From positions 126,501 to 190,500 of the forward strand of contig AP026145.1 in assembly GCA_030295235.1 (NCBI GenBank): 64,000 bases of DNA, given 5' to 3'. This document shows, piece by piece, positions 1 to 64,000 of the stretch; the stretch's first letter is position 1; each line of letters begins with the position of its first letter. This stretch comes from Fistulifera solaris (taxonomy: Eukaryota; Bacillariophyta; Bacillariophyceae; Naviculales; Stauroneidaceae). The notes under the pieces were generated by a model. The model ran no database searches and was not told the origin of the DNA. It was given only the letters and a program-made list of their open reading frames with translations. The position numbers and the translations under genes are program-made.

Positions 1-2909
1 TTTCATCGAAGGACTTGCATATTTGTGCGTTATGGAGACAGACTTCTTTAATGTGCTGCAACTCAAGGCTGACAACATTTGCGGTAGGTACCCTTCGTAG
101 CGTGAATACTCCCAACGCCTTTCGACCTTCTTTGTCCGCTTTGCTGTGGCTATCTTGCAGTGTATTGAACGAGGGGGCGGATTGAATATCATGAGGCCAA
201 AATCCTCTTCGCGATAGCCCTTTTGTAACTGCTCGTAACGATTAGAGCACACCTTGTAAGGCATTAATGATGTAAACAAGACGAGGGACACTTACGGAGA
301 CGTCCATCCGGCGGTGATAGCAGTTTATTCACGGCATCACCACCTTCCCGTTGGTGAGTAAATAGTTTTCTTAGAAAAACCATCGAGTCCTGGACATTGG
401 GACGAACACTAAATTCTCCATTATGCACTCCTCTTTCAATTCCTGGAAATGTCGATCGATTGATAGATGGTTCGTTTGCTGTATCGATGTAACTTCTGCG
501 AAGAAGCAACTCATCGTAGTTTGGCCGGCCTGCTTTTTGAGAGGAAGCGTGAGCAAAACAGTAACACGACATGGAGAACAACCTGTCGGGTTTTACCATG
601 GTGTGAGTGATGCCTCAATGGCCACCCTGGAGAATTGCTTTGTGACTCTCCGCTCTTTTTCTTAGCACTTATATCCCCAAGTTTCCAATCCTTTGCAAAG
701 ACTACGCTTTGCCGGTTCAATACCAGAGGGTCATACTCGAAGGTGATCTTCACAAAAGGTGCAAGTACGTCAGAGGGGGTTCCGTCTTGAAGCGCTCCTT
801 CTACAACTTCATTTTCTTCTTCCAGTCTTGTGCGCTCTTCAAATAATGAGAAAGCTGGCTGTTGATATTCGCCAAAGTATTGAGTGTACAAGTCCTTGGA
901 ATCTTTTGCATCGCTGTTCATGAAATCATCGTTGTGTTCGTCACCGGAATCCGACGAGGAGGCACTGTCATGTTCAAAGAAACTGTCTCCTTCTAGATGA
1001 GCTATTGCAGACGACGCACCGTCTTCGGTCCCACCCCATTGTGCGTCTCTGGCGGCCGCCGTCATTTCGTGTAAATCCTTTAAGGACCGTGGAAAAGCAG
1101 GACCCATTCTTACAGTCGTGGGCGGGTTCTCTTGATCCCTGTCGTTGATGCTATTACTGTTCACAGTCGCGTGCCCCACCGTGCCAGAAAAGGCCGAGCG
1201 CTTAGCACTATTTTTGTTTTCCCACCATGACCACACCTTCCGAATGTCCCCATTGTGAAACACTGACAAGCCTCCGACACCTGGACCAAATGTTACTCCA
1301 CACAAGCGCGGGCAAGGGATTCGATCCGTGTCTATGTTCTTCATTAGCTCAACCGTTTCAAATCTGATAGCTTCTGCTTTCTCCTCCTCTTCTGCGGCAG
1401 AAGCCGTACTATCATTGACGGCTCCTACTGTGATAGCCGATGCAGGCAATAAACTGGAAGCTTCAACGTCAAAGACGTTATAATCGATGGCGGGATTAGC
1501 GGCAAGGTCCTTTTCGCTAGCTTCCGCACGGAAATCTCGGTCCGAACTGCCTTCGAATAATGATCTTTGCCAAAGGCGAGCAGCATCGCCAGGGATACCT
1601 TCCCCCCTCGGGCGGAAACACTCGAGAAGAATCCGAAAAATGTCTCCTATTAGGTGAGACCGGCAATGCGACTGATGTATTTGACTCTGCCCTGAGCAAC
1701 GGCATGGCTTCAGGTATACTCTAAATTGAAAAGGAATGTCAGACGGTGATACTAAGTCCGGTGACTTATCATGCTGCTCACTTACATAACTCGCCAGGAA
1801 GCCGTTGTTAGTCAATGTGCACAAAAGGAGGGTAAAATCTTCTTTATTTCTATGTACAACCAGCTCTGCAGCACACAACGCGCCTTTTGTTGTTTCAAAT
1901 TGCTTTTGCTCCAGTCCGGCTCCACCGAGAAAAGACAGCGAAGGTTGTAGTCCACGCGAGGTGGCCTTCCACATAGTAGCATTCCATTGGGCTAGCTGTG
2001 CCGTATTCTCTTCAAACGATACAGTCACAAGACACGATTCAGCAGGTTTCGGACACACGCGTGCGCATGCCAAGTGCGGTTTAGTAATCGTTCCCAACAA
2101 ACGACGGGACGAATGACTGGGATCCTCTTCTCGGCTCCATACTTTGACAACACCGTCACCTCCAACCTCGTCCAAACCCCACGTCAACCAACCCGAGTCC
2201 ATCGTAGCCAATCCCACTCCTGCATAGGACAAAGCCGAAAAAGAATACAAAACTCCGCCGGCGGACTGCCGATCCGTCACACGCAAATCATAAATACGCA
2301 ACATTCCCTTGGCGTCAAGAACCGCACATTCGTGAGGTTCATGTCCCGGAGCCATTTGCACATACGGAGCAACAGCATCCCCTTTCCGTACACCAAAGCG
2401 CAACGAAGGACGAGATGGATGGCTCCGTAAATCCCATGCGGCGAGTGACGTGTCCGTAGCCGCTGTGACCATTGGACCCGGATACCACGCTAACGAAACA
2501 ATGGAAGCCCGAGATTCCATCCCCAAACGTCCCCACAAAGGACTTAGTCGAAGCCCACTCACGTCCCACACAAGAATACCATTTCCTTGCGCGGATGCGA
2601 GCATCAAATTGGATTGCGGCAGCGGATTCTGCGGCACAGCGGAAAATGCCAGAGAGACCGGAGCGGGCAACGCACGGTTTAACATCATGACGGGTTTGTG
2701 TATTTCGTCCATCGAAAGAGAGCGACACCATGCGGTCCTGCCACAGCTCCTAACGCGTCCCCTTCGAGTGTTGTGCAGCAGGCGAGCGCCTTGGGTTTAA
2801 ACTTTTCATAACTGGCCAACGATTGAAAGCGCGATGATTCGAAGGGAGACACCGCAACTGCATTGTCAAACAAATTGCGCGTCGGTGTTGTCGCGGAATA
2901 TGAGTATTC

Positions 2910-2940
<31 letters not shown>

Positions 2941-3029
2941 ATGAAAAAATGAGGTACATCTCGAATATTGTTGTGTTCCGGAGAAGCAGGAAGTTGCGTC
3001 TGTAACGCGAGGCGAGAGGGAGAACTCAT
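1..3029 (-). CDS. WDR59-like GATOR2/SEACAT WD40 protein (3' end beyond window)
   Basis: Probably a subunit of the GATOR2 (SEACAT) complex that signals amino-acid status to TORC1 at the vacuole/lysosome. The N-terminus has a glutamine run (about 2904-2940) and then WD40-type blades with motifs such as GILVWDVSG, LAAWDLR and VVKVWSR. The middle segment IPCPRLCGVTFGPG resembles the WDR59 segment after its RWD domain, although I cannot see an RWD domain here. Near the window edge, a stretch HIKEVCLHNAQICKS resembles the helical repeats of WDR59. The exons that join in frame are 3029-626, 582-296 and 228 to beyond 1, with introns of 43 nt and 67 nt (the latter with donor GTAAGT). The reading frame also breaks at a T run (2695-2697 on +): the N-terminal part ends in one frame and the WD40 part continues in the next. 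Another WD40 scaffold is possible. The class is fairly sure, the WDR59 assignment moderate. Confidence 0.6.
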
Positions 3030-3921
3030 ATGCGTTGTTTGATGATTTCTATTGTCGTATTGCTAAAGCTGATGGTGTCAATCCGGCATGGCTGTCTCTC
3101 TTTCTGCGAACAAAGATACGAAGAGCTGGGGATCACAAAGGAAAACGAAATGATGTTATTGTTTCCTTCGAACTTTCTTTTTGCCCTTAAAATGCTCAAT
3201 GCAAAAATTCTACTGCGCGCCTTTCATCTCATCCGGGTTCCCCCTCTGTCGATAAATTTCCCTACGGGCTCTACGTGAAACGCACGTAGACATTCGCAAC
3301 AGTGCCATTGTTGTCTTTTCATGTTTGGCGTTACAATTAATGTCAGATCATGATTAGGGAAACTGTGAAGATATGCGGAGGATTGCTCTGATGATCTCTT
3401 GTCGCTTTCGGACCCGAAAATGATGAGGTCAAAGTTGAAAAATTCCGGGTATTTTGGTGCTACCTACATCGATAAAAATCCTACGAGACCTACGTGAATG
3501 TTACGTAGACATCCGAAACGTTGCATCTTTGCTATTTTCAACGTTTTGATTGCGTCCTGATTATGAACAAAATACTTCGTAAAAATTATCGATGATGGTT
3601 TGATGCAAAGTAGAATGGTTGTCTATAAATGAAAGGTTTACGCGAAATGTATTATTCATCCATCATTCGCTTTGTTGGGTCACTGTGCGACTTTTGAATC
3701 TTTCCCAAAACATCACTATACATGAAATAGTAGTCTGGACGGTTCGCCAGTGCCGCTTCCTCCTCCGCACGAAAGTTCAGAAAAAGCCAAAACTCCGCGA
3801 CGTACAAGTATCCGCATCGCAACATGCCAATCTTCTCGACTATAATAATTCTTGCGCATCTTTTCTCACAATCCTGTGCTATCTCAGTTCTGTCGCTTTT
3901 CCTTCATTATAAACATCAAGC
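3030..3921. repeat. Intergenic spacer with two copies of a small hairpin element
   Basis: This is the divergent promoter region between the WDR59-like gene and the S28 peptidase. Two diverged copies of an element lie about 220 bp apart (about 3251-3300 and 3470-3521). Each has TCGATAAA, then CTACG, then a short hairpin: CTACGTG/CACGTAG around AAACG at 3271-3289, and CTACGT/ACGTAG at 3489-3507. Each hairpin is followed by ACATYCGMAAC. The open frames in this spacer show no protein-like features. Confidence 0.5.
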
Positions 3922-5595
3922 ATGACACGTTACGGAAGTATTCCTATTGTTACAAATGCCCACGAAGTAGTGGCTTTCCTAGAAACAGCCGACGAAAGTT
4001 TCTCCATCGATTACGAGCGACAAAACCGTCGTCGTGCGCCCCTTCTCCTCTTGGCTGCATTTGCATTGGGATGTGTGGCTTACATTACAGTACCGTCTGC
4101 TTCCTGGACGACAGCACATATGATGATGCACGGAACTCCTTACCATCGCAAACGCCATTTACTTGACAACAAACTCGATGGGAAAGAAATGTGGTATCCT
4201 CATCAGTCGGTCGATCAACTCGATCCCAAGGATCATCGCACTTGGTCGCATCGTTTCTATAAAGTATCAAAACACTTTCAGGGACCAGGACATCCCATCT
4301 TTGTCGTTATTAGTGGCGAAGATGATCTCGATAGTCTCCTTTATCCCTTTATTGAAGAAGGTATGGCCTCCAAGTTTGGTGCCTTTGTGATCGAACCGGA
4401 ACATCGCTTTTACGGCAAGTCACGTCCTCTCAAACACGAATCGGTGGCAAAGTATTCGCATTACTTGAGTCCGGATCAGGCTCTCCTCGATCTGGTGCAG
4501 CTTGTACAAGCCACACGCACGGAGCTCGGTTGCAGTTTATCACGCACCAGTCCTAAGTACTGCCCCGTCATTACCGTCGGAGGATCGTATCCTGGTTATT
4601 TGAGTGCCATGGCGCGTTTCTTGTTCCCCGATTACATTGACATGTCCTACGCGAGCAGTGCACCGGTGCAATTGTACAGTCAAAATGTCGATGCTTACTC
4701 TTATTATGACAAGGTCTCGGATGTCGCCGAAGCCATGTCACCGGGTTGTCGGGATGCCAGTCGTCGCTTGCTTGACGAACTCCGTGAAACCGTTCTAAAT
4801 AGCGATTGGTCGGTCCATCAAGCGGCGGAGAAATTAGGATATTGCTCCCACACGCTTCCTTCGTACTTTCATGATCTCGAAACGCTGGTCGAAGAAGGTG
4901 TCGTCTACATTGTCCCGGCCATTTTTGCCGAATTTAACATGTTCTCCTATCCACCGGGTCCCAAAACACAGAATGCACGTGTTTGCGAGATCTTCAAAAA
5001 CGAATCTCTCACGGCGTTTGAAAAGTTCCACGGATTCTTTAGCATTCGAGGTGGACTTGTTAAACGCAAGGATGGTTCGTCCTGCTTTGACATGATGTCG
5101 GAAATGCCCGCTGGCAAGCATTCCCGTCTCATGGGCAGTGATTGGAGTGGTACGGGAGAAGGTCGCACAGGGCTTATTTGGGAATTCCAGTGCTGCACCG
5201 ATTTGGTCATTCGCACTGGTTACTCTAATTCCAGCATGTTCTATCCCCGTGAGTTCAGTTATGAATGGCTCGAGGACCATTGTGCCGCACGATTTCCAGG
5301 CTTTCACTGGAATCCTATGCGATTGCAGAACGAATGGAACTTTGATCAAATGGAGGGAGCCTCCAATATTGTCTTCACCAATGGAATGAACGACGGATGG
5401 GCCGTGACGGGGAGCTTCTTGCATGATCTGAGTGACACAGTGTTGGCGATCAATATTGAGGATGGCGCGCATCATTCGGATCTAGGACCCAAGTACCCCA
5501 ACGACGATGATACAATCGCTGTGAAGAATGCCCAACAGCAAGTCATGGATATTTTAGAGAAATGGCTGAACGAAATCAAAGCTGGACAAGTCTAA
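3922..5595 (+). CDS. Serine peptidase family S28 (prolyl carboxypeptidase/DPP2-like), membrane-anchored
   Basis: The encoded protein has 557 residues in a single exon. Family S28 enzymes cleave after proline in lysosomal or secretory compartments. The N-terminus is cytosolic-looking, then a hydrophobic anchor at about residues 39-60 implies a type II membrane or secretory protein. Family motifs are in order: EHRFYGKSRP (about 160), the nucleophile motif GGSYPG (Ser about 221), NGMNDGW with the catalytic Asp (about 491), and DGAHHSDL with the catalytic His (about 516). All three catalytic residues are present and the length fits the family. The start is the first ATG that includes the anchor. 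The 3' end converges on the next gene, 164 bp away. Family membership is confident; the substrate is unknown. Confidence 0.92.
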   Translation: MTRYGSIPIVTNAHEVVAFLETADESFSIDYERQNRRRAPLLLLAAFALGCVAYITVPSASWTTAHMMMHGTPYHRKRHLLDNKLDGKEMWYPHQSVDQLDPKDHRTWSHRFYKVSKHFQGPGHPIFVVISGEDDLDSLLYPFIEEGMASKFGAFVIEPEHRFYGKSRPLKHESVAKYSHYLSPDQALLDLVQLVQATRTELGCSLSRTSPKYCPVITVGGSYPGYLSAMARFLFPDYIDMSYASSAPVQLYSQNVDAYSYYDKVSDVAEAMSPGCRDASRRLLDELRETVLNSDWSVHQAAEKLGYCSHTLPSYFHDLETLVEEGVVYIVPAIFAEFNMFSYPPGPKTQNARVCEIFKNESLTAFEKFHGFFSIRGGLVKRKDGSSCFDMMSEMPAGKHSRLMGSDWSGTGEGRTGLIWEFQCCTDLVIRTGYSNSSMFYPREFSYEWLEDHCAARFPGFHWNPMRLQNEWNFDQMEGASNIVFTNGMNDGWAVTGSFLHDLSDTVLAINIEDGAHHSDLGPKYPNDDDTIAVKNAQQQVMDILEKWLNEIKAGQV

Positions 5596-5758
5596 ACAAA
5601 GGAAGTTAGTCTGATCATTTGGTTATAGACTCGACGCAGACAATTTTGTGTTGATAATTGATAACGAAATCAGACAACTTATTGATGTAGTAAATATTAC
5701 ACTATAGGCAGTTATTAGTATACAACGAAAGACATCGCGAATCGAAGGCTCGCTTTCT

Positions 5759-6511
5759 TCACGCAGCTGCAGCACCGCACGATCGGGTCGAACTGATTGA
5801 TTGAGCGATGAGCATATTATGGAAGTTCATGTACTCCTCCAACAGCGCTGTACTGAACGCAGATGCCACATCTTCCATTTTCATCAAGGTCGCTGTTTCC
5901 TTTACACAGCGTAAAACGAGAATTTGCATGGCACGCTGTTGCATCTTCATGTATTCATCTACGATGTTTACATCATAAAGAAACGAGTCGACACTCGACA
6001 AAGACAGTGACCATAACTCATGAGCACCCGCGAGTGCTCCCTCCAAGCTGGATTGCTTCGTGTCTGCGCTGATGTAAGCACTCGCCATGTTATTCAGCAC
6101 TGTAGCGACCACAACATCCACATAATACGCTTTCGTCGCAAAATCATGAGGCGCCGAAAACTGTATCAGGTAGCACCTGAAAGGAAAATTATCTTGCATT
6201 ACATCCTCGTCAAGCTCACCCCTTGCAATTGTAATGAGATCGTCATCGGAAAGTATGATTGGTGAAGCAAAAACCCCGGTTTGTGATGCACGAACTTGGT
6301 GCTGATGGAAGTTTGCGATGTACTGATTCGCCTTGGAGACAAAGTCATGTGCAGCATCCCCGCACGGGTGGTCACTTTTCAACAATGTTAGAGCGTCGCA
6401 AAAGACTTCGATTGCTTTTGCGTGACATCGTTTGTCAATAAGTGAAACAGCGATGTTATTCAAAGTCATCGCCATATTGAAGCAGGCAACGTCATAGGTT
6501 GTAGGTTGCAT
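5759..6511 (-). CDS. Uncharacterised TPR-like helical protein, paralogue of the gene at 29931-30707
   Basis: A 250-residue, single-exon, all-helical protein. I do not recognise a named family. The N-terminal segment (MTLNNIAVSLIDKRCHAKAI) reads like a TPR hairpin. A second block, VLNNMASAYISAD, follows at about residue 138, and then ALAGAHELWSLSLS. The same blocks occur in the same order in the gene at 29931-30707 (ALNNNAVSLLSKG; LLNNFGNAYISAA; ALDLWEAAYRLF), and both proteins end in a short alanine run. This marks a gene family with two members in the window. It converges with the S28 peptidase gene. No catalytic motif, signal peptide or membrane segment is visible. Function is unknown; a protein-interaction role is an inference from the TPR-like repeats. 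Confidence 0.75.
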   Translation of the reverse strand: MQPTTYDVACFNMAMTLNNIAVSLIDKRCHAKAIEVFCDALTLLKSDHPCGDAAHDFVSKANQYIANFHQHQVRASQTGVFASPIILSDDDLITIARGELDEDVMQDNFPFRCYLIQFSAPHDFATKAYYVDVVVATVLNNMASAYISADTKQSSLEGALAGAHELWSLSLSSVDSFLYDVNIVDEYMKMQQRAMQILVLRCVKETATLMKMEDVASAFSTALLEEYMNFHNMLIAQSISSTRSCGAAAA

Positions 6512-8110
6512 TGTCTCTTGATGATGGAGAAAAAGAAGCTAAAGTGAAGTATCGGCCTTTGCTTTCGATAACAAGTGAAAAAGTCAAATAATGTGCTTGC
6601 TAAGTTGCTGGCAATTATTCTGCTTTTCTCCGCCTGCACTTGCATATTTTTTCGGTTGACGTAGCACGTATCACGTAGCACGCACTACGAAAACCGAACC
6701 GTTTCGATGACTGCACGATGGTGTACGGTGTACCAGTAGGGTCGGGTGTAGGATGTAGGATAGGATTTTTAGGGTGTACAGTAGGAGTTTCTCGGAGAAA
6801 TTTGAAAAACACGTCATCCATAAGAAACAATAACGAACTCATATCGTTACGGAGAAATATGTGTTACATAAACACGTATAGTACATTTCTGTACTCGATT
6901 AACAATACAATTTATGTAGCAGTTGGTGCTGGGTGCTGGGTGCTGGCAGGTATCAGCGAACTGAGTAGTACTGTCTGAAATCTGAAATCTGGAATCGTGG
7001 ATCTTGGTATCCGAAATCCGAATCCGAAATATTGATACCCACGTACTTAGTATTGGAGATTGGACATCGGAGATCGGAGATCGGAGTCCCTATATATCCA
7101 ATTCCAATGACCAATGACGTAACGCCTAATGACGCACACCTTCTTGTGATGCATGATTCATTCAGGTCTCAGGTCTGAAGTTCTTACTGTGGTTTGGGGA
7201 GAGAACAGAGAAAAGTGAAAAGTGACCCTCATACAGTACCTTATAACTTTCTTGACCCTTGACCCTTGACCTTGACCCCATAAATCCTTAACCCCTAACG
7301 CCCTAACGTTCCAAGTTACACGTAGCTAGTCTATTTATTTTACATCACAAGCATGTTCATGGTTCAACTTTCTTCAGGAGAAAAGCTAAGTGTGTCAGCA
7401 TTCAGCGGTTAGCTATCGGCTATCACCTATCACCTTTCAGCTACGGAGTACTACCTATAAAACAAGAGGGAGATACGATACGAAACAGGGGTGCTGTTGT
7501 GTGATATTAATCCGAAGACATTGTTTTCCTTTTTATAAGGTTTTAAAACTTCCGTCTATGTCGAAGCTTGCCTTTCGTCTCTATTTACTTTGCAAGAAGC
7601 GGCGGTACTATTTATCAGCCAGAATTTACTACGCCTACGACCTACGACCTATCATTACAAAAGAACCGAATCCCTAATAGAGTGTTTTAAAGTTATCGTT
7701 CTCAACCGACTGTGGCTACTTCTAGGCCAAAATCGATTTCAACAACTTCTATTGCTCTAGTGCAATTTGATGCGTCGAAAACGATGATAATGCAATGATT
7801 TAAGTGTAAGACCTACGATCAAATCCTTTGCTTACTTGCACTACCAGGTAACCTACTTTATACACCATAAGCAGCAGTGTCGGACCGGGCGTTTTGGCAA
7901 TAGAGTTCAGTACCGCACGCAAATCTCCGCCATGCATTTTGCACCTTCATATCGAGCCCGCACCCCGCACCGCGGTGCAGAATGATTTTGGGCAATGATG
8001 CCATGATCTGCTATCCCTTTGTAGCCTTGTAGCGATCATTGCTTCCATAAACAAACCCACAGTGAAATCTGAATCTCTTAGCTGTCACTGAGTCTCCTTT
8101 CTAGTCGAAA
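6512..8110. other. Gene-free spacer with stuttering short repeats
   Basis: No convincing gene. From about 6920 to 7310 the sequence is built from imperfect short duplications, for example GGTGCTG (about 6925-6945), TCTGAAA (about 6974-6990), GGAGATCGGA (about 7068-7085) and CTTGACC (about 7250-7275). CTACGGAGTA occurs at about 7442. Short open frames here look like chance. Confidence 0.6.
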
Positions 8111-10061
8111 ATGGAAACAAATTACAGGTCTTTCGCTCCTCCCGATCCGCTGGAGTCGATTCCGTCATCGATTTCTCATTCGGGCTGTTCCGAACCAACG
8201 GCGTCAACGGCTCGGCATTCCTATAGAGGATTCTCTACTTCAATTGCTGCTATTTTTCAAGATGAAGAGCATGCTGCGACGGATTGTTGTAGTTTGACGT
8301 GTTGTGGATTGATACAGTCAGATCGAGATCGCTTTTTAGTGACGGGCGTGCGACCTCCGACGCCCTGTAAACGCATCAGCGTCCATTTCGTTTTGCCCCT
8401 GGTCCTCTTTTTTTACCGCTGGATTACTGGCGGTACATATTCCGGATCATACACTCAATGAAATAGCCTGTACTGCTGTCGTATTGATGATTGTTGCTTA
8501 TTTCATGGTACAATGTTACAAGGGAAGTCTGAAACGAAGGTTTGTGCGAAAGCAACTGTTGCGGACGAAATATGAAATGCTGCACGGAGGGCATTCCTCT
8601 TCATCATCGCAACATACAGAAGATACAGAAGATGAAGCCAGCGATTACAGATACAAACCGGAACACCATTTGGGTCAACGGAAAAGCGATTTGCGGTGCG
8701 CTCATCCCTGTTGGATGATCGGATGTTATGCGCAAGATCATGCGAACGATGACGACGAAGAAGCGGATCTAAAACGACCGCATACACTCTGTGCTTGGTT
8801 GTACTACTGGTGCTTTCCTTCTCCTCTCGCTGGATATCATGTGCAAGTGTGGGGAAGTTGTGCTTTGGCACAAGAAGCTCGTGAACTCGCTCGCATTCTA
8901 CCCCCTGCCGACCGACAAGTTGATTATATAACCATGCAACCCTATCGTGACTATACCGGCAGCAACAAACTATCCCAGCTATCATTGCAGTTGATAAAGT
9001 GGGCTTGCATATTTGTACTCGTCTTGATTCTTTGGTGCGTGGTAGGTCCATGGTACATGAGACACGTCATCGTCGACAATCGGGCGAGTCGACACGTATT
9101 TGGATGGATCGATCTGGGTATCTTCGTTTTGACATGGTGTGAGGCTATTGGATTGTTATTTGTGTTCAAGAAACTTCTGAACAAGCCAGAACCTTCGCAA
9201 CTCAGTGTAGACGCCATGATCAAGTTCTTTGCCGCGGGTTTTTGCTTGTCGACTTTCTTGGCTGTGGCCTGGCAGGTCTTTTTAGGGTTGCTGGTGCAGA
9301 CCATCATTGTACTAGCAATGGCTGTGGCGGGTGTAAAGGCAGTGGATTCTCCCGAAACCAACGAATCCTCATTTTTGAGAAATGCATTTGCACAGAACCC
9401 CTGGACCTTGATGAGTGCCTCCGATTTTATCGATTCGGTGCAACACGAGCATCCCATCTTTGCCACGTTCTACATACTCTTTGCCACTTTCATTTTGGCT
9501 GCCATGGTGGAAGAACTGTGCAAGTATTACGGATATCGCATGTGCGAACACCCAGACTTGTTGTTCAACCAAAACGGCAAATCCAAGCAAGCGCGCGGAG
9601 CTGCCATTACGCTGGCCATGTTATCGACCGCCATGGGATTTACGTGCTGTGAAAATTTGGTGTATGTCTTTGTCTACGGTGGCACAAGCACACAATTGGA
9701 ACTATCGATACTGTTCGCTCGGAGTTTGTTTCCTGTGCACCCGTTAGCCGCTGCTTTACAAAGCTTGGGTGTTGTGGAACGAGATGTGGAAGCCCCCGCC
9801 ACTACTCAAACGAAAAGCAAGCGATTCTGGGATTTTGTTATTCTTGGACCGGCCATCCTATTTCACGGGTTTTATGATTTCTTGATAGTTTGGTTGGACT
9901 ATTTAGGGAGCGGGAATTGGACGCGACTAGAGTCAGTGGGGAGTTTTCTCGTTTTGTCAGCGGCGTTAGCGTATTACATCAAGATGCGACGGAAGCAACA
10001 GCAGCGATTGCAACTTCTAGACCGAGCCATGAATGCGGCTTCTACGACGAATGTGGTGTAA
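8111..10061 (+). CDS. PrsW-type intramembrane protease with cysteine-rich N-terminal region
   Basis: A multi-span membrane protein of about 649 residues with the PrsW/CPBP-type glutamic protease motifs in order: EELCK (EExxK, 9510-9524), a GF..CCEN motif (Glu codon 9651-9653), a histidine in the FPVHPLAA segment, and HGFYD (9864-9878). PrsW in bacteria cleaves anti-sigma factors; no eukaryotic substrate can be inferred. The N-terminal third holds a cysteine-rich segment (CAHPCWMIGCYAQ; LAGYHVQVWGSCALAQEA) that may be a separate cytosolic domain, weakly PLAC8-like. The open frame is interrupted at a T7 run (8408-8414): with one T fewer, two membrane helices join smoothly across a short loop. 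A 34-nt intron (8433-8466) would also restore frame but gives a less natural protein. The 3' end converges on the RibD gene, 105 bp away. Confidence 0.82.
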
Positions 10062-10165
10062 CGGGGCACAGTGTTCGCGGCTTCGCATGAGTTCAATAAT
10101 GTTCTTGTAAGATATTTACCTCTTCTAGATTACATAATAGCGATTCTACTTGAGTAAGTCTCCCG

Positions 10166-11071
10166 TTAAGGCCAGTCTTCCAAGTGAATACCAGGCCACG
10201 GCAATCGAGGCCTCGACCAATACGAGACGGAATCGACGCCCAAACAGGCCGATCCCAAATACACCAAACCAGCTGTACCTTGTAAAAGATCATCGGTCAT
10301 ACCGGCATCAAGCGGTTGATCGGTGAACTGTATGGGTGCTTGCACACGAATGCATCGATCGACCAGCTTCTGTTGAAGAAACTGTTGTGCAGTGAACGGA
10401 CCTCCTTCGACCATGAGATGATGGACTTTGAACTCGTCCGATAAAATATGCAGGACGGCAGTGAGTGAAATGCTTCCACCCTCGGTCCTAGGGACACGTC
10501 GAAATTGTACCGCTTCCGAGAGCAGTGTTTTTATCTTGGTCGTTGCTGCGTCAATGGTGTGAAAGACGACCGTTTTGTATCCGTCGTGAAAGAGTTGATA
10601 CGGAGGAGTTGACGACGACGATGAGGAAAACAAGGAGAGAGATGGATCAAGAACGACCCGTAAGGGTTGCTGCGTAACTGTGACATTCCTACGGACTAAT
10701 AAACTGGGATTGTCGGCTTGTACGGTTCCTTTTCCGACAAGGACGGCTTGACATGAAGCTCGTAACCGATGCACCATATCTAAGGATGCGTCGCAAGTAA
10801 AACGCTCTTGTATTTTGGCTCCCAAGTCAGCTGCAGCACCTTTTGCGTCTACAGCGATTTTGAGTGTTATCCCGTGTATGGAAGGAGTGCTAAAGCTTTC
10901 AATCTGGTTCGCATTACGGTCACTAGCAAATGTGACGGTTCGGTTTAATCTCTTGAGACTTTGTTGAATGCGAAAAGGAACAGGAATCGTCCAAGCCCCC
11001 ACTTCTAGAAAGAGAAGCAAGACATTGCCTGATAGCAGCAGAACGAAATACAATCTTGTCGTTAATAGCAT
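10166..11071 (-). CDS. RibD C-terminal-type (pyrimidine) reductase, probably plastid-targeted
   Basis: A 301-residue single-exon protein. From about residue 65 it is a RibD_C/DHFR-like reductase domain: GITLKIAVDAKGA, VLVGKGTVQADNPSL and MVEGGPFTAQQFL are the typical blocks of the NADPH-dependent reductase acting in riboflavin synthesis (reduction of the ribosylamino-pyrimidine). The deaminase half of bacterial RibD is absent, as in eukaryotes where the two activities are separate. The N-terminus is a strong signal peptide ending ..EVGA-WTIP. An aromatic residue straight after the cleavage site is the hallmark of diatom plastid presequences; tryptophan is less usual than phenylalanine. The substrate is inferred from the family. 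Confidence 0.85.
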   Translation of the reverse strand: MLLTTRLYFVLLLSGNVLLLFLEVGAWTIPVPFRIQQSLKRLNRTVTFASDRNANQIESFSTPSIHGITLKIAVDAKGAAADLGAKIQERFTCDASLDMVHRLRASCQAVLVGKGTVQADNPSLLVRRNVTVTQQPLRVVLDPSLSLFSSSSSSTPPYQLFHDGYKTVVFHTIDAATTKIKTLLSEAVQFRRVPRTEGGSISLTAVLHILSDEFKVHHLMVEGGPFTAQQFLQQKLVDRCIRVQAPIQFTDQPLDAGMTDDLLQGTAGLVYLGSACLGVDSVSYWSRPRLPWPGIHLEDWP

Positions 11072-11666
11072 GATGATTCAATCTCTTCCCATCATTTTGA
11101 GGTGAGAAAATGCGAAAGAAAAATTAAGGGCCTCGAGAATTCCGAAATTTTTCGTCCTCAATAAAACGTCCGGGACTGAAAAGAACTTCAGTCGGAGGGA
11201 TTAGAACCTACATTTCACGCTATAGTACACGCTATACCATAGAAAATGAAATTAGCTGTTTATTGACTTTTTTGGGTCGTAAATAGTTCTCAATTATTTA
11301 CGTATAGCGACAGAGGCTGAAATGAGCTGAAGGTGGGCGAGATGTAATAAAATACAACGCGCAAAGTGCTACGGAGTAGCAAGATTCTGACCTAATGTAG
11401 ACTAATGGAGCAAAGGTAATCACACATCTCCAAGCCTAGTGGAATCTCAAAGCGGCGGGCGTTACCCGTTTGTCCGAAAAGACTTGCACTATGAACTTTA
11501 CTCTCTACTTCAACTTATGCTGTAAAATAATATATACACAGAGTATTTGATATGATTGTGTTTCAATGCCCTGGTACCGTACCTTGGTACCAAGTGTTGC
11601 TTATTTAGTTGAGTTGTTTATCACAGCAAAGTTCTTTAAAATGGCTAGAGTTACCGTATCGCTGGC
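11072..11666. other. Gene-free spacer
   Basis: No coding region seen. It contains a CTACGGAGTAGC element at about 11371 and a cluster of GGTACC palindromes at 11571-11593. It separates the 5' end of the RibD gene from the 3' end of the aspartyl protease-like gene. Confidence 0.5.
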
Positions 11667-13485
11667 TCAGCTAATAGCGCGAAGCTCCAAATCCCCTCCC
11701 ATCGTGTATCCGTCAGACCAGGCAGCCCTTCGATAATTTCTCACACCACGTCGTTCTCTAAAAAGACAGAACGCCAGCAAGGCAAACAAGGTCGCTCCTA
11801 CAACCAATGGAATGACAGATGAAGCATCGTCAGTGTTTCCCGATGGTAAAGTTGGTGAACGCGGAGATGTCTGCGGCGGCATCACATTGCGATGTGGTGC
11901 TAAAGAAGGTTGTTGAGTTGGTTCCTTTGTTAGGAAGGGTACTGGAGCAGGACTTGCTGTGGTGCCTGGGATCATTGTTCTCGTAGGTACGCTTGTTTCC
12001 GAAGAAAAAGGTGCCAATGACGACCCTTCTTCTTCGAAGTACGAAGGAGTCGGTGATTTGGTGTAACCTTCGTCAATGGTGGGTGCGTAAGTGGGAAAAG
12101 GACTGCTGTTCGGGTTGATTGTGACACCGTTGTAAATATCTATATCCTCGTCATCCGCACAAGGAGGCGAATCATCGTTCTCGGCAGTCCGTTTCGGAGC
12201 TAAACCAACCTTGTTCTCATGAAAGTCAAAAGCCACAAAGTTGCTCAAGAAAAATTGTTCTCCTAGTAACCATACAGAGAGGTTCTCGTCGGGAAGCAAT
12301 GTCAGTAAGCACCACTGGTCAACATTGGAATCAAAATTTTCGACTTCGACCACTTCGTCCGTACTGAGCGGGGTGGTCATTTCCGTCAACTTATACGAAA
12401 CTCCATCAATATTCAAAATCAACGCATCGACGGGAGATTCACATGGACCAAAGCCGAACTCAAAAGCAGTAGTATCGCAACTGACGCTCTGCATGGCCCC
12501 CGATGCTTCGCCTCGTGTACCGCAATACCATCCCGGTGTTTGCTTCCAAAAATGCTGCAACGACCGACGAAGGACCCAGAGAAAAGGAAGCACTACTGTC
12601 CAACACCGCCGTATCGACGAGTGGTAACTCGACGTTCCCGACCCGCGATGATTCGACCTTCAAGTCCCATAAAATGTCGACACCCATTTCGAGCGGTTGC
12701 ACCTCATGCCAGACCAGGCATCCGGAATACAGAGTGCGATCGATTCCCCCCAGTAGTAACTCGGATGACAGTTCATCGCCCGTGAGATGCAATGCAAACA
12801 TGGGACGAGGCAATGCATCATGGAGCTGTTTGATGACTGTAGCAAAGTGCTCGACTTGGCCTTCTCCGGTCAATCCTTCATTGAGCGGACCCAGACCAAG
12901 ATACCCATCCCACTGATTCGGACATGCCTGATCGTAGTATGTTTCCATTTTATCGATGACAGCAAAACCTTGTTCGGGAATTTGGATTTCATCGGTAAAC
13001 GCAACTTTATCTTTGTACAGTAGCCCCGCTACCTTTAAGAAGAGGGTGAAGAAAGAAGAAAGAGTATTGAATCAGTAACAAAGACAAGGAAATAGATGCT
13101 TCTTCGTGCGGATTTGATAACGTACTTGATCTCCTCCGGTAACGGATTCGTACATGTTCTCCAAAGCATTGTCGAACAACGGCGTCGCGTTTGTCGCATC
13201 ATATCGATTCTGTGTTTCTATACAATCCACACAATCTTGCGATGTCACCCACAAATCCGTCGACGTCGTATCAACCACTAATTGAAAGGGTTGCGTCCCG
13301 ATGGTCACACTGACCGTGTAGAACGGCATATCGTCATCGCACGGCGTAAGAGGCACGGCATCGGCAGCGGCTTGTGCCTGGCGACGGCTCGTTCGATACT
13401 TCTTGCGTGCAAGAATCGTTTCCAGCTTTTCTCTTCCGTCTGCTATCAAAAAGGTTTTTGACCTCGAAAGAGAAAGTCGTGTCAT
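11667..13485 (-). CDS. Pepsin-like (family A1) aspartyl protease homologue with C-terminal membrane anchor and altered active-site motifs
   Basis: Exon 1 is 13485-13126 and exon 2 begins at 13032; the 93-nt intron has donor GTACG and joins in phase 0. The fold is recognisable as A1: VVDTTSTDLWV (first aspartate), DGYLGLGP, ELLLGGIDRTLYSGCL, and AVLDSSASFSLG (second aspartate). Both catalytic aspartates remain, but the usual D-T/S-G is D-T-T at the first site and D-S-S at the second, so activity is doubtful. A frame change at 12489-12535 is explained either by an extra G in a GGG run (12532-12534) or by a 40-nt GT..AG intron (12528-12489). The C-terminal part is rich in Pro/Thr/Ser, then a membrane helix (IPLVVGATLFALLAFCLF) and a short basic tail, so it is a type I surface protein. 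No clear signal peptide precedes exon 1; an upstream exon may be missing. Confidence 0.8.
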
Positions 13486-14108
13486 AATAAGTTAACTAAT
13501 ATTCACTTGTATTGCTCCCAAGTATTTCCGCTGTCTTTGGTTGAAATAATGCGCAATGCCTCGCGTTTATGACCCAGGACTGAAATCAGTCGTGAAAAAG
13601 TCATATACACTCTAACACTATAGTCTAACTCCAGATCAGGGACAAGAGCACAAGCACGATGTTCTAGAGATGAGAATGAGACTTGATACATAATGGATTG
13701 CTATGAGTAGAGCAAGAGTAGAGCGCAATTTCGTATTTTAATAATTTTTCATACGAAATAGTCTACGACGAGGTCGCAAAGTTTTTTTTGATTTCAGAGA
13801 AACCTTTCCTTTCTCGTGACTGAAAATCAGTCGTGACGTGTTTCCTCCTAACGTACTTTGTAGACGGAGAACCAGTGAAACAACGTTAAAGACGTTATAA
13901 ATCAACAGTAAGGCGATACTCCGTTTTGAATATCGCACCGACTATGTGACAACAAGACCGGCCGGCGGAGAACACTTAGGAACTCACAAAGTGAGGTGAC
14001 AAACGCTTTCAAACTGGTACTGTAAGGTAAAGCGCCACGCGCAACACGCAACACACAACACAAGCAACATCCTCATCATTTATTATTGTTAGTTGTAATT
14101 AACACACA
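13486..14108. repeat. Divergent promoter region with two copies of the GACTG..CAGTCGTG hairpin
   Basis: The spacer lies between the protease-like gene and the MadBub gene. Hairpin-forming motifs occur at 13578-13594 (GACTGAAATCAGTCGTG) and 13818-13835 (GACTGAAAATCAGTCGTG), members of the dispersed family seen elsewhere in the window. Directly upstream of the MadBub start is an ACACGCAACACGCAACAC stutter (about 14037-14062). Confidence 0.55.
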
Positions 14109-17100
14109 ATGGAGACTCCTATTTGGGAACAAGCAAAAGAAAACTCTGCTCCTTTAGAAAGAGGTCGCAATGTCGCATTGCTCGAGCAATCGGCGGTCGC
14201 GACGGAAGAGGATCGACGTGAGCTCGAACGCATGTTGCGTCATTACGAAAAATTAGTGCAACAGGACGACGACGATGCCCTCATTCATTGGCTTTCGTAC
14301 ATTAAGTTTCATCAGGAATCATTCCCAGTCGATACTCACGAACAGTTCTTATTGTTAGAGCGCTGTTTTCGAGCTCTGTGTCCCGTCCGCAAGTATGCAA
14401 ATGACTTGCGATTCATTCGCGTTTGCTGTCGTTATGCGGAACAAACGAAACGACCGCGTGAAATATTTCAATATCTGTATCAGCAAAATATAGGAGCGCA
14501 AGTTGCAATCTTCTGGGCGGCTTGGGCTTTTGTGGCGGAGAAAGAGCAGGATTACGCGTTTGCGGACAAGATATTTAACAAGGGTTTGTCCAAAAGGCGG
14601 CGCCTTTGAATTATTTGCAGCAACGACACAAGCAGTTTCAGCGCAGGATGAGTCGGTACTGGCTCAATTCAACCAACAATCAAGATGCCGACGACGATGA
14701 CGATCAGCAAGATGGACGAGGCGTGTTAGGAGGCTTGTCGGAAGATTCGTTTCGTCGCAATGATCGTCGGGCTACATCGAGACCGAATTCGCTGCGGAAT
14801 CCTCGCATGCCTGCGAATACAGCCACTTTGCGACTCGGAGAAGTTCGACTCGAAGTACGTTACAAAGACAGGATGAAAATCAACCATTTGCGATCTATAC
14901 AGAAGATACACAAACAGAAAACGAAGCCTTGAACGATTCCCTAATTGAACCAGACGGCCGAGTTCTAGAAAGCGAAGAGGACCGTCTTAAGGAAAATACT
15001 ATACTTCCAGAACGTTGGAATGAAAGGGGAGCTCTATCTACCAGTCATATATCTTCCACTACTCCTATTCTCTGTGCACCCAAGCAGCCCGTGGCGTTTG
15101 CCGTTTATGTCGATGAAGAATGCGCCGCGCGGCATGAACGCGAGCAAGCTGACAAGCGCCGTGCTATTGAGCGCCATCGCCAAGTCCGCGATGACAGAAC
15201 TTTTAAAGAACGTGGAGTAGATAGCGTAGCCGAACGGCTAACCAACGATCCATTGCGGTATGTGCGAGACCCATCGCAAGTGCAATCCGACCAACCTGTT
15301 CGGCCCGAAGCGCCCTCGCAACTGAAATCACGAGGATTTGACAAGATGCTGCTAAAGAGTCCCTCAGGCGTGGAGCAATGTTTTGAGGAGGCTCGAGTTC
15401 AAGCCAGCTATTTTAAGCTCGTTTCGAGTTGTTCCAATGTGAATTTATTTGCGACGAGTCGTAACAAGGAGCAAAACGACTCGAATATGTCCATGGACGA
15501 ATCTACCAATGCTTCCTATCATTCCATCTCCATTCAATCAGCTTGCGCTACATCAGTGGTAGCTCCGCAAGCCGTCGCTTTCACGCCAGGTTTACAGAAC
15601 CGCCCCACTGACCCAAACGTCACAACAGACAGCGCAACGTCTTCTGTAGCTGTTGGCGGGGTTGCCGATCCGACTATCAATACGCAATTGGCGTTGAGAG
15701 AATTATCAATGATGTTTTCGAGTCCTGCATTTCCGCTAACGGAACGAAGTCGAATCGAAGATCGTTCTGGTGGCTTGGGTCCCATTCTAAACGAATCCGG
15801 TGTCTCGGACTCATGCAATACTTCAGTCATTATTCAGCAAGAAGAAGTGATGGCTGATTGTGATCCAGACTCTTCATTACTTGTCGTAACGGAACCGAGG
15901 ACTGGTTTTGCTATCTTTACAGACGTTGAACACGACGACGTGCCACCGGCGGATCGTGCAACAGCCGTTAAGGAACCTTCGATATTTGCGACTGCCTTTG
16001 AAATCTACACAGATGCTCCCGGAGCGGATACTCGGGTTGAAACAGCACAGGTGCCCGTGTGTAAGAACACCTTGATGCCAAGTCAGGCATTTGATATATT
16101 CATCGATGAGTTACAGCCAGACGCAAGTAGAATGATTTCTAAAGACACCGCTAATGAAGAGCTGCACGTCGATCGAAAAAGAAAAGTGGCGTCTTGGAGC
16201 ATATTGATGAAAGGAGCGATGACTCGAACTCCTGCGACGAAGAGAATGACGGTGACACCGCAACATTTTCTCTTTTTAATGAAGTCGTACAGATGTTGGA
16301 CGATGTGAGCATTGAGGGTGATAGTGACGACTGCAACGGTAAAAGTGAGTAAGTCCATTTTAAACTCGTACTCAAACCATGCTGACATGTGCGTCTTACC
16401 CACTTGTGATGAAACAGATTTAACCAATTTTACTAGCAGCCAGTCAAGGCATTACCCCGCCTCCAATGCTAAGAATATTTTCCCGGACTACGCAAATGTA
16501 TACCAAGATTTGATCAAATCTTCGACGCACCATTTAAAGGCTAATGCAGCATCTCATTTTCCCAATATTCCAGCGCTTACTCGCGTGCTTTCTGAATCGC
16601 AGAAAATTTATGATCTACAAGAGCATGCCTTACCGCGTCCTCTCAAGCGACAGCAAGTAAATCAGGGTGTTGAAATTAGAATTAGTCACAGCTCAGCAAA
16701 GATCGTAGCGGAGCTTGGAAAAGGTTCGTTCGGAAGCGTCGCCTTGCTAGAATCAGAAACATCAGTAAAGATTGCGATCAAATCTCAGGCACCGATCGAC
16801 TGTCTCGCCCTCGAGTTTGAGCTGCTACAAACGGCTAAAAAGCGCATAGGAACGAGTAAGCTCTTCTTTCCTGACCCTTTGTCGCTAATATTCTTTGCGG
16901 ACGGGGCCTTGCTCGCAATGTCTGCTGTGACCACGTCGGGTTTGAATCTTATTGACCTTGTCAATGCTTATACGTTACATGACGAATCCGTGCCAGAGAT
17001 CGTAGTCCTTTACTACACCTCGTTGATGCTTTCATACATTGAAACACTTCACTGGAAGGCGAAAATTTTGGTACGTCTGTCATGCAGGGACGAGTGGGTT

Positions 17101-17714
17101 GCGATTCTATCTCATCTCTCATTTTCTTTGTTCTTGTTGAATAGCATTGTGATGTCAAGCCTGACAACTGGGTTTTATCGCAATCTCATACAATGGCGGG
17201 TGATTCTGTTATTGGATCCGACCTTTGTTTAATCGACTTTGGGCGAGGTATCGATTTGGCTAAAGACGAAGGGCGTGCTGTATTCAGGAGTGACGACAAT
17301 GTGATGAACAAGAGATTCGTAGGACCCTCTTGTGTGAAAGAGATGATGTGTGTCGCGATGAGGAGAGGTCTTCCGTGGTCGTTTGACGCAGACACATTTG
17401 GTATCTGTGCATGCGTTCATGTATTACTTTTTAGCTCGCACATTGAATTGAAGGAAGATAAAAACGGTGATTGGGTTCCAAACGAACCGTTGGAAGGATT
17501 AAAATACGTCACTTTTTGGGATGAGATGTTTCGGACATTGTTAAATCTAGACCCTGAAACACAATTAGCGATTGGGTCACGTCCTCATTCTTTACGCCAG
17601 TTGCGGAAGAAAATAGACAAAGAATGGAGCGACAATTCTGTTCTGCAAAGTGAGCTTCGCCGACAAGCTTCTTTGCTGCCCAGTACGCGAGATGTTATGA
17701 AGGCAAGGAAATAG
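14109..17714 (+). CDS. MadBub: BUB1/BUBR1-type spindle assembly checkpoint kinase with two KEN boxes and five ABBA motifs
   Basis: Acts at kinetochores and in the mitotic checkpoint complex that inhibits APC/C-Cdc20. In order: a KEN box at residues 10-12 (14136-14144), the Mad3/BUB1 TPR domain (about residues 30-165), a second KEN box (14989-14997), five motifs fitting Fx[ILV][FY]x[DE], and a C-terminal BUB1-type kinase. The ABBA-type motifs are at 14887, 15097, 15907, 15997 and 16090. The kinase has GKGSFGSV, IAIK, HCDVKPDN and DFGRG, so it looks catalytically intact. Two introns splice in frame: 16345-16417 (73 nt, donor GTGAGT) and 17071-17144 (74 nt). Three further frame changes, at 14592-14595 (A4), 14871-14872 (GG) and about 16176-16185 (A runs), each correspond to one missing base, and known family motifs continue on both sides. 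KEN boxes plus a kinase on one chain is the undivided MadBub arrangement. The 3' end lies 38 bp from the convergent DnaJ gene. Confidence 0.9.
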
Positions 17715-17752
17715 ACGTAACAGTTTCGCGAACGAATCTATTCTTAGATCTT

Positions 17753-19173
17753 TTAAATGCGGTTATTGCTGCAATGTACTCTTTTACATTTGTCGACACT
17801 GCACGTTACTGTCCTCTTCATACATGGGACCTTGTCGCATGCCAAAGAAGGATTGGTGCCCTGTGCATGATAAAAGAAAGGGTGTGGTTCTTCTTGTTCC
17901 TCTTCGTATCGATGACGTGTGTCATTCGGTGGAATTCCACTAGCGACTCCGAATTCGGAGCGTTTGGCTTGTGTCAATTCCAAAGTATCTTTCACGTGCG
18001 CAGGTTTTGTGCCTTCCATTTTGTGAACAAGTCGTTTCAACTCATTGTATTCTTCCTCCGTCAACTGATTTCGATGTTGTGGCAGTAGCACCTCAAACTC
18101 GATGTATAAATCACCGAATTCAGTACCAGTTTTGGGCATACCGTATCCATTCAAGCGATAGACATCTCCCGATTGAATTGCACCGGCTACTGCGATAGGA
18201 ATGTCTTTTCCATTCAAGTGTCGAATGCGCCGCTGAAAACCACCCAACGCTTCACTCCACGAAATCGATAAGGACATGGCCAGATCATAGTGCTTGCGCG
18301 TAAAGACATCATGCCGTTGCTGCTGTACGACTAGCACCAGATCCGCCGGCGTCGCATCCGGTACAAAATCAATTTCACCACTGCACAGCACCACATGTCC
18401 CGCCTCGGCTCCGGCGGGAATGTGTACGGATACATGTTTGGCGTGATGATGCGTTTCATGAAACGGCGAAGCATTGGGTGGTGGTACCAGAATCGTCTTG
18501 GTGATACCGTGATACAAGTCTTCCAGGGTAACGGTAATTTGATAACGAGTGGTCCGATTGATGGGATGTTGATTGTTGAATGGACGTCCCTGGCTGAAGA
18601 ACTGTTGAAAAATGTCGTAGGGCATGCCCCCTTGTTGCTGTTGCAAACCCGCCTTGCCGTATCGATTGTACAATTGCCGCTGTTCGGGATCCGAAAGTAC
18701 TTGATACGCTTCCGCGACTTTGTCGAAGGCACGTCGATCTCCCTGGGTCTTGTCGGGATGTGTCACAACGGCACGCCTTCGATACGCCTTTTGTATTTTG
18801 GCGTCGGCATCTGGATGCAGACCATCTTGGCGAGTTAATCCTAATATTTGATAATAATCGTCTTGCTTCAAGATGTCTTGCAGTAGCTGTTGTTGTCGTG
18901 TGAATGAAGCAGATGAGGAAGAGCTGGATGTAGTGTTTGTTTCGGTCGATGAATTCGGAGGAGGTGATTTCTTTTGCTCTTCTTCTTTTTATGATGATGA
19001 TGCGAGTCTTTGGGTTCGTGAGTGGATGTATGATTGTTGTCAGGTGCATTCGCTTCTGTTTCCCCGCCTCGCAAGGCTGTCGTCGCACGCAAAGAACGTG
19101 AGGCATGCGAAGCGACAGCTGTGGCCGTTGAAGTCGACAACGAAACGAAACACAGCCACTCCTTCTTCTTCAT
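17753..19173 (-). CDS. Secretory DnaJ (HSP40) of the DNAJB11/ERdj3 type
   Basis: The J domain (DYYQILGL.. with HPDK) is followed by a short QQQ/GG linker and the two beta-sandwich client-binding domains of type B DnaJs (ITVTLEDLYHGITKT; HVSVHIPAGAEAGHV; EFGDLYIEFEVLLP). There is no zinc finger. Upstream in another frame is a signal-peptide-like N-terminus starting at 19173 (MKKKEWLCFVSL, ending near TTALRGG), then histidine, lysine and serine runs. The two parts connect if one base is missing in a T run (18972-18975 on +). An earlier ATG at 19350 would add a hydrophobic segment; I prefer 19173 because it gives a normal signal peptide. The likely role is an ER-lumen Hsp70 (BiP) co-chaperone. 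It diverges from the LRR gene. Confidence 0.83.
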
Positions 19174-19709
19174 GAGTTTGCGTTTATCGACACCAGAGTA
19201 ATCTGGCGGTTGTAGTGCAACAGGGTTGCCTAAAGAGCAACCTAAGAAGACGAAGAAAATATAGGAAAGAATGATCATCGAAAACGGCAAAGCGAAAAAA
19301 CAACATCGCAAGGCGACGAGGAAGGAGGTCGTCTTCCACGTGGATGACATTCGAGACGTTATGAAGGATCGGGTTAACGACCACTGTACGACAATGTAGG
19401 ACGACAGTCAGACAATCGCGGTGCGCGAAAGCAAATAAATCAAATAGGCGAAGTGACTACATGTCATTGGATACACATAACCGTTTCCCCTACCAATCCA
19501 TAGCAACGGACACATTTTGAGTCCGAATTGGTCCGCGAAAACAAAAAAGGGCGACTCACATAGCGTAGCTAAAAAATGGGTGGAAGAAGGAACAATCGTG
19601 TGAGCGGCATAAACAAAGAACGTTGCGAAAAAGAGAATAATTACACATCTCAATCTCATACTCTTCATTCTTTGATAGATTCAAACAACAACACAAGAGA
19701 AAACACATC

Positions 19710-21146
19710 ATGTCGAGTCTATCGTACAAAGATAATCCTGGCGAAACATCAACATATGGCGAGGACGCCTTTCCGCCCACGGCGAGCGTCTTTCGATCGA
19801 ACGACGACAACGCCTCGACCGCGACCTCACGCCGTCGCAAGATTTGCTGCTGCTTGCCACGCCCGAAATCGCGTCGTGGTGTTTGGTTGTTGCGCGCAGT
19901 CTTTGCCTTTGGATTGCTGCTAATGGCTGTCATCGGAGTGGCTGTCTATCTTGGACTACAGAGTTCTTCGTCCACGCCCCGCAATGTCGGTCCCTTGATC
20001 ACGTCCGAAGAGATGGATCGCTACTTGCGTCAAGCCGTAGGAGCCAATGAATTGGAAAACAGAGACTCGTACACCAGTCTAGCCTACCGGTGGATGCTAC
20101 AAAATCCTTTCTCGTTACAAGAATTCCGCATGCGTGTGGAAGATCGGGTTTTGCAGCGATATGCCCTCGCGTGCTTGTACTACGCCACCTACCGCGTCAA
20201 CAACGACTGGCTTCGTTACAATCAAGGTTTGATGGATGCTCAACCTCAAGACATTTTTCCTTGGACCGAAAGCCAAGGATGGTTGGTGTACGCCAACGAG
20301 TGTGACTGGTACGGTATTACTTGCAATCAGTTCGGCTACGTCACCAGTTTGGACCTGGGCTCGAACGATTTGACAGGAGAAATCCCTCCGCAGTTGCAGT
20401 ACTTGAGTCACGGCTTAGAATTCTTGAATATCGAAGGCAACTACGCGTACAATGTTCATCCCCACTTTCTGGGAAAGCTGACCAATCTCAAGTACTTGTA
20501 CATGAAGGATTCATTGTTCGAGAGCGACGGTATTCCGCTGGTATTCGCTGCACTCACGAATCTGGAAGAATTTGATTGCTCGCACACCATGTTCCACGGA
20601 CCGCTACGCGAGGATATCTTTGAGAACATGGCGCAACTCCGGTATTTGGAAATTTCCGGCAATCAAGTGAACAGTACTCTGCCCCAATCCCTCATCAGTT
20701 TGCCCAATCTCAAGTACTTTTATGCTGATAATGTAGGACTGACGGGCAATTTGGAGTTTTTGCAAGACATGAGTGCCTTAGTGGAGACGTGGTTGGATCG
20801 CAATCCGACCTTAACAGGCACCCTCCCCACGATTTTGGGGCCACAGTTGGAGTCGCTCAGTTTGACACGCAACAATATCACAAGCAGCATTCCAGACGAA
20901 TGGGGTAGCCACTCCAAGTTGAAGCATTTGTGGCTGTACAGCAATTACTTGTACGGTTCCATCCCTCATTCCTTCCGAAAGTTATCTCAATTACAGACGT
21001 TTGCAGTTGAAGACAACTTGTTCACGGGAAACGTTGAACACATGTGCGCCGATTTGAGTATCCCGGATTTTCAAGTCGACTGTGAAATGGATTGCAGTTG
21101 CTGCAGTTGCTGTGGAATCGAAGAATGCACCGGTGAAAGAAGTTGA
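19710..21146 (+). CDS. Leucine-rich-repeat protein with single N-terminal membrane anchor
   Basis: The gene encodes a 478-residue single-exon protein. A cytosolic N-terminus (about 60 residues, CCC cluster and basic residues) is followed by one membrane helix (about residues 62-82, FAFGLLLMAVIGVAVYLGL), which gives type II topology with the rest outside or luminal. A cap motif (CDWYGITCNQFGYVTSLDLG) leads into plant-type LRRs of about 24 residues, such as NDLTGEIPPQL, NITSSIPDEWGS and NYLYGSIPHSF. It ends in a cysteine-rich tail (CEMDCSCCSCCGIEEC). There is no kinase domain. This architecture is common among diatom surface or adhesion/receptor-like proteins; the ligand is unknown. Confidence 0.85.
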   Translation: MSSLSYKDNPGETSTYGEDAFPPTASVFRSNDDNASTATSRRRKICCCLPRPKSRRGVWLLRAVFAFGLLLMAVIGVAVYLGLQSSSSTPRNVGPLITSEEMDRYLRQAVGANELENRDSYTSLAYRWMLQNPFSLQEFRMRVEDRVLQRYALACLYYATYRVNNDWLRYNQGLMDAQPQDIFPWTESQGWLVYANECDWYGITCNQFGYVTSLDLGSNDLTGEIPPQLQYLSHGLEFLNIEGNYAYNVHPHFLGKLTNLKYLYMKDSLFESDGIPLVFAALTNLEEFDCSHTMFHGPLREDIFENMAQLRYLEISGNQVNSTLPQSLISLPNLKYFYADNVGLTGNLEFLQDMSALVETWLDRNPTLTGTLPTILGPQLESLSLTRNNITSSIPDEWGSHSKLKHLWLYSNYLYGSIPHSFRKLSQLQTFAVEDNLFTGNVEHMCADLSIPDFQVDCEMDCSCCSCCGIEECTGERS

Positions 21147-22322
21147 ACGTGTCAGTACTGAGACACAATATGATTCTGGCTGACTACGGCTTTATTAGCA
21201 TTATTATATTTTTCCATTAAATATTACATCTTGCATCTAACAAGCATTTCAATCTCTTTAGTTTATTGACTTTCAACGCGCTATAAAGTACTTGTATTTG
21301 TGGTAGAAAAAGGAAAATAATGATGGCGAGATAACGATAATATTTACTCCTTATATGGTTCTTAACAATGAGCAGGTTCTTAACTCATGACTCATGACTC
21401 AAGACTGCTTTGCAGTCGTGGTCTCCTGAACCAACACTTTGAGCCCATAGTAAATACACAAGACAACGTCTCGCAGGCTTTTCGACGTACAAATATTCGA
21501 AGGGGTGAAATGTAAACGCTGCGTAAGGCTATTGGACTGCAACAATGACAAACGGAGCTCAAGGAAAATTGGCGAACGAACGAATTGTAGGTAACAATGT
21601 CGCTCGAAAGGATATCGATTCATGACTGAAGTGCAGTCGTGGTAAATACGGACATCACTTTGGTAGATAGTAATAAACGGCAAACAACGTTTCGCAGGAT
21701 TCGACGTAAAAATATCAACGCGTGTAGTGTAAACGCTGCTAAGAACTATTTCATTGCAACAATGACAAAGGAAGCTCGAGATAATATGACGAACGAACAA
21801 ATTGTAGATAACAATGTCGCGCGAAAGAATATAGATTCATGACTGCGAAGTGCAGTCGTGGTAAATACGGACAACACTTTGGACAATAGTAAATATCTTG
21901 TTGCGTATTTTAATACAGACGGAAATTCTGTATTAATGTGTTTGTCGCATTGAACGACACCGGCCTGTTCGTGCAACGTCGACGTCATTGCAACCGGTTG
22001 AACTGAAATCTCGCGCTTGCGTCAATTGCTCTGCACGTCGTACGTGGTATCTTACCGTCTTTTCTCGCGAGCTTCAAAAAGTCAATGACGTCTCTTTCTC
22101 GTGTTGTTGGCGTGTTGTTATTACGTTTGCCGTCGCTGACATTCACTATCTTATTCTCGCTATCATTACTTCTTCATTTCCTTTAAAAGGTTTCCATCTC
22201 ATTCGCATTGAAAGAAAGGACCGCATTCATCAAAGGAAACCAAGCTTTGAAGAAGAAACGATCGCTTTCCTCCTCGCAAACTCATTTCTCCAGAACTACA
22301 TTTTCTCAACAACAAATTCATC
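21147..22322. repeat. Spacer with a ~220-bp tandem repeat carrying the GACTG..CAGTCGTG hairpin
   Basis: CAGTCGTG occurs at 21413, 21634 and 21853 (spacing 221 and 219 bp). Between copies the sequence also repeats: YATAGTAA, AACGTYTCGCAGG, TCGACGTA, GTGTAAACGCTGC, GCAACAATGACAAA and CGAACGAA. Copy 3 is cut short at about 21900. Just downstream is a perfect inverted repeat TTAATACAG/CTGTATTAA (21910-21936). About 22000-22322 is the probable promoter and leader of the next gene. Confidence 0.75.
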
Positions 22323-24864
22323 ATGAGATTCTCTGCAGCCGTTTCGATGCTCTTTCTCTGCATCAATCCCCACGAGGGGTTTCAACTTTCAGGAAACTTT
22401 GCTCCTTTTGGGAAGAAAATGGCGGATGGAAAGGGAAGCAGCGCATACCTCGACAATATGAAAGCTTCATCCGCCTATGGAGCGTCCTCGCCGGCGACGC
22501 CCGTCAATGCGTTTGTAGGTGGCGCCGCCAACAACAACCAAGCTTACATTGCTCCTCCCAGTAGCTACAGTCCCTTTGGAAGGAAGATGGCGGACGGAAA
22601 GTCGAGTAGCCCTTACTTGAATGCTGTTGCATCGAATGCACCGACTTCCTCTTCTTACGAATCTTACTCGGCACCTGTCGAGATGCTCTCTGGATCCTCT
22701 CCTGTCGCTCCATCGGCTTCTACCAGTAGCTATTTGAGCAATATGGGAGGTTCGACTGCTGCTACAGCGAAGCCTGGTAACTATTCACCATTTGGTCGCA
22801 AAATGGGCGACGGAAAGTCGTCGAGTTCGTATCTGAACAATGTGGCTGGACCTTCTAAGGCTAGTGGAGGTTACAGTCCCTTTGGTAGGAAAATGGCTGA
22901 CGGAAAATCGAGCAGCCCATACTTGAATAGTGTCGCCTCCGCTACGCCAGCTTCTGCTTCTTTTACGGCACCTGTTGAGACTTCCTCTGAGCCCTCTGCC
23001 GTGGCTCAGTCGGCATCCACCAGCAGCTATTTGAGCAATATGGGAGGTGCCAGTGCTGCTAAAACCAAGCCAGGTAGCTATTCACCATTTGGCCGCAAGA
23101 TGGGGGACGGAAAGTCGTCGAGTTCTTACCTAAACACCGTCTCCGGTCCTTCGAAAGCTAGTGGAGGATACAGTCCCTTCGGTAAAAAAGATGGCAGACG
23201 GCAAATCTAGCAGCCCGTACTTGAATAGTGTTGCATCCGCTGCACCGGCTTCCTCCTCTTTTGAATCTTATTCTTCTCCTGTTCAGGCTTCTGCTCCTGT
23301 TCAAGCTTCTGAGCCTTCTGCCGTGGCTCCGTCGGCTTCTACTAGTAGCTATTTGAGCAGTATGGGAGGTGCCAGTGCCGCCAAGCCTGGTAGTTATTCA
23401 CCATTCGGTCGCAAAATGGGCGACGGAAAGTCATCTAGTTCGTATTTGAACACTGTCGCTGGTCCTTCTAAGGCTAGTGGCGGATACAGTCCCTTTGGTA
23501 GAAAGATGGCTGATGGAAAGTCGAGTAGCCCGTACTTAAACTCTGTTGCATCCGCTGCACCGGCTTCTACTTCTTACGACTTGTATGCAGCTCCCGTTCA
23601 AGCTGCCGAGCCTTCTGCTGCCGCTCCGCCTGCCTCTACCAGCAGCTACTTGAGCAATATGGGAGGTGCCAGTGCTGCAACAAGCAAGCCTGGTAGTTAT
23701 TCACCATTCGGTCGCAAGATGGGCGACGGAAAGTCTTCTAGTTCGTATTTGAACACTGTTTCTGGTCCTTCTAAGACTAGTGGCGGATACAGTCCCTTTG
23801 GTAGAAAGATGGCAGACGGCAAATCTAGCAGCCCATACTTGAATGCCGTTGCTTCCGCCGCTCCGGCTTCTACGTCGTACGATTCGTATGCAGCTCCCGT
23901 TCAAGCTGCTGAGCCTTCTGCTGCCGCCCCGCCTGCCTCTACCAGCAGCTACTTGAGCAATATGGGAGGTGCCAGCGCAGCTACAACTAAGCCAGGTAGC
24001 TATTCACCATTCGGTCGCAAAATGGGAGACGGAAAGTCTTCTAGTTCGTATTTGAACACTGTGGCTGGACCGTCTAAGGCCAGTGGTGCGTACAGTCCTT
24101 TTGGTAGAAAGATGGCTGATGGAAAGTCAAGTAGCCCGTACTTGAATTCTGTTGCATCCGCTGCTCCGGCTTCCACTTCGTACGAATCCTATTCGGCCCC
24201 TGTTCAGGCGTCTGCTCCTGTTCAAGCTTTTGAGCCTTCTGCTACCGCGCCGCCTGCCTCTACCAGCAGCTACTTAAGCAATATGGGAGGTGCCAGTGCC
24301 GCCAAGCCTGGTAGTTATTCACCATTCGGTCGCAAAATGGGCGACGGAAAGTCTTCTAGTTCGTATTTGAACACCGTCGCTGGACCGTCTAAGGCTGGTG
24401 GAGGATTCAGTCCTTTTGGTAGAAAGATGGCTGACGGCAAATCGAGTAGCCCGTACTTGAATGCCGTCGCTTCCGCGGCTCCGGCTTCTACGTCGTTCGA
24501 TTCGTATTCCGCTCCTCCTGCGTCCAGCTACTCTACCACTCCTGTTTCAGCACCACCGTCGGCAGCAACTTACTCGCCAGCCCCTGACGCGTCAGCAAGC
24601 TATGGATCTGCTCCAGCTGCTGCATCTCCATCCGCGCCTGCAACTGCTGCTTCGACTGGTTTTTCATACTTGAATACGTTGGCACCGGCGAATCCAGCTC
24701 CATTCAAGTACGCCCCAATAGACGGAAAGATGGGGGATGCGAGATCGGGAAACAGCTACTTGGATGGCCTTCGCAGCTACCAGCCAGTGTCGAATTCCTA
24801 CGGGTCACTCCAGGACTCGTTCTCAAGTGCTACGGGTGTGAATGAAATGTCTGGACGCCAGTAA
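22323..24864 (+). CDS. Secreted repetitive protein with alternating SPFGRKM-A/G-DGKSS repeats
   Basis: I do not recognise a named family. A short hydrophobic N-terminus (MRFSAAVSMLFLCINP) suggests secretion. The body is about six tandem units of 297-316 nt (about 100-105 residues). Each unit has two related blocks: YSPFGRKMADGKSSSPYLN and YSPFGRKMGDGKSSSSYLN, separated by Ala/Pro/Ser-rich linkers containing SSYLSNMGG. G-block starts are near 22794, 23091, 23407, 23710, 24013 and 24328. A degenerate block begins the array (APFGKKMADG) and another closes it (GKMGDARSGNSYLDGL). The frame breaks at an A6 run (23184-23189) where the other copies have an AGAAAG-type sequence: one extra base inside an otherwise perfect repeat. 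Joined length is about 845 residues. Low complexity and strong repetition suggest a structural, cell-wall or matrix role, which is inference. Confidence 0.8.
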
Positions 24865-25001
24865 AGTTGATGCTTTATTCAAGAAGTCGAGACGTGTCAG
24901 AAGTACCATTTCGTAAATATTATAAAAGAATTCGTTAACGAGTAAATACTTTGTGTCAGCGTAATGTTGCCTAGCGTGCGGTTTGATATTCTTATACCGC
25001 T

Positions 25002-25895
25002 TCACACTAGAGGTTTGTCTGCGCTAAGAAAGCTATGCGTGACTTCGGTGAGACGCTCTCGAATCATCATCAGCAACGCACTTTTCAGCAGTGTATGCAA
25101 CAGCTGCAAGCGGCATCCTTGATACAAACCAGAACACCCCCTTTCGTTGTACTCTTTTCGCAACGTATTCCACAGACCGCCTTGAATCGATTGTGTCACG
25201 ATCAACATTTTTGCGCGAATGAGTGGATATGTTGCTATTGTCGCTACTAGTTTCGCAATCGCACCCAGACAGAATGCTTCCATCCAATGCAATGGCCGGT
25301 TCTGCTGATGACTGGCGTCGCGATGAAGTATTCGATGTCGGATACTGTCAAAGACAGTGTAATGAATGGACGGATTGGCGCAAAGCAAAAGAGATGGCAA
25401 TAGTCCTTTCCAGTATTTCGATAGCTCGGAAGCATATTGTTGAATTTTTGCAGAATTTAGCGAAGGAGTAGGAAATGTTTGAGGCCTGATTACACTTAGA
25501 TGTTTCATGTGAATCTGTTGCTGTTGTTGCTCTTGCGTCGAAATGACATCCAAGGGCAAAGTCACAAAAGTGTTACCGATCGCTGCTACTGCGGCCATCA
25601 GCAAGCGTAACAAGACAGACGGAGACTGCTGCCGGTGGCGCTTTCGAACGATGCGTTGAACTGAGGAATACAGATAAAAATAAACAAAATTGCTCGCCGC
25701 CGTGTGCGCGCTTTTCCATTGAATTCCAGCTAACAAGGAATGTAGTTTTGTGGAAGAAGACACCGCAGGACATCCTTGAATCAAAGTCTTGTAAACATCG
25801 AGCGGATAGAAAGACCATAAGGAAATCAAACCGGCCAAAGTACCAGCTACGGCATCACTCAGCGCCCTATTAGACTGAGTTTCGGAGGATGACAT
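25002..25895 (-). CDS. Mitochondrial carrier family protein, peroxisomal PMP34/PNC-like
   Basis: A 297-residue single-exon protein with three carrier repeats. The signature P-x-[DE]-x-x-[KR] appears as YPLDVYKT in repeat 1, is degenerate as LPLDVISTQ in repeat 2, and is YPLIRAKM in repeat 3. The block NPSIHYTVFD in repeat 2 is typical of peroxisomal adenine-nucleotide/CoA carriers (PMP34, PNC, PXN). The likely role is exchange of nucleotides or CoA across the peroxisomal membrane. A glutamine run (EQQQQQ) lies in the matrix loop. The 3' end converges on the repeat-protein gene. Upstream is the palindrome array at 26099-26519. Carrier identity is sure; the peroxisomal subclass is moderate. Confidence 0.85.
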   Translation of the reverse strand: MSSSETQSNRALSDAVAGTLAGLISLWSFYPLDVYKTLIQGCPAVSSSTKLHSLLAGIQWKSAHTAASNFVYFYLYSSVQRIVRKRHRQQSPSVLLRLLMAAVAAIGNTFVTLPLDVISTQEQQQQQIHMKHLSVIRPQTFPTPSLNSAKIQQYASELSKYWKGLLPSLLLCANPSIHYTVFDSIRHRILHRDASHQQNRPLHWMEAFCLGAIAKLVATIATYPLIRAKMLIVTQSIQGGLWNTLRKEYNERGCSGLYQGCRLQLLHTLLKSALLMMIRERLTEVTHSFLSADKPLV

Positions 25896-26098
25896 GTTTT
25901 TGGTCAGTGATAGTGCGTCTGGAAATGCAATTCGTTTGCAATCACTTCAAGCTTCCTTATGTGAAGTGCTTGAGCAGTTAAAGAGCTTCATTGAGTTGAA
26001 ACTGTGTATTGTTCGTCTCACAACGCCGTAAAGGTACATGTTGTGACGCTTCATCCTTCATCGTGATGAGCACATAAATTCAAGAATTTATAATCCTA

Positions 26099-26519
26099 CA
26101 GAAATTCTGGCCGAGTTCGTGCGATCCTACGGAAGCCGAAGTGCTGTTCACGTCCCAGAATTTCTGGACCAGCTTTTTCGATCCGACCACAGCGTTCCAG
26201 AAATTCTGGAAACTGTGTTTTAAATCATAACGAAGGAAAGTACGCTTTCCAGAAATTCTGGAAAAGATATATCTAAATATACAGAAATTCTGTGATAGTC
26301 CAGAAATTCTGGACAAGCTTTTTCGATTAGACCGAAACGCAGTGCACGTTCCAGAAGATCTGGACAAGGTGGTTTCTGATCCTGACGAAAGAAAGTGGGC
26401 GTTCCAGAAATTCTGGAAACTGTGTTTTGGATCATAACGAAGGAAAGTGAGATTTCCAGAAATCCTGGACAAGATATATCTAAATATACAGAAATTCTGT
26501 TATGGTCCACAAAGTCTGG
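26099..26519. repeat. Array of eleven CCAGAAATTCTGG palindromes in a 207-bp duplicated unit
   Basis: Palindromes or near-palindromes occur at 26099, 26155, 26195, 26247, 26281, 26300, 26351, 26402, 26454, 26488 and 26507. The longest form is TTCCAGAAATTCTGGAA (26195, 26247, 26402), which holds two TTCnnGAA units. Elements 26195/26247/26281/26300 recur 207 bp later at 26402/26454/26488/26507, with the intervening sequence also conserved (ATCATAACGAAGGAAAG; GATATATCTAAATATACAG). It lies 200-620 bp upstream of the carrier gene start. TTCnnGAA is the core of heat-shock elements, so binding by an HSF-type factor is possible but unproven. Confidence 0.8.
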
Positions 26520-26879
26520 ACCAGCTTTTTCAATTGTTTTCAACACTAACAATCAAAAGGGCAAACTCAATATGAATTACCTTGCAATCTATTGATCGCT
26601 TCATAATGTCGATGATCTGCAGCTTTCTACGGAGTACTTTTTTGGACCTGATTGTTGTTCGTTTATCGATTTAGACTGGATTTCAGTCGTGATAGACATG
26701 ACTAGGCGAAAAACCTATGCACTAGACTACCGGTAGTTTCGTCATGTGTTCACATCCCACTTGAACAGCGAATGCTGAAACAAACATCCCCAATTCTAGG
26801 CAATCCTTTCTTTAGCCAATCCGCAGCTACTCAATGAAAACAGCTAATGCAAAATCGCTACAATCCAAATCTTTTGAGT
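26520..26879. other. Gene-free spacer
   Basis: No gene seen. It contains one copy of the dispersed hairpin (GACTGGATTTCAGTCGTG, 26673-26691), a CTACGGAGTAC element at about 26628 and the palindrome CTACCGGTAG at 26728-26737. It lies downstream of the Lcp5-like gene. Confidence 0.5.
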
Positions 26880-27848
26880 TTAGAACCGTCTAGACTTTTT
26901 CTGCTTACTCTTCGTCGTCGTTTTGGCTTTGTGCTTCTCGAACCGTTTTGAATGCCGATTTCGTTGTTCCGGATCGCGGTCCAAAACTAAATTATCAACA
27001 TTCGCCGCCAAAGACCCCAGATTACTGTAATTCTCTCGCTGCAGGCGCTTTCTCTCTTTCTTCTCCTGCCGTGTCACTGTCAAACGTACAAAGTTATCTT
27101 CTTCGTACTTTCGTTTCTCGTTTTGACGTTGTTCCATGCGTTGGTATTCACGCGTGGCGTTGATGCGTTCACCGGCGCCTTGGTTGTCTTCGGTCTCAGG
27201 TGTTTCCGTAAATTCGTGCCGAAGGGCTTGAGCAATTTCTCCCGCTCGTAATCGTTGACGGAGTCGTTTTTGTTGAACTTCGGAAGTGTGCGTAGCATCA
27301 TGTGTGTAGGGAACTGCCTGTAGACGTGGTGCTTGATAGATTGTTTCGGAATTCGACTCGTTGCTTTCTCCGCGCTCGAACGAAGCAACTTTCGCCCCAT
27401 CTTCGTCATCTTCATCGTCGTCGTCCTCTTCCTCATCTGCCAACTGCGGTTTGTAGGCCAACGGATCTTCTGCTGTGTTGAAATCACTGACACCGGCTGC
27501 TGCGAAGCTTGATGATTGCAAGGATAATAATTTCTCAATAGGATATTTCAGTTTCGCATCCATCGTTTTTAGTTTTTCTAAAACAGTCCTCATCTCTAAA
27601 AGACGACTCGAATGGTTTTCGTCATCCGCGCCTCCACCTTTCAAATGTACAACTAGGTCGATCAAGTACGACAACAAAACAGAATTTTTGACGTGCAAAA
27701 AGTCCAAACCGGGTTTTTGAGATACGGGCTTGTGCGATGAAGGATCCTCGTCCGTCGAGTGATAAAATCGTTCCGCATGCTCATCAATGAGAGCTTGCAC
27801 CGTCGACTGCACCTTGTGTGTCGTCTCTTTCACACTTGTGGCAGACAT
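26880..27848 (-). CDS. Sas10/Utp3/C1D family protein, Lcp5/neuroguidin-like
   Basis: A 322-residue single-exon protein. The N-terminal domain (about residues 45-110; GLDFLHVKNSVLLSYLIDL, then RLLEMRTVLEKLKTMDAKLKYPIEKLL) is the Sas10/Utp3/C1D helical domain. A long acidic DDDDEDDED run and the motif APRLQAVPYT (compare YRPPKIAAVPY-type motifs in Lcp5/neuroguidin) follow, and then a very basic C-terminus ending KSKQKKSRRF. These proteins join the U3 snoRNP/SSU processome in the nucleolus for 18S rRNA maturation. Length and order of parts fit the family. No frame problem is seen. Confidence 0.88.
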   Translation of the reverse strand: MSATSVKETTHKVQSTVQALIDEHAERFYHSTDEDPSSHKPVSQKPGLDFLHVKNSVLLSYLIDLVVHLKGGGADDENHSSRLLEMRTVLEKLKTMDAKLKYPIEKLLSLQSSSFAAAGVSDFNTAEDPLAYKPQLADEEEDDDDEDDEDGAKVASFERGESNESNSETIYQAPRLQAVPYTHDATHTSEVQQKRLRQRLRAGEIAQALRHEFTETPETEDNQGAGERINATREYQRMEQRQNEKRKYEEDNFVRLTVTRQEKKERKRLQRENYSNLGSLAANVDNLVLDRDPEQRNRHSKRFEKHKAKTTTKSKQKKSRRF

Positions 27849-28298
27849 TATTTGATCTAGATGGTAAACAAATTAAAATCCTTCCAAATGTAGTAGTTTA
27901 TTGTCGCTTTACTGGTATTGTCGCTTTGTCGCTTTTTCGTTTTGTTCCGTTTTTTTTGGTGGACTTGAGTGAGCAGGCGCGATCGCAGGACAGACGAACC
28001 TAAGTCACGAATCATCACGAATAAAAAATGAAGAAAAAATTCAAATCTGGTCTAATTCATTTAAGTCGACATTTAGATGTAACCCAGACATACATTTGGT
28101 CAGCTGCTTTAAAATTCCTTTAAGTGAAGTTGAATGCAGATGCACGATGGCCTCTAAGGTTACGACGATCACAACAAAGTGTTCACATCGGAATAGAGGA
28201 ATGGCTACAAGTAAAAGAACCTACAACTACTATAGAAGAGGAATTCATTCACTTCATTAGACCTATTAGTTCCTTGACTCATACTTCGTATACAATTT
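27849..28298. other. Gene-free spacer
   Basis: This AT-rich region is the upstream side of the Lcp5-like gene and the downstream side of the TPR co-chaperone gene. A TTGTCGCTTT stutter lies at about 27901-27935. No gene or strong repeat is seen. Confidence 0.4.
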
Positions 28299-29277
28299 CT
28301 AATCACTGTTCATCTTTTTGAGCTGGTCGACCGTGCGCTGCAAGCGGTGTTGCATCATGTTGCAAATATCGACATTGGCCTTTCCAACCTTGTGAGCAGG
28401 CATTTGAAGAACAGTCTTAACGTCTTGCAAAGCAAAGCGATAACGTTCAACACCTTCAAAGGCTTGAGCGCGTCGAATAAGTGCCTTGACATTGTCAGGC
28501 TCGACTTCGAGTACCGACGTGCAGTCAGCAATGGTTCCATCGAAATGACTAATTTGCTTGTAACAGGCAGCGCGGTTAGAGTAAGCCTTGAGAATCAAAT
28601 CCGATGTTCCTTGGTTCGACGCGATGAGGGCGTCGATGCATTTCGTGTATTCGACGGTGGCGGCCTCAAATTGAGCGTTCTTGTACAAGTCATCGCCCTT
28701 TTCTTTGTGCAATTCTGGACCACTCAAACTCGCTTTGCGTTTCGCTTCAGCCTTTTCGTATAGCGGGTTGACTTTAGCCTTGATTTTTTTCGATAATGGG
28801 ATTTCCCGAGTCGAGGCGACTCGCCAAATCGATCTGTTTGTAAGCACCGTAGACATCATTGGCAGCAAGAAGCTCCTCGGCCTTTTGACAGTACGCGGCA
28901 ACTTGATCGGCACGCACTAGCTCCTGCACTTGCTTCTTCATGTTTTTCAAATCCGCATTCGACGAACTGACTGCTAATCCGCTTTCGAGCGTCTTGACGC
29001 ATTCGTCTAGTTGGTTGAGGTTTTTCAAGGCCACGGCAAGGCGGAAGTATCCTTTGACGAAGCTGCGATCTGCTTTGATGCAGTTGCGAGAAGCATCTGC
29101 CATTTCTTCGAATTTACTCAGTTTCTCGAAACAAGCCGCCATGTTACTCCAGTACGCCGGAACAGAGTCATCTAACTTCGTCGCGGCTTGATACTTTTCG
29201 ATGGCTTCGGCGTATTTTCCGTTTTTGAAGAAGGTGTTTCCTTCTTCTTTTAAAGCTTCAGCTCCTGCGTGTGGCAT
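28299..29277 (-). CDS. TPR co-chaperone (STI1/Hop-like) with two TPR domains
   Basis: About 325 residues in two three-TPR domains. TPR domain 1 (about residues 5-110) keeps the dicarboxylate-clamp residues of Hop: Lys/Asn in ALKEEGNTFF, Asn in YWSNMAACF, and Lys/Arg in FVKGYFRLAVAL. This predicts binding to the EEVD tails of Hsp70/Hsp90. Domain 2 (about residues 195-310) has HKEKGDDLY, AYSNRAACY and VKALIRRAQAF, with one clamp Asn replaced by Asp. A charged helix (IKAKVNPLYEKAEAKRK) links them. The frame breaks at a T7 run on + (28784-28790; A7 in the gene): with one A fewer the two halves join directly. The protein is shorter than canonical Hop and lacks the DP domains, so the call is Hop-like. 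Confidence 0.82.
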
Positions 29278-29930
29278 TATTTCAAGTTCTTGTAGTAAAT
29301 ATTATTCAAAGTAGAAATAAAGTTCGTCGTTTTCCCTTTTCTTCTTCCCGCTTCCGTATTCAAATTGCTGGTCTAATAATAAAACAGGCACAAAAGGCAT
29401 TGGGAAAACAAACGCACCACATCCACTCATCACCGCGCGTCTACCGCGCAGTTGCCTTTAGATTCCACGTGGAACATGAACGAATTCAAGTGTCCATTGA
29501 GAGTTAGGGTTAAGGACAAGTCATTCAAAGAACGGGCAAAAAATCAAAAAAAATCAAGCGCGCAATAAAGATCACGGATCAGCGGTCACGGGTCGCGGTC
29601 ACGAGACGAGGAATGTCCGCTTTTCCCAATCAAGGAAAATCATTATACTCTTCAGTCTAGAGTAGAAGATAATCCGTGTTCGCATTTTTTCAAGGCCACG
29701 GCAACACCAAACGGGATTGCAAACGCACGACTTCTTCTCCGCAATGCTTCACTTTCTCCGCCGTGATGAAAGCGAACGACTTGCTTGCTAGCGCAAGCAA
29801 CTAAGGTCGTTAAGGTGGTTAGCTTCAATAGTAAAATTTCTAACCAAGATATCAAAGTCAAGTACATTTAAACGAGTCTATGCGTTATGCGTATTTTACA
29901 TTTTTACTAGCCAGCAAGAAACATCACATT
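29278..29930. other. Gene-free spacer
   Basis: No gene supported. The region has short stutters (AGCGGTCACGGGTCGCGGTCACG-type at about 29581-29602) and an A-rich run (about 29535-29552). Confidence 0.4.
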
Positions 29931-30707
29931 TTAGGCAGCCGCTGCGGCTGCTTGGCCAGCGAATGTTCGATAAAGGGCATCCATTTTTATGAAGCTCTCC
30001 AAGACATCTATCATTGTTGAATGGTAAGTTCTTGCATCGGGTAGAAAGCCGAGAACTGTTGAAATCCGATCCAAATTTTGAAGAATGATGACAGATAGGG
30101 GAAATAATCGCACTGTCAGCTCGTCGTACTCAATCTTGAAATTCTTGGATGAAATTGCAACCAAATTGGAACACGCCAACTGAAATAGCCTGTATGCTGC
30201 TTCCCAGAGATCAAGAGCTCGGTGTGAGTCAGTCTCGATGATGGCTGCACTGATGTAAGCGTTCCCGAAATTATTGAGAAGCAATGCTGCGATAAGCCCA
30301 CCCATGTGCTTCTGTATTTCCACTTCATTCTTTGGGATTAGTTCGATGCGAATCAGGAAAAGTTTCAGAGTTTGTGAACTGTTGATGGCATCGTGCACAA
30401 TGTTGCGCACGGACTCAGCAATATCGTCTTCGGTTATTACTTTGACTTCGACACCTTCACAGCCTGGATGCGACGCCTTTTTAAATTGACTCTCTGAAAG
30501 CATCTGGTCGGCTTTATGAACTTTTTGTCGAGCCTCTGCTTCACGATGAGCGCATGGATCCTCGTTTGCATTTCTGAGGACTTGTATTCCGTCGGCGAAC
30601 GTTTCCATGGCTTCATTCAAATGCCCCTTCGAAAGAAGCGACACTGCATTGTTATTCAGCGCAATCGCACAAGAGTAAGACCACCCGATGTTGCTTGGCT
30701 TTTCCAT
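29931..30707 (-). CDS. Uncharacterised TPR-like helical protein, paralogue of the gene at 5759-6511
   Basis: About 258 residues if translation starts at 30707 (MEKPSNIGWSYSC), where similarity to the paralogue at 5759-6511 begins. The frame stays open upstream to an ATG at 30944, but that extension has no counterpart in the paralogue. Shared blocks are ALNNNAVSLLSKGHLNEAMETF, whose pattern of small and large residues is TPR-like, LLNNFGNAYISAA, ALDLWEAAYRLFQLA, and an alanine run at the C-terminus. A middle loop (VKVITEDDIAESVRNIV) matches the position of ILSDDDLITIARG in the paralogue. No catalytic motif, signal peptide or membrane helix is seen. Function is unknown. Confidence 0.75.
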   Translation of the reverse strand: MEKPSNIGWSYSCAIALNNNAVSLLSKGHLNEAMETFADGIQVLRNANEDPCAHREAEARQKVHKADQMLSESQFKKASHPGCEGVEVKVITEDDIAESVRNIVHDAINSSQTLKLFLIRIELIPKNEVEIQKHMGGLIAALLLNNFGNAYISAAIIETDSHRALDLWEAAYRLFQLACSNLVAISSKNFKIEYDELTVRLFPLSVIILQNLDRISTVLGFLPDARTYHSTMIDVLESFIKMDALYRTFAGQAAAAAA

Positions 30708-30944
30708 TGTTCGGTGGCTTATTTTTGGAGAGATGATTGGTCGTTTGGTTTGAAAATGGGAAAAGTTTGAATTTGTCCAAATGAAAAAGGTTCTCGGAGT
30801 GTCGCTTTTCTCTGATTCGTTACCCGTTGCCGGACTCCGCGAAAGGTCGCCAGTAGCAAAATCCCGAAATGCCTCGACTTTCGGACCCAGCAACTTTACT
30901 ATTTCGTTTTCAGTTAACTCGACATCCCGAGAATTCAATAACAT

Positions 30945-32454
30945 GCGTGCTGCAACATTCCCTATAAGTTTACTATAGGCCTGAGAAATTCCGCAGGTAC
31001 AGTACTGGGTACTCTAGATAATGAAAATTGACTAGGTGACTACTTTGTACACTTTTCACTGGTACAACTTTCTCCTTTGACGGTCAGTTTTCTTTTTATG
31101 AGGTGTTCCTCGATGTCCCTTACTCCGGTGCTGTGTGTCAGGTTTCATCCTAATTTCTGATTTCTTTGTTCTCCTGCCTGAGTTCTTTGCTTTTGAGCGA
31201 CACACGGGACACGGGCCATTTACACATGCAACCTTTCGGCTTTCGGTTTGCAGAAGAATGCAAAATATTGCAGAATGCAGAAGCTGCTGACAGCTGCGAG
31301 CTGAGTCCTGGGTCCTGGGTCCTGTGTGCTGGCATCTTGCATATTTTTCCTCGTGGTCTTTGGGACATATAATAAGCCCTTTTTGTTTGTTCTAGTTTCG
31401 CCGCTCACCGCTCATCGCTCATGCTCTCGTCTTCCGTCTTCACTGTTGTTTAGTTGTTTACTGGTACGAATTACGTGTTGCGCATTACGTGTTGAAGGGT
31501 GACGAGTGACGAGTGACGAGTGACGACCGACTGACGACATTTCCGCGGAGTAAGCAGTAAGTAAGTAAAGAGTAAAAGTTCTTTTTTTCCGTTAAGGCCT
31601 TGAATGACCGCTTTAGACGAGAAAAATAAATAATGACTGTTCACGTGTTCACGTTCACCCAACGTTCACCGTCAAACGTCAACCGTCAACCCGTCAACCC
31701 GTCAACCATCGCATCGAACCACGTTCACAAACTCAATGGTCGCGGACCGCGATCAAGTCCGAGTCACGAGATCTATCTACTTGTAACAAATTATGCTATA
31801 ACCTTGCCTTTCTAGCGCCGACTTCGGTTGATTTTGAGACGGCCTTTGCATTATCGGCGTAAAAGGGCCATTTCAACATCCTTGTCAAACGGAATTGTAA
31901 ACACCGAGAGAAAAGTGTTTTACTGGTCTGAATTGCGAGCATAAACCAGTAGGTCAAATTCACAAGCTTCACCTCTAAATTTTCGTATTACAAATTTGAA
32001 GCTTTATTCAGCGGGATAATAACTTAGTGGCAGGTCGCGTTTACCGTTTGCCTAACATCCCTGTTTGAACGGCAAGTTCTTCGAATCAAAGTCGCCACTA
32101 CCAGGTAGAGCATGTTTGCCATGTATTACCTAGTTTCCCTCTATAGTAACAAAATTCCCTCTACAGTAGCAAAATGATGCTTGGCGCAGAAATCGGAAAT
32201 GTTTGTTCGATGGATGGCATTACAAGTACGGTACCAGGTACCAGGTACTACGTACATAGATTTAGCGTGTCTCCGCCGAGACGACGACATACATACAGAC
32301 GACGATCAACGAGGACGAACGCAACGAGGCTCGAGGCTCAGAATGAGAAAAATATACGGAGTAATGAAATAATGAAACTCAACTAAAACAATAACAACGA
32401 TGATGGCGTAATTCATTTGTCATATGCATTATAAAGTTGATATGATACACGATC
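30945..32454. other. Gene-free spacer with stuttering short repeats
   Basis: No gene seen. Stutters include GGGTCCT (about 31306-31322), GACGAGT x3 (31500-31523), AAGTAAGTAA (about 31557-31567), CGTCAAC repeats (31675-31708) and GGTACCA repeats (32229-32250). The region resembles the spacers at 6.9-7.3 kb and 35.4-36.1 kb. Confidence 0.6.
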
Positions 32455-34982
32455 TTACATGAAGTACAAGCTTCTGCTTGTCAGTTCGAGAGATGGAGAC
32501 AACAGCGAAATCAACTCTCTCTGCGAAAGGTCTTCCACCGCTGCACATTCATTTTTGAAGTAAATGCTGTGAGCGACCCGAGGAGAATTCAATTCTTCAT
32601 TTCCATCAGAATTTTCTGTGCTGGTCGACGTTTCCGTGAGCGCTGTGGACACTCGCCTGACAACATGCTTCTTGGGGCTGTAATTAGTTGAATCCACTTC
32701 CGGGGAATACTGCTGCGTGTCGCTGCGAACGGTGTCTTCGGCTTTAAACGATTCCATTTTCACCAAATCCTTCTTCACGAGTTCCTCGAGAGCCTTCAAA
32801 CCAGTTTGGTTGGCAAACTCGTTCATTTCGGAAGCGTATAACCAGTGGGTGTTTTGTTGGCCTTTGCCCTTCATTTCAATCAATCCGCGATCTTGTAATA
32901 CAAACAGCTCGGGTGCACTCATTTCGAGTTCCTTTCGCGTTGCGTCGGAACAGTGTACCATACCCGCTTTGCCCGTGCTTTCGTGACGAGCAGTCGTATT
33001 GATAGTATCACCAAAGACACAATAGCGTGGGTTGGTCACCCCGACAACACCGCTGGCGCAAGCTCCGGAATGAATGCCGATACGCAGCTGGATCGGTTTT
33101 CCGTCCACGGGAGACTTGACGAGCCCGCAACAATGATTGACGGCAAGAGCGAAGTTGGCGACGTTGCGAGCGTGGTTTTCGTCACTATCGGGAAGCCCAC
33201 TGCAGCAGACATAGGCATCTCCGATCGTTTCCACCTTGAACAAATTGAACTTTAAAGCCAAGCAATCCATGATGCAGTAGAGCTGATTGAGCATGTTGAT
33301 GACCTCCCACGGAAAGATCTGGTCGCAAATGCTTGTAAAGCCCACGATGTCTGAAAAGAAGACGGTGACATCGTTGTGAAGACGCGGCTCGACACTGCGA
33401 CCCATTCGCAATCCTTCGGCGGCGTGCTCGGGCAGAAGGGACTCGAGTAGTTTCTTTTCCTTCTGGAGGGATTTGCTAAGCTTTTCCATTTTGAGGGCAT
33501 CGTTCATTTGGCTACTGAGATGCTCGCGAAGGAACACAGCATCGCGGTGAGATCCGTGCACAGGAAGATCACTCAATGTCAGCCCCATGTCGCGTAGCTC
33601 GTCTAAGTTGTTGGCATCTGGGCACAAGATAACGATCCAGTCTGCTGTCTTGCGGTCATCGAGACGAACAGCGCTACCTTTGAACACCAGCTTTTGAGCG
33701 GATTTCATGGTCGGTGTAACTGTCATGGCTTGATCCTCCAGCTTTCGGAGCCAGCTAGAGCTCCAGACGGCTGCTGCAGGTTTTTGAATGTCGAAGACCT
33801 GTGCAGCGGGCATGCCAAGAAGATCGCTCTCATACAAGTTCAAAAGCTTGGGTAGCGCTTTACCGACTTGAAGAATGCACAAATCAGGGCCCAAAGTAAT
33901 GTGGTAGGGAAACAATTTTTGGTTACCCTTGCCGACAATCCACCATTTGGGTCCGAAGTCGTTGATGAATAGCTTTTCGTAATGGACGTGTCTAAAGATT
34001 GATCGCTGAGCGATGCTCTTCGAAACACTTTTCGATGGCCGAAATCAGAGACGGTGCTGTCCACCTTGCTCATGCAATCTTTTTCGCTCAACACATCTAT
34101 GGATGTGTTCACATCGCTGTTCTCGATCGGGCAATGGGCGTCGTTGGAAAACGTCACGCCTGTCACGGGGCACGTGTTTGCCCTTTTAGAGGACTTTCCT
34201 CGTGGCTTTCGACGTAAAGGTCAGGCGGAGCACTGTACACGACACCAGTGAAGGGGCATTTGACTTCAGTGGGAGGGTGGTTTTCTCCGTAACAACTCTT
34301 CTTCTGTGTGAGCTTGTACATGTCGAGAGGGTCTTCGGTTGTGATTCTCCAACTGATTGTGCAAATACGGATTGTGGCGGTGTGAGACTATGTGGATGGT
34401 TGATGCTAGGCATCGTTGCAACCATTTCGTAACGTACCTGGTGACTTTTGCACCGTTTACTCCTTGAGACGTCAGTTTGTCAAATACGATGTCAAGATCA
34501 AATTCAGTCTTTGCCACGCACTTTACAATGCCTTTGGCAATGGGAGCCAGATAGTTGCCTCTTGAAGACAAATAGTACAAGATAATCGATTCGTCATGAT
34601 CGTCCATTTCTACCCAAAACTCAGGCATTGTCATCTTGTTGGGAAATGTCGTCTGCAGGTGCGAATGAATGGCATTGATATTCGTTAACCAGTCCTTGAG
34701 TGTCGAACCTTGACACCAGAGAAGGTTCTCGTAGCCTTCGCCAGCCACATATGGTGCCCAGAACTCACCAAGCGCCTCAAGAACTTCATCAAACGTAAGT
34801 CCGGATACTTCACTTGCAGCAGCGACGAGATCGATGGTGCTTTGATCCGAATAGCTTTCGAGTTTCAAGAATCCTCCATCTTCTACGTCGCACTTCGCCT
34901 TTGACTTGACAGTGTGCCATGCTTCCAACCCGAACTTGTTGATAACAAGTTTTTCAGCGCAATCATTGATCCAGCCAAGCAT
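32455..34982 (-). CDS. Soluble guanylate cyclase: heme-NO-binding (HNOB) - HNOBA - class III cyclase
   Basis: It makes cGMP from GTP and probably senses NO or another gas through heme. The HNOB domain begins at MLGWINDCAEKLVINKFG. It retains the heme-ligand histidine (INAIHSHL, His codon 34665-34667) and the YxSxR heme-carboxylate motif (YLSSR). An HNOBA domain follows (FPYHITLGPDLCILQVG), then a coiled coil (EKLSKSLQKEKKLLESLLPEH) and the cyclase. The cyclase has both metal Asp (FFSDIVGFT, ETIGDAYV), guanine-specifying Glu and Cys (KVETIGD, RYCVFGD) and NTTAR. So one chain carries all catalytic residues and could work as a homodimer. An intron of about 142 nt (34437-34296, donor GTACGT) fits. 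Two frame changes (34184-34187 and about 33994-33996) fit one missing base each. A linker has paired CPFTGVVY/CPVTGVTF segments and a basic RRASL site. The start at 34982 matches family N-termini; 35141 is an alternative. Confidence 0.88.
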
Positions 34983-36618
34983 CTTGCTCGTTTGAACCGA
35001 CTCTGTTATTTGTAAATGTTGTGATAAATCTTCTGAGAAATGAGGAGAGAATGAGGCCCACGATATCCAAAATGGGGCGTAAGCGTTGATAGCGTGCCCC
35101 GCAAGAAGTTCTCTAGAAGCTTTGAAAGTGTGAAGGCTCAAGATTTCCGAAAAGTCTTGACTTTTTTTCTAATAAGGTGGTCGCTCTTCAAAAGTGTAGG
35201 GAAGGCGGTAATGTGGGCGGATGCGGTGATGTTATGGTTAAGTTCTGAAGACCCAATGACCAAAGAGCTCAACTTTGGGCGTAAATGCCAGGGTGGGATG
35301 ATGGAGGCGGAGATGCTCCAAGTATGATGCTCTTTGTAGAGACGACAGCAAAGTTTATTGCATGAATAAAGTGTTAAGTAGTGATTAGTTTTTAGATTTT
35401 TATGCACGCGCCACAACAAACGCCGCTCCAGAGTCCAGAGTCCAGAGAGCCGACCAGCATTTTGCACGAATGAAGCATGAAACATGAAACATGATGTAAA
35501 AATTACAGATTACAGAATTACAGATGGCAGATGGATGACGTAGGAGTAGGAAACTAAAATTCTAAGGTTCTTGGTTCTTGCTTTTCTCTACAGTCTACAG
35601 TCTACAGTCTACAGTCTACAGCCTACTACAGTTTATCAATGACCAGTGATACATTCATCCACGAATTCAAGTACGTTGTTAATTCTTAACTCTTAACTCC
35701 GCCCAAAGAGCCAAGAGCCGCTCGCCGCACGCTGCTTTAGCCGCCGCAAGCCGCAAAGACCTAAAACCTCTTAAAAAGTCCCTACAATACTGTAATCTGT
35801 AATCCTACCTGGTAGAGGCCAAAGGCCAAGCGCCAAAAGCCAAAAGCCGTAGCGCTGACTCAGACATTCAAACGTGTTCTCTTTCATCTCTCATTCCCTT
35901 TCTACTTTTGATTATTCACTATTCACGCATTACGCATTAGGCCCAAGAGCGGCGTCTTTAATCTTATAAAAAAACACCAAGATTATGCATATTTTCTGTT
36001 CAGATTCTTGATTCGTTCCCTGGCTACTGGCTACTGGCTACCGGCTACATGCTACATAAGCGTAAAGTCATTTCACTATCGTAGTTGACCTGTCTTGGAT
36101 GTCTGGGGTAAGGAACAGAGAGAGAGGTCTTGAGTCCGTACAAGTAGTCCGCCATCTTCATGATTATCTATCATCTATCATCTTACGGAATTAGCGGATA
36201 ATGGCTTGGATAATGGATGTCTGTGCGCTCGATAGTTCTATTTGTCTTTGCGGATGTTGTTCTTGTGGTCGAGCAAGAGAAAGGCGAAGGTGCGAGGTGC
36301 GAGTGCGAGAGATGCAACGAAAAATGGCAAGGCGATATAACGATGAGATTGATGAGCGCACAATACGTTAGGGTTCAAGTTCACATGGGTTGCCAATTTT
36401 TTGCGCGCAAACGCTTCTTCAAAAAATTTCTTCAATTTTTGTGACTCACTCGTTGACTCCTTTGTCGATGGTCGTTGATGCAGTGATTATTTCTCCTTTT
36501 ACAGAAATGGTGAACACTTAATTGACTTTCTGTTTATTCGCAATTGAATCACTATCGAAACCTAGTAATTTTGTCGGAAATAAACGCGCACAAGCATTGT
36601 CTCTAAAAGCCGATTCAA
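34983..36618. other. Gene-free spacer with stuttering short repeats
   Basis: No gene supported. Stutters include CAGAGTC (about 35430-35442), ACAGATTACAG/CAGATGG (about 35504-35532), TCTACAG x5 (about 35588-35622), TGGCTAC repeats (36018-36047) and GCGAGGTGCGAGTGCGAG (about 36290-36308). A CTACCTGGTAG palindrome lies at about 35805. It holds the promoters of the divergent guanylate cyclase and kelch genes. Confidence 0.6.
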
Positions 36619-37892
36619 ATGACTTCTTTTCGGTCGGGTGTCACAATCCTTATTCTCCTTTTGCCGATGCCGTTGCTCGGCAGCAATGTATTGGAATGGG
36701 AAGCCGTCACAGCCTATCCAGGACCGGCTAGGCATCATCCTATTACCTTTGCGAACGAAACACACGGCTTTTTGTTGACCGGATCGACTATCGATCAGAC
36801 GGCTACGTCCGACTTTTATATGTACGATGCAGCGAACGACGCGTGGACGGACATATCCAACCAAACGGGAAATGCCTTTCCGGGAACACCTCGTGGTTAC
36901 GCCTACGGTGTTGTGTTGAATATTCCGTTCCATTCGAAAGCTTATCTGGGTCTGGGAGCCGGCGAAGCGGGGCTTCTGAACGATTTCTGGGAATTTGACA
37001 TGGTGACTCACATTTGGAAGCAGTTAGCAGATATGCCCATTGAAGGTCGACGACATCCTGCCATGAATGCTGTACGCAAAACAAATCTAGGTAATCGAGT
37101 TGAGGATACCGTGGAACAATGGGAAATCCATGTCGGATTGGGAGACGACAGTGGAGGAAATTTAAACGATTGGTGGATTTACGATATTGCCACAGATTCA
37201 TGGGAAGCTGCGTCCGATCTCCCGCTGCAGCACGTCATCATCCGTTTCATTTTTCGCTCGGTGCTCAAAGTTACACAGGATTGGGGCATTCCAGTCAAGG
37301 CATCGAACGAGATTGGTTTCGCATGGAGAATCGTACATGGGTAGCCGAACCGAATTTTGAGAGTTTCAACGAAGAAGATGTATCAATCACAACGGAAGCT
37401 CGTGTAGCGGGAACACAATTTTCTTTGGAATTTGATGGCGAATCGTCAAGCGTACTCTCACAAGATGATTCTGGAACAGTACCACTATTTGGTTCGATGG
37501 GCTTTGTGCTCAGTGGCGATGGCGACGATCATCGGTCCATGACAGAAGGTGAATTTCATGCTTTTGATCCAAAAACCGGTCGATGGCATGTCCTTCCACC
37601 GCATCCTGGCAGGTCACGCTGGGCTCCAGGCTCCTTTGTGATGCGAGGATCGCCTGTAGTGTATTTCACCAGTGGATACGATCGAACGTCTCAAGAATTG
37701 TTCAATGATGTATGGCGGATAGATTTAACTCCGTTGTTTGTTGAGGGTCCCAATAATTCCACAGAAACAGCACCGGTTACCACGCCCTCAAATACTGGAG
37801 GAATGGAACCTACATCTAGTACTTCAATGCGGAATGTGAGATCATTTTGGTTGGTCTGTTCTTGTCTCATGACGTTTTATCACACAAGTTAG
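36619..37892 (+). CDS. Secreted kelch-repeat beta-propeller protein
   Basis: About 424 residues. A signal peptide (SGVTILILLLPMPLLGS) precedes kelch repeats recognisable by glycine-rich turns and later Y/W positions: TGSTIDQTATSDFYMYDAANDAWTD-like, GLGAGEAGLLNDFWEFD, VGLGDDSGGNLNDWWIYD, and TSGYDRTSQELFNDVWRID. The frame changes at a CCC run (37221-37223): one base is missing there, since DLP continues as AARHHPFHF in the next frame, matching the earlier ARHHPITF repeat. The C-terminus is Thr/Ser/Pro-rich and then weakly hydrophobic (SFWLVCSCLMTFYHTS), which could be a GPI signal. Such propellers usually bind proteins or sugars outside the cell. No galactose-oxidase copper site is evident. 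Confidence 0.8.
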
Positions 37893-39606
37893 GGGTTCTA
37901 AATAATACGGAGAAGTTTAGCCAAGTACATATGGCGTCCACGCGACTATCTGAAAGAATTGACGTATGAATTCAGATTCACCCTAGCTAATTTGGCTTTG
38001 TAGTAAGACAGGAAGGCAGTGAATTGCCGACCTAATCCACATAAAGCAACATGGTGTGCTTCTCAAAAGCTTCCGAAGGTATCTAATTGCTTATATCATT
38101 AGGAGAATGACCTAAGATTCGGTAACAGTTTAGCCCGGAAATATGTAGCTTCGTGACTGGAAGGCAGTCGTGGCGAAAACGGACAACACATTGAGTCTAC
38201 TGTATACTCCGTACTAAACTAGGATGTCAGCAAATTACAAACCATTTCGACATAAAACAACATTGTTTGCATCTCAAAAGCTTCTGAAGGTAACTTAAAT
38301 AGTAATTTGGACAATTTTAGCTTATTTTCAATTGGAAAAGGAACGAAGATTCAATAGCAATCCGCATCAAAAAAGTTGTCTCGTGACAGAAAAAACTGAA
38401 CTGCAGTCGTGGAAAAGGTTGCTTACACAAAGACCTATAGTCGAGTCGAACCATCATCACTGCGACATGATCAACAAATATCACGGAGTATAAGGTTCTG
38501 CATGTTATTATTGTCAAACCTTTTTCATTTCTATTTGATTTTCCGAAAAGTGTAACGTTCGTTTTGATGAAGGGGGTCTGGGGGTGAGGGGTGCTCGGTC
38601 ATCATTACTTTCTAGGCTATTTTTTGGCTCTTTACTCAGGTGTGAAGTGTTCTAAAAAAATCGGGCACGGCATAGTTGACTACTTACCCCTAATATAGTC
38701 GTTTCGGGTCATTTTCAGAATTCTTTCTTTCCTGTATCGAAAAAACCAGCTAAATTTATTTCTGAAAAGCTATGAAACGGCCTACGTCAGTTGTATTGTT
38801 GAGGAAAGTTTCGTTAATTTTTCAAACGGAAATTTAACTTACAAATCGTCTGGGCTATATTTTTGATTATCAATCTAGGTTATGGCCTTTCGTAGTTGTA
38901 TCTCCAGCTAAATTTGTTTTCCGGTCACTCAAAAAGCACTCAACTGTATGGCGCCATCAAAATGAGCTTTTGTCATGACGAAATCCAATCTTGATACAAC
39001 TGCATAGTAAAGGAACTAAAGTTGTCAAGTATTCATTCAAGTCGTTTCCAACATTTTCCAGCTTCTTTGTTTTACATTTTGTCGCGTTCCTGCAAACGTT
39101 GTGTCGACGCTATCTGTGGAAAACAATTTCAAACGTACATCGCCGATTAATTCATCAACTTCCCGACTAAAAGCCCCTTAGTCGACGACTCCTCGGTTTA
39201 CGCATTAACAGAAGGAGAGAGAGAGTCTCGATAAACAAGATAGATCAACTTGACCACTAGACCTAACTTCAATCTAACTCACGATAGACTACTAAAACTA
39301 AAATCACAGATTTCTGTTGAGGCAAAGATATTTTACACAGAATTTCCGTGTGTCTAAATAGATCAAAACCAATAAGACTCGATCACTTTTCCGCCTCTTA
39401 AGGCGCCAGGGAGACACGGGAACGCACCTCTGCTTGGTACATTTTTCTACGCAAGCCTACGTGAGTGTACACTTTTTCCCGAACCTTCCAGCCAACAATC
39501 TCTTGATAAAACCAAACGTTAGACTACGGAAGTATTTTTTTTTTATTTTTTATTAAAAAAAAATATACCTGGTGCGGTATCGTCATGTATTGGAAGAAAG
39601 AACGAC
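37893..39606. repeat. Long spacer with ~230-bp repeats carrying the CAGTCGTGG hairpin
   Basis: CAGTCGTGG lies at 38165 and 38404 (239 bp apart). The sequence between them also repeats: CAACATGGTGTGCTTCTCAAAAGCTTCCGAAGGTA at 38049 recurs with changes at about 38270-38293. Beyond 38530 I see no repeat or gene, only AT-rich sequence, a GAGAGAGAGA run at 39211-39223 and a T/A run at 39535-39564, just before the JMJD7-like gene. Confidence 0.6.
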
Positions 39607-40833
39607 ATGACAAGCCGACCGCTATTTGAAGTAGACGACAAAGGCATAGAGTGTTTCGTGGAGGATGTGCAATTTCTTTGGTGTTCATCATCACGAGCTC
39701 GCAATGATGATGAGTGTCCTTCTATCGCTATACTCGAAGATCCCCCGTCGGCTCTAGAGTATTTGCGTGATTATGTTTCCGTCAGCCGGCCTTGTATCAT
39801 TCGCAATGCAGCATCGTTTCGTTGTACGATCCCCGATTTGGTGCGACTCGATCCGCAGATGGAACTCGTCGTTGATGTTTCACCCGATGGACATGCGGAT
39901 GTGCTTCGCCGTGTTCAGACTTCTACGGAAAAGAACGACGAAAAGGTTCCTGTAGAGGACGGCGACTCGAATAAAAGCGATTGTACTCGTACGATATTTG
40001 TGCAGCCAGAGCAACGATGCACGACGATCGAATCCTTTCACAAACAACTCGTTCATCAAAGCAATCAGCGAATCAAGCACAAACGTGTGTATTCAGGTCA
40101 AGAACCATGCTCTCGTGTATTTCAAATCATTGAGAAGGAAGAATATGGTATTGATTCGAGCAGCGAAGGAGCCTTGGAGGATGAAAGCGTCTTTTACTAT
40201 TCGCGGCAAAACGATTGTCTTCGACAAGAGTTGACAGAATTTTGGAAATCTTCGACGACGACTCATGACACCAATCAACTACCTCAAACGTTTGCATGGG
40301 CGGAAGAAGCCTTCGGCACAGGACCACCGCAAGCCGTAAACTTGTGGATGGGAAATGAATGTTCCGTTTCTTCTATGCACAAAGATCATTACGAGAATCT
40401 GTTCTATGTGGCTTCGGGCGAAAAGGTATTTACACTGTGTCCTCCTGCGGATGCTCCTTTCCTGTACGAGCAAGAGTGTGAAAGCGGTCAATTTCTTTGG
40501 GACGCAGATCGGCAAGAATGGATGGTACAACTCGAGGAGGATGCAAACGACAATTACAGTGTCGGTGATCCTCAACGAACGCGGTGGATCGCCGCTGATA
40601 TAACTATGAAGCACAATGACAAGTATTTAGAGGCATTTCCATTATTGAAGTACACACATCCCGTGGAAGTCAAGGTGAAGGAAGGTGAATTACTGTACTT
40701 GCCGGCCTTGTGGTTTCATCGAGTTACGCAATCGTGTGAAACGGTGGGCGTGAATTACTGGTACGACATGAAGTTTGAATCTCCCATTTGGACCTTTTTT
40801 CACTTATTGCAGCAACTCAAATCTCCAACGTAG
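39607..40833 (+). CDS. JmjC-domain 2-oxoglutarate/Fe(II) oxygenase, JMJD7-like
   Basis: A 408-residue single-exon protein. The JmjC region gives the family's HxD iron motif as MHKDHYENLFYV (His codon 40378-40380, Asp 40384-40386) and the distal histidine in LPALWFHRV (40717-40719). The surrounding text, AVNLWMGNE, YENLFYVASGEKVFTLCPP and YLPALWFH, is characteristic of JMJD7, the lysyl (3S)-hydroxylase of DRG-family translational GTPases. The N-terminal half holds SRPCIIRNAA, the usual JmjC lead-in, plus acidic insertions (EKNDEKVPVEDGD) that make it longer than animal JMJD7. No targeting signal is seen, so cytosolic or nuclear. The reaction is inferred from the subfamily. Confidence 0.88.
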   Translation: MTSRPLFEVDDKGIECFVEDVQFLWCSSSRARNDDECPSIAILEDPPSALEYLRDYVSVSRPCIIRNAASFRCTIPDLVRLDPQMELVVDVSPDGHADVLRRVQTSTEKNDEKVPVEDGDSNKSDCTRTIFVQPEQRCTTIESFHKQLVHQSNQRIKHKRVYSGQEPCSRVFQIIEKEEYGIDSSSEGALEDESVFYYSRQNDCLRQELTEFWKSSTTTHDTNQLPQTFAWAEEAFGTGPPQAVNLWMGNECSVSSMHKDHYENLFYVASGEKVFTLCPPADAPFLYEQECESGQFLWDADRQEWMVQLEEDANDNYSVGDPQRTRWIAADITMKHNDKYLEAFPLLKYTHPVEVKVKEGELLYLPALWFHRVTQSCETVGVNYWYDMKFESPIWTFFHLLQQLKSPT

Positions 40834-41527
40834 TTGATGGATGGGAAGTATCGACTACTGAGCCTGTGAAGAAGGTTTGGCCACCTTCTGTTGTAATATT
40901 ACTTTATGGCTTTATGGCTTGTCACGCGCGCTCCTGAGCATTATCGTCCATCGGAACAGAAAGACTTTTGCGAATTGTAAACAGAAAACGGAAATCGTGG
41001 ATGAGTTGAACGGGGAAGCGACGTTAAAATTCTGCCTCGCCGTAGGCTCTACGTAGAAACTTGTACGGAGAGGCAGAATTTTAACGTCCTTCCGTACTTA
41101 GAAAAGGCGTGTCGGCGTCTTCATTCGATAGATGCCCTCACGTTACAACCTTCAAGGCATGATTTATTGTAGCAGATCCTATTTCCTTTGTTTTCGTGAC
41201 CATTGTCCATTGTAGGTATGAAAAGCATAGGAATGGAATTAAGGTCGAAGAAGTACTCTTTCGGAATGATCTTTAGTACGGATTACGGAGTAATCTTTAA
41301 TTAAACTCGTTACTGAAATTCAATCACGAGAAAAATTCGTCGTTGGCAAGCGCAATAAAATAAGTCTGCACCGTGGCTGCGTGATGAGGTGTAATGCTCA
41401 TCATCATAGACGATTACTGTTTTACGCTCTACGCATTACCAACATCTTTTACGTGTAACTCTGCTATGACTGTTAACAAGAAGATTCGACAACGGCGAGC
41501 AAACGAAAAAGGATTCATCAGATCATC
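40834..41527. other. Spacer between JMJD7-like and TTI1 genes
   Basis: Apart from the hairpin at 41020-41088, listed separately, the spacer holds TTTATGGC stutters (40904-40920), TACGGAGTAATC at about 41283 and AT-rich upstream sequence of TTI1. No gene seen. Confidence 0.4.
41020..41088. repeat. Near-perfect 25-bp inverted repeat (hairpin)
   Basis: The left arm 41020-41044 and right arm 41064-41088 are reverse complements with one mismatch (24 of 25), separated by a 19-nt loop (GGCTCTACGTAGAAACTTG). The loop contains GGCTCTACGT, which is also present in the hairpin element at 3267-3276. The hairpin lies about 190 bp downstream of the JMJD7-like stop codon and about 440 bp upstream of TTI1. 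It could be a tiny MITE-like element, a terminator-type structure or a small-RNA precursor. Confidence 0.85.
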
Positions 41528-44500
41528 ATGAATCGTCCTAGCGGCGGATCAGCCACGGAGAGCGAGGAGGATTTCGAAGCCAAACTCCTCTTTCTTCGAC
41601 TACAACCTATCATCAATCCACTCTTACAAGCCACTCAAGAATATCGAGGTCTTGTGACAGCCCCGACACGCAACGTAAAGAGTCTTTTATCCGTATTAAA
41701 AATACAGGCGCAACTGTTAGAGCGGCTCGTCAGTCTTCTTCCTCATCTCGCGACGCAACATAAACTCTCGGAAACGCAGCTCTCTAATTCAGTGTGCCTC
41801 CTGTTGGACTATGTTCTTTTTCCGATACTGGCAATCTTCAAGGGGACTGTCATCGGCTGGAATGGAGAGGAACGAATTGAAGAGGATCAATCGGCGGTCA
41901 AGAGTGCTTCGTTTCTTGTTGTGCAACAAGGGGCTTCGCTTCTTTCGACAATACTGGATCTTCTGCAATCTCCACCCGAAGAGAAGTTCATTCGCTGTCT
42001 CATAGCATGCGCCTTTGCCCTCCCGACCAGTCAGTATATGGCAAATGATTATCGCCATGACACGAGTTTAGATCGAGGAGACAACTGTTTGAAGCATTTG
42101 TTCGAAAGTATCCGTCGATTGGTGGATCACCCGGGATTGACGCAACAACAAACGTTTGCTCCATTATTGGCGGGTGCACTGGATGGAGCTTTGCTCGCTC
42201 GTTTGGCCGATTGCATGGTTGCTGTGGTGGAACCCTCCGAATCGGGAAAAGGTGCCCATGCAGACTTGCAACTCCAAGCACTGCAAACACTGCGAATCAT
42301 TATGAAGACGGTTCCCATGGCGTCCGTCTGGAGGCATATCTTTCCGGGAATATTTGCGGGCCTCTATCGTTGCTGTTTGCAAGCCATGCGCATTGGTCAA
42401 CAATCATCGAAAGTGGCTGCCACGACCCTGTCCGTCATTGCGGATTTGTTGCGATGTTGCGTGCAATCGGACACGGCATCTATACGAGAAACCAGCGAGG
42501 ATTCGATGGAAAAGACGGTGACTGAAAAATTGAAAGCACTGACGTTGAATTGTGGCAAAGAAATAGATCAATCGAGTTCCGGCAACGTTGAGAGCAACGA
42601 CTTTGTCTCCCGAGCAAACAAATTCCTACCCATGCCAATGACGGTTCTGATGAATATGACGACAATGGCTCGCACTAAACAGATTCGAGAAGTTCTTCTT
42701 GAGCTTCTATCCGTCGTAATGGTTCAATCGCCGTCGTTTTGGGAACCAGGTAGCAATGTTGTCACCGTGGCTTTTGAGTCGTGTCTTGTTCTTTCTCAGG
42801 ACGCTCAGCAAGACATCTCCGCTGCAGCTATCTTAATCCTTTCCGATTACAAAAAGAAAGTAGGGTCAGAATATTTGAGCTCGATTCCACGCGTTGTCGG
42901 TCCACGATTTATGTCATTAGTCAATGAACTGCCTGCTTTGATGGAAGCAGCGAGAGAAACGGACCTCGTCTCGTCGCTGCGGCGGGTAAACGGATACCTG
43001 GAAGCGATGTCACTGTCTAAAGATACAACAAGAAAATTAAAGGCTCTCATAATGACAGAAGAAAACATGTGCATAATCAGGGACGTCTTCAGCTCACTTT
43101 GCAATCCTCTTGCGCAGAGAAATAATGTCGAAGAAATGGATCCAATGTCCCTTTCATCGCTCGTACTGAAGAAAGAACGAAAAGCGAAAATTATTGCATT
43201 AGAAGAACAAAATGGAGAAGTCCAAATCGCCGTTCAATCGACGCTCTCTAGTTTGTCAAGGCTCTTAGGGACGAAAGCAACAGTTTATCTAGTTGATCAA
43301 TGTGTGACAGATCTACATACTGACTTCGAATCACGTCATTCGGCTGGTTATTCGCAAAGTGGATTGAATCAAATCGTTTGGGCGAATTCTTGGACCGGCA
43401 CGGTATACTTTTCGTCGTTTCTGTTAAGGGGCCTTACAAAGACGGAGGTGCAGTGTCGGCGAGAAAAATATATTCACCATTTATCACGTTCTACACTTCC
43501 TCTGATCTTCAGTGAATCGCTTTGGAATCTGCCTGTCGATGATGATCTAGCATCAATAAAGAAACCGGAAGGAGTTACGACGCTCATCAATAAGCAAAGC
43601 TCGATTCCCAGCGCAAAGGCTGCAAATGCTGACTTAATAGTGGCGCTTCTGGGCATTGTCGAGTCGATTGTTGATTTTGTGGATGCGAGTCCATCGGACG
43701 GGCACTTTGATATTGCATTACTTCCTCTTCTCGAAAGGGCTATATCTAAATCGTCCAAAGTTTCAAATCGGGCGCTTCATGTGCTTGGCAAAATTGAAAA
43801 ACTAGCCACGTACTCAGGAATCGACGGATTGATTGCCAACAGAGTAGATGCGATATTTGGCGCAATTTTATTGAAAGTTCGCATTCCAGGGGGGCGACCA
43901 GTCCAGAAAGAGAACGCAATAAGCAACGATATTCTGATAGCTACTGAGGTAGCCATTTTCGCAATCAGCTCCATCACACATTCTTTCGCGAAAGCTGGTC
44001 CCTGGGATTTTCAAAAGATGGATGCTAGAGTAGTCATGTCGCCACAAGAAGTCGTACGAGAATTAATGTTGCGTTTCGATCTCGCCGGGTCAAATGTGCA
44101 AAACGACGTTCGTTTGGCCGCCGTCTTCTTGACTCTATTTCAAAACATGTCGGCTCTACTTCATGCTTATTACAAGCGCTGCATTAAGGAAATGAATCAA
44201 GACACATATTTTCATTCTCCGGAACCATGGCTTGACCTACTGGAGTCTTACCGAATATCTCCAGTTACTCCTGTGAATGGTTTTGCTGAGTATAGGAGGG
44301 AAAAAGACCAAACGAAAGAGGAAATTCCTGAGGCTCTGACTTTACCTACTAGTCATTTGCAAAGAGACACCGATTTCATGGCGCTTCTCATTTCAAGGAA
44401 CGCCTACACACTTTCGCATCCAAGTTTGTCAATACAAGTAAGAAGCTGCGACGCTCTGATTTCTGCTTTTCACTTTCTTGCCATCGTAGCAGCGATACCA

Positions 44501-45243
44501 GTTCGCACGGGCGAAGAAGAAACGAACGGTCCTCGCACTGCCGTTTTAAGGCAAATACACAGCGTGTGGCCTGCTGTTGCGGGTAGATTGAAATCAGTGA
44601 GCGCCGAAGTGCGACCATCGAATAAGACGTCACTGGTCATCACATCTCCCTCGTCGCAACCGATGCATATAGATGTTAGTGAAAAAGATTTTTTCTCTCG
44701 AAATTATTCGAGCTCATAGCTGGATTGGCAGAAGCTTCCGACGATTTCATGGCTAGAAGATTTCGGGATGTTGTTTGGCCCTCTATTGGTGGACTGATGA
44801 CGCATTTTCTAAAAAGATCGAACCCTCAACAATCCGCACTTGCGTGTCAATTTTTGGAAAGTGAGATTGAATTATTGTGTTCTATTATAAGTTGCTGTGG
44901 TCGAATGTTCAAGCATCGCGAAACGGGGGAAGCCCTAGCAGGGTTGATTCCCTCAGTAGGGGGTATTATCTTCCCTTTTCTCGGAGACGAGAACCAGCAA
45001 GTGGCTGATTTAAGCAATGATACGCTTAAGGCAATGTGCTTGGTGGATAGTGACGCACTGCGAAGACCACTATTTGAACTGGCCGGCATATCTTTCAGAG
45101 CGTGCCCTCTCTTTGACCAATCACAGAACACTGTCACGTTGACGGGACGCAATGCGATCCATAGCAAAGACGTTACAGCCAAAGCGGCCGCTAAAATTTT
45201 GATTGAATTTATAGAAAGCCTTCCCGAGCAACCTCTGCTATAA
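41528..45243 (+). CDS. TTI1: TTI1: TELO2-interacting protein 1, HEAT-repeat subunit of the TTT complex
   Basis: About 1,237 residues of alpha-helical HEAT-type repeats. TTI1 with TEL2 and TTI2 forms the TTT complex, an Hsp90-linked chaperone that matures PI3K-like kinases (TOR, ATM, ATR). Supporting features are the large size, helical repeats throughout (for example SLLSVLKIQAQLLERLVSLLP; LELLSVVMVQSPSFW), and a C-terminal block typical of TTI1 (RFRDVVWPSIGGLMTHFLKRS; then VGGIIFPFLGDENQQVADLS). The first frame stops at 44719 and the last part resumes in another frame. A T6 run (44688-44693) lacking one T explains this, because LFELIAGLAEASDDF then connects. I see no introns. The assignment rests on size and the C-terminal motif. 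Confidence 0.75.
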
Positions 45244-45701
45244 TAAGAGGGAGAATGATTTGTGTAGATGCCTACATGTTTCCATTGCAGAAAATCTTGA
45301 CTATAATATCAGCGCACACTTCGGCTTATCATCACTCCACTTCAAACAGTTACATAGTATGGCTTTGAACGATTGTTTAATAACACAAAGTATCATTCTT
45401 ATCATGATCTCGTAGCGACGCACTTTAACGACGGTTCGAGAAAGAGCTGCCATCTGTGCATCAATCATCCCTCTTTCCCGTTTTCGACAAGAAAAAAAAA
45501 GTCGTGGCTGCGATCAGATTGGATGCTACTAATACTATCAGCTCTTTAATAAGTTGATTAAAAAGTCGTAGCACGATGGCGGACACTCATTTTACGCTAA
45601 GAAAGTGCAGAAATGTAAATGAAAGCAGTACTGTTACACAGCGACTTATCCAAACACATGAAGGCATCGTTTTTGAATGCATCAGTCAACGCATGACATA
45701 G
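45244..45701. other. Gene-free spacer between convergent genes
   Basis: No gene seen. An A9 run lies at 45492-45500. The stretch is shared as 3' flank by TTI1 and the PH-like gene. Confidence 0.4.
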
Positions 45702-47242
45702 TTAGTCCAGCATGATGTGAGCTATTCGATTGATCGCTTGCATTGGATTTGGTAATACCGGCAGATCACCAGTTAGCGCAGCATTCGATGCCAAGACGTC
45801 TTCTTCAAGGTAAAGCTCTTTCAAAGCTGACACATCACCGACCGTAATTTGAAAGGCTAATCTGGATATCACATTTTTGAGCCCGTTCACCAGACTATCG
45901 CGTTCATCCAGTGTGTTGGACTCGAAGATGTATACCTGTCCGTTGCTGACAGTTATCGTGAAAAGCAGAAATCTTCCCGTTCTTCCTCTAGACCTTGATT
46001 GGTCAGCAGCTCGTCTCTGCTCGAAGATTTTATGGAAACAATATCAAAGAGATCAATCGAGGTTGTAAGCGCATCATGAGTTTGACCTCCGATAACCGTC
46101 GTCCATGATATTCTGGGCTGTACCGCTTCATGCTCGTTTGGATCCGGAGAACCTTTCCTTAGGTGCATTGCTACGGTTCGTCCTTTCCAATCACTGGTCC
46201 TGTTTCCTACTGTTCCGGGTGCTTGAAGGTACAATAATGCGACCCCTTTCGTTGTCATCCGCCGGATGAAGCGGAGCGTAAAGTCTTCATCGAAGTATGG
46301 TCGATCAGATTCTTCCAGATTTCCCGAAGTGCAAGCATTGTCATAGAACAAGTCAATGAGCCGTCGTACGGGGTTCTTGGATAAGCTGATTTCACGAAAC
46401 GTATAGCGAAAGTGCGATGGAGCACCAAAGTTCACATCGTCGGCACAGAAGGTTCCAAACAGCTTTCTGGCTACATTGTCACGAACCGAGCTGGAGTCAC
46501 CTTCTGGTTTCTTCGACAAGTCGTCGTCGTTCATAATTGTATCATCGATTGTAGCAGCATCCCTCGATTCTTCATCTACAGGCATGGCATTATCAAGAAC
46601 GGGGGTGTCCGGAACGTTGTCAACGATTGCTGGTGGTTCCTCCAATAAACTATCCGTAGAAGACGCTGTATGTTTGACTCCATGATCGGGCAAAGGAGGA
46701 GTTGAATACACAGAGCCATTTTCCGAGTTATCCGGAGAGTCCACGGAGACGGGTCCTTGGTATGTTGCCTTTCGATGGGTCAAGAGGTCTTCCGTTCTCT
46801 TGACGGCCGATGGGGATTTCTGAAATGACTGTGGCGCCATGACTATTCCTTCTACTGCGTCTGGCGATTCAAGATATTTACCATCGGGTGTTACTTCCAC
46901 TGACATGGAAGTTGCAAGACGGCCAAATGGTTCGGTAAGGTCGTCTGGCGCTGTTTCCTCCGGAAAAAGGTTTCGACGAATTCGTTCATCCATTTGTTCT
47001 TTCGATTCAGGGGTCAGTACTTCAATGTCATCCCCGATTGTAACATTGATAAGTTGAGGTGTCTCGGGGACCGGGTTAACGTCAAAGTCGGCATTGATTG
47101 TGTTGGGAGATTTGACGTTGTTGCTCTTCTTTCGGAAAGGAGGCAAAAATCTTCTCGGCGAGGGATTTGTGCCCGTTTGTTCAGGTGATTCCTCCACGAT
47201 ATCGCTATTGTCGCGACGGGCGACCTTGATCGGAGTCACCAT
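45702..47242 (-). CDS. Uncharacterised protein with disordered N-terminus and C-terminal PH-like domain
   Basis: About 513 residues. The first 280 are low-complexity and rich in Ser/Thr/Pro/Asp with repeated TP sites (VPETPQ, VLTPES, VEVTPDG, STPPLP, VPDTPVL), which look like phosphorylation sites. The rest is more ordered: HFRYTFREISLSKNPVRRLIDLFYD, then beta-strand-rich segments (GVALLYLQAPG; GRTVAMHLRKG; QPRISWTTVIGG; SIDLFDIVSI). A final strand pair and helix (ITVSNGQVYIFESNT; SLVNGLKNVISRL) have the layout of a PH-like fold. The frame changes at an A4 run on + (45961-45964; T4 in the gene), consistent with one missing base. No enzyme motif is seen. A membrane- or protein-docking role is a guess. 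Confidence 0.7.
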
Positions 47243-47920
47243 GGTGACTGAGTATTTTCTGGTGCTTTCGTTGCAGAGATAAGATGAAGCAATGTGTCAC
47301 AAAAATGGACAACAAAGGCTGTCAACGATGAAAAGATTCGTGTAAGGTCGCTATTGCACTATTCCTCAATAGATTTGTAAGGAGGCGATCCTCGTGTGTG
47401 TATTTCAGCGCTTGGCGCACCTAATGCAGAGGCAAACAACCATGCAAGTAAGACCTTGTTGCCATTCGAGAGCAAAGCGTTGCAAGTTGCAAGTGCTCGA
47501 AAGCTCGCCGTTGAATGGGAAAAATAGGCGCACTTTTGGACACATTCGTTTTCACCACCAAAAAATACATGTGCCCCGACACCGGTATTCAGTTCATTAG
47601 CCTTAGAACAAGAACCGAAGACAGGACCATTTTCTTTTCCCTAAGTACTGGGTGCCGCGTCATCCGTTCTTCTTTCCGCGAAGCTTTATTGTGAAAAGTG
47701 TACCTTGTATGTACAGTTTATATGCCCTACTCAAAAGCCTTGGCGGACGTCATCCTTGTGCGTTTTGCGCACCTTTCCGCTTTCAATGTTCTGTGAGAAA
47801 AATGAATGATGACGAGTGAATGACAACACAGCGCCGCCTTTATGAAACAACTGGCTCAGTGTTTGCAATTCTTCTTATCATACATTTGTAGATACAACCG
47901 TCTCTCTTCCTATCAACGCA
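47243..47920. other. Divergent promoter spacer
   Basis: No gene supported. It separates the divergent PH-like and PDZ-ferredoxin genes. A direct stutter GTCAACCCG-like pattern is absent here, unlike in the larger spacers, and nothing repetitive stands out. Confidence 0.4.
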
Positions 47921-48913
47921 ATGCAGTCATTCGCGCCCCTTATTTGCCTGCTAGTCTATTCGACAACCGACGCATTCGTTGTCAAACAAACGAGCCATGC
48001 CCATCCCCCATCGGCACTCCATTCCTCGGCGGCAGGCATCCCCGTCACGATGATCGAATCCGTTGCCGATGCCATGTCCGGAGCAGGACCGATTCAAGTC
48101 GATATGAATCAATACAATCTAGATCCAGACATTATTGCGAACGAATGGACCGCCGTTCTGCAACCGGCGACGCCCCTGCAAGACGAAGGTATCTATTTGC
48201 AAGCCAAAAATAAACGAGAAATTCTAGTGGATACTGTGAAAATAAAGATCCCTCGTCGCGAAGGAAAAGGTTTGGGATTGGAGTTACTGGAGCTGGCCGG
48301 CGGTCGAGAAGACGGTTTGGGGATTACCGTTGTGTCGGGTTTGGTGGAAGGCGGTTGCGCCGACGGCTCCGAAATCATGGTAGGAGATTCCATCAGCAAG
48401 TTGCAAGTCATTGACACACAAGATAATGAAATTGTTTCGGTTTCGACCGAGTGTCTGAGCTACGACGGTACGGTCGATGCCGTTTTGTCGTTACCACCAG
48501 CGGAAGACGGCCAAAGTATGGTGATTACGCTCAAACGTCTTCGTCGTAAACCAAAAGTGCAAGTCACGATACAATATCCACCATCTATGAAAGAAAAAGA
48601 TGTAACAATAGAATTGTTTTCCGGCGAAAATCTGCGACGATCGATGCTGATTAAAGGGATTAAACTCAATGACCCGCTCGCACGACGTTTCGACAGCGGA
48701 GGGACCGGCAGCTGCGGCGCCGAAGGGACCTGTGGCACGTGTAGTGTCAGCATCCTTCGGGGACAAGAGCTATTGAGTCCACCGGGACAGACTGAGCAAC
48801 AAATGTTCCGCAACAATCCGCGATGGCGACTGTCTTGTAAGGCCCGCGTGGGATATGGCTTGCGGGAAGGAGAATTGGTGGTTCGTGTCAATCCAGGGCA
48901 ATGGGAACAATGA
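47921..48913 (+). CDS. Plastid-targeted PDZ domain - 2Fe-2S ferredoxin fusion
   Basis: A 330-residue single-exon protein. The N-terminus is a signal peptide ending TDA-FVVKQ, the diatom plastid motif, followed by a Ser/His-rich transit-like stretch. A PDZ-like domain spans about residues 108-210 (GKGLGLELLELAGGREDGLGI; GGCADGSEIMVGDSI). The C-terminal domain (about 215-330) is a ferredoxin fold with CGAEGTCGTC (C-x5-C-x2-C) and a fourth cysteine in RLSCKARV. The x5 spacing is as in adrenodoxin-type clusters and differs from the x4 of plant photosynthetic ferredoxins. It may be a membrane- or complex-docked electron carrier in the plastid; the PDZ part would give the docking. Targeting is inferred from the motif only. 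Confidence 0.87.
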   Translation: MQSFAPLICLLVYSTTDAFVVKQTSHAHPPSALHSSAAGIPVTMIESVADAMSGAGPIQVDMNQYNLDPDIIANEWTAVLQPATPLQDEGIYLQAKNKREILVDTVKIKIPRREGKGLGLELLELAGGREDGLGITVVSGLVEGGCADGSEIMVGDSISKLQVIDTQDNEIVSVSTECLSYDGTVDAVLSLPPAEDGQSMVITLKRLRRKPKVQVTIQYPPSMKEKDVTIELFSGENLRRSMLIKGIKLNDPLARRFDSGGTGSCGAEGTCGTCSVSILRGQELLSPPGQTEQQMFRNNPRWRLSCKARVGYGLREGELVVRVNPGQWEQ

Positions 48914-49446
48914 AGTTTGCTGTTACAGCAGCGACACTGATAAACCTCATTGCTATGGATTGACTCGACGAAGTTGACTCGAAGGTCTTTCCCGTGATAG
49001 AGTTCAAAGCGAGTCGTCAGTCTCAGAGAAAAGCGGGCACCGTTGATTACGGACACATACTAGATACTACTGCGTAACTTACTTCTCAGCGATAAAATTT
49101 AGTAAATCAAGCAAGTACAACGCATACATCGTTGCATTTGCGTAGCGATGTTGCTGATTAAAAAGTATTGCAACGTTTACCTGGTAGTCGTCCTAGTTTG
49201 TTCGTCTCTTTGCGTGCACTATACGATAAAGTGTATATTACTTTTTTTATATTTTTTCCTTTAACCTTATCCTTTAAACCGCAAGGAAAGTCATAAGGAC
49301 GAGAGCCGTGTGTGCCGCAAAGCTGCGCAAACGATAACGCTCGCGTCTCTTTCGTTGTGTTGAAATCGCATTTGTGGTTTGTGGTTGCCTGTTGGGTGGC
49401 TTTTCGTGCAAAAACTTAATTCTACGGAGCATTACTTGCAGAAATC
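48914..49446. other. Gene-free spacer
   Basis: No gene seen. There is a T-rich run (49242-49260), a CCTTTAACCTTATCCTTTAA stutter (about 49258-49277) and a TACCTGGTAG element at 49180. Confidence 0.4.
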
Positions 49447-51069
49447 ATGACGAAACACGCAGACGAAGAAGAAACGCTTCCTTTGACGCGCAAAAACAGT
49501 CCGCGTCGCGCTTCTTCCTCTTCGTTGCTCGATGAACTCCGTTCTTCGACCGATATTGTCTTTCAAAGTCGCTATAATTGGTTACTTGTCTTGGGACCGA
49601 TGGCAGTCTTGGGAGAAGCCTCCGGGACGCTCAATGAAGCGGCGTGTTTTGCCTTTTCGGGTTTGGCGTTGATTCCTCTGGCCGAACGATTGTCATTTAT
49701 AACAGAACAAGTCGCGGAACACACCAACGGAACGATCGGTGCTTTATTAAATGCGACTTTCGGGAATGCTCCCGAATTACTAATATCGGTGGCGGCTCTC
49801 AATTCTGGTTACTACCGCGTCGTGCAATTGGCCATGTTGGGGTCTATGTTTACGAATATGATACTCGTATTTGGTGTTGCGTGTTTGATCGGGGGCTTTC
49901 GATGACAAGTGCAGGAACTCCGATTGACTTCCGGTAATGTCAATGTACTCATGTTGATGCTTTCGACGGCGGGATTATTGTTTCCGGCGGCGCTGGTGTT
50001 GACGGGGCAACTCGATCTAGATGTACACAACCGCGACGATCGCATTCCCTCCAAACAAGAAGTTAAATTTTCCAGAGTCAATGCGGCTGTTATGCTGATT
50101 CTATATCTATGCTTTTTACTGTTTCAACTCGGAACGCACAAGGACGAATTTGACGAAAAACCTCGTCCCAAGACGAAATTCAATGCATTTTGCCGGCGGT
50201 TTCTTCGACACGCGAATCAAGATGTTATCAACAGTCATCATGAATCGTTTTCACAAACCGAACTACGGGTACTGCGGCGAAAATCGCATCATTCCGAATC
50301 GAAGCTTTTGAACGGGAGCGATCTTATGAATTTAGAGGAGGATGACACGAGCGCGGACGGTGATTCGTCGGTGCATCACCGGAGACGACAACGGAAAATG
50401 AGTTTGGGTAGAAGCATTCCAATCTCCGACGCCATGTTACATTCCAGTGTATCTTCGGAAAAGATGAAACATGCTTTAGATTTGGATTTTAGCAGTACCC
50501 ATCACGACGACGATGACGACAACGCGTCGGACGATTCTCATGCGCACCATTCGGGGCCGCTTATTTCATTACGAGTCGGTATTGGGTGGCTCTTCATCAT
50601 CACCTTGTGCGTATCCTCCATTACGGATGTTTTAGTAGAAACGATCGATGGCTTTGCCGCACGCATGGGCGTCAGTCAAGTGTTTACATCCATGGTCATC
50701 GTACCGTTCTTTTCCAATGTGGCCGAACAAGTGAGTGCGTTCCTCTTTGCCTACCGGAACGAAATGGATCTATGTGTGGGAGTTACGGTGGGAAGTGCGA
50801 TTCAAATAGCCACCTTTGTATTACCCGGCAGTGTGTTGATTGGAATGATGATGGATCGATCCATGACTCTCTTCTTTCACGGTTACGAAACCGTTAGTTT
50901 ATTCTTTGGAGTCATGGTGGTGGGAGCGATATTACAAAGTGGTAGCACCAACTGGTTGGTGGGTGCTATACTTGTGGGAATCTATGTCATTTTTGCCTCT
51001 GGTATTTGGTTCCATGAAGTGGAAGAATTGACCGTGGATGCCGAAACGTTCCGTGTTCCGGGCGGCTAA
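49447..51069 (+). CDS. CAX-family cation/proton exchanger, interrupted by an in-frame TGA
   Basis: Vacuolar-type Ca2+/H+ antiporter architecture. The first half has the c-1 motif GALLNATFGNAPELLISVAAL. The second half has a c-2-like motif, SNVAEQVSAFLFAYRNEMD, where CAX proteins usually have GNAAEH, so the glutamate is kept but His is Gln. The halves are separated by a long cytosolic loop with an acidic/histidine run (THHDDDDDNASDDSHAHH), possibly metal-sensing. The second half stays in the same frame as the first, but a TGA stands at 49903-49905, between GGFR and QVQELRLTSG. This break is a substitution-type stop, unlike the homopolymer frame changes elsewhere. It could be a sequence error (TGG to TGA), a true nonsense allele or readthrough. 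The N-terminal region has RRASSSS, a possible phosphosite. Confidence 0.85.
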
Positions 51070-51720
51070 AGCATATGGAGGATGAATCTTTCGCATCCAA
51101 AAGCATCTTGTGAAACGAACCAATGTTTCGAAGCGAAGAGAGGCCAGAAAAAGAACGCCTTGCTACTCAGCACGGCATCCTTAGATCGACCCAAAGATCG
51201 AGTGCAAATATGCATAAAATTTTAAAAGTATCATGATCAAAAGCATTCCACTGTAAGTGCTCTTAATATATAAAATATTTTCAGAAAATATTTGCCATGA
51301 ATACTCAGAAGTTCATTATTTTTATTTGGGCGAACTCAGGTAAGCGGAAACGTGCAATTAATTAGTCATGGGTGGACAAGCTTAGACCGTTATGAATCAG
51401 GTGCATGTGGGTTATCGATGTAAACGATAAAAAGTGCCGCAAACGTTGTTATTTATGAATAGTAAACAGAGAAGTCAATTTTGCAAGATTTCCTAATTTC
51501 CTAAGCAGTTGGTGCTCCCTAGATGCTGACGTCATGAAATAAATATTGCCAATTGAGAATGAATTGTACGCATTTGTCTTCTCCCGCATTCCTCTAAATT
51601 ATATTCTTTGTTTGTTTTAGTGACTTCGCACTCATTCCAACATGACTTCGCCCATCATCAAAATTCGGAAGTTTTTTTGTGCAAGGAAAACATTCCCTGC
51701 GGCTGTTGAGAAGACTATTG
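51070..51720. other. Gene-free spacer, AT-rich
   Basis: No gene or repeat is recognised before the tandem array that starts at about 51721. The stretch is the 3' flank of the CAX gene. Confidence 0.4.
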
Positions 51721-52425
51721 TTTCATGACTGAAATGCAGTCGTGGCGAAATACGGACAACACTATAGTAAATACGGAAATCATTGATTTTCAAACCTTTT
51801 CGACATTATTAATCGCCAATTGCATTACAAAAGTGCTGTAGGCTATTGTATTATAATCATGACCATTTTATATTTTTATGAATTCCGAAATGCGACCAGC
51901 GGTTAGGTAGCAGTGGGCCTTGACACTTTTTTTTTTATAAAACTGCAGTCGTGTTTACCCTAAACTAACACTTTAGTCTATAGTAAATAAAAAATCATTG
52001 ATTTCCAAACCTTTTCAACATCATGGATCGCCAACTGCATTAAAATAGTGCTGCAAGCTATTGTATTGTAATGAAAATCATCACATAGTAATATTTTTTT
52101 TGAAAAGCGAACAGCGTTTAGGTAGCAGTCGGGCCGTGACACTTTTTATGAAATGCAGTCGTGTTTCCCTTGAACTAACACTTTAGTCTATAGTAAATAC
52201 GAAAGTCTAAAAAATTCAAGCTTGATCGATGTACGCGTTGCAAATGCTGCACCCGGATATCGCATTGTATTTGTAAAAATAAAATACCGGTACTCCGTAA
52301 TTCATTAACTGATAAAACAACAAGAAGGTGAAGGTTAGGTAGAGGTCTCACAATCATGTGGATTGATTCCTGACTAAAATCCACTCGAATGCTCCACACT
52401 TTCGACTATAGTATAGTCAAATAAC
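51721..52425. repeat. ~210-bp tandem repeat, three copies plus a decayed fourth
   Basis: GCAGTCGTG cores lie at 51736, 51945 and 52155 (spacing about 210 bp). A degraded fourth lies at about 52368-52420 (CTGACTAAAATCCACTCG..CACTTTCGACTATAGT). Each copy continues AACACTTTAGTCTATAGTAAATA, ATCATTGATTTYCAAACCTTTTC, ATCGCCAAYTGCATTA, and AGCGGTTAGGTAGCAGT-type blocks. It belongs to the same family as the array at 21.4-21.9 kb by the hairpin and the ATAGTAAATA block. It lies directly upstream of the SohB gene. Confidence 0.8.
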
Positions 52426-52571
52426 GGTGCGATGAAGAGTTGTGCCACATCATCGTGAGCTTTTTTTCCTCGATCCGCCGTTTTGCGGAGAGCACATTCG
52501 TCGGCATCGTCATCCTACAATCGTCCTATTTATCTTTGATTTGTCGTTTCAAGAAACAATACGTACTGACT

Positions 52572-54550
52572 ATGAAGGGATTGTTACTTTTGGTTAGTCC
52601 GGCATTGTTGCTGAGTGCAACAGAGGCTTTCGTGACGCCCAATCAACGTTCTTACTCATCGTCATCGGCAGTACACCCAAAGCTGCCAATTTCATTCTCG
52701 AAAGAGTCTATATTCTCTTCCACAACACTTTCTGCTGTGCCGACATCATTGATAGCAACATCGGAATCGGGTTCTGTAGCTCTTATGAATTTGCTTCTGG
52801 AGACTCTCATTATTAACGGAGTACCGGCGCTGTTTACGATTTTGACCATCGGCGCAGCGGCCTTCTTTTTCGCCATGGCGCGCGGAAAAGACAAAAAGTC
52901 CACGGAACGATCTTCATTCGGAGGAAAGAATCCCGTTTATCAGCTATACGATGACTTGTATGGAGATCAAGATCAATCAACCGACAAGGAACGAAAAAGT
53001 CCTTTCCAACGTCTTTTGGGATCGCGACAACCCGATCCGCTCCCACAAAATGTCGGAGTCCCCGCAGAACAGTACATTACGCTCACAAATTTGAATCGCG
53101 TGTACGACTCTTACAAATACAGCATGACCGCTGCAACACAAAGTAAAGCCGCGGCGGCAGCCGCCTTTCGGCAAACGGCCTTTCAGAATGCTTGGGTTAA
53201 GGCGGTGGCGGAAGATTCATCGATGTGGCGTGAATTGCAACAAGCCGAAGCGGAATTTCTGGAGGAAGGGGCTTCTTTTACGTCCGAGCTGCATGCTCTG
53301 CAAGCGCAACTGACTCAAAATGTGGTGGATGAAGAGGTCAAGGCCATGATGGAGGATGGTGACGCCTCCTCTCTGTATCAACTGGATCCTCATGTGACCG
53401 TCAGCAACGTTACGGCCAATGCAACCAAGGTGGAACGAAAGAACCCGTTGAAGAGCAAAAAGTCAATAGTAAGATTCTGGAGCTGCAAAAATCAATTCAA
53501 GACTTGGAGCTTGATTTTATTCGAGATGTGGTGAATATTGTCGGTCCGAAACATGCTGCCTCCGTTCGCACGGCTTTGATGGGGAATGTCGCCACGCGAG
53601 GCATTGGTAGCCTGTTACAAGACTTGCAAGATCGGCCACTGAACCAACTTCTTTCTTCGAAGGATCATGTTCGCCCGAACTTATTCGTCGCCCGCTTTCC
53701 CGGTGACGCCACCGCATCTCAGGTGGAAACACTCCGTGAAGAAGTCACCGCCATTGTGAATTCGGCTCGTCCGGGTATTGATGAGGCGCTGATTGTGCTC
53801 CAGACGGGAGGAGGAACAGTTACTGGCTATGGTTTAGCGGCGGCTCAGTTGCTGCGTCTCAAGACGGCGGGATTGAAACTGACCATTGCGGTGGAACAAG
53901 TCGCGGCGTCGGGTGGGTATATGATGTGTTGTGTCGCCGACCACATTGTAGCGAGTCCATTCGCGGTGCTGGGGTCGATTGGTGTAATCACCGACATTCC
54001 GAACGTATACGAAAGACTCAAAAAGGAGGGCATTGAATTTCAAACGGTGACAGCAGGAAAGTTCAAACGGACTCTGACGCCTACCAAAAAAGTCTCCAAA
54101 GAAGATTTTGAAAAGACCAAGGCCGATGTGGAGGAAATCTTGGTCTTGTTTCGAGATTTCGTCGCAGAAAATCGACCCCAACTGGACATAGAGAAAGTAG
54201 CCACGGGTGAAACATGGTTCGGAACAGCGGCACTTGAACGAAAGCTCTGCGATGAGATCAAAGCGGTTGATGACACAATAGCTGATTTTGTCAAGAAGGG
54301 ATATAATGTATTTGAAATTGAATATACTCCCCCAGTGGAAACCCTATTTGGTCGCATTTCGCCAGCAAGTGCCGAAAAGCTGAATAGTACGGGAGGAGCT
54401 GGGTTGCTGACAAAGGGTGTTACCTGGCTCGTTAGGACTGTCGTTCGCGAGGTTACAAAGGAACTCGGAGGCTCGCTCAACGATGTGGCTTTACAAAACC
54501 GATATATGATGAGAGACGACAGGGCGGACAGAATCAGATCGCAGGATTGA
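52572..54550 (+). CDS. Plastid-targeted SohB-type peptidase (family S49)
   Basis: About 659 residues from the ATG at 52572, which starts a signal peptide (MKGLLLLVSPALLLSATEA) ending before FVTP, the diatom plastid motif. Upstream in-frame codons to 52440 look like leader. A membrane helix (ALFTILTIGAAAFFFAMAR) is followed by a long helical region and the S49 domain. The C-terminal 350 residues match bacterial SohB closely: VAASGGYMM with the nucleophile Ser (53909-53911), the general-base Lys in GKFKRTLTP (54065-54067), and VATGETWFGTAAL. The frame changes at AAA (53438-53440), where one added base joins the parts. The bacterial-like catalytic part with a eukaryotic N-terminus suggests endosymbiotic or lateral origin. 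The 3' end is 82 bp from the convergent pseudokinase gene. Confidence 0.88.
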
Positions 54551-54632
54551 GAGAGCTCACATTCCTTTTACAAGTGCCATGTAATATTGCTATTAGCTAA
54601 ATGGTAAACTTATTAATTTTTTTGAGGCCTCT

Positions 54633-56789
54633 TTAAATGCGCAAATTGCCGACTGCCTCTGCCAACGAGGCATCTGAAATCACCTTGGCTTTGTCGCTGC
54701 TACCACTGGAAAGCAAGCTCTTCAAATCGCCGCTACTTTTGCTATTGGGCGTGATGGAAGGTTGGTTAGAAGGCTGATTGCTGAACGAACGACTTCGCTG
54801 CGCTTGGCGATCGGTCTTGTCATTCGGTGACTTGGATGGTGATTTCGACCGCAAAAGTGCAGCTATGTGACTTCCACTCGGACGCCGATTTCGGGGTGTT
54901 TTAGGCTCGGCGTTATCACGTGACGACAATCGATTTTGGAAAATATCTCTTTCACTGAAAGCCCTTCCGGTCGAGCGCCCGCGGCCTTTCGCGGGACGTA
55001 TTGCTGGTTCGTCTTCGTTATTGTAGCTAGTGTTGTAAAATTCACTTTGACGTCGAGGAGCTTTCGAGTGCGCTTTCAGTGTGCTTTCTGCTGACTTTAA
55101 CGTTGTCAAGTCTTCGCTCGCGCGACGGGTAGCTTTGACTAAACTATCGTGGCTGGACCTTTGTGGAGCGGATCGACGAAGTACATGCTCCGATTCACTT
55201 TTCTCCTTGACGCGTCCACTTCCTGGTGAACGACGAGGCGTCGTTCCCATCTCGACCGTATCTTTGTTGCGACTGTCGGGTGTCCTCATGTCGACTGCCG
55301 GTAACTTGCGACTGCCCCGTCTGGGAGTCTTAAACGTTTGACCGGATTCATCGCGTCCCTTGGAACTATCCGGACTCCGACTGAGTTTGAGTTTTCGGTC
55401 TTCGACCGCCGAAGCCGATTGCGGAGCCGGCGATGCTCGCGCCGATATTTTCTTTCGACGAGGTGCTGGTGTTCGGAAGGAACCGTCCGCCGAAACCGTT
55501 CGGGGTGGTGGCGGTCTTCGCTTCTGGCTCGGGGGCGTATCGCCCGCCGATCGACTGCGGGTGACACTGTCACGCTTCTCCTCCTCTTCCTCTACTTCAT
55601 TTTCTTCGTCAGTATCTCTATAAACTCCCGACGTTCCCACTGTTACGAATGATCCATTTTTACTATCTCCTCCATCCGACGTCCCTCGGGTACGACCCGA
55701 ATCGTGCTTGGCGTTGTCGTATTCGTCGCCACTGAACAGCAGAGCATTTTCTAAATTGTCGCACAATACTTTCATGGCCGGACGATGTATGGGATCCCAG
55801 GCACTGGTTACCAGTTCGATCAAAGAGGACGACCAGTAATAGGGGTCTAGCTCTGGTCGCTGTTGTTCTGTGACGGTTCGATAATACAACTCTGCTCGAC
55901 TCGAACAACGACGAAAGGGGATTTTCAATGTGACCATTTCCCATAACATGATGCCAAAAGCGTAGACATCCGATGCCGACGATACCATACCCGTATAGAC
56001 TTCGGGAGCCGCATAGGGCAAAACGCACCGTAAATCATCGGATTGTCGCAAACTCCGTGGAAAATGTGGAGACTGCACGTGCCGGGCGTGTCGAAATTGA
56101 CACAATTTGATGCGTCCATAGCGCGAATCGAACCCCACTTTGGACGGTGTGAGATGATAGACGATTTTTTTGGAATGCAAATACGCGACAGCCGAAGCCA
56201 CGTCCATGGCAATTTCCAGTCGTTCGTGCAATCCCTTGGCGGAGCGTCTCCAAGAATCGATGCGATCGGGTAGCATTTCAACGACACGATCAATAATGAG
56301 AAAAGCTCCCGTTCTTCCCGGTGATAATAGAGTCTGTTCATCTTTCTGCATTCCGTACGCTTGTAATATATGAGGATGTTTGGGAGCCGCTTCCGTCAAC
56401 ATGTACAATTCGGTCACCCAATCGATGACGGTATCTTCTGACAAGGGCGGCTGTAAGGACCGTAACACATAATGCCCGTCAATACTCCGATCCGCAAAAC
56501 GACTTCTTGCATGTTCCATTCCTTTTCCAAAAGAACCCGACTGTAAATCCATGACAATCCGGATCGTTCGTAATTCATGATCGGCCGTGTGATGCGACCA
56601 ATTGACGGGGTCTTTGGAAACAACGACTTCATCACCATGAAAGATAGGAACGGACGGCGTTGAGCCACTTGCTGATGTAGGATCATAGAAATCTCGAATC
56701 AAGCATTCTTGCGCTTGTGCAGCGACTTCCAGTAAAGACGTGATGTGTTGTGAGGTATCTTCCGACGCGTCGGAGGATTGATGATCCAT
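54633..56789 (-). CDS. Kinase-like protein with degenerate catalytic motifs (predicted pseudokinase) and long disordered tail
   Basis: A 718-residue single-exon protein. A protein-kinase fold spans about residues 75-350: HPHILQAYGM, FLIIDRVVEML, RLEIAMDVASAVAYLHSKKIVYH, APEVYTGMVSSASDVYAFGIMLWEMVTLKIPF, and HRPAMKVLCDNLENAL. Key residues are changed: the HRD..N loop reads YHLTPSKVGF, the DFG reads CQFRH, and no clear VAIK lysine is seen (YVLRSLQPP). The lower-lobe motifs (APE, D-x-Y-x-F-G) are intact, so the fold is probably stable but inactive, perhaps a scaffold. The C-terminal half is Ser/Arg/Pro-rich and disordered (PPSQKRRPPPP, RRKISARASPAP, SKSPSKSP). The closest group is TKL-like kinases. 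Confidence 0.82.
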   Translation of the reverse strand: MDHQSSDASEDTSQHITSLLEVAAQAQECLIRDFYDPTSASGSTPSVPIFHGDEVVVSKDPVNWSHHTADHELRTIRIVMDLQSGSFGKGMEHARSRFADRSIDGHYVLRSLQPPLSEDTVIDWVTELYMLTEAAPKHPHILQAYGMQKDEQTLLSPGRTGAFLIIDRVVEMLPDRIDSWRRSAKGLHERLEIAMDVASAVAYLHSKKIVYHLTPSKVGFDSRYGRIKLCQFRHARHVQSPHFPRSLRQSDDLRCVLPYAAPEVYTGMVSSASDVYAFGIMLWEMVTLKIPFRRCSSRAELYYRTVTEQQRPELDPYYWSSSLIELVTSAWDPIHRPAMKVLCDNLENALLFSGDEYDNAKHDSGRTRGTSDGGDSKNGSFVTVGTSGVYRDTDEENEVEEEEEKRDSVTRSRSAGDTPPSQKRRPPPPRTVSADGSFRTPAPRRKKISARASPAPQSASAVEDRKLKLSRSPDSSKGRDESGQTFKTPRRGSRKLPAVDMRTPDSRNKDTVEMGTTPRRSPGSGRVKEKSESEHVLRRSAPQRSSHDSLVKATRRASEDLTTLKSAESTLKAHSKAPRRQSEFYNTSYNNEDEPAIRPAKGRGRSTGRAFSERDIFQNRLSSRDNAEPKTPRNRRPSGSHIAALLRSKSPSKSPNDKTDRQAQRSRSFSNQPSNQPSITPNSKSSGDLKSLLSSGSSDKAKVISDASLAEAVGNLRI

Positions 56790-57393
56790 CAGAGAGTTTC
56801 ACACAAGTTGATAATTAGTTTGGTGCAAAATAACAATCAGTTCCTCCTTATCATGGAAAAGATGACGACAGTTGTGGGTCTATAAATGTTAATAATATCA
56901 AAAACAACGTATTTCACTGGATGAATGTTGCAAGATAGGACGAGTAATAAAAGTCTTTTTCCGTCGCTTCTTTGGCGCATCGGTCTTTATTGGGTTTTCC
57001 ATGGAAGTTGATTGGGCGAGAAAATGAGAAAGAGATAAGGGCATGAGTACCAGGTAGACCAAGTCCCATGAAAGTTGAGTCTCGAATAAAGATCGAGGTC
57101 GTTCGCAGAAAATGTGGGCGCGTGATATTTTCACACGTCCAGAAAATGTGGATGACTTATATTTTCACTTCTCCAGAAAATGTGTGCGTGTGGTTTTGCA
57201 CGTGTCCAGAAAATGTGGGCGTGTGCTGTTTTACCTATGATGTTGTATTACCCGTATTACCGCGCATGCAAGGTACCTGGTAATGTTACAACGCAACACC
57301 CTCGCAACCGTCGCCATTATCAATGCATTTCATTCTTTGTCGTCTGCGATCTCCAATTTCTTCCCTTTCATTCATACTCGATTGGTGTTGACA
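56790..57393. repeat. Promoter spacer with four 34-bp minisatellite copies
   Basis: CAGAAAATGTG begins at 57106, 57140, 57174 and 57207 (34-bp period). Each copy has the form CCAGAAAATGTGGGCGTGTG followed by ATTTTCAC or GTTTTGCAC. The array lies 150-290 bp upstream of the flavin monooxygenase start, so in its promoter or leader. A GGTACCTGGTAATG palindrome follows at 57272. Confidence 0.75.
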
Positions 57394-58859
57394 ATGCTGC
57401 GAGCTGTACAATTCTTAATTTTGGGTTATTTATTCGCTTCTGCGGATGCATTCGTGCTGCGCAACGTCGCATCGCGTCACGCGACGGCACGATCCGCATC
57501 TTCGTCGTTGACGGAATCACTCAATGTCACGATTGTGGGTGCCGGACCGGCAGGATTGTTGTTGGCACATCGATTGCTCGAAGCGGGAGCATCCGTCAAC
57601 ATTTACGAAAAGCGGGCACGGCCCATCTTGGGAACTCTGCCTACGGAGGGACGAGCGTATGCTCTCGGCATCGGCCGACGGGGTCGGACGGCGCTGCAAC
57701 AAGCACCCCAAGTATGGGAAGCCGTGCGATCTGCAGGATTTCCTTCCGATCGATTTCGCTTGCATGCGGGGCCCGTGGCGTTGAAATTACGAGACAGCGC
57801 TGGCCAGCAAGAGCCATCCTTGCTTTGTTTTCAAAGTGATTTGTGTGCGGCTCTGTTGAAAGAACTGGAACAGCAATATAATCCGGATCGACTGACAATT
57901 CGATTCAATACGCCGGTCGCGAATATTAATCTCAAAGATCGAATGTGTCAAACAGAAAATGGTGAAGTTGTTGCGTTTGATCTCATTGTGGGTTGTGATG
58001 GTGTTAATTCTGTCGTTCGAGAAGCTATGCAAAAGGAATGGCCTGCCTTCGAAGTAACCCAACGAGAGCTACCCGGGAAATTCAAAACGGTGCAATTACC
58101 CAATGTTCCCAGTGACAAGTTGGACCCAACAGCGGTCTCGCTCGTGATGCCGCAAAAGGAAGCACGACAGCCTTTGTCGAGCCGGTTTCCGACAGTGGCC
58201 GCTGTTGCGTATTATTTGCCGGTTCCAATGCCACGGATCCACTTTTGGTGTCAAGTGATGCGATCGAAATAGAACAAGTGTTGCAGGAACGCTATCCCTC
58301 CTTTCGACCGGAAGCGCTAACATCGGCGGCCGAGCAGTTGGCGAATATCCCCAAGGCGTCTCAAGCCTCGTCGGTTCAATGTAATATTTATCACTACAAC
58401 GATGTAGCGGTACTTTGTGGCGACGCAGCTCATGCAACGGGTGGCGTATCGGGACAAGGCGTAAACAGTGCCCTTACCGATAGTGTCGTATTGGCGAAAT
58501 GCATCCATCAAAGCGCTTCGTTGCGCCAAGCGCTGATTGCCTATTCCATGAAACAGGTACCCGAAGGACACGCTTTGTATGATCTGTCATTCCCTCCACC
58601 GCCGTCGAGTAAACTCGAAGCATTGGGTCGCACGTTACGAACGCTGCGCGATTTTATTTTTCGTGGGCGTTTGGGGATTGGAAAGCTTCCGATACAAGTG
58701 CAATTGACCACATCATTAGAGTCTTTTGCTGATATACGACGCGCGCGAATGGACGGCTTTCCATCCCAGAGTGAATGGGAAAGGAAACTGTCGACTCTAG
58801 ATGCAACTGCTGGAGCCAGTTTGTCAGCCCGAGGCAAAGAAGCGACTAGTGCAACATAG
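57394..58859 (+). CDS. FAD-dependent aromatic-type monooxygenase (kynurenine 3-monooxygenase-like), predicted plastid
   Basis: The start at 57394 gives a signal peptide (MLRAVQFLILGYLFASADA) before FVLRN, the diatom plastid motif; an upstream ATG at 57283 is less likely. Class A flavoprotein hydroxylase motifs are VTIVGAGPAGLLLAHRL (FAD ADP-binding), YEKR, the block GRAYALGIGRRGRTAL reminiscent of kynurenine 3-monooxygenases, DLIVGCDGVNS (DG motif), and LCGDAAHATGGVSGQGVNSAL (GD motif). The frame changes at a TTT run (58215-58217) where one missing T separates the parts, and the DPLL region continues normally. Joined length is about 489 residues. Substrate unknown; class A hydroxylases use NAD(P)H and O2. 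If it is truly a KMO-like enzyme, plastid location would be unusual. Confidence 0.83.
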
Positions 58860-59486
58860 TCTGGTTGAAGTTATTGAAAATGATAGGAGTCAGGCAAGGT
58901 TTCCATTCATGAGCTCATCCTAATTATGGTGATTAGTCGTTCTGGAAGACGAATAATTGCATGAATCTAGCTAGGTTGTTACTTTTGTTTGTTTATAAAA
59001 ACTACAAACATCAAATAGATCTCGCAAAAAATAGATCGTGTATTGTGTATTTTCTTCCACCCCCGTACAATGCTGCTTCATTATAATAGAAAACATGTTT
59101 CAGTAGCGTGTTGCAGTAGTACGGAGTAATTGAAGACGAGACTACTATATGTCTCCATACATACCAATATTTGACTGTCATAACCTGGGACCGTGTATTA
59201 TTTCTCCGCCGCGCCCACACCGCCGCACCGCTGCTCTCTCTTTTCTTTTGACGAGCAACAACAATAAACAACCAACTGACAACAAGAACAAGGGAATCAA
59301 CATTGCCAGAAGAAAATTCGTTTTGTTTTCAATTCTTGAGCACTGAAACAGGAGGAGACGCTGTCGATGCTGAACGATATTTACAATCTTGATTGAAAAA
59401 TAGATTTCAAACCGAGCTATTTTCGAATCATCTTTGATTGCGCGCCTTCGTCAGTGCGCGTGGCATCTGTTACAGTATCAGTCTGA
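58860..59486. other. Gene-free spacer
   Basis: No gene seen. It contains AGTACGGAGTAATT at about 59117 and a CAACAA-rich stretch at about 59256-59280. It is the upstream region of the PP4R3 gene. Confidence 0.4.
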
Positions 59487-62400
59487 TTGAAATACATCGC
59501 AATGTCTTCCCAAGATCAAAATAATTCGCAGAATGAAAGCTTAGAGAAGCAAGCAGTGGAAACTGAATCATCGCGAACGTGGAGCACGGTCGAGACAGCG
59601 GCACCGGAAGATGGCCGAACAAGGAACAATTCATCGATCCCATTTCGGATGAATTTACACCAATCTAAAAAGCGTAAACGGAGAATCACAACTTCCGATA
59701 TGACAGGTGGAAACTCGAGTAGCGGTAGTAGCAGCGAAGAAGATATTGGCGACGAAGAGGGGAGCAAAGCTGTTGAAAACCAACCAAGAAAAGACGCCGA
59801 CACGAGTTCGAGAGGAGAGATCATTGATGGTGAACACAAGCATACAACTAACAATGACGCTGAAACTGCTGGGAATGATGGCTCTCCTCTTTCACCGCAT
59901 TCTTCTTTTCCTCAACCAGAGGGCTGGAGGGTAAAGTTGTACCGTTTGAATGCAGACGGAAGCTGGGATGATTGTGGGACGGGTCGCATCGTTTGCTTAT
60001 ACCGCCAACAGCAGAAGAGCAATAAGTCATTCGCTCCTGGCTCCGATCAATGGCTGTATCAAGAAACAGGCGAAGCAACATTATGTGTACATGCCGAAGT
60101 AACGAAGCAGAATCGTCAGCAGCGCGTTTTGTTGAGGACGAGGATTTTGCTTCGGGACGCGTACCAACGACAAGGAGAGAATATAATAACCTGGTGCGAG
60201 CCGTACTACGGTGGAGACCCAAATCAGCAGCAACGAAATTCAGCAAACCATCAGCACAGCCACGGTCATCATCACTCTAGTCCTGTCGGCGCTGGAAACA
60301 ATGTCGGCGTCGACCTTGCGTTATCATTTCAAGACAATGCGGGATGTTTAGATATATGGCGCCAGATTACACATGTTCAGCATTATGCGGCAGAGCTTAT
60401 GCGACAGCAGGCGCAACCAGACCGTGTTCAGGATATGGCTGCTCAGGTGGCGGCAGAGCATCACTCCAATCTACATAGGCAGCAACAGCAAGAATTATGG
60501 GCGCATTTGACCGATGAGCACACCAACTCTGTCTCTGAGGCGGAGGTACATTACAACAATTTACTGGAGCAAGCGCTGGTGCAATCGTTACCAAGTCCAC
60601 CAACACTTGAGAATTTGGAAGATATAGCGGACACGATCGCTGCTTTGCAACATACGCAATATGCCCCTCAGCAACGAGAATACTTGGCACTTTGGATCGC
60701 GAAAGATGATTGCTCTTATTTGAAACAGCTGATCGGTTTGTTTCCGGCAGCGGAGGCGAAAGGGGACTACGGGAAGCTGGCGACTTTGGCAGCATGCGTG
60801 AAAACAATCTTGCTTCTTAATGAACCTTCAATTCTGGAACTGGTCATCAATGTTGCTTCGATCTTTGAAGGCGTTTGCAGTTGTTTAGAATACGACCCCG
60901 ACTTGCGAGAGAAGGCAAATCATCGATGGTTTTTGCAAGAAAGAGCTAAGTTTCGGACAGTGGTCCCTATGGAGGACCCCGAGTTGATTTCCGCAATTCA
61001 CCGGGCATTTAGGGTCAATTTCTTGCGTGACACACTATTGCGACCAACCATGGATGAATCAGCACTGACTACACTGAGTTCACTACTTACGTTTACACAT
61101 GCTGATGTTGTCAAAGGTGTTATGCTTTCAGGGTCGGGAAAAGAGGTCGTTCTTAAAGACAGCTATTTAGTCCGGGTCATTCGTTTGCTTGCCGTGGAAG
61201 TATACGCTTTGGCTGCACTGGACTGGATCGACCTTGAAAATCACGCAAACGGAGAAAGCAAGTTGGCACTCACAGTCGCGCCGGACGACGACTTTCTGGT
61301 TGGCGACCCGTCAATTGTCGTTGGAGAGGCTTCCCTCAATACAACGTCATGGAAACAATACCTTGCACCTCAGGATCGCACACCGGCTTCGCGAAGGCTC
61401 CGCAAACGTGGTTGCTTATATTTTCTTCGTGAGCTATTCAATATGGTCCGAATGTCATTACAACAATGTGACAAAGACAACTTTTTCCCTGCTATATGTA
61501 CGCTGCCGATTGACTTGAATGAAGAACGCGAAATGCCTGATAACGCCTCACAAACAAGTCAGTTTGTGGAGGTTGGCAGCTTAGCAAGTACTATCAAGTC
61601 TTCTGGTGGAACGATAGAAGTCGAGGTACCGGGAGGAGCGCAGCTGGATATTCCTTTTCCTTCAGCGCCAGTAACGTTGTTATCATTGTTGGCGAGCGTG
61701 TTATCCGACCCTCACGCTGATTTATCTGAAAAAGTTGTGCTCTAGAAATAGTGTCGGGTGTCACGATGCACGACCCCGGTCTTGTAAGGATATGTTGTCT
61801 TGAATTTTACGATGAGTGGATCAACAGAGGCGGTTCATCGATTCGACCTGAAGCAAATGAAAGAAAACAGATTATGTTATCAATCCCTCCTCAGGATCTG
61901 CTGGCCTCGTTACTTGTCCTGTTGAATATAGAGACGGATGCTGGCCTTCTCTTACAAGTTACTGAAGTTTTGCGTGTTATTCTCGACACGGATATAACAA
62001 TTGACCAAGGCTCTTTAGGTCCCGGGTATGCTGATGACGCGGAACGCCTGCCTGCTGGAAGCTATCAGCAAACCAATCTGCGTGAACGACAGAGCCAATC
62101 GGTTGCCGCTTCAATAAGCACCGACCAGAAACAATTTTTATCGCTTTTCTACGAGCACTATATTTCATGGCTGGTGGCCCCTTTTCAATTCACTATTCTA
62201 ATACCGGTCCGCCGTGTACCAGAGGACATCCTGTTATCCCCAGATGAATCTCCTCTGATGCAGAAAATTTTGACAGCCTTCAAGCAGGGCGTCAATTCGG
62301 GGGATCATCTGTTGCACACAGTCCCGCCTTGCGCAATTCGAAGTTCTTTTGCTGTTGAACTTCTGAGCTTCTGCGTTCGTGCCCATCTGTACCGCACCAA

Positions 62401-63244
62401 GTTTTTCTTGCTGAAATCTCGTGTGCTGGGAAGTATATTGAAGTTGCTTGGTCCACAACAGCATCTTCATGGCGCGTCTGGGGACCGATGTTTGAAACTT
62501 GCAGCTCTACGGCTTTTGCGCGCCATCTTGTCCGTGAACGACGAGTTCTATTTTCGACACATCATACAACACGATCTATTCGCTCCTGTTTTCGAAGCAT
62601 TTCGCTCCAATCCAGTGGGAGATAATCTGGTCTCTTCGGCAATCATCGAAATGTGTGATTTTATCCACACGGAAAACATCAAATCTCTTATCGAGTACAT
62701 TGTGACTCAGCATCTATCCCCTGCCGATTCGAGTGAGAAACCCACTTTGGAGGATGTGTCAAGTCCTTACGTTTCTACATTTACAGTTCTTCGTAAGGCC
62801 TACGAATCGAATATGCAACTCAAAATGGATGCGGGTGGGTTTACAGAAGCTCGCGATGGATCCTCTACGGATCCGAGGGATTTCGGCACTGCGTCGCAAG
62901 GTGCGCATGGGGTCGGGTCGAACGAACGACACCTTACTGGAACGGCTCTGGAAGACCAACGCAAGTTTCAGCAGATGGATGAAGAAGAATCATATTTTGA
63001 AGCGGATGACGACATTGGGATTACCGACCGAGCTACTTCTGAAAGGAGCGATACCAGTAGCTCCAGAGTCTTCGAAGAAGATCCTCGAGCAAGAGATTCC
63101 GTCAACAGTGGCTCGATCACTGCGAGCAAAAATGACATATTTGCTGATCACGTTTTTGAGTGTCCAGCGAACAGGAGCAGTGAAGACAAAGCAATGGCCG
63201 TACAAGCTAGAATGTATCTGTGTTGGCAAATAAGAGTAATTTGA
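59487..63244 (+). CDS. PP4R3/SMEK-type regulatory subunit of protein phosphatase 4
   Basis: About 1,251 residues. An acidic, Ser-rich N-terminal extension (about 145 residues with KKRKRR) precedes the EVH1/PH-like substrate-binding domain: [42 protein letters not shown]. The SMEK (DUF625) helical-repeat domain follows: [69 protein letters not shown]. This subunit recruits PP4 to substrates in DNA-damage, centrosome and glucose signalling. The C-terminus is acidic and Ser-rich. The frame changes at an A5 run (61729-61733), where one missing A separates the parts. Translation may begin at 59502 (MSSQDQ). The final stop may be an exon end. Confidence 0.88.
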
Positions 63245-63728
63245 AAGATTTTTGGACGGGGGATGATACAAAGCCAATCACTGGGTATCGGTTCCCGACG
63301 TGCGAATCGATAATGGAAAGCTGTCCAAGATAAGAATTTTTATATACGATTTTTCTTGCCGCTTATGACGCTTTCGTTGCCGCCATCGTTCCAGGTTCGG
63401 AGAAAGGACAACATTGGCTGCCAATAGCACCCTAGGTCAGTACCGCTAAGACTATCTGTATCTTAGCAAACTCGTTTTGCCTTGCTTCTATTCTCTCTCA
63501 TATTGTAGACAACAATGACTTTCAAGTACCAGTTGGCCACTATTTAACTTAAAGTGTTATGAGCAAGAGTAGTCATCGGTCATAATTATTTTGGGGGTGG
63601 CCTTATTTCGATATATTTCCCCTCGTTTCCGCGTCTGTGAAATAGGACGCGGTCGGAATAAGCGTTGATTGAAAACAATACACAATGGAGAGCTGCTAAA
63701 GAATCTTTGCCCTTGCACTACTTTCATT
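63245..63728. other. Gene-free spacer
   Basis: This is the 3' flank of PP4R3 and the promoter of the next gene. Nothing else is recognised. Confidence 0.35.
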
Positions 63729-64000
63729 ATGCATCCGTTAAATACAACATTAGAGGATCTACCGCATGAGCAAAATACACCGAAGCGCCGGTCATCGCTT
63801 GATAACTCGTTGCTGGCACCAGGAAGGTCTTCGCGACTCCTAACGCATGCGGATGATGAAGACGGTAACCGACCGCGCCGACTAAGCTTAGACAATCACG
63901 CAAGAATAGCTATTACTTTCCTTGCCAGTGGTCATTTGAAGCGAACGCATGGTGATCTCGACATGGATTATCATAAATCCGATCATGGGCCTCAACAGGG
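63729..64000 (+). CDS. 5' end of an unrecognised gene (runs past window)
   Basis: An ATG at 63729 opens a frame of 90 codons with no stop up to the window edge. The peptide begins MHPLNTTLEDLPHEQNTPKR and contains two basophilic phosphosite-like motifs, KRRSSLDNS and RRLSLDNH, then ITFLASGHLKRTHGD. It is polar and looks disordered. No domain can be named from this part. Codon use is similar to its neighbours. A chance frame of this length is possible but not the best reading. Confidence 0.5.
   Translation, partial: MHPLNTTLEDLPHEQNTPKRRSSLDNSLLAPGRSSRLLTHADDEDGNRPRRLSLDNHARIAITFLASGHLKRTHGDLDMDYHKSDHGPQQ

Follow-up and report, generated by a model that had tools for sequence, protein, structure and literature searches.

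The ABBA1-KEN2-ABBA2 cassette has been reported in virtually all species (Tromer et al., 2016; PMC5204127). The account of the motif in that paper distinguishes three ABBA contexts, namely repeat arrays, sites near the CMI and/or a D-box or KEN box, and the pair around KEN2; the examples of repeat arrays include stramenopile MAD proteins. KEN2 is described there as flanked by two tryptophans, a trait which defines KEN2 and not the MadBub family overall. The cassette also appears in Di Fiore et al. (2016; PMC5179498), together with a model of two bound Cdc20 molecules that concerns, in the description given there, the cassette only. The ABBA motif of animal BUB1 is thought to load Cdc20 next to Mad1 (PMC7614552). 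Among diatoms, the gene Sro690_g187690 of Seminavis robusta appears as BUB1 in PMC7296067 and as MAD3 in PMC8027222, and both papers list it alongside MAD2 and CDC20. Two such names are as expected of an undivided diatom gene, so that Sro690_g187690 is probably also an undivided MadBub, a comparison that extends to the names only. Among the matches listed from the open-licence literature, no title or abstract opening dealt with a diatom MadBub or its motifs.

Fistulifera solaris is an allodiploid with 42 homoeologous chromosome pairs, whose GC content is given as 43.6-46.1% in four table rows (PMC5935921). The window, that is, the whole stretch of 64,000 nucleotides analysed here, belongs to contig C21 of this alga and has a GC content of 46.3%. 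The explanation that best fits its MadBub gene, to which we assign a probability of roughly 0.8, is an undivided diatom MadBub in which a cassette would inhibit APC/C-Cdc20 and an array would load Cdc20 beside Mad1, and in which the breaks of the assembled frame would mostly be assembly errors.

The MadBub Gene and Its Domains

The MadBub gene of the window lies at 14109..17714 on the forward strand, to which all coordinates given below also refer, and consists of three exons with three apparent one-base frame breaks. Intron 1 (16345..16417, 73 nt) and intron 2 (17071..17144, 74 nt), both GT..AG, were deduced from the frame and from the GT/AG ends. A second copy is found on contig C22 at 136137, and from the position and the splice sites in both copies we infer that the Mad part and the kinase would share one transcript. 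The original prediction had spoken of one gene; the gene is real, but it is not one reading frame, given the two introns and the three breaks. As assembled and after splicing, neither copy has an uninterrupted frame, with three breaks in the window copy and two in the C22 copy. In the former, the frame shifts between the KEN1-TPR part, the post-TPR segment, the motif-bearing linker and the FSLFNE stretch.

The first KEN box (aa 10-12; 14136..14144) has the same sequence in the C22 copy and aligns with KEN1 of BUBR1 (WE..KEN..PL..GR). The TPR domain (14238..14588) is recognised by Pfam as Mad3_BUB1_I (PF08311, E 2.7e-30), scoring 105.2 bits in the window copy and 102.3 bits in the C22 copy against a cut-off of 31.4, and a PDB search with the KEN1-TPR part matched BUBR1 and Mad3 chains. 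Together with a second KEN box at 14989..14997, these features bear out the Mad3-type N-terminus that had been proposed. The linker has a mean TOP-IDP value of about 0.16 against 0.03 for the TPR and the kinase, disorder being judged here by amino-acid composition only, and a PDB search with 500 aa of the C22 linker had no match at E values up to 10.

The BUB1-type kinase domain (16681..17711) occupies the end of exon 2, intron 2 and exon 3, and reads HCDVKPDN and DFG once the 74-nt intron is removed. Its best PDB matches are BUB1 chains (6jkk, E 1.7e-22; 4qpm, E 1.3e-19), and HCDVKPDN, DFG and the IAIK lysine line up with their BUB1 counterparts; the Pfam Pkinase score is 34.7 bits against a cut-off of 31.7. 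The frame of this domain is open in the window copy, while the C22 copy is without one base at two sites. The kinase of the window copy is, as had been claimed, intact-looking and of BUB1 type.

When the genome (51.7 Mb, 61 contigs) was searched in six frames for the family, four matches came up, which correspond to the MadBub gene, its C22 copy and the two copies of a TPR protein; a second, divided MadBub paralogue was absent from this search. The view of the gene as an undivided MadBub agrees with this result and with the homology of the TPR and of the BUB1-type kinase. The TPR protein, located on C5/C6, was weighed as a second MadBub-like gene and dismissed, the kinase of the C5 copy having its best matches in TTK/Mps1 chains; that of the C6 copy came up only as a fragment.

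ABBA Motifs

Motifs were scored as strict matches to the pattern Fx[ILV][FY]x[DE]. Five of them had been noted before, at 14887, 15097, 15907, 15997 and 16090, and all five are real and lie on the forward strand as stated, but a sixth match, FSLFNE (16266..16283; same sequence in C22), had been missed. The ABBA consensus, Fx[ILV][FHY]x[DE], fits the six sites, and they are probable docking sites for Cdc20 as predicted from the sequence. The six strict matches of the C22 copy are at aa 261, 331, 601, 631, 662 and 721 of its Mad part, and the window copy has six matches at equal places, two of them with altered free positions. In 20,000 shuffles of this 748-aa Mad part the mean number of matches was 0.048 and the maximum 2, so that six matches in 748 aa is far above chance. 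A six-frame scan of the window gave 13 pattern matches in total, six of which fall within the MadBub gene.

The motifs had been described as five separate sites between the Mad3-type N-terminus and the kinase. Three of them do lie close together, but the other two are a pair flanking KEN2: FAIYTE (ABBA1, 14887..14904; same sequence in C22), KEN2 and FAVYVD (ABBA2, 15097..15114), at aa 261, 295 and 331, correspond to the ABBA1-KEN2-ABBA2 cassette. ABBA2 is located within a Pfam match to Cyclin_N2, the APC/C-binding region of cyclin A, which scores 26.4 bits in the window copy and 24.0 bits in the C22 copy (cut-off 24). Of the tryptophan pair around KEN2, the C-terminal member is present (PERW) and the N-terminal one is absent.

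The later array, situated behind a CMI-like motif, comprises FAIFTD (15907..15924), FEIYTD (15997..16014; FKIYTD in C22) and FDIFID (16090..16107; FEIFMD in C22), or four sites when FSLFNE is included. The three motifs are spaced by 30 and 31 aa. Recent tandem duplication was considered as the origin of the array and rejected: the spacers of the three units resemble each other no more than shuffles do (lowest P 0.15 over the unit pairs, in either copy), which gives no evidence of recent duplication.

CMI/CD1-Like and GLEBS-Like Stretches

A candidate CMI/CD1-like Mad1-binding motif, DPTINTQLALRELSMMF, is found at 15667..15717 (aa 521-537). It has a T, then a hydrophobic residue at +10, M at +13 and F at +14, a spacing equal to that of the residues named in CD1 of human BUB1, Thr461, Ile471, Met474 and Phe475 (PMC5472792). 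Within aa 518-545 the two copies differ once, at 545; a PDB search with DPTINTQLALRELSMMF had no match. The comparison with BUBR1 that had been made earlier was to this extent incomplete, as the array follows a CMI/CD1-like motif in the way that the ABBA motif of BUB1 does. The stretch at 15328..15426 is one that we take to be GLEBS-like, and it is a candidate Bub3-binding site; Pfam gave no GLEBS match in the window copy or in the C22 copy.

The Homoeologous Copy and Conservation of the Motifs

The window aligns collinearly with contig C22 over its whole length, apart from unaligned gaps, and DNA identity is 82-89% outside repeats; the matches to other genes are likewise paired by contig (C1/C2, C3/C4, C5/C6 and C40/C41), in keeping with an allodiploid genome. 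The C22 copy of the gene is unbroken for 748 codons, from the ATG to just inside intron 1; its Mad part is intact and its two one-base breaks are in the kinase. Ks between the copies is approximately 0.41. Over all six motifs, 24 of the 24 core residues are identical between the copies, as are 9 of the 12 free positions and 87.6% of the non-core residues from aa 246 on. In the array, the cores are identical at 12/12 residues against 65.8% of the 73 surrounding ones. When the array pattern was placed at random within aa 586-690, it was as conserved in 1.5% of the trials (p 0.015, a local control); the wider controls gave 10.4% for aa 565-748 (p 0.104) and 7.8% for all six motifs in aa 246-748 (p 0.078). 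Conservation therefore favours the motifs, with the modest power of two sequences from one genome. Scans of genome contigs and of viral contigs contained no MadBub orthologue from outside the F. solaris genome.

These figures bear on the possibility that the array has no function in Cdc20 binding, its motifs being acidic Phe stretches which fit a degenerate consensus in a loose linker, so that the pair flanking KEN2 would be the only functional one. The array segment is indeed fast-changing, its Ka/Ks of 0.55 exceeding that of every other Mad-part segment compared and its amino-acid identity being 71.8%, and the two wider placement controls are non-significant (p 0.10 and 0.08). Against this, the number of motifs is far from the shuffled mean, the cores of the array are fixed while their free positions vary (FEIYTD/FKIYTD, FDIFID/FEIFMD), and a location after the CMI is a context described for ABBA motifs (PMC5204127). 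We consider this alternative unlikely. The motifs match the published cassette and are conserved between the copies, which supports their original designation as predicted Cdc20-docking sites.

One-Base Frame Breaks

All three frame breaks in the window copy are apparent one-base deletions, at 14591..14596 (AAAA against AAAAA in C22), at 14826..14830 (TTT against TTTT in C22) and, again relative to the C22 copy, at 16174..16176. Among the indels within the gene, just one has a length other than one base or a multiple of three; it measures 4 bp and is inside intron 1. The distribution of the breaks is reciprocal: the window copy has three in its Mad part and none in its kinase, the C22 copy none in its Mad part and two in its kinase. 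Taken at face value, this would mean that the homoeologues are dividing their labour, with loss of the Mad part under way in the window copy and of the kinase in the C22 copy; if true, an allodiploid alga would have been caught at an early stage of replaying the split of MadBub into Mad3 plus Bub1.

Indels with clean flanks were surveyed in a 52.5-kb alignment of the window with C22, at places that fall within an ORF of 200 aa or more in one copy or the other; the 44.1 kb of aligned columns covered in this way are open frames, not validated genes. Of the 63 indels in ORF contexts, 39 are one base long, 14 three, 4 six and 2 four; there is one each of 12, 15, 18 and 45 bases, and none measures two bases. 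The window carries 21 of the one-base losses and C22 the other 18; the MadBub gene accounts for 5 of them and other ORFs for 34. The resulting rate is about 0.9 breaks per kb of ORF for both contigs combined, so that five breaks over the approximately 3.5 kb of the MadBub gene are unexceptional. A coarser count by translated search, which includes the MadBub gene and counts some breaks twice, gave 16 breaks in 40.1 kb of C22 and 14 in 38.8 kb of the window. Many one-base and no two-base indels in coding sequence indicate sequencing error, and the frame breaks are probably mostly assembly errors, as far as can be judged from the sequence.

Two further properties of the indels are given no weight here. 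Thirty-five of the 39 breaks fall within a 12-nt stretch with a run of at least 3, the chance level being 0.56 by an approximate control. The non-coding indels, without the flank filter, comprise 46 of one base, 22 of two and 17 of three; under the flank filter used for coding sequence six are left, two of them of one base, which are too few for a comparison.

A reciprocal division between the copies is rejected since one-base breaks are general in both contigs, and we regard it as highly improbable. A copy of Cdc20 on C4 likewise shows a one-base break, and Ka/Ks remains low to either side of each break: the breaks of the window copy delimit four stretches with values of 0.018, 0.135, 0.169 and 0.030, and the two kinase exons have 0.07 and 0.31, against a higher 0.38 in the stretch just before the kinase. 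The low values indicate that both halves have been under selection through most of the divergence. Ka/Ks also bears on the idea of a pseudogene pair, for which it could be said that both copies, as assembled, have an interrupted frame. This idea is hardly credible: Ka/Ks is 0.018 in KEN1-TPR, 0.07 in the cassette and 0.07 in kinase exon 2, and this is the sole MadBub pair found in a genome where other checkpoint genes were found. As a caution, single-base errors in this assembly can mimic reciprocal decay of genes between homoeologues.

Partner Proteins and Proposed Mechanism

The genome encodes an Mps1/TTK-like kinase and a Mad1 pair carrying the RLK motif, which in human Mad1 is required for CD1 binding (PMC5472792); a HORMA protein may be Mad2. 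The best Cdc20 (L018) matches CDC20 with E 6.8e-128. In its ABBA pocket the equivalents of Arg262 and Ile280 are kept and that of Tyr279 is His; the Arg is also kept in two further Fizzy-type pairs, which have Q-Q or P-C at 279/280. The pocket mutant is printed as Y179E/I280Q (PMC5179498), and Y179E is read here as position 279 because in the alignment residue 279 of CDC20 is Tyr and residue 179 is Pro. The His at the equivalent of Tyr279, a KEN2 with one Trp and the state of the assembled copies, neither of them wholly intact, are observations that weigh against the preferred reading, as are the weaker outcome of the wider placement controls, the raised Ka/Ks of the array segment and of the stretch before the kinase, and the missing database matches for GLEBS (Pfam) and the CMI (PDB).

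According to the preferred reading of an undivided MadBub, KEN1 and the cassette would form the MCC and keep it on APC/C-Cdc20, which is the job of BUBR1/Mad3. Mps1 would phosphorylate the CMI, which would then bind Mad1, and the ABBA array just behind it would keep Cdc20 by Mad1-Mad2 at the kinetochore, which is the job of BUB1. The several sites of the array would share one task, that of raising the local occupancy of Cdc20. An avidity-based hold on several Cdc20 molecules, with a multivalency that we infer, is plausible. In a single protein with the cassette and the array clearly apart, the kinetochore and APC/C roles become separable questions.

Comparison with Known Systems

The novelty implied by the original prediction does not stand, since stramenopile ABBA arrays, ABBA motifs near the CMI and the cassette are all already in PMC5204127. 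With other undivided MadBubs the Fistulifera gene has in common KEN1, the TPR, the cassette, the CMI-like motif, ABBA near the CMI and the kinase; it differs in a KEN2 without the Trp on the N-terminal side, in a GLEBS-like stretch that Pfam does not recognise, in four matches after the CMI and in two diverged chromosome copies. Human BUBR1 shares the order KEN1-TPR-ABBA-KEN2-ABBA and has a further ABBA downstream, its ABBA positions being given as 272, 340 and 528 (PMC5179498), whereas the Fistulifera gene has a kinase with catalytic residues, a CMI-like site and six ABBA matches instead of three. Human and yeast BUB1 are alike in having CD1/CMI, then ABBA and then the kinase, but the Fistulifera gene also bears two Mad-side features, KEN1 and the cassette, and its ABBA is repeated. 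The N-terminal APC/C-binding region of cyclin A shares the ABBA motif alone, and the Fistulifera protein is not a cyclin. A cassette together with an array behind a CMI-like motif is what would be expected from the literature in the stramenopile lineage, and the gene of F. solaris is a new example of this known design.

Reading Frames and the Cdc20-Like Family

Between the window (1-64000) and its collinear homoeologous contig, C22, single-base frame-breaking indels amount to about 0.9 per kb of ORF, both contigs summed, and the reading of single-frame ORFs in this assembly is therefore unreliable. The window also holds a coding-like tandem repeat of 6.3 copies with a period of about 303 bp (22566-24491), to which a 756-aa repeat ORF of C22 is homoeologous.

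The best Cdc20 gene, L018, lies on C3; its C4 counterpart (L023, G000:C4:1057382-1061101) has an apparently broken frame close to the end of its WD40 domain, which is likely another assembly error. Among the matches listed, Cdc20/Fizzy-like WD40 genes and fragments are clustered on four contigs of the genome, C34 (about 125-143 kb), C35 (136-190 kb), C17 (229-290 kb), and C18 (161-213 kb), and three better-kept Cdc20/Cdh1-type pairs are found in addition to them. These clusters represent either an expanded, partly decaying family or a family broken by assembly errors. One Cdc20-like member, L024, lacks all three of the ABBA-pocket residues that were compared.

MadBub and Related Proteins

Elsewhere in the genome, a pair of genes (G000:C5:286466-289654 and C6:265773-268961) encodes a protein whose TPR is similar to Mad3_BUB1_I; the kinase of the C5 copy is TTK/Mps1-like. 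In MadBub itself, the second KEN box has one of its two described flanking tryptophans, on the C-terminal side only (window 14989-15020). In another diatom, Seminavis robusta, the single gene Sro690_g187690 bears two names in the literature, BUB1 (PMC7296067) and MAD3 (PMC8027222), a discrepancy that would make sense if the gene were an undivided MadBub.
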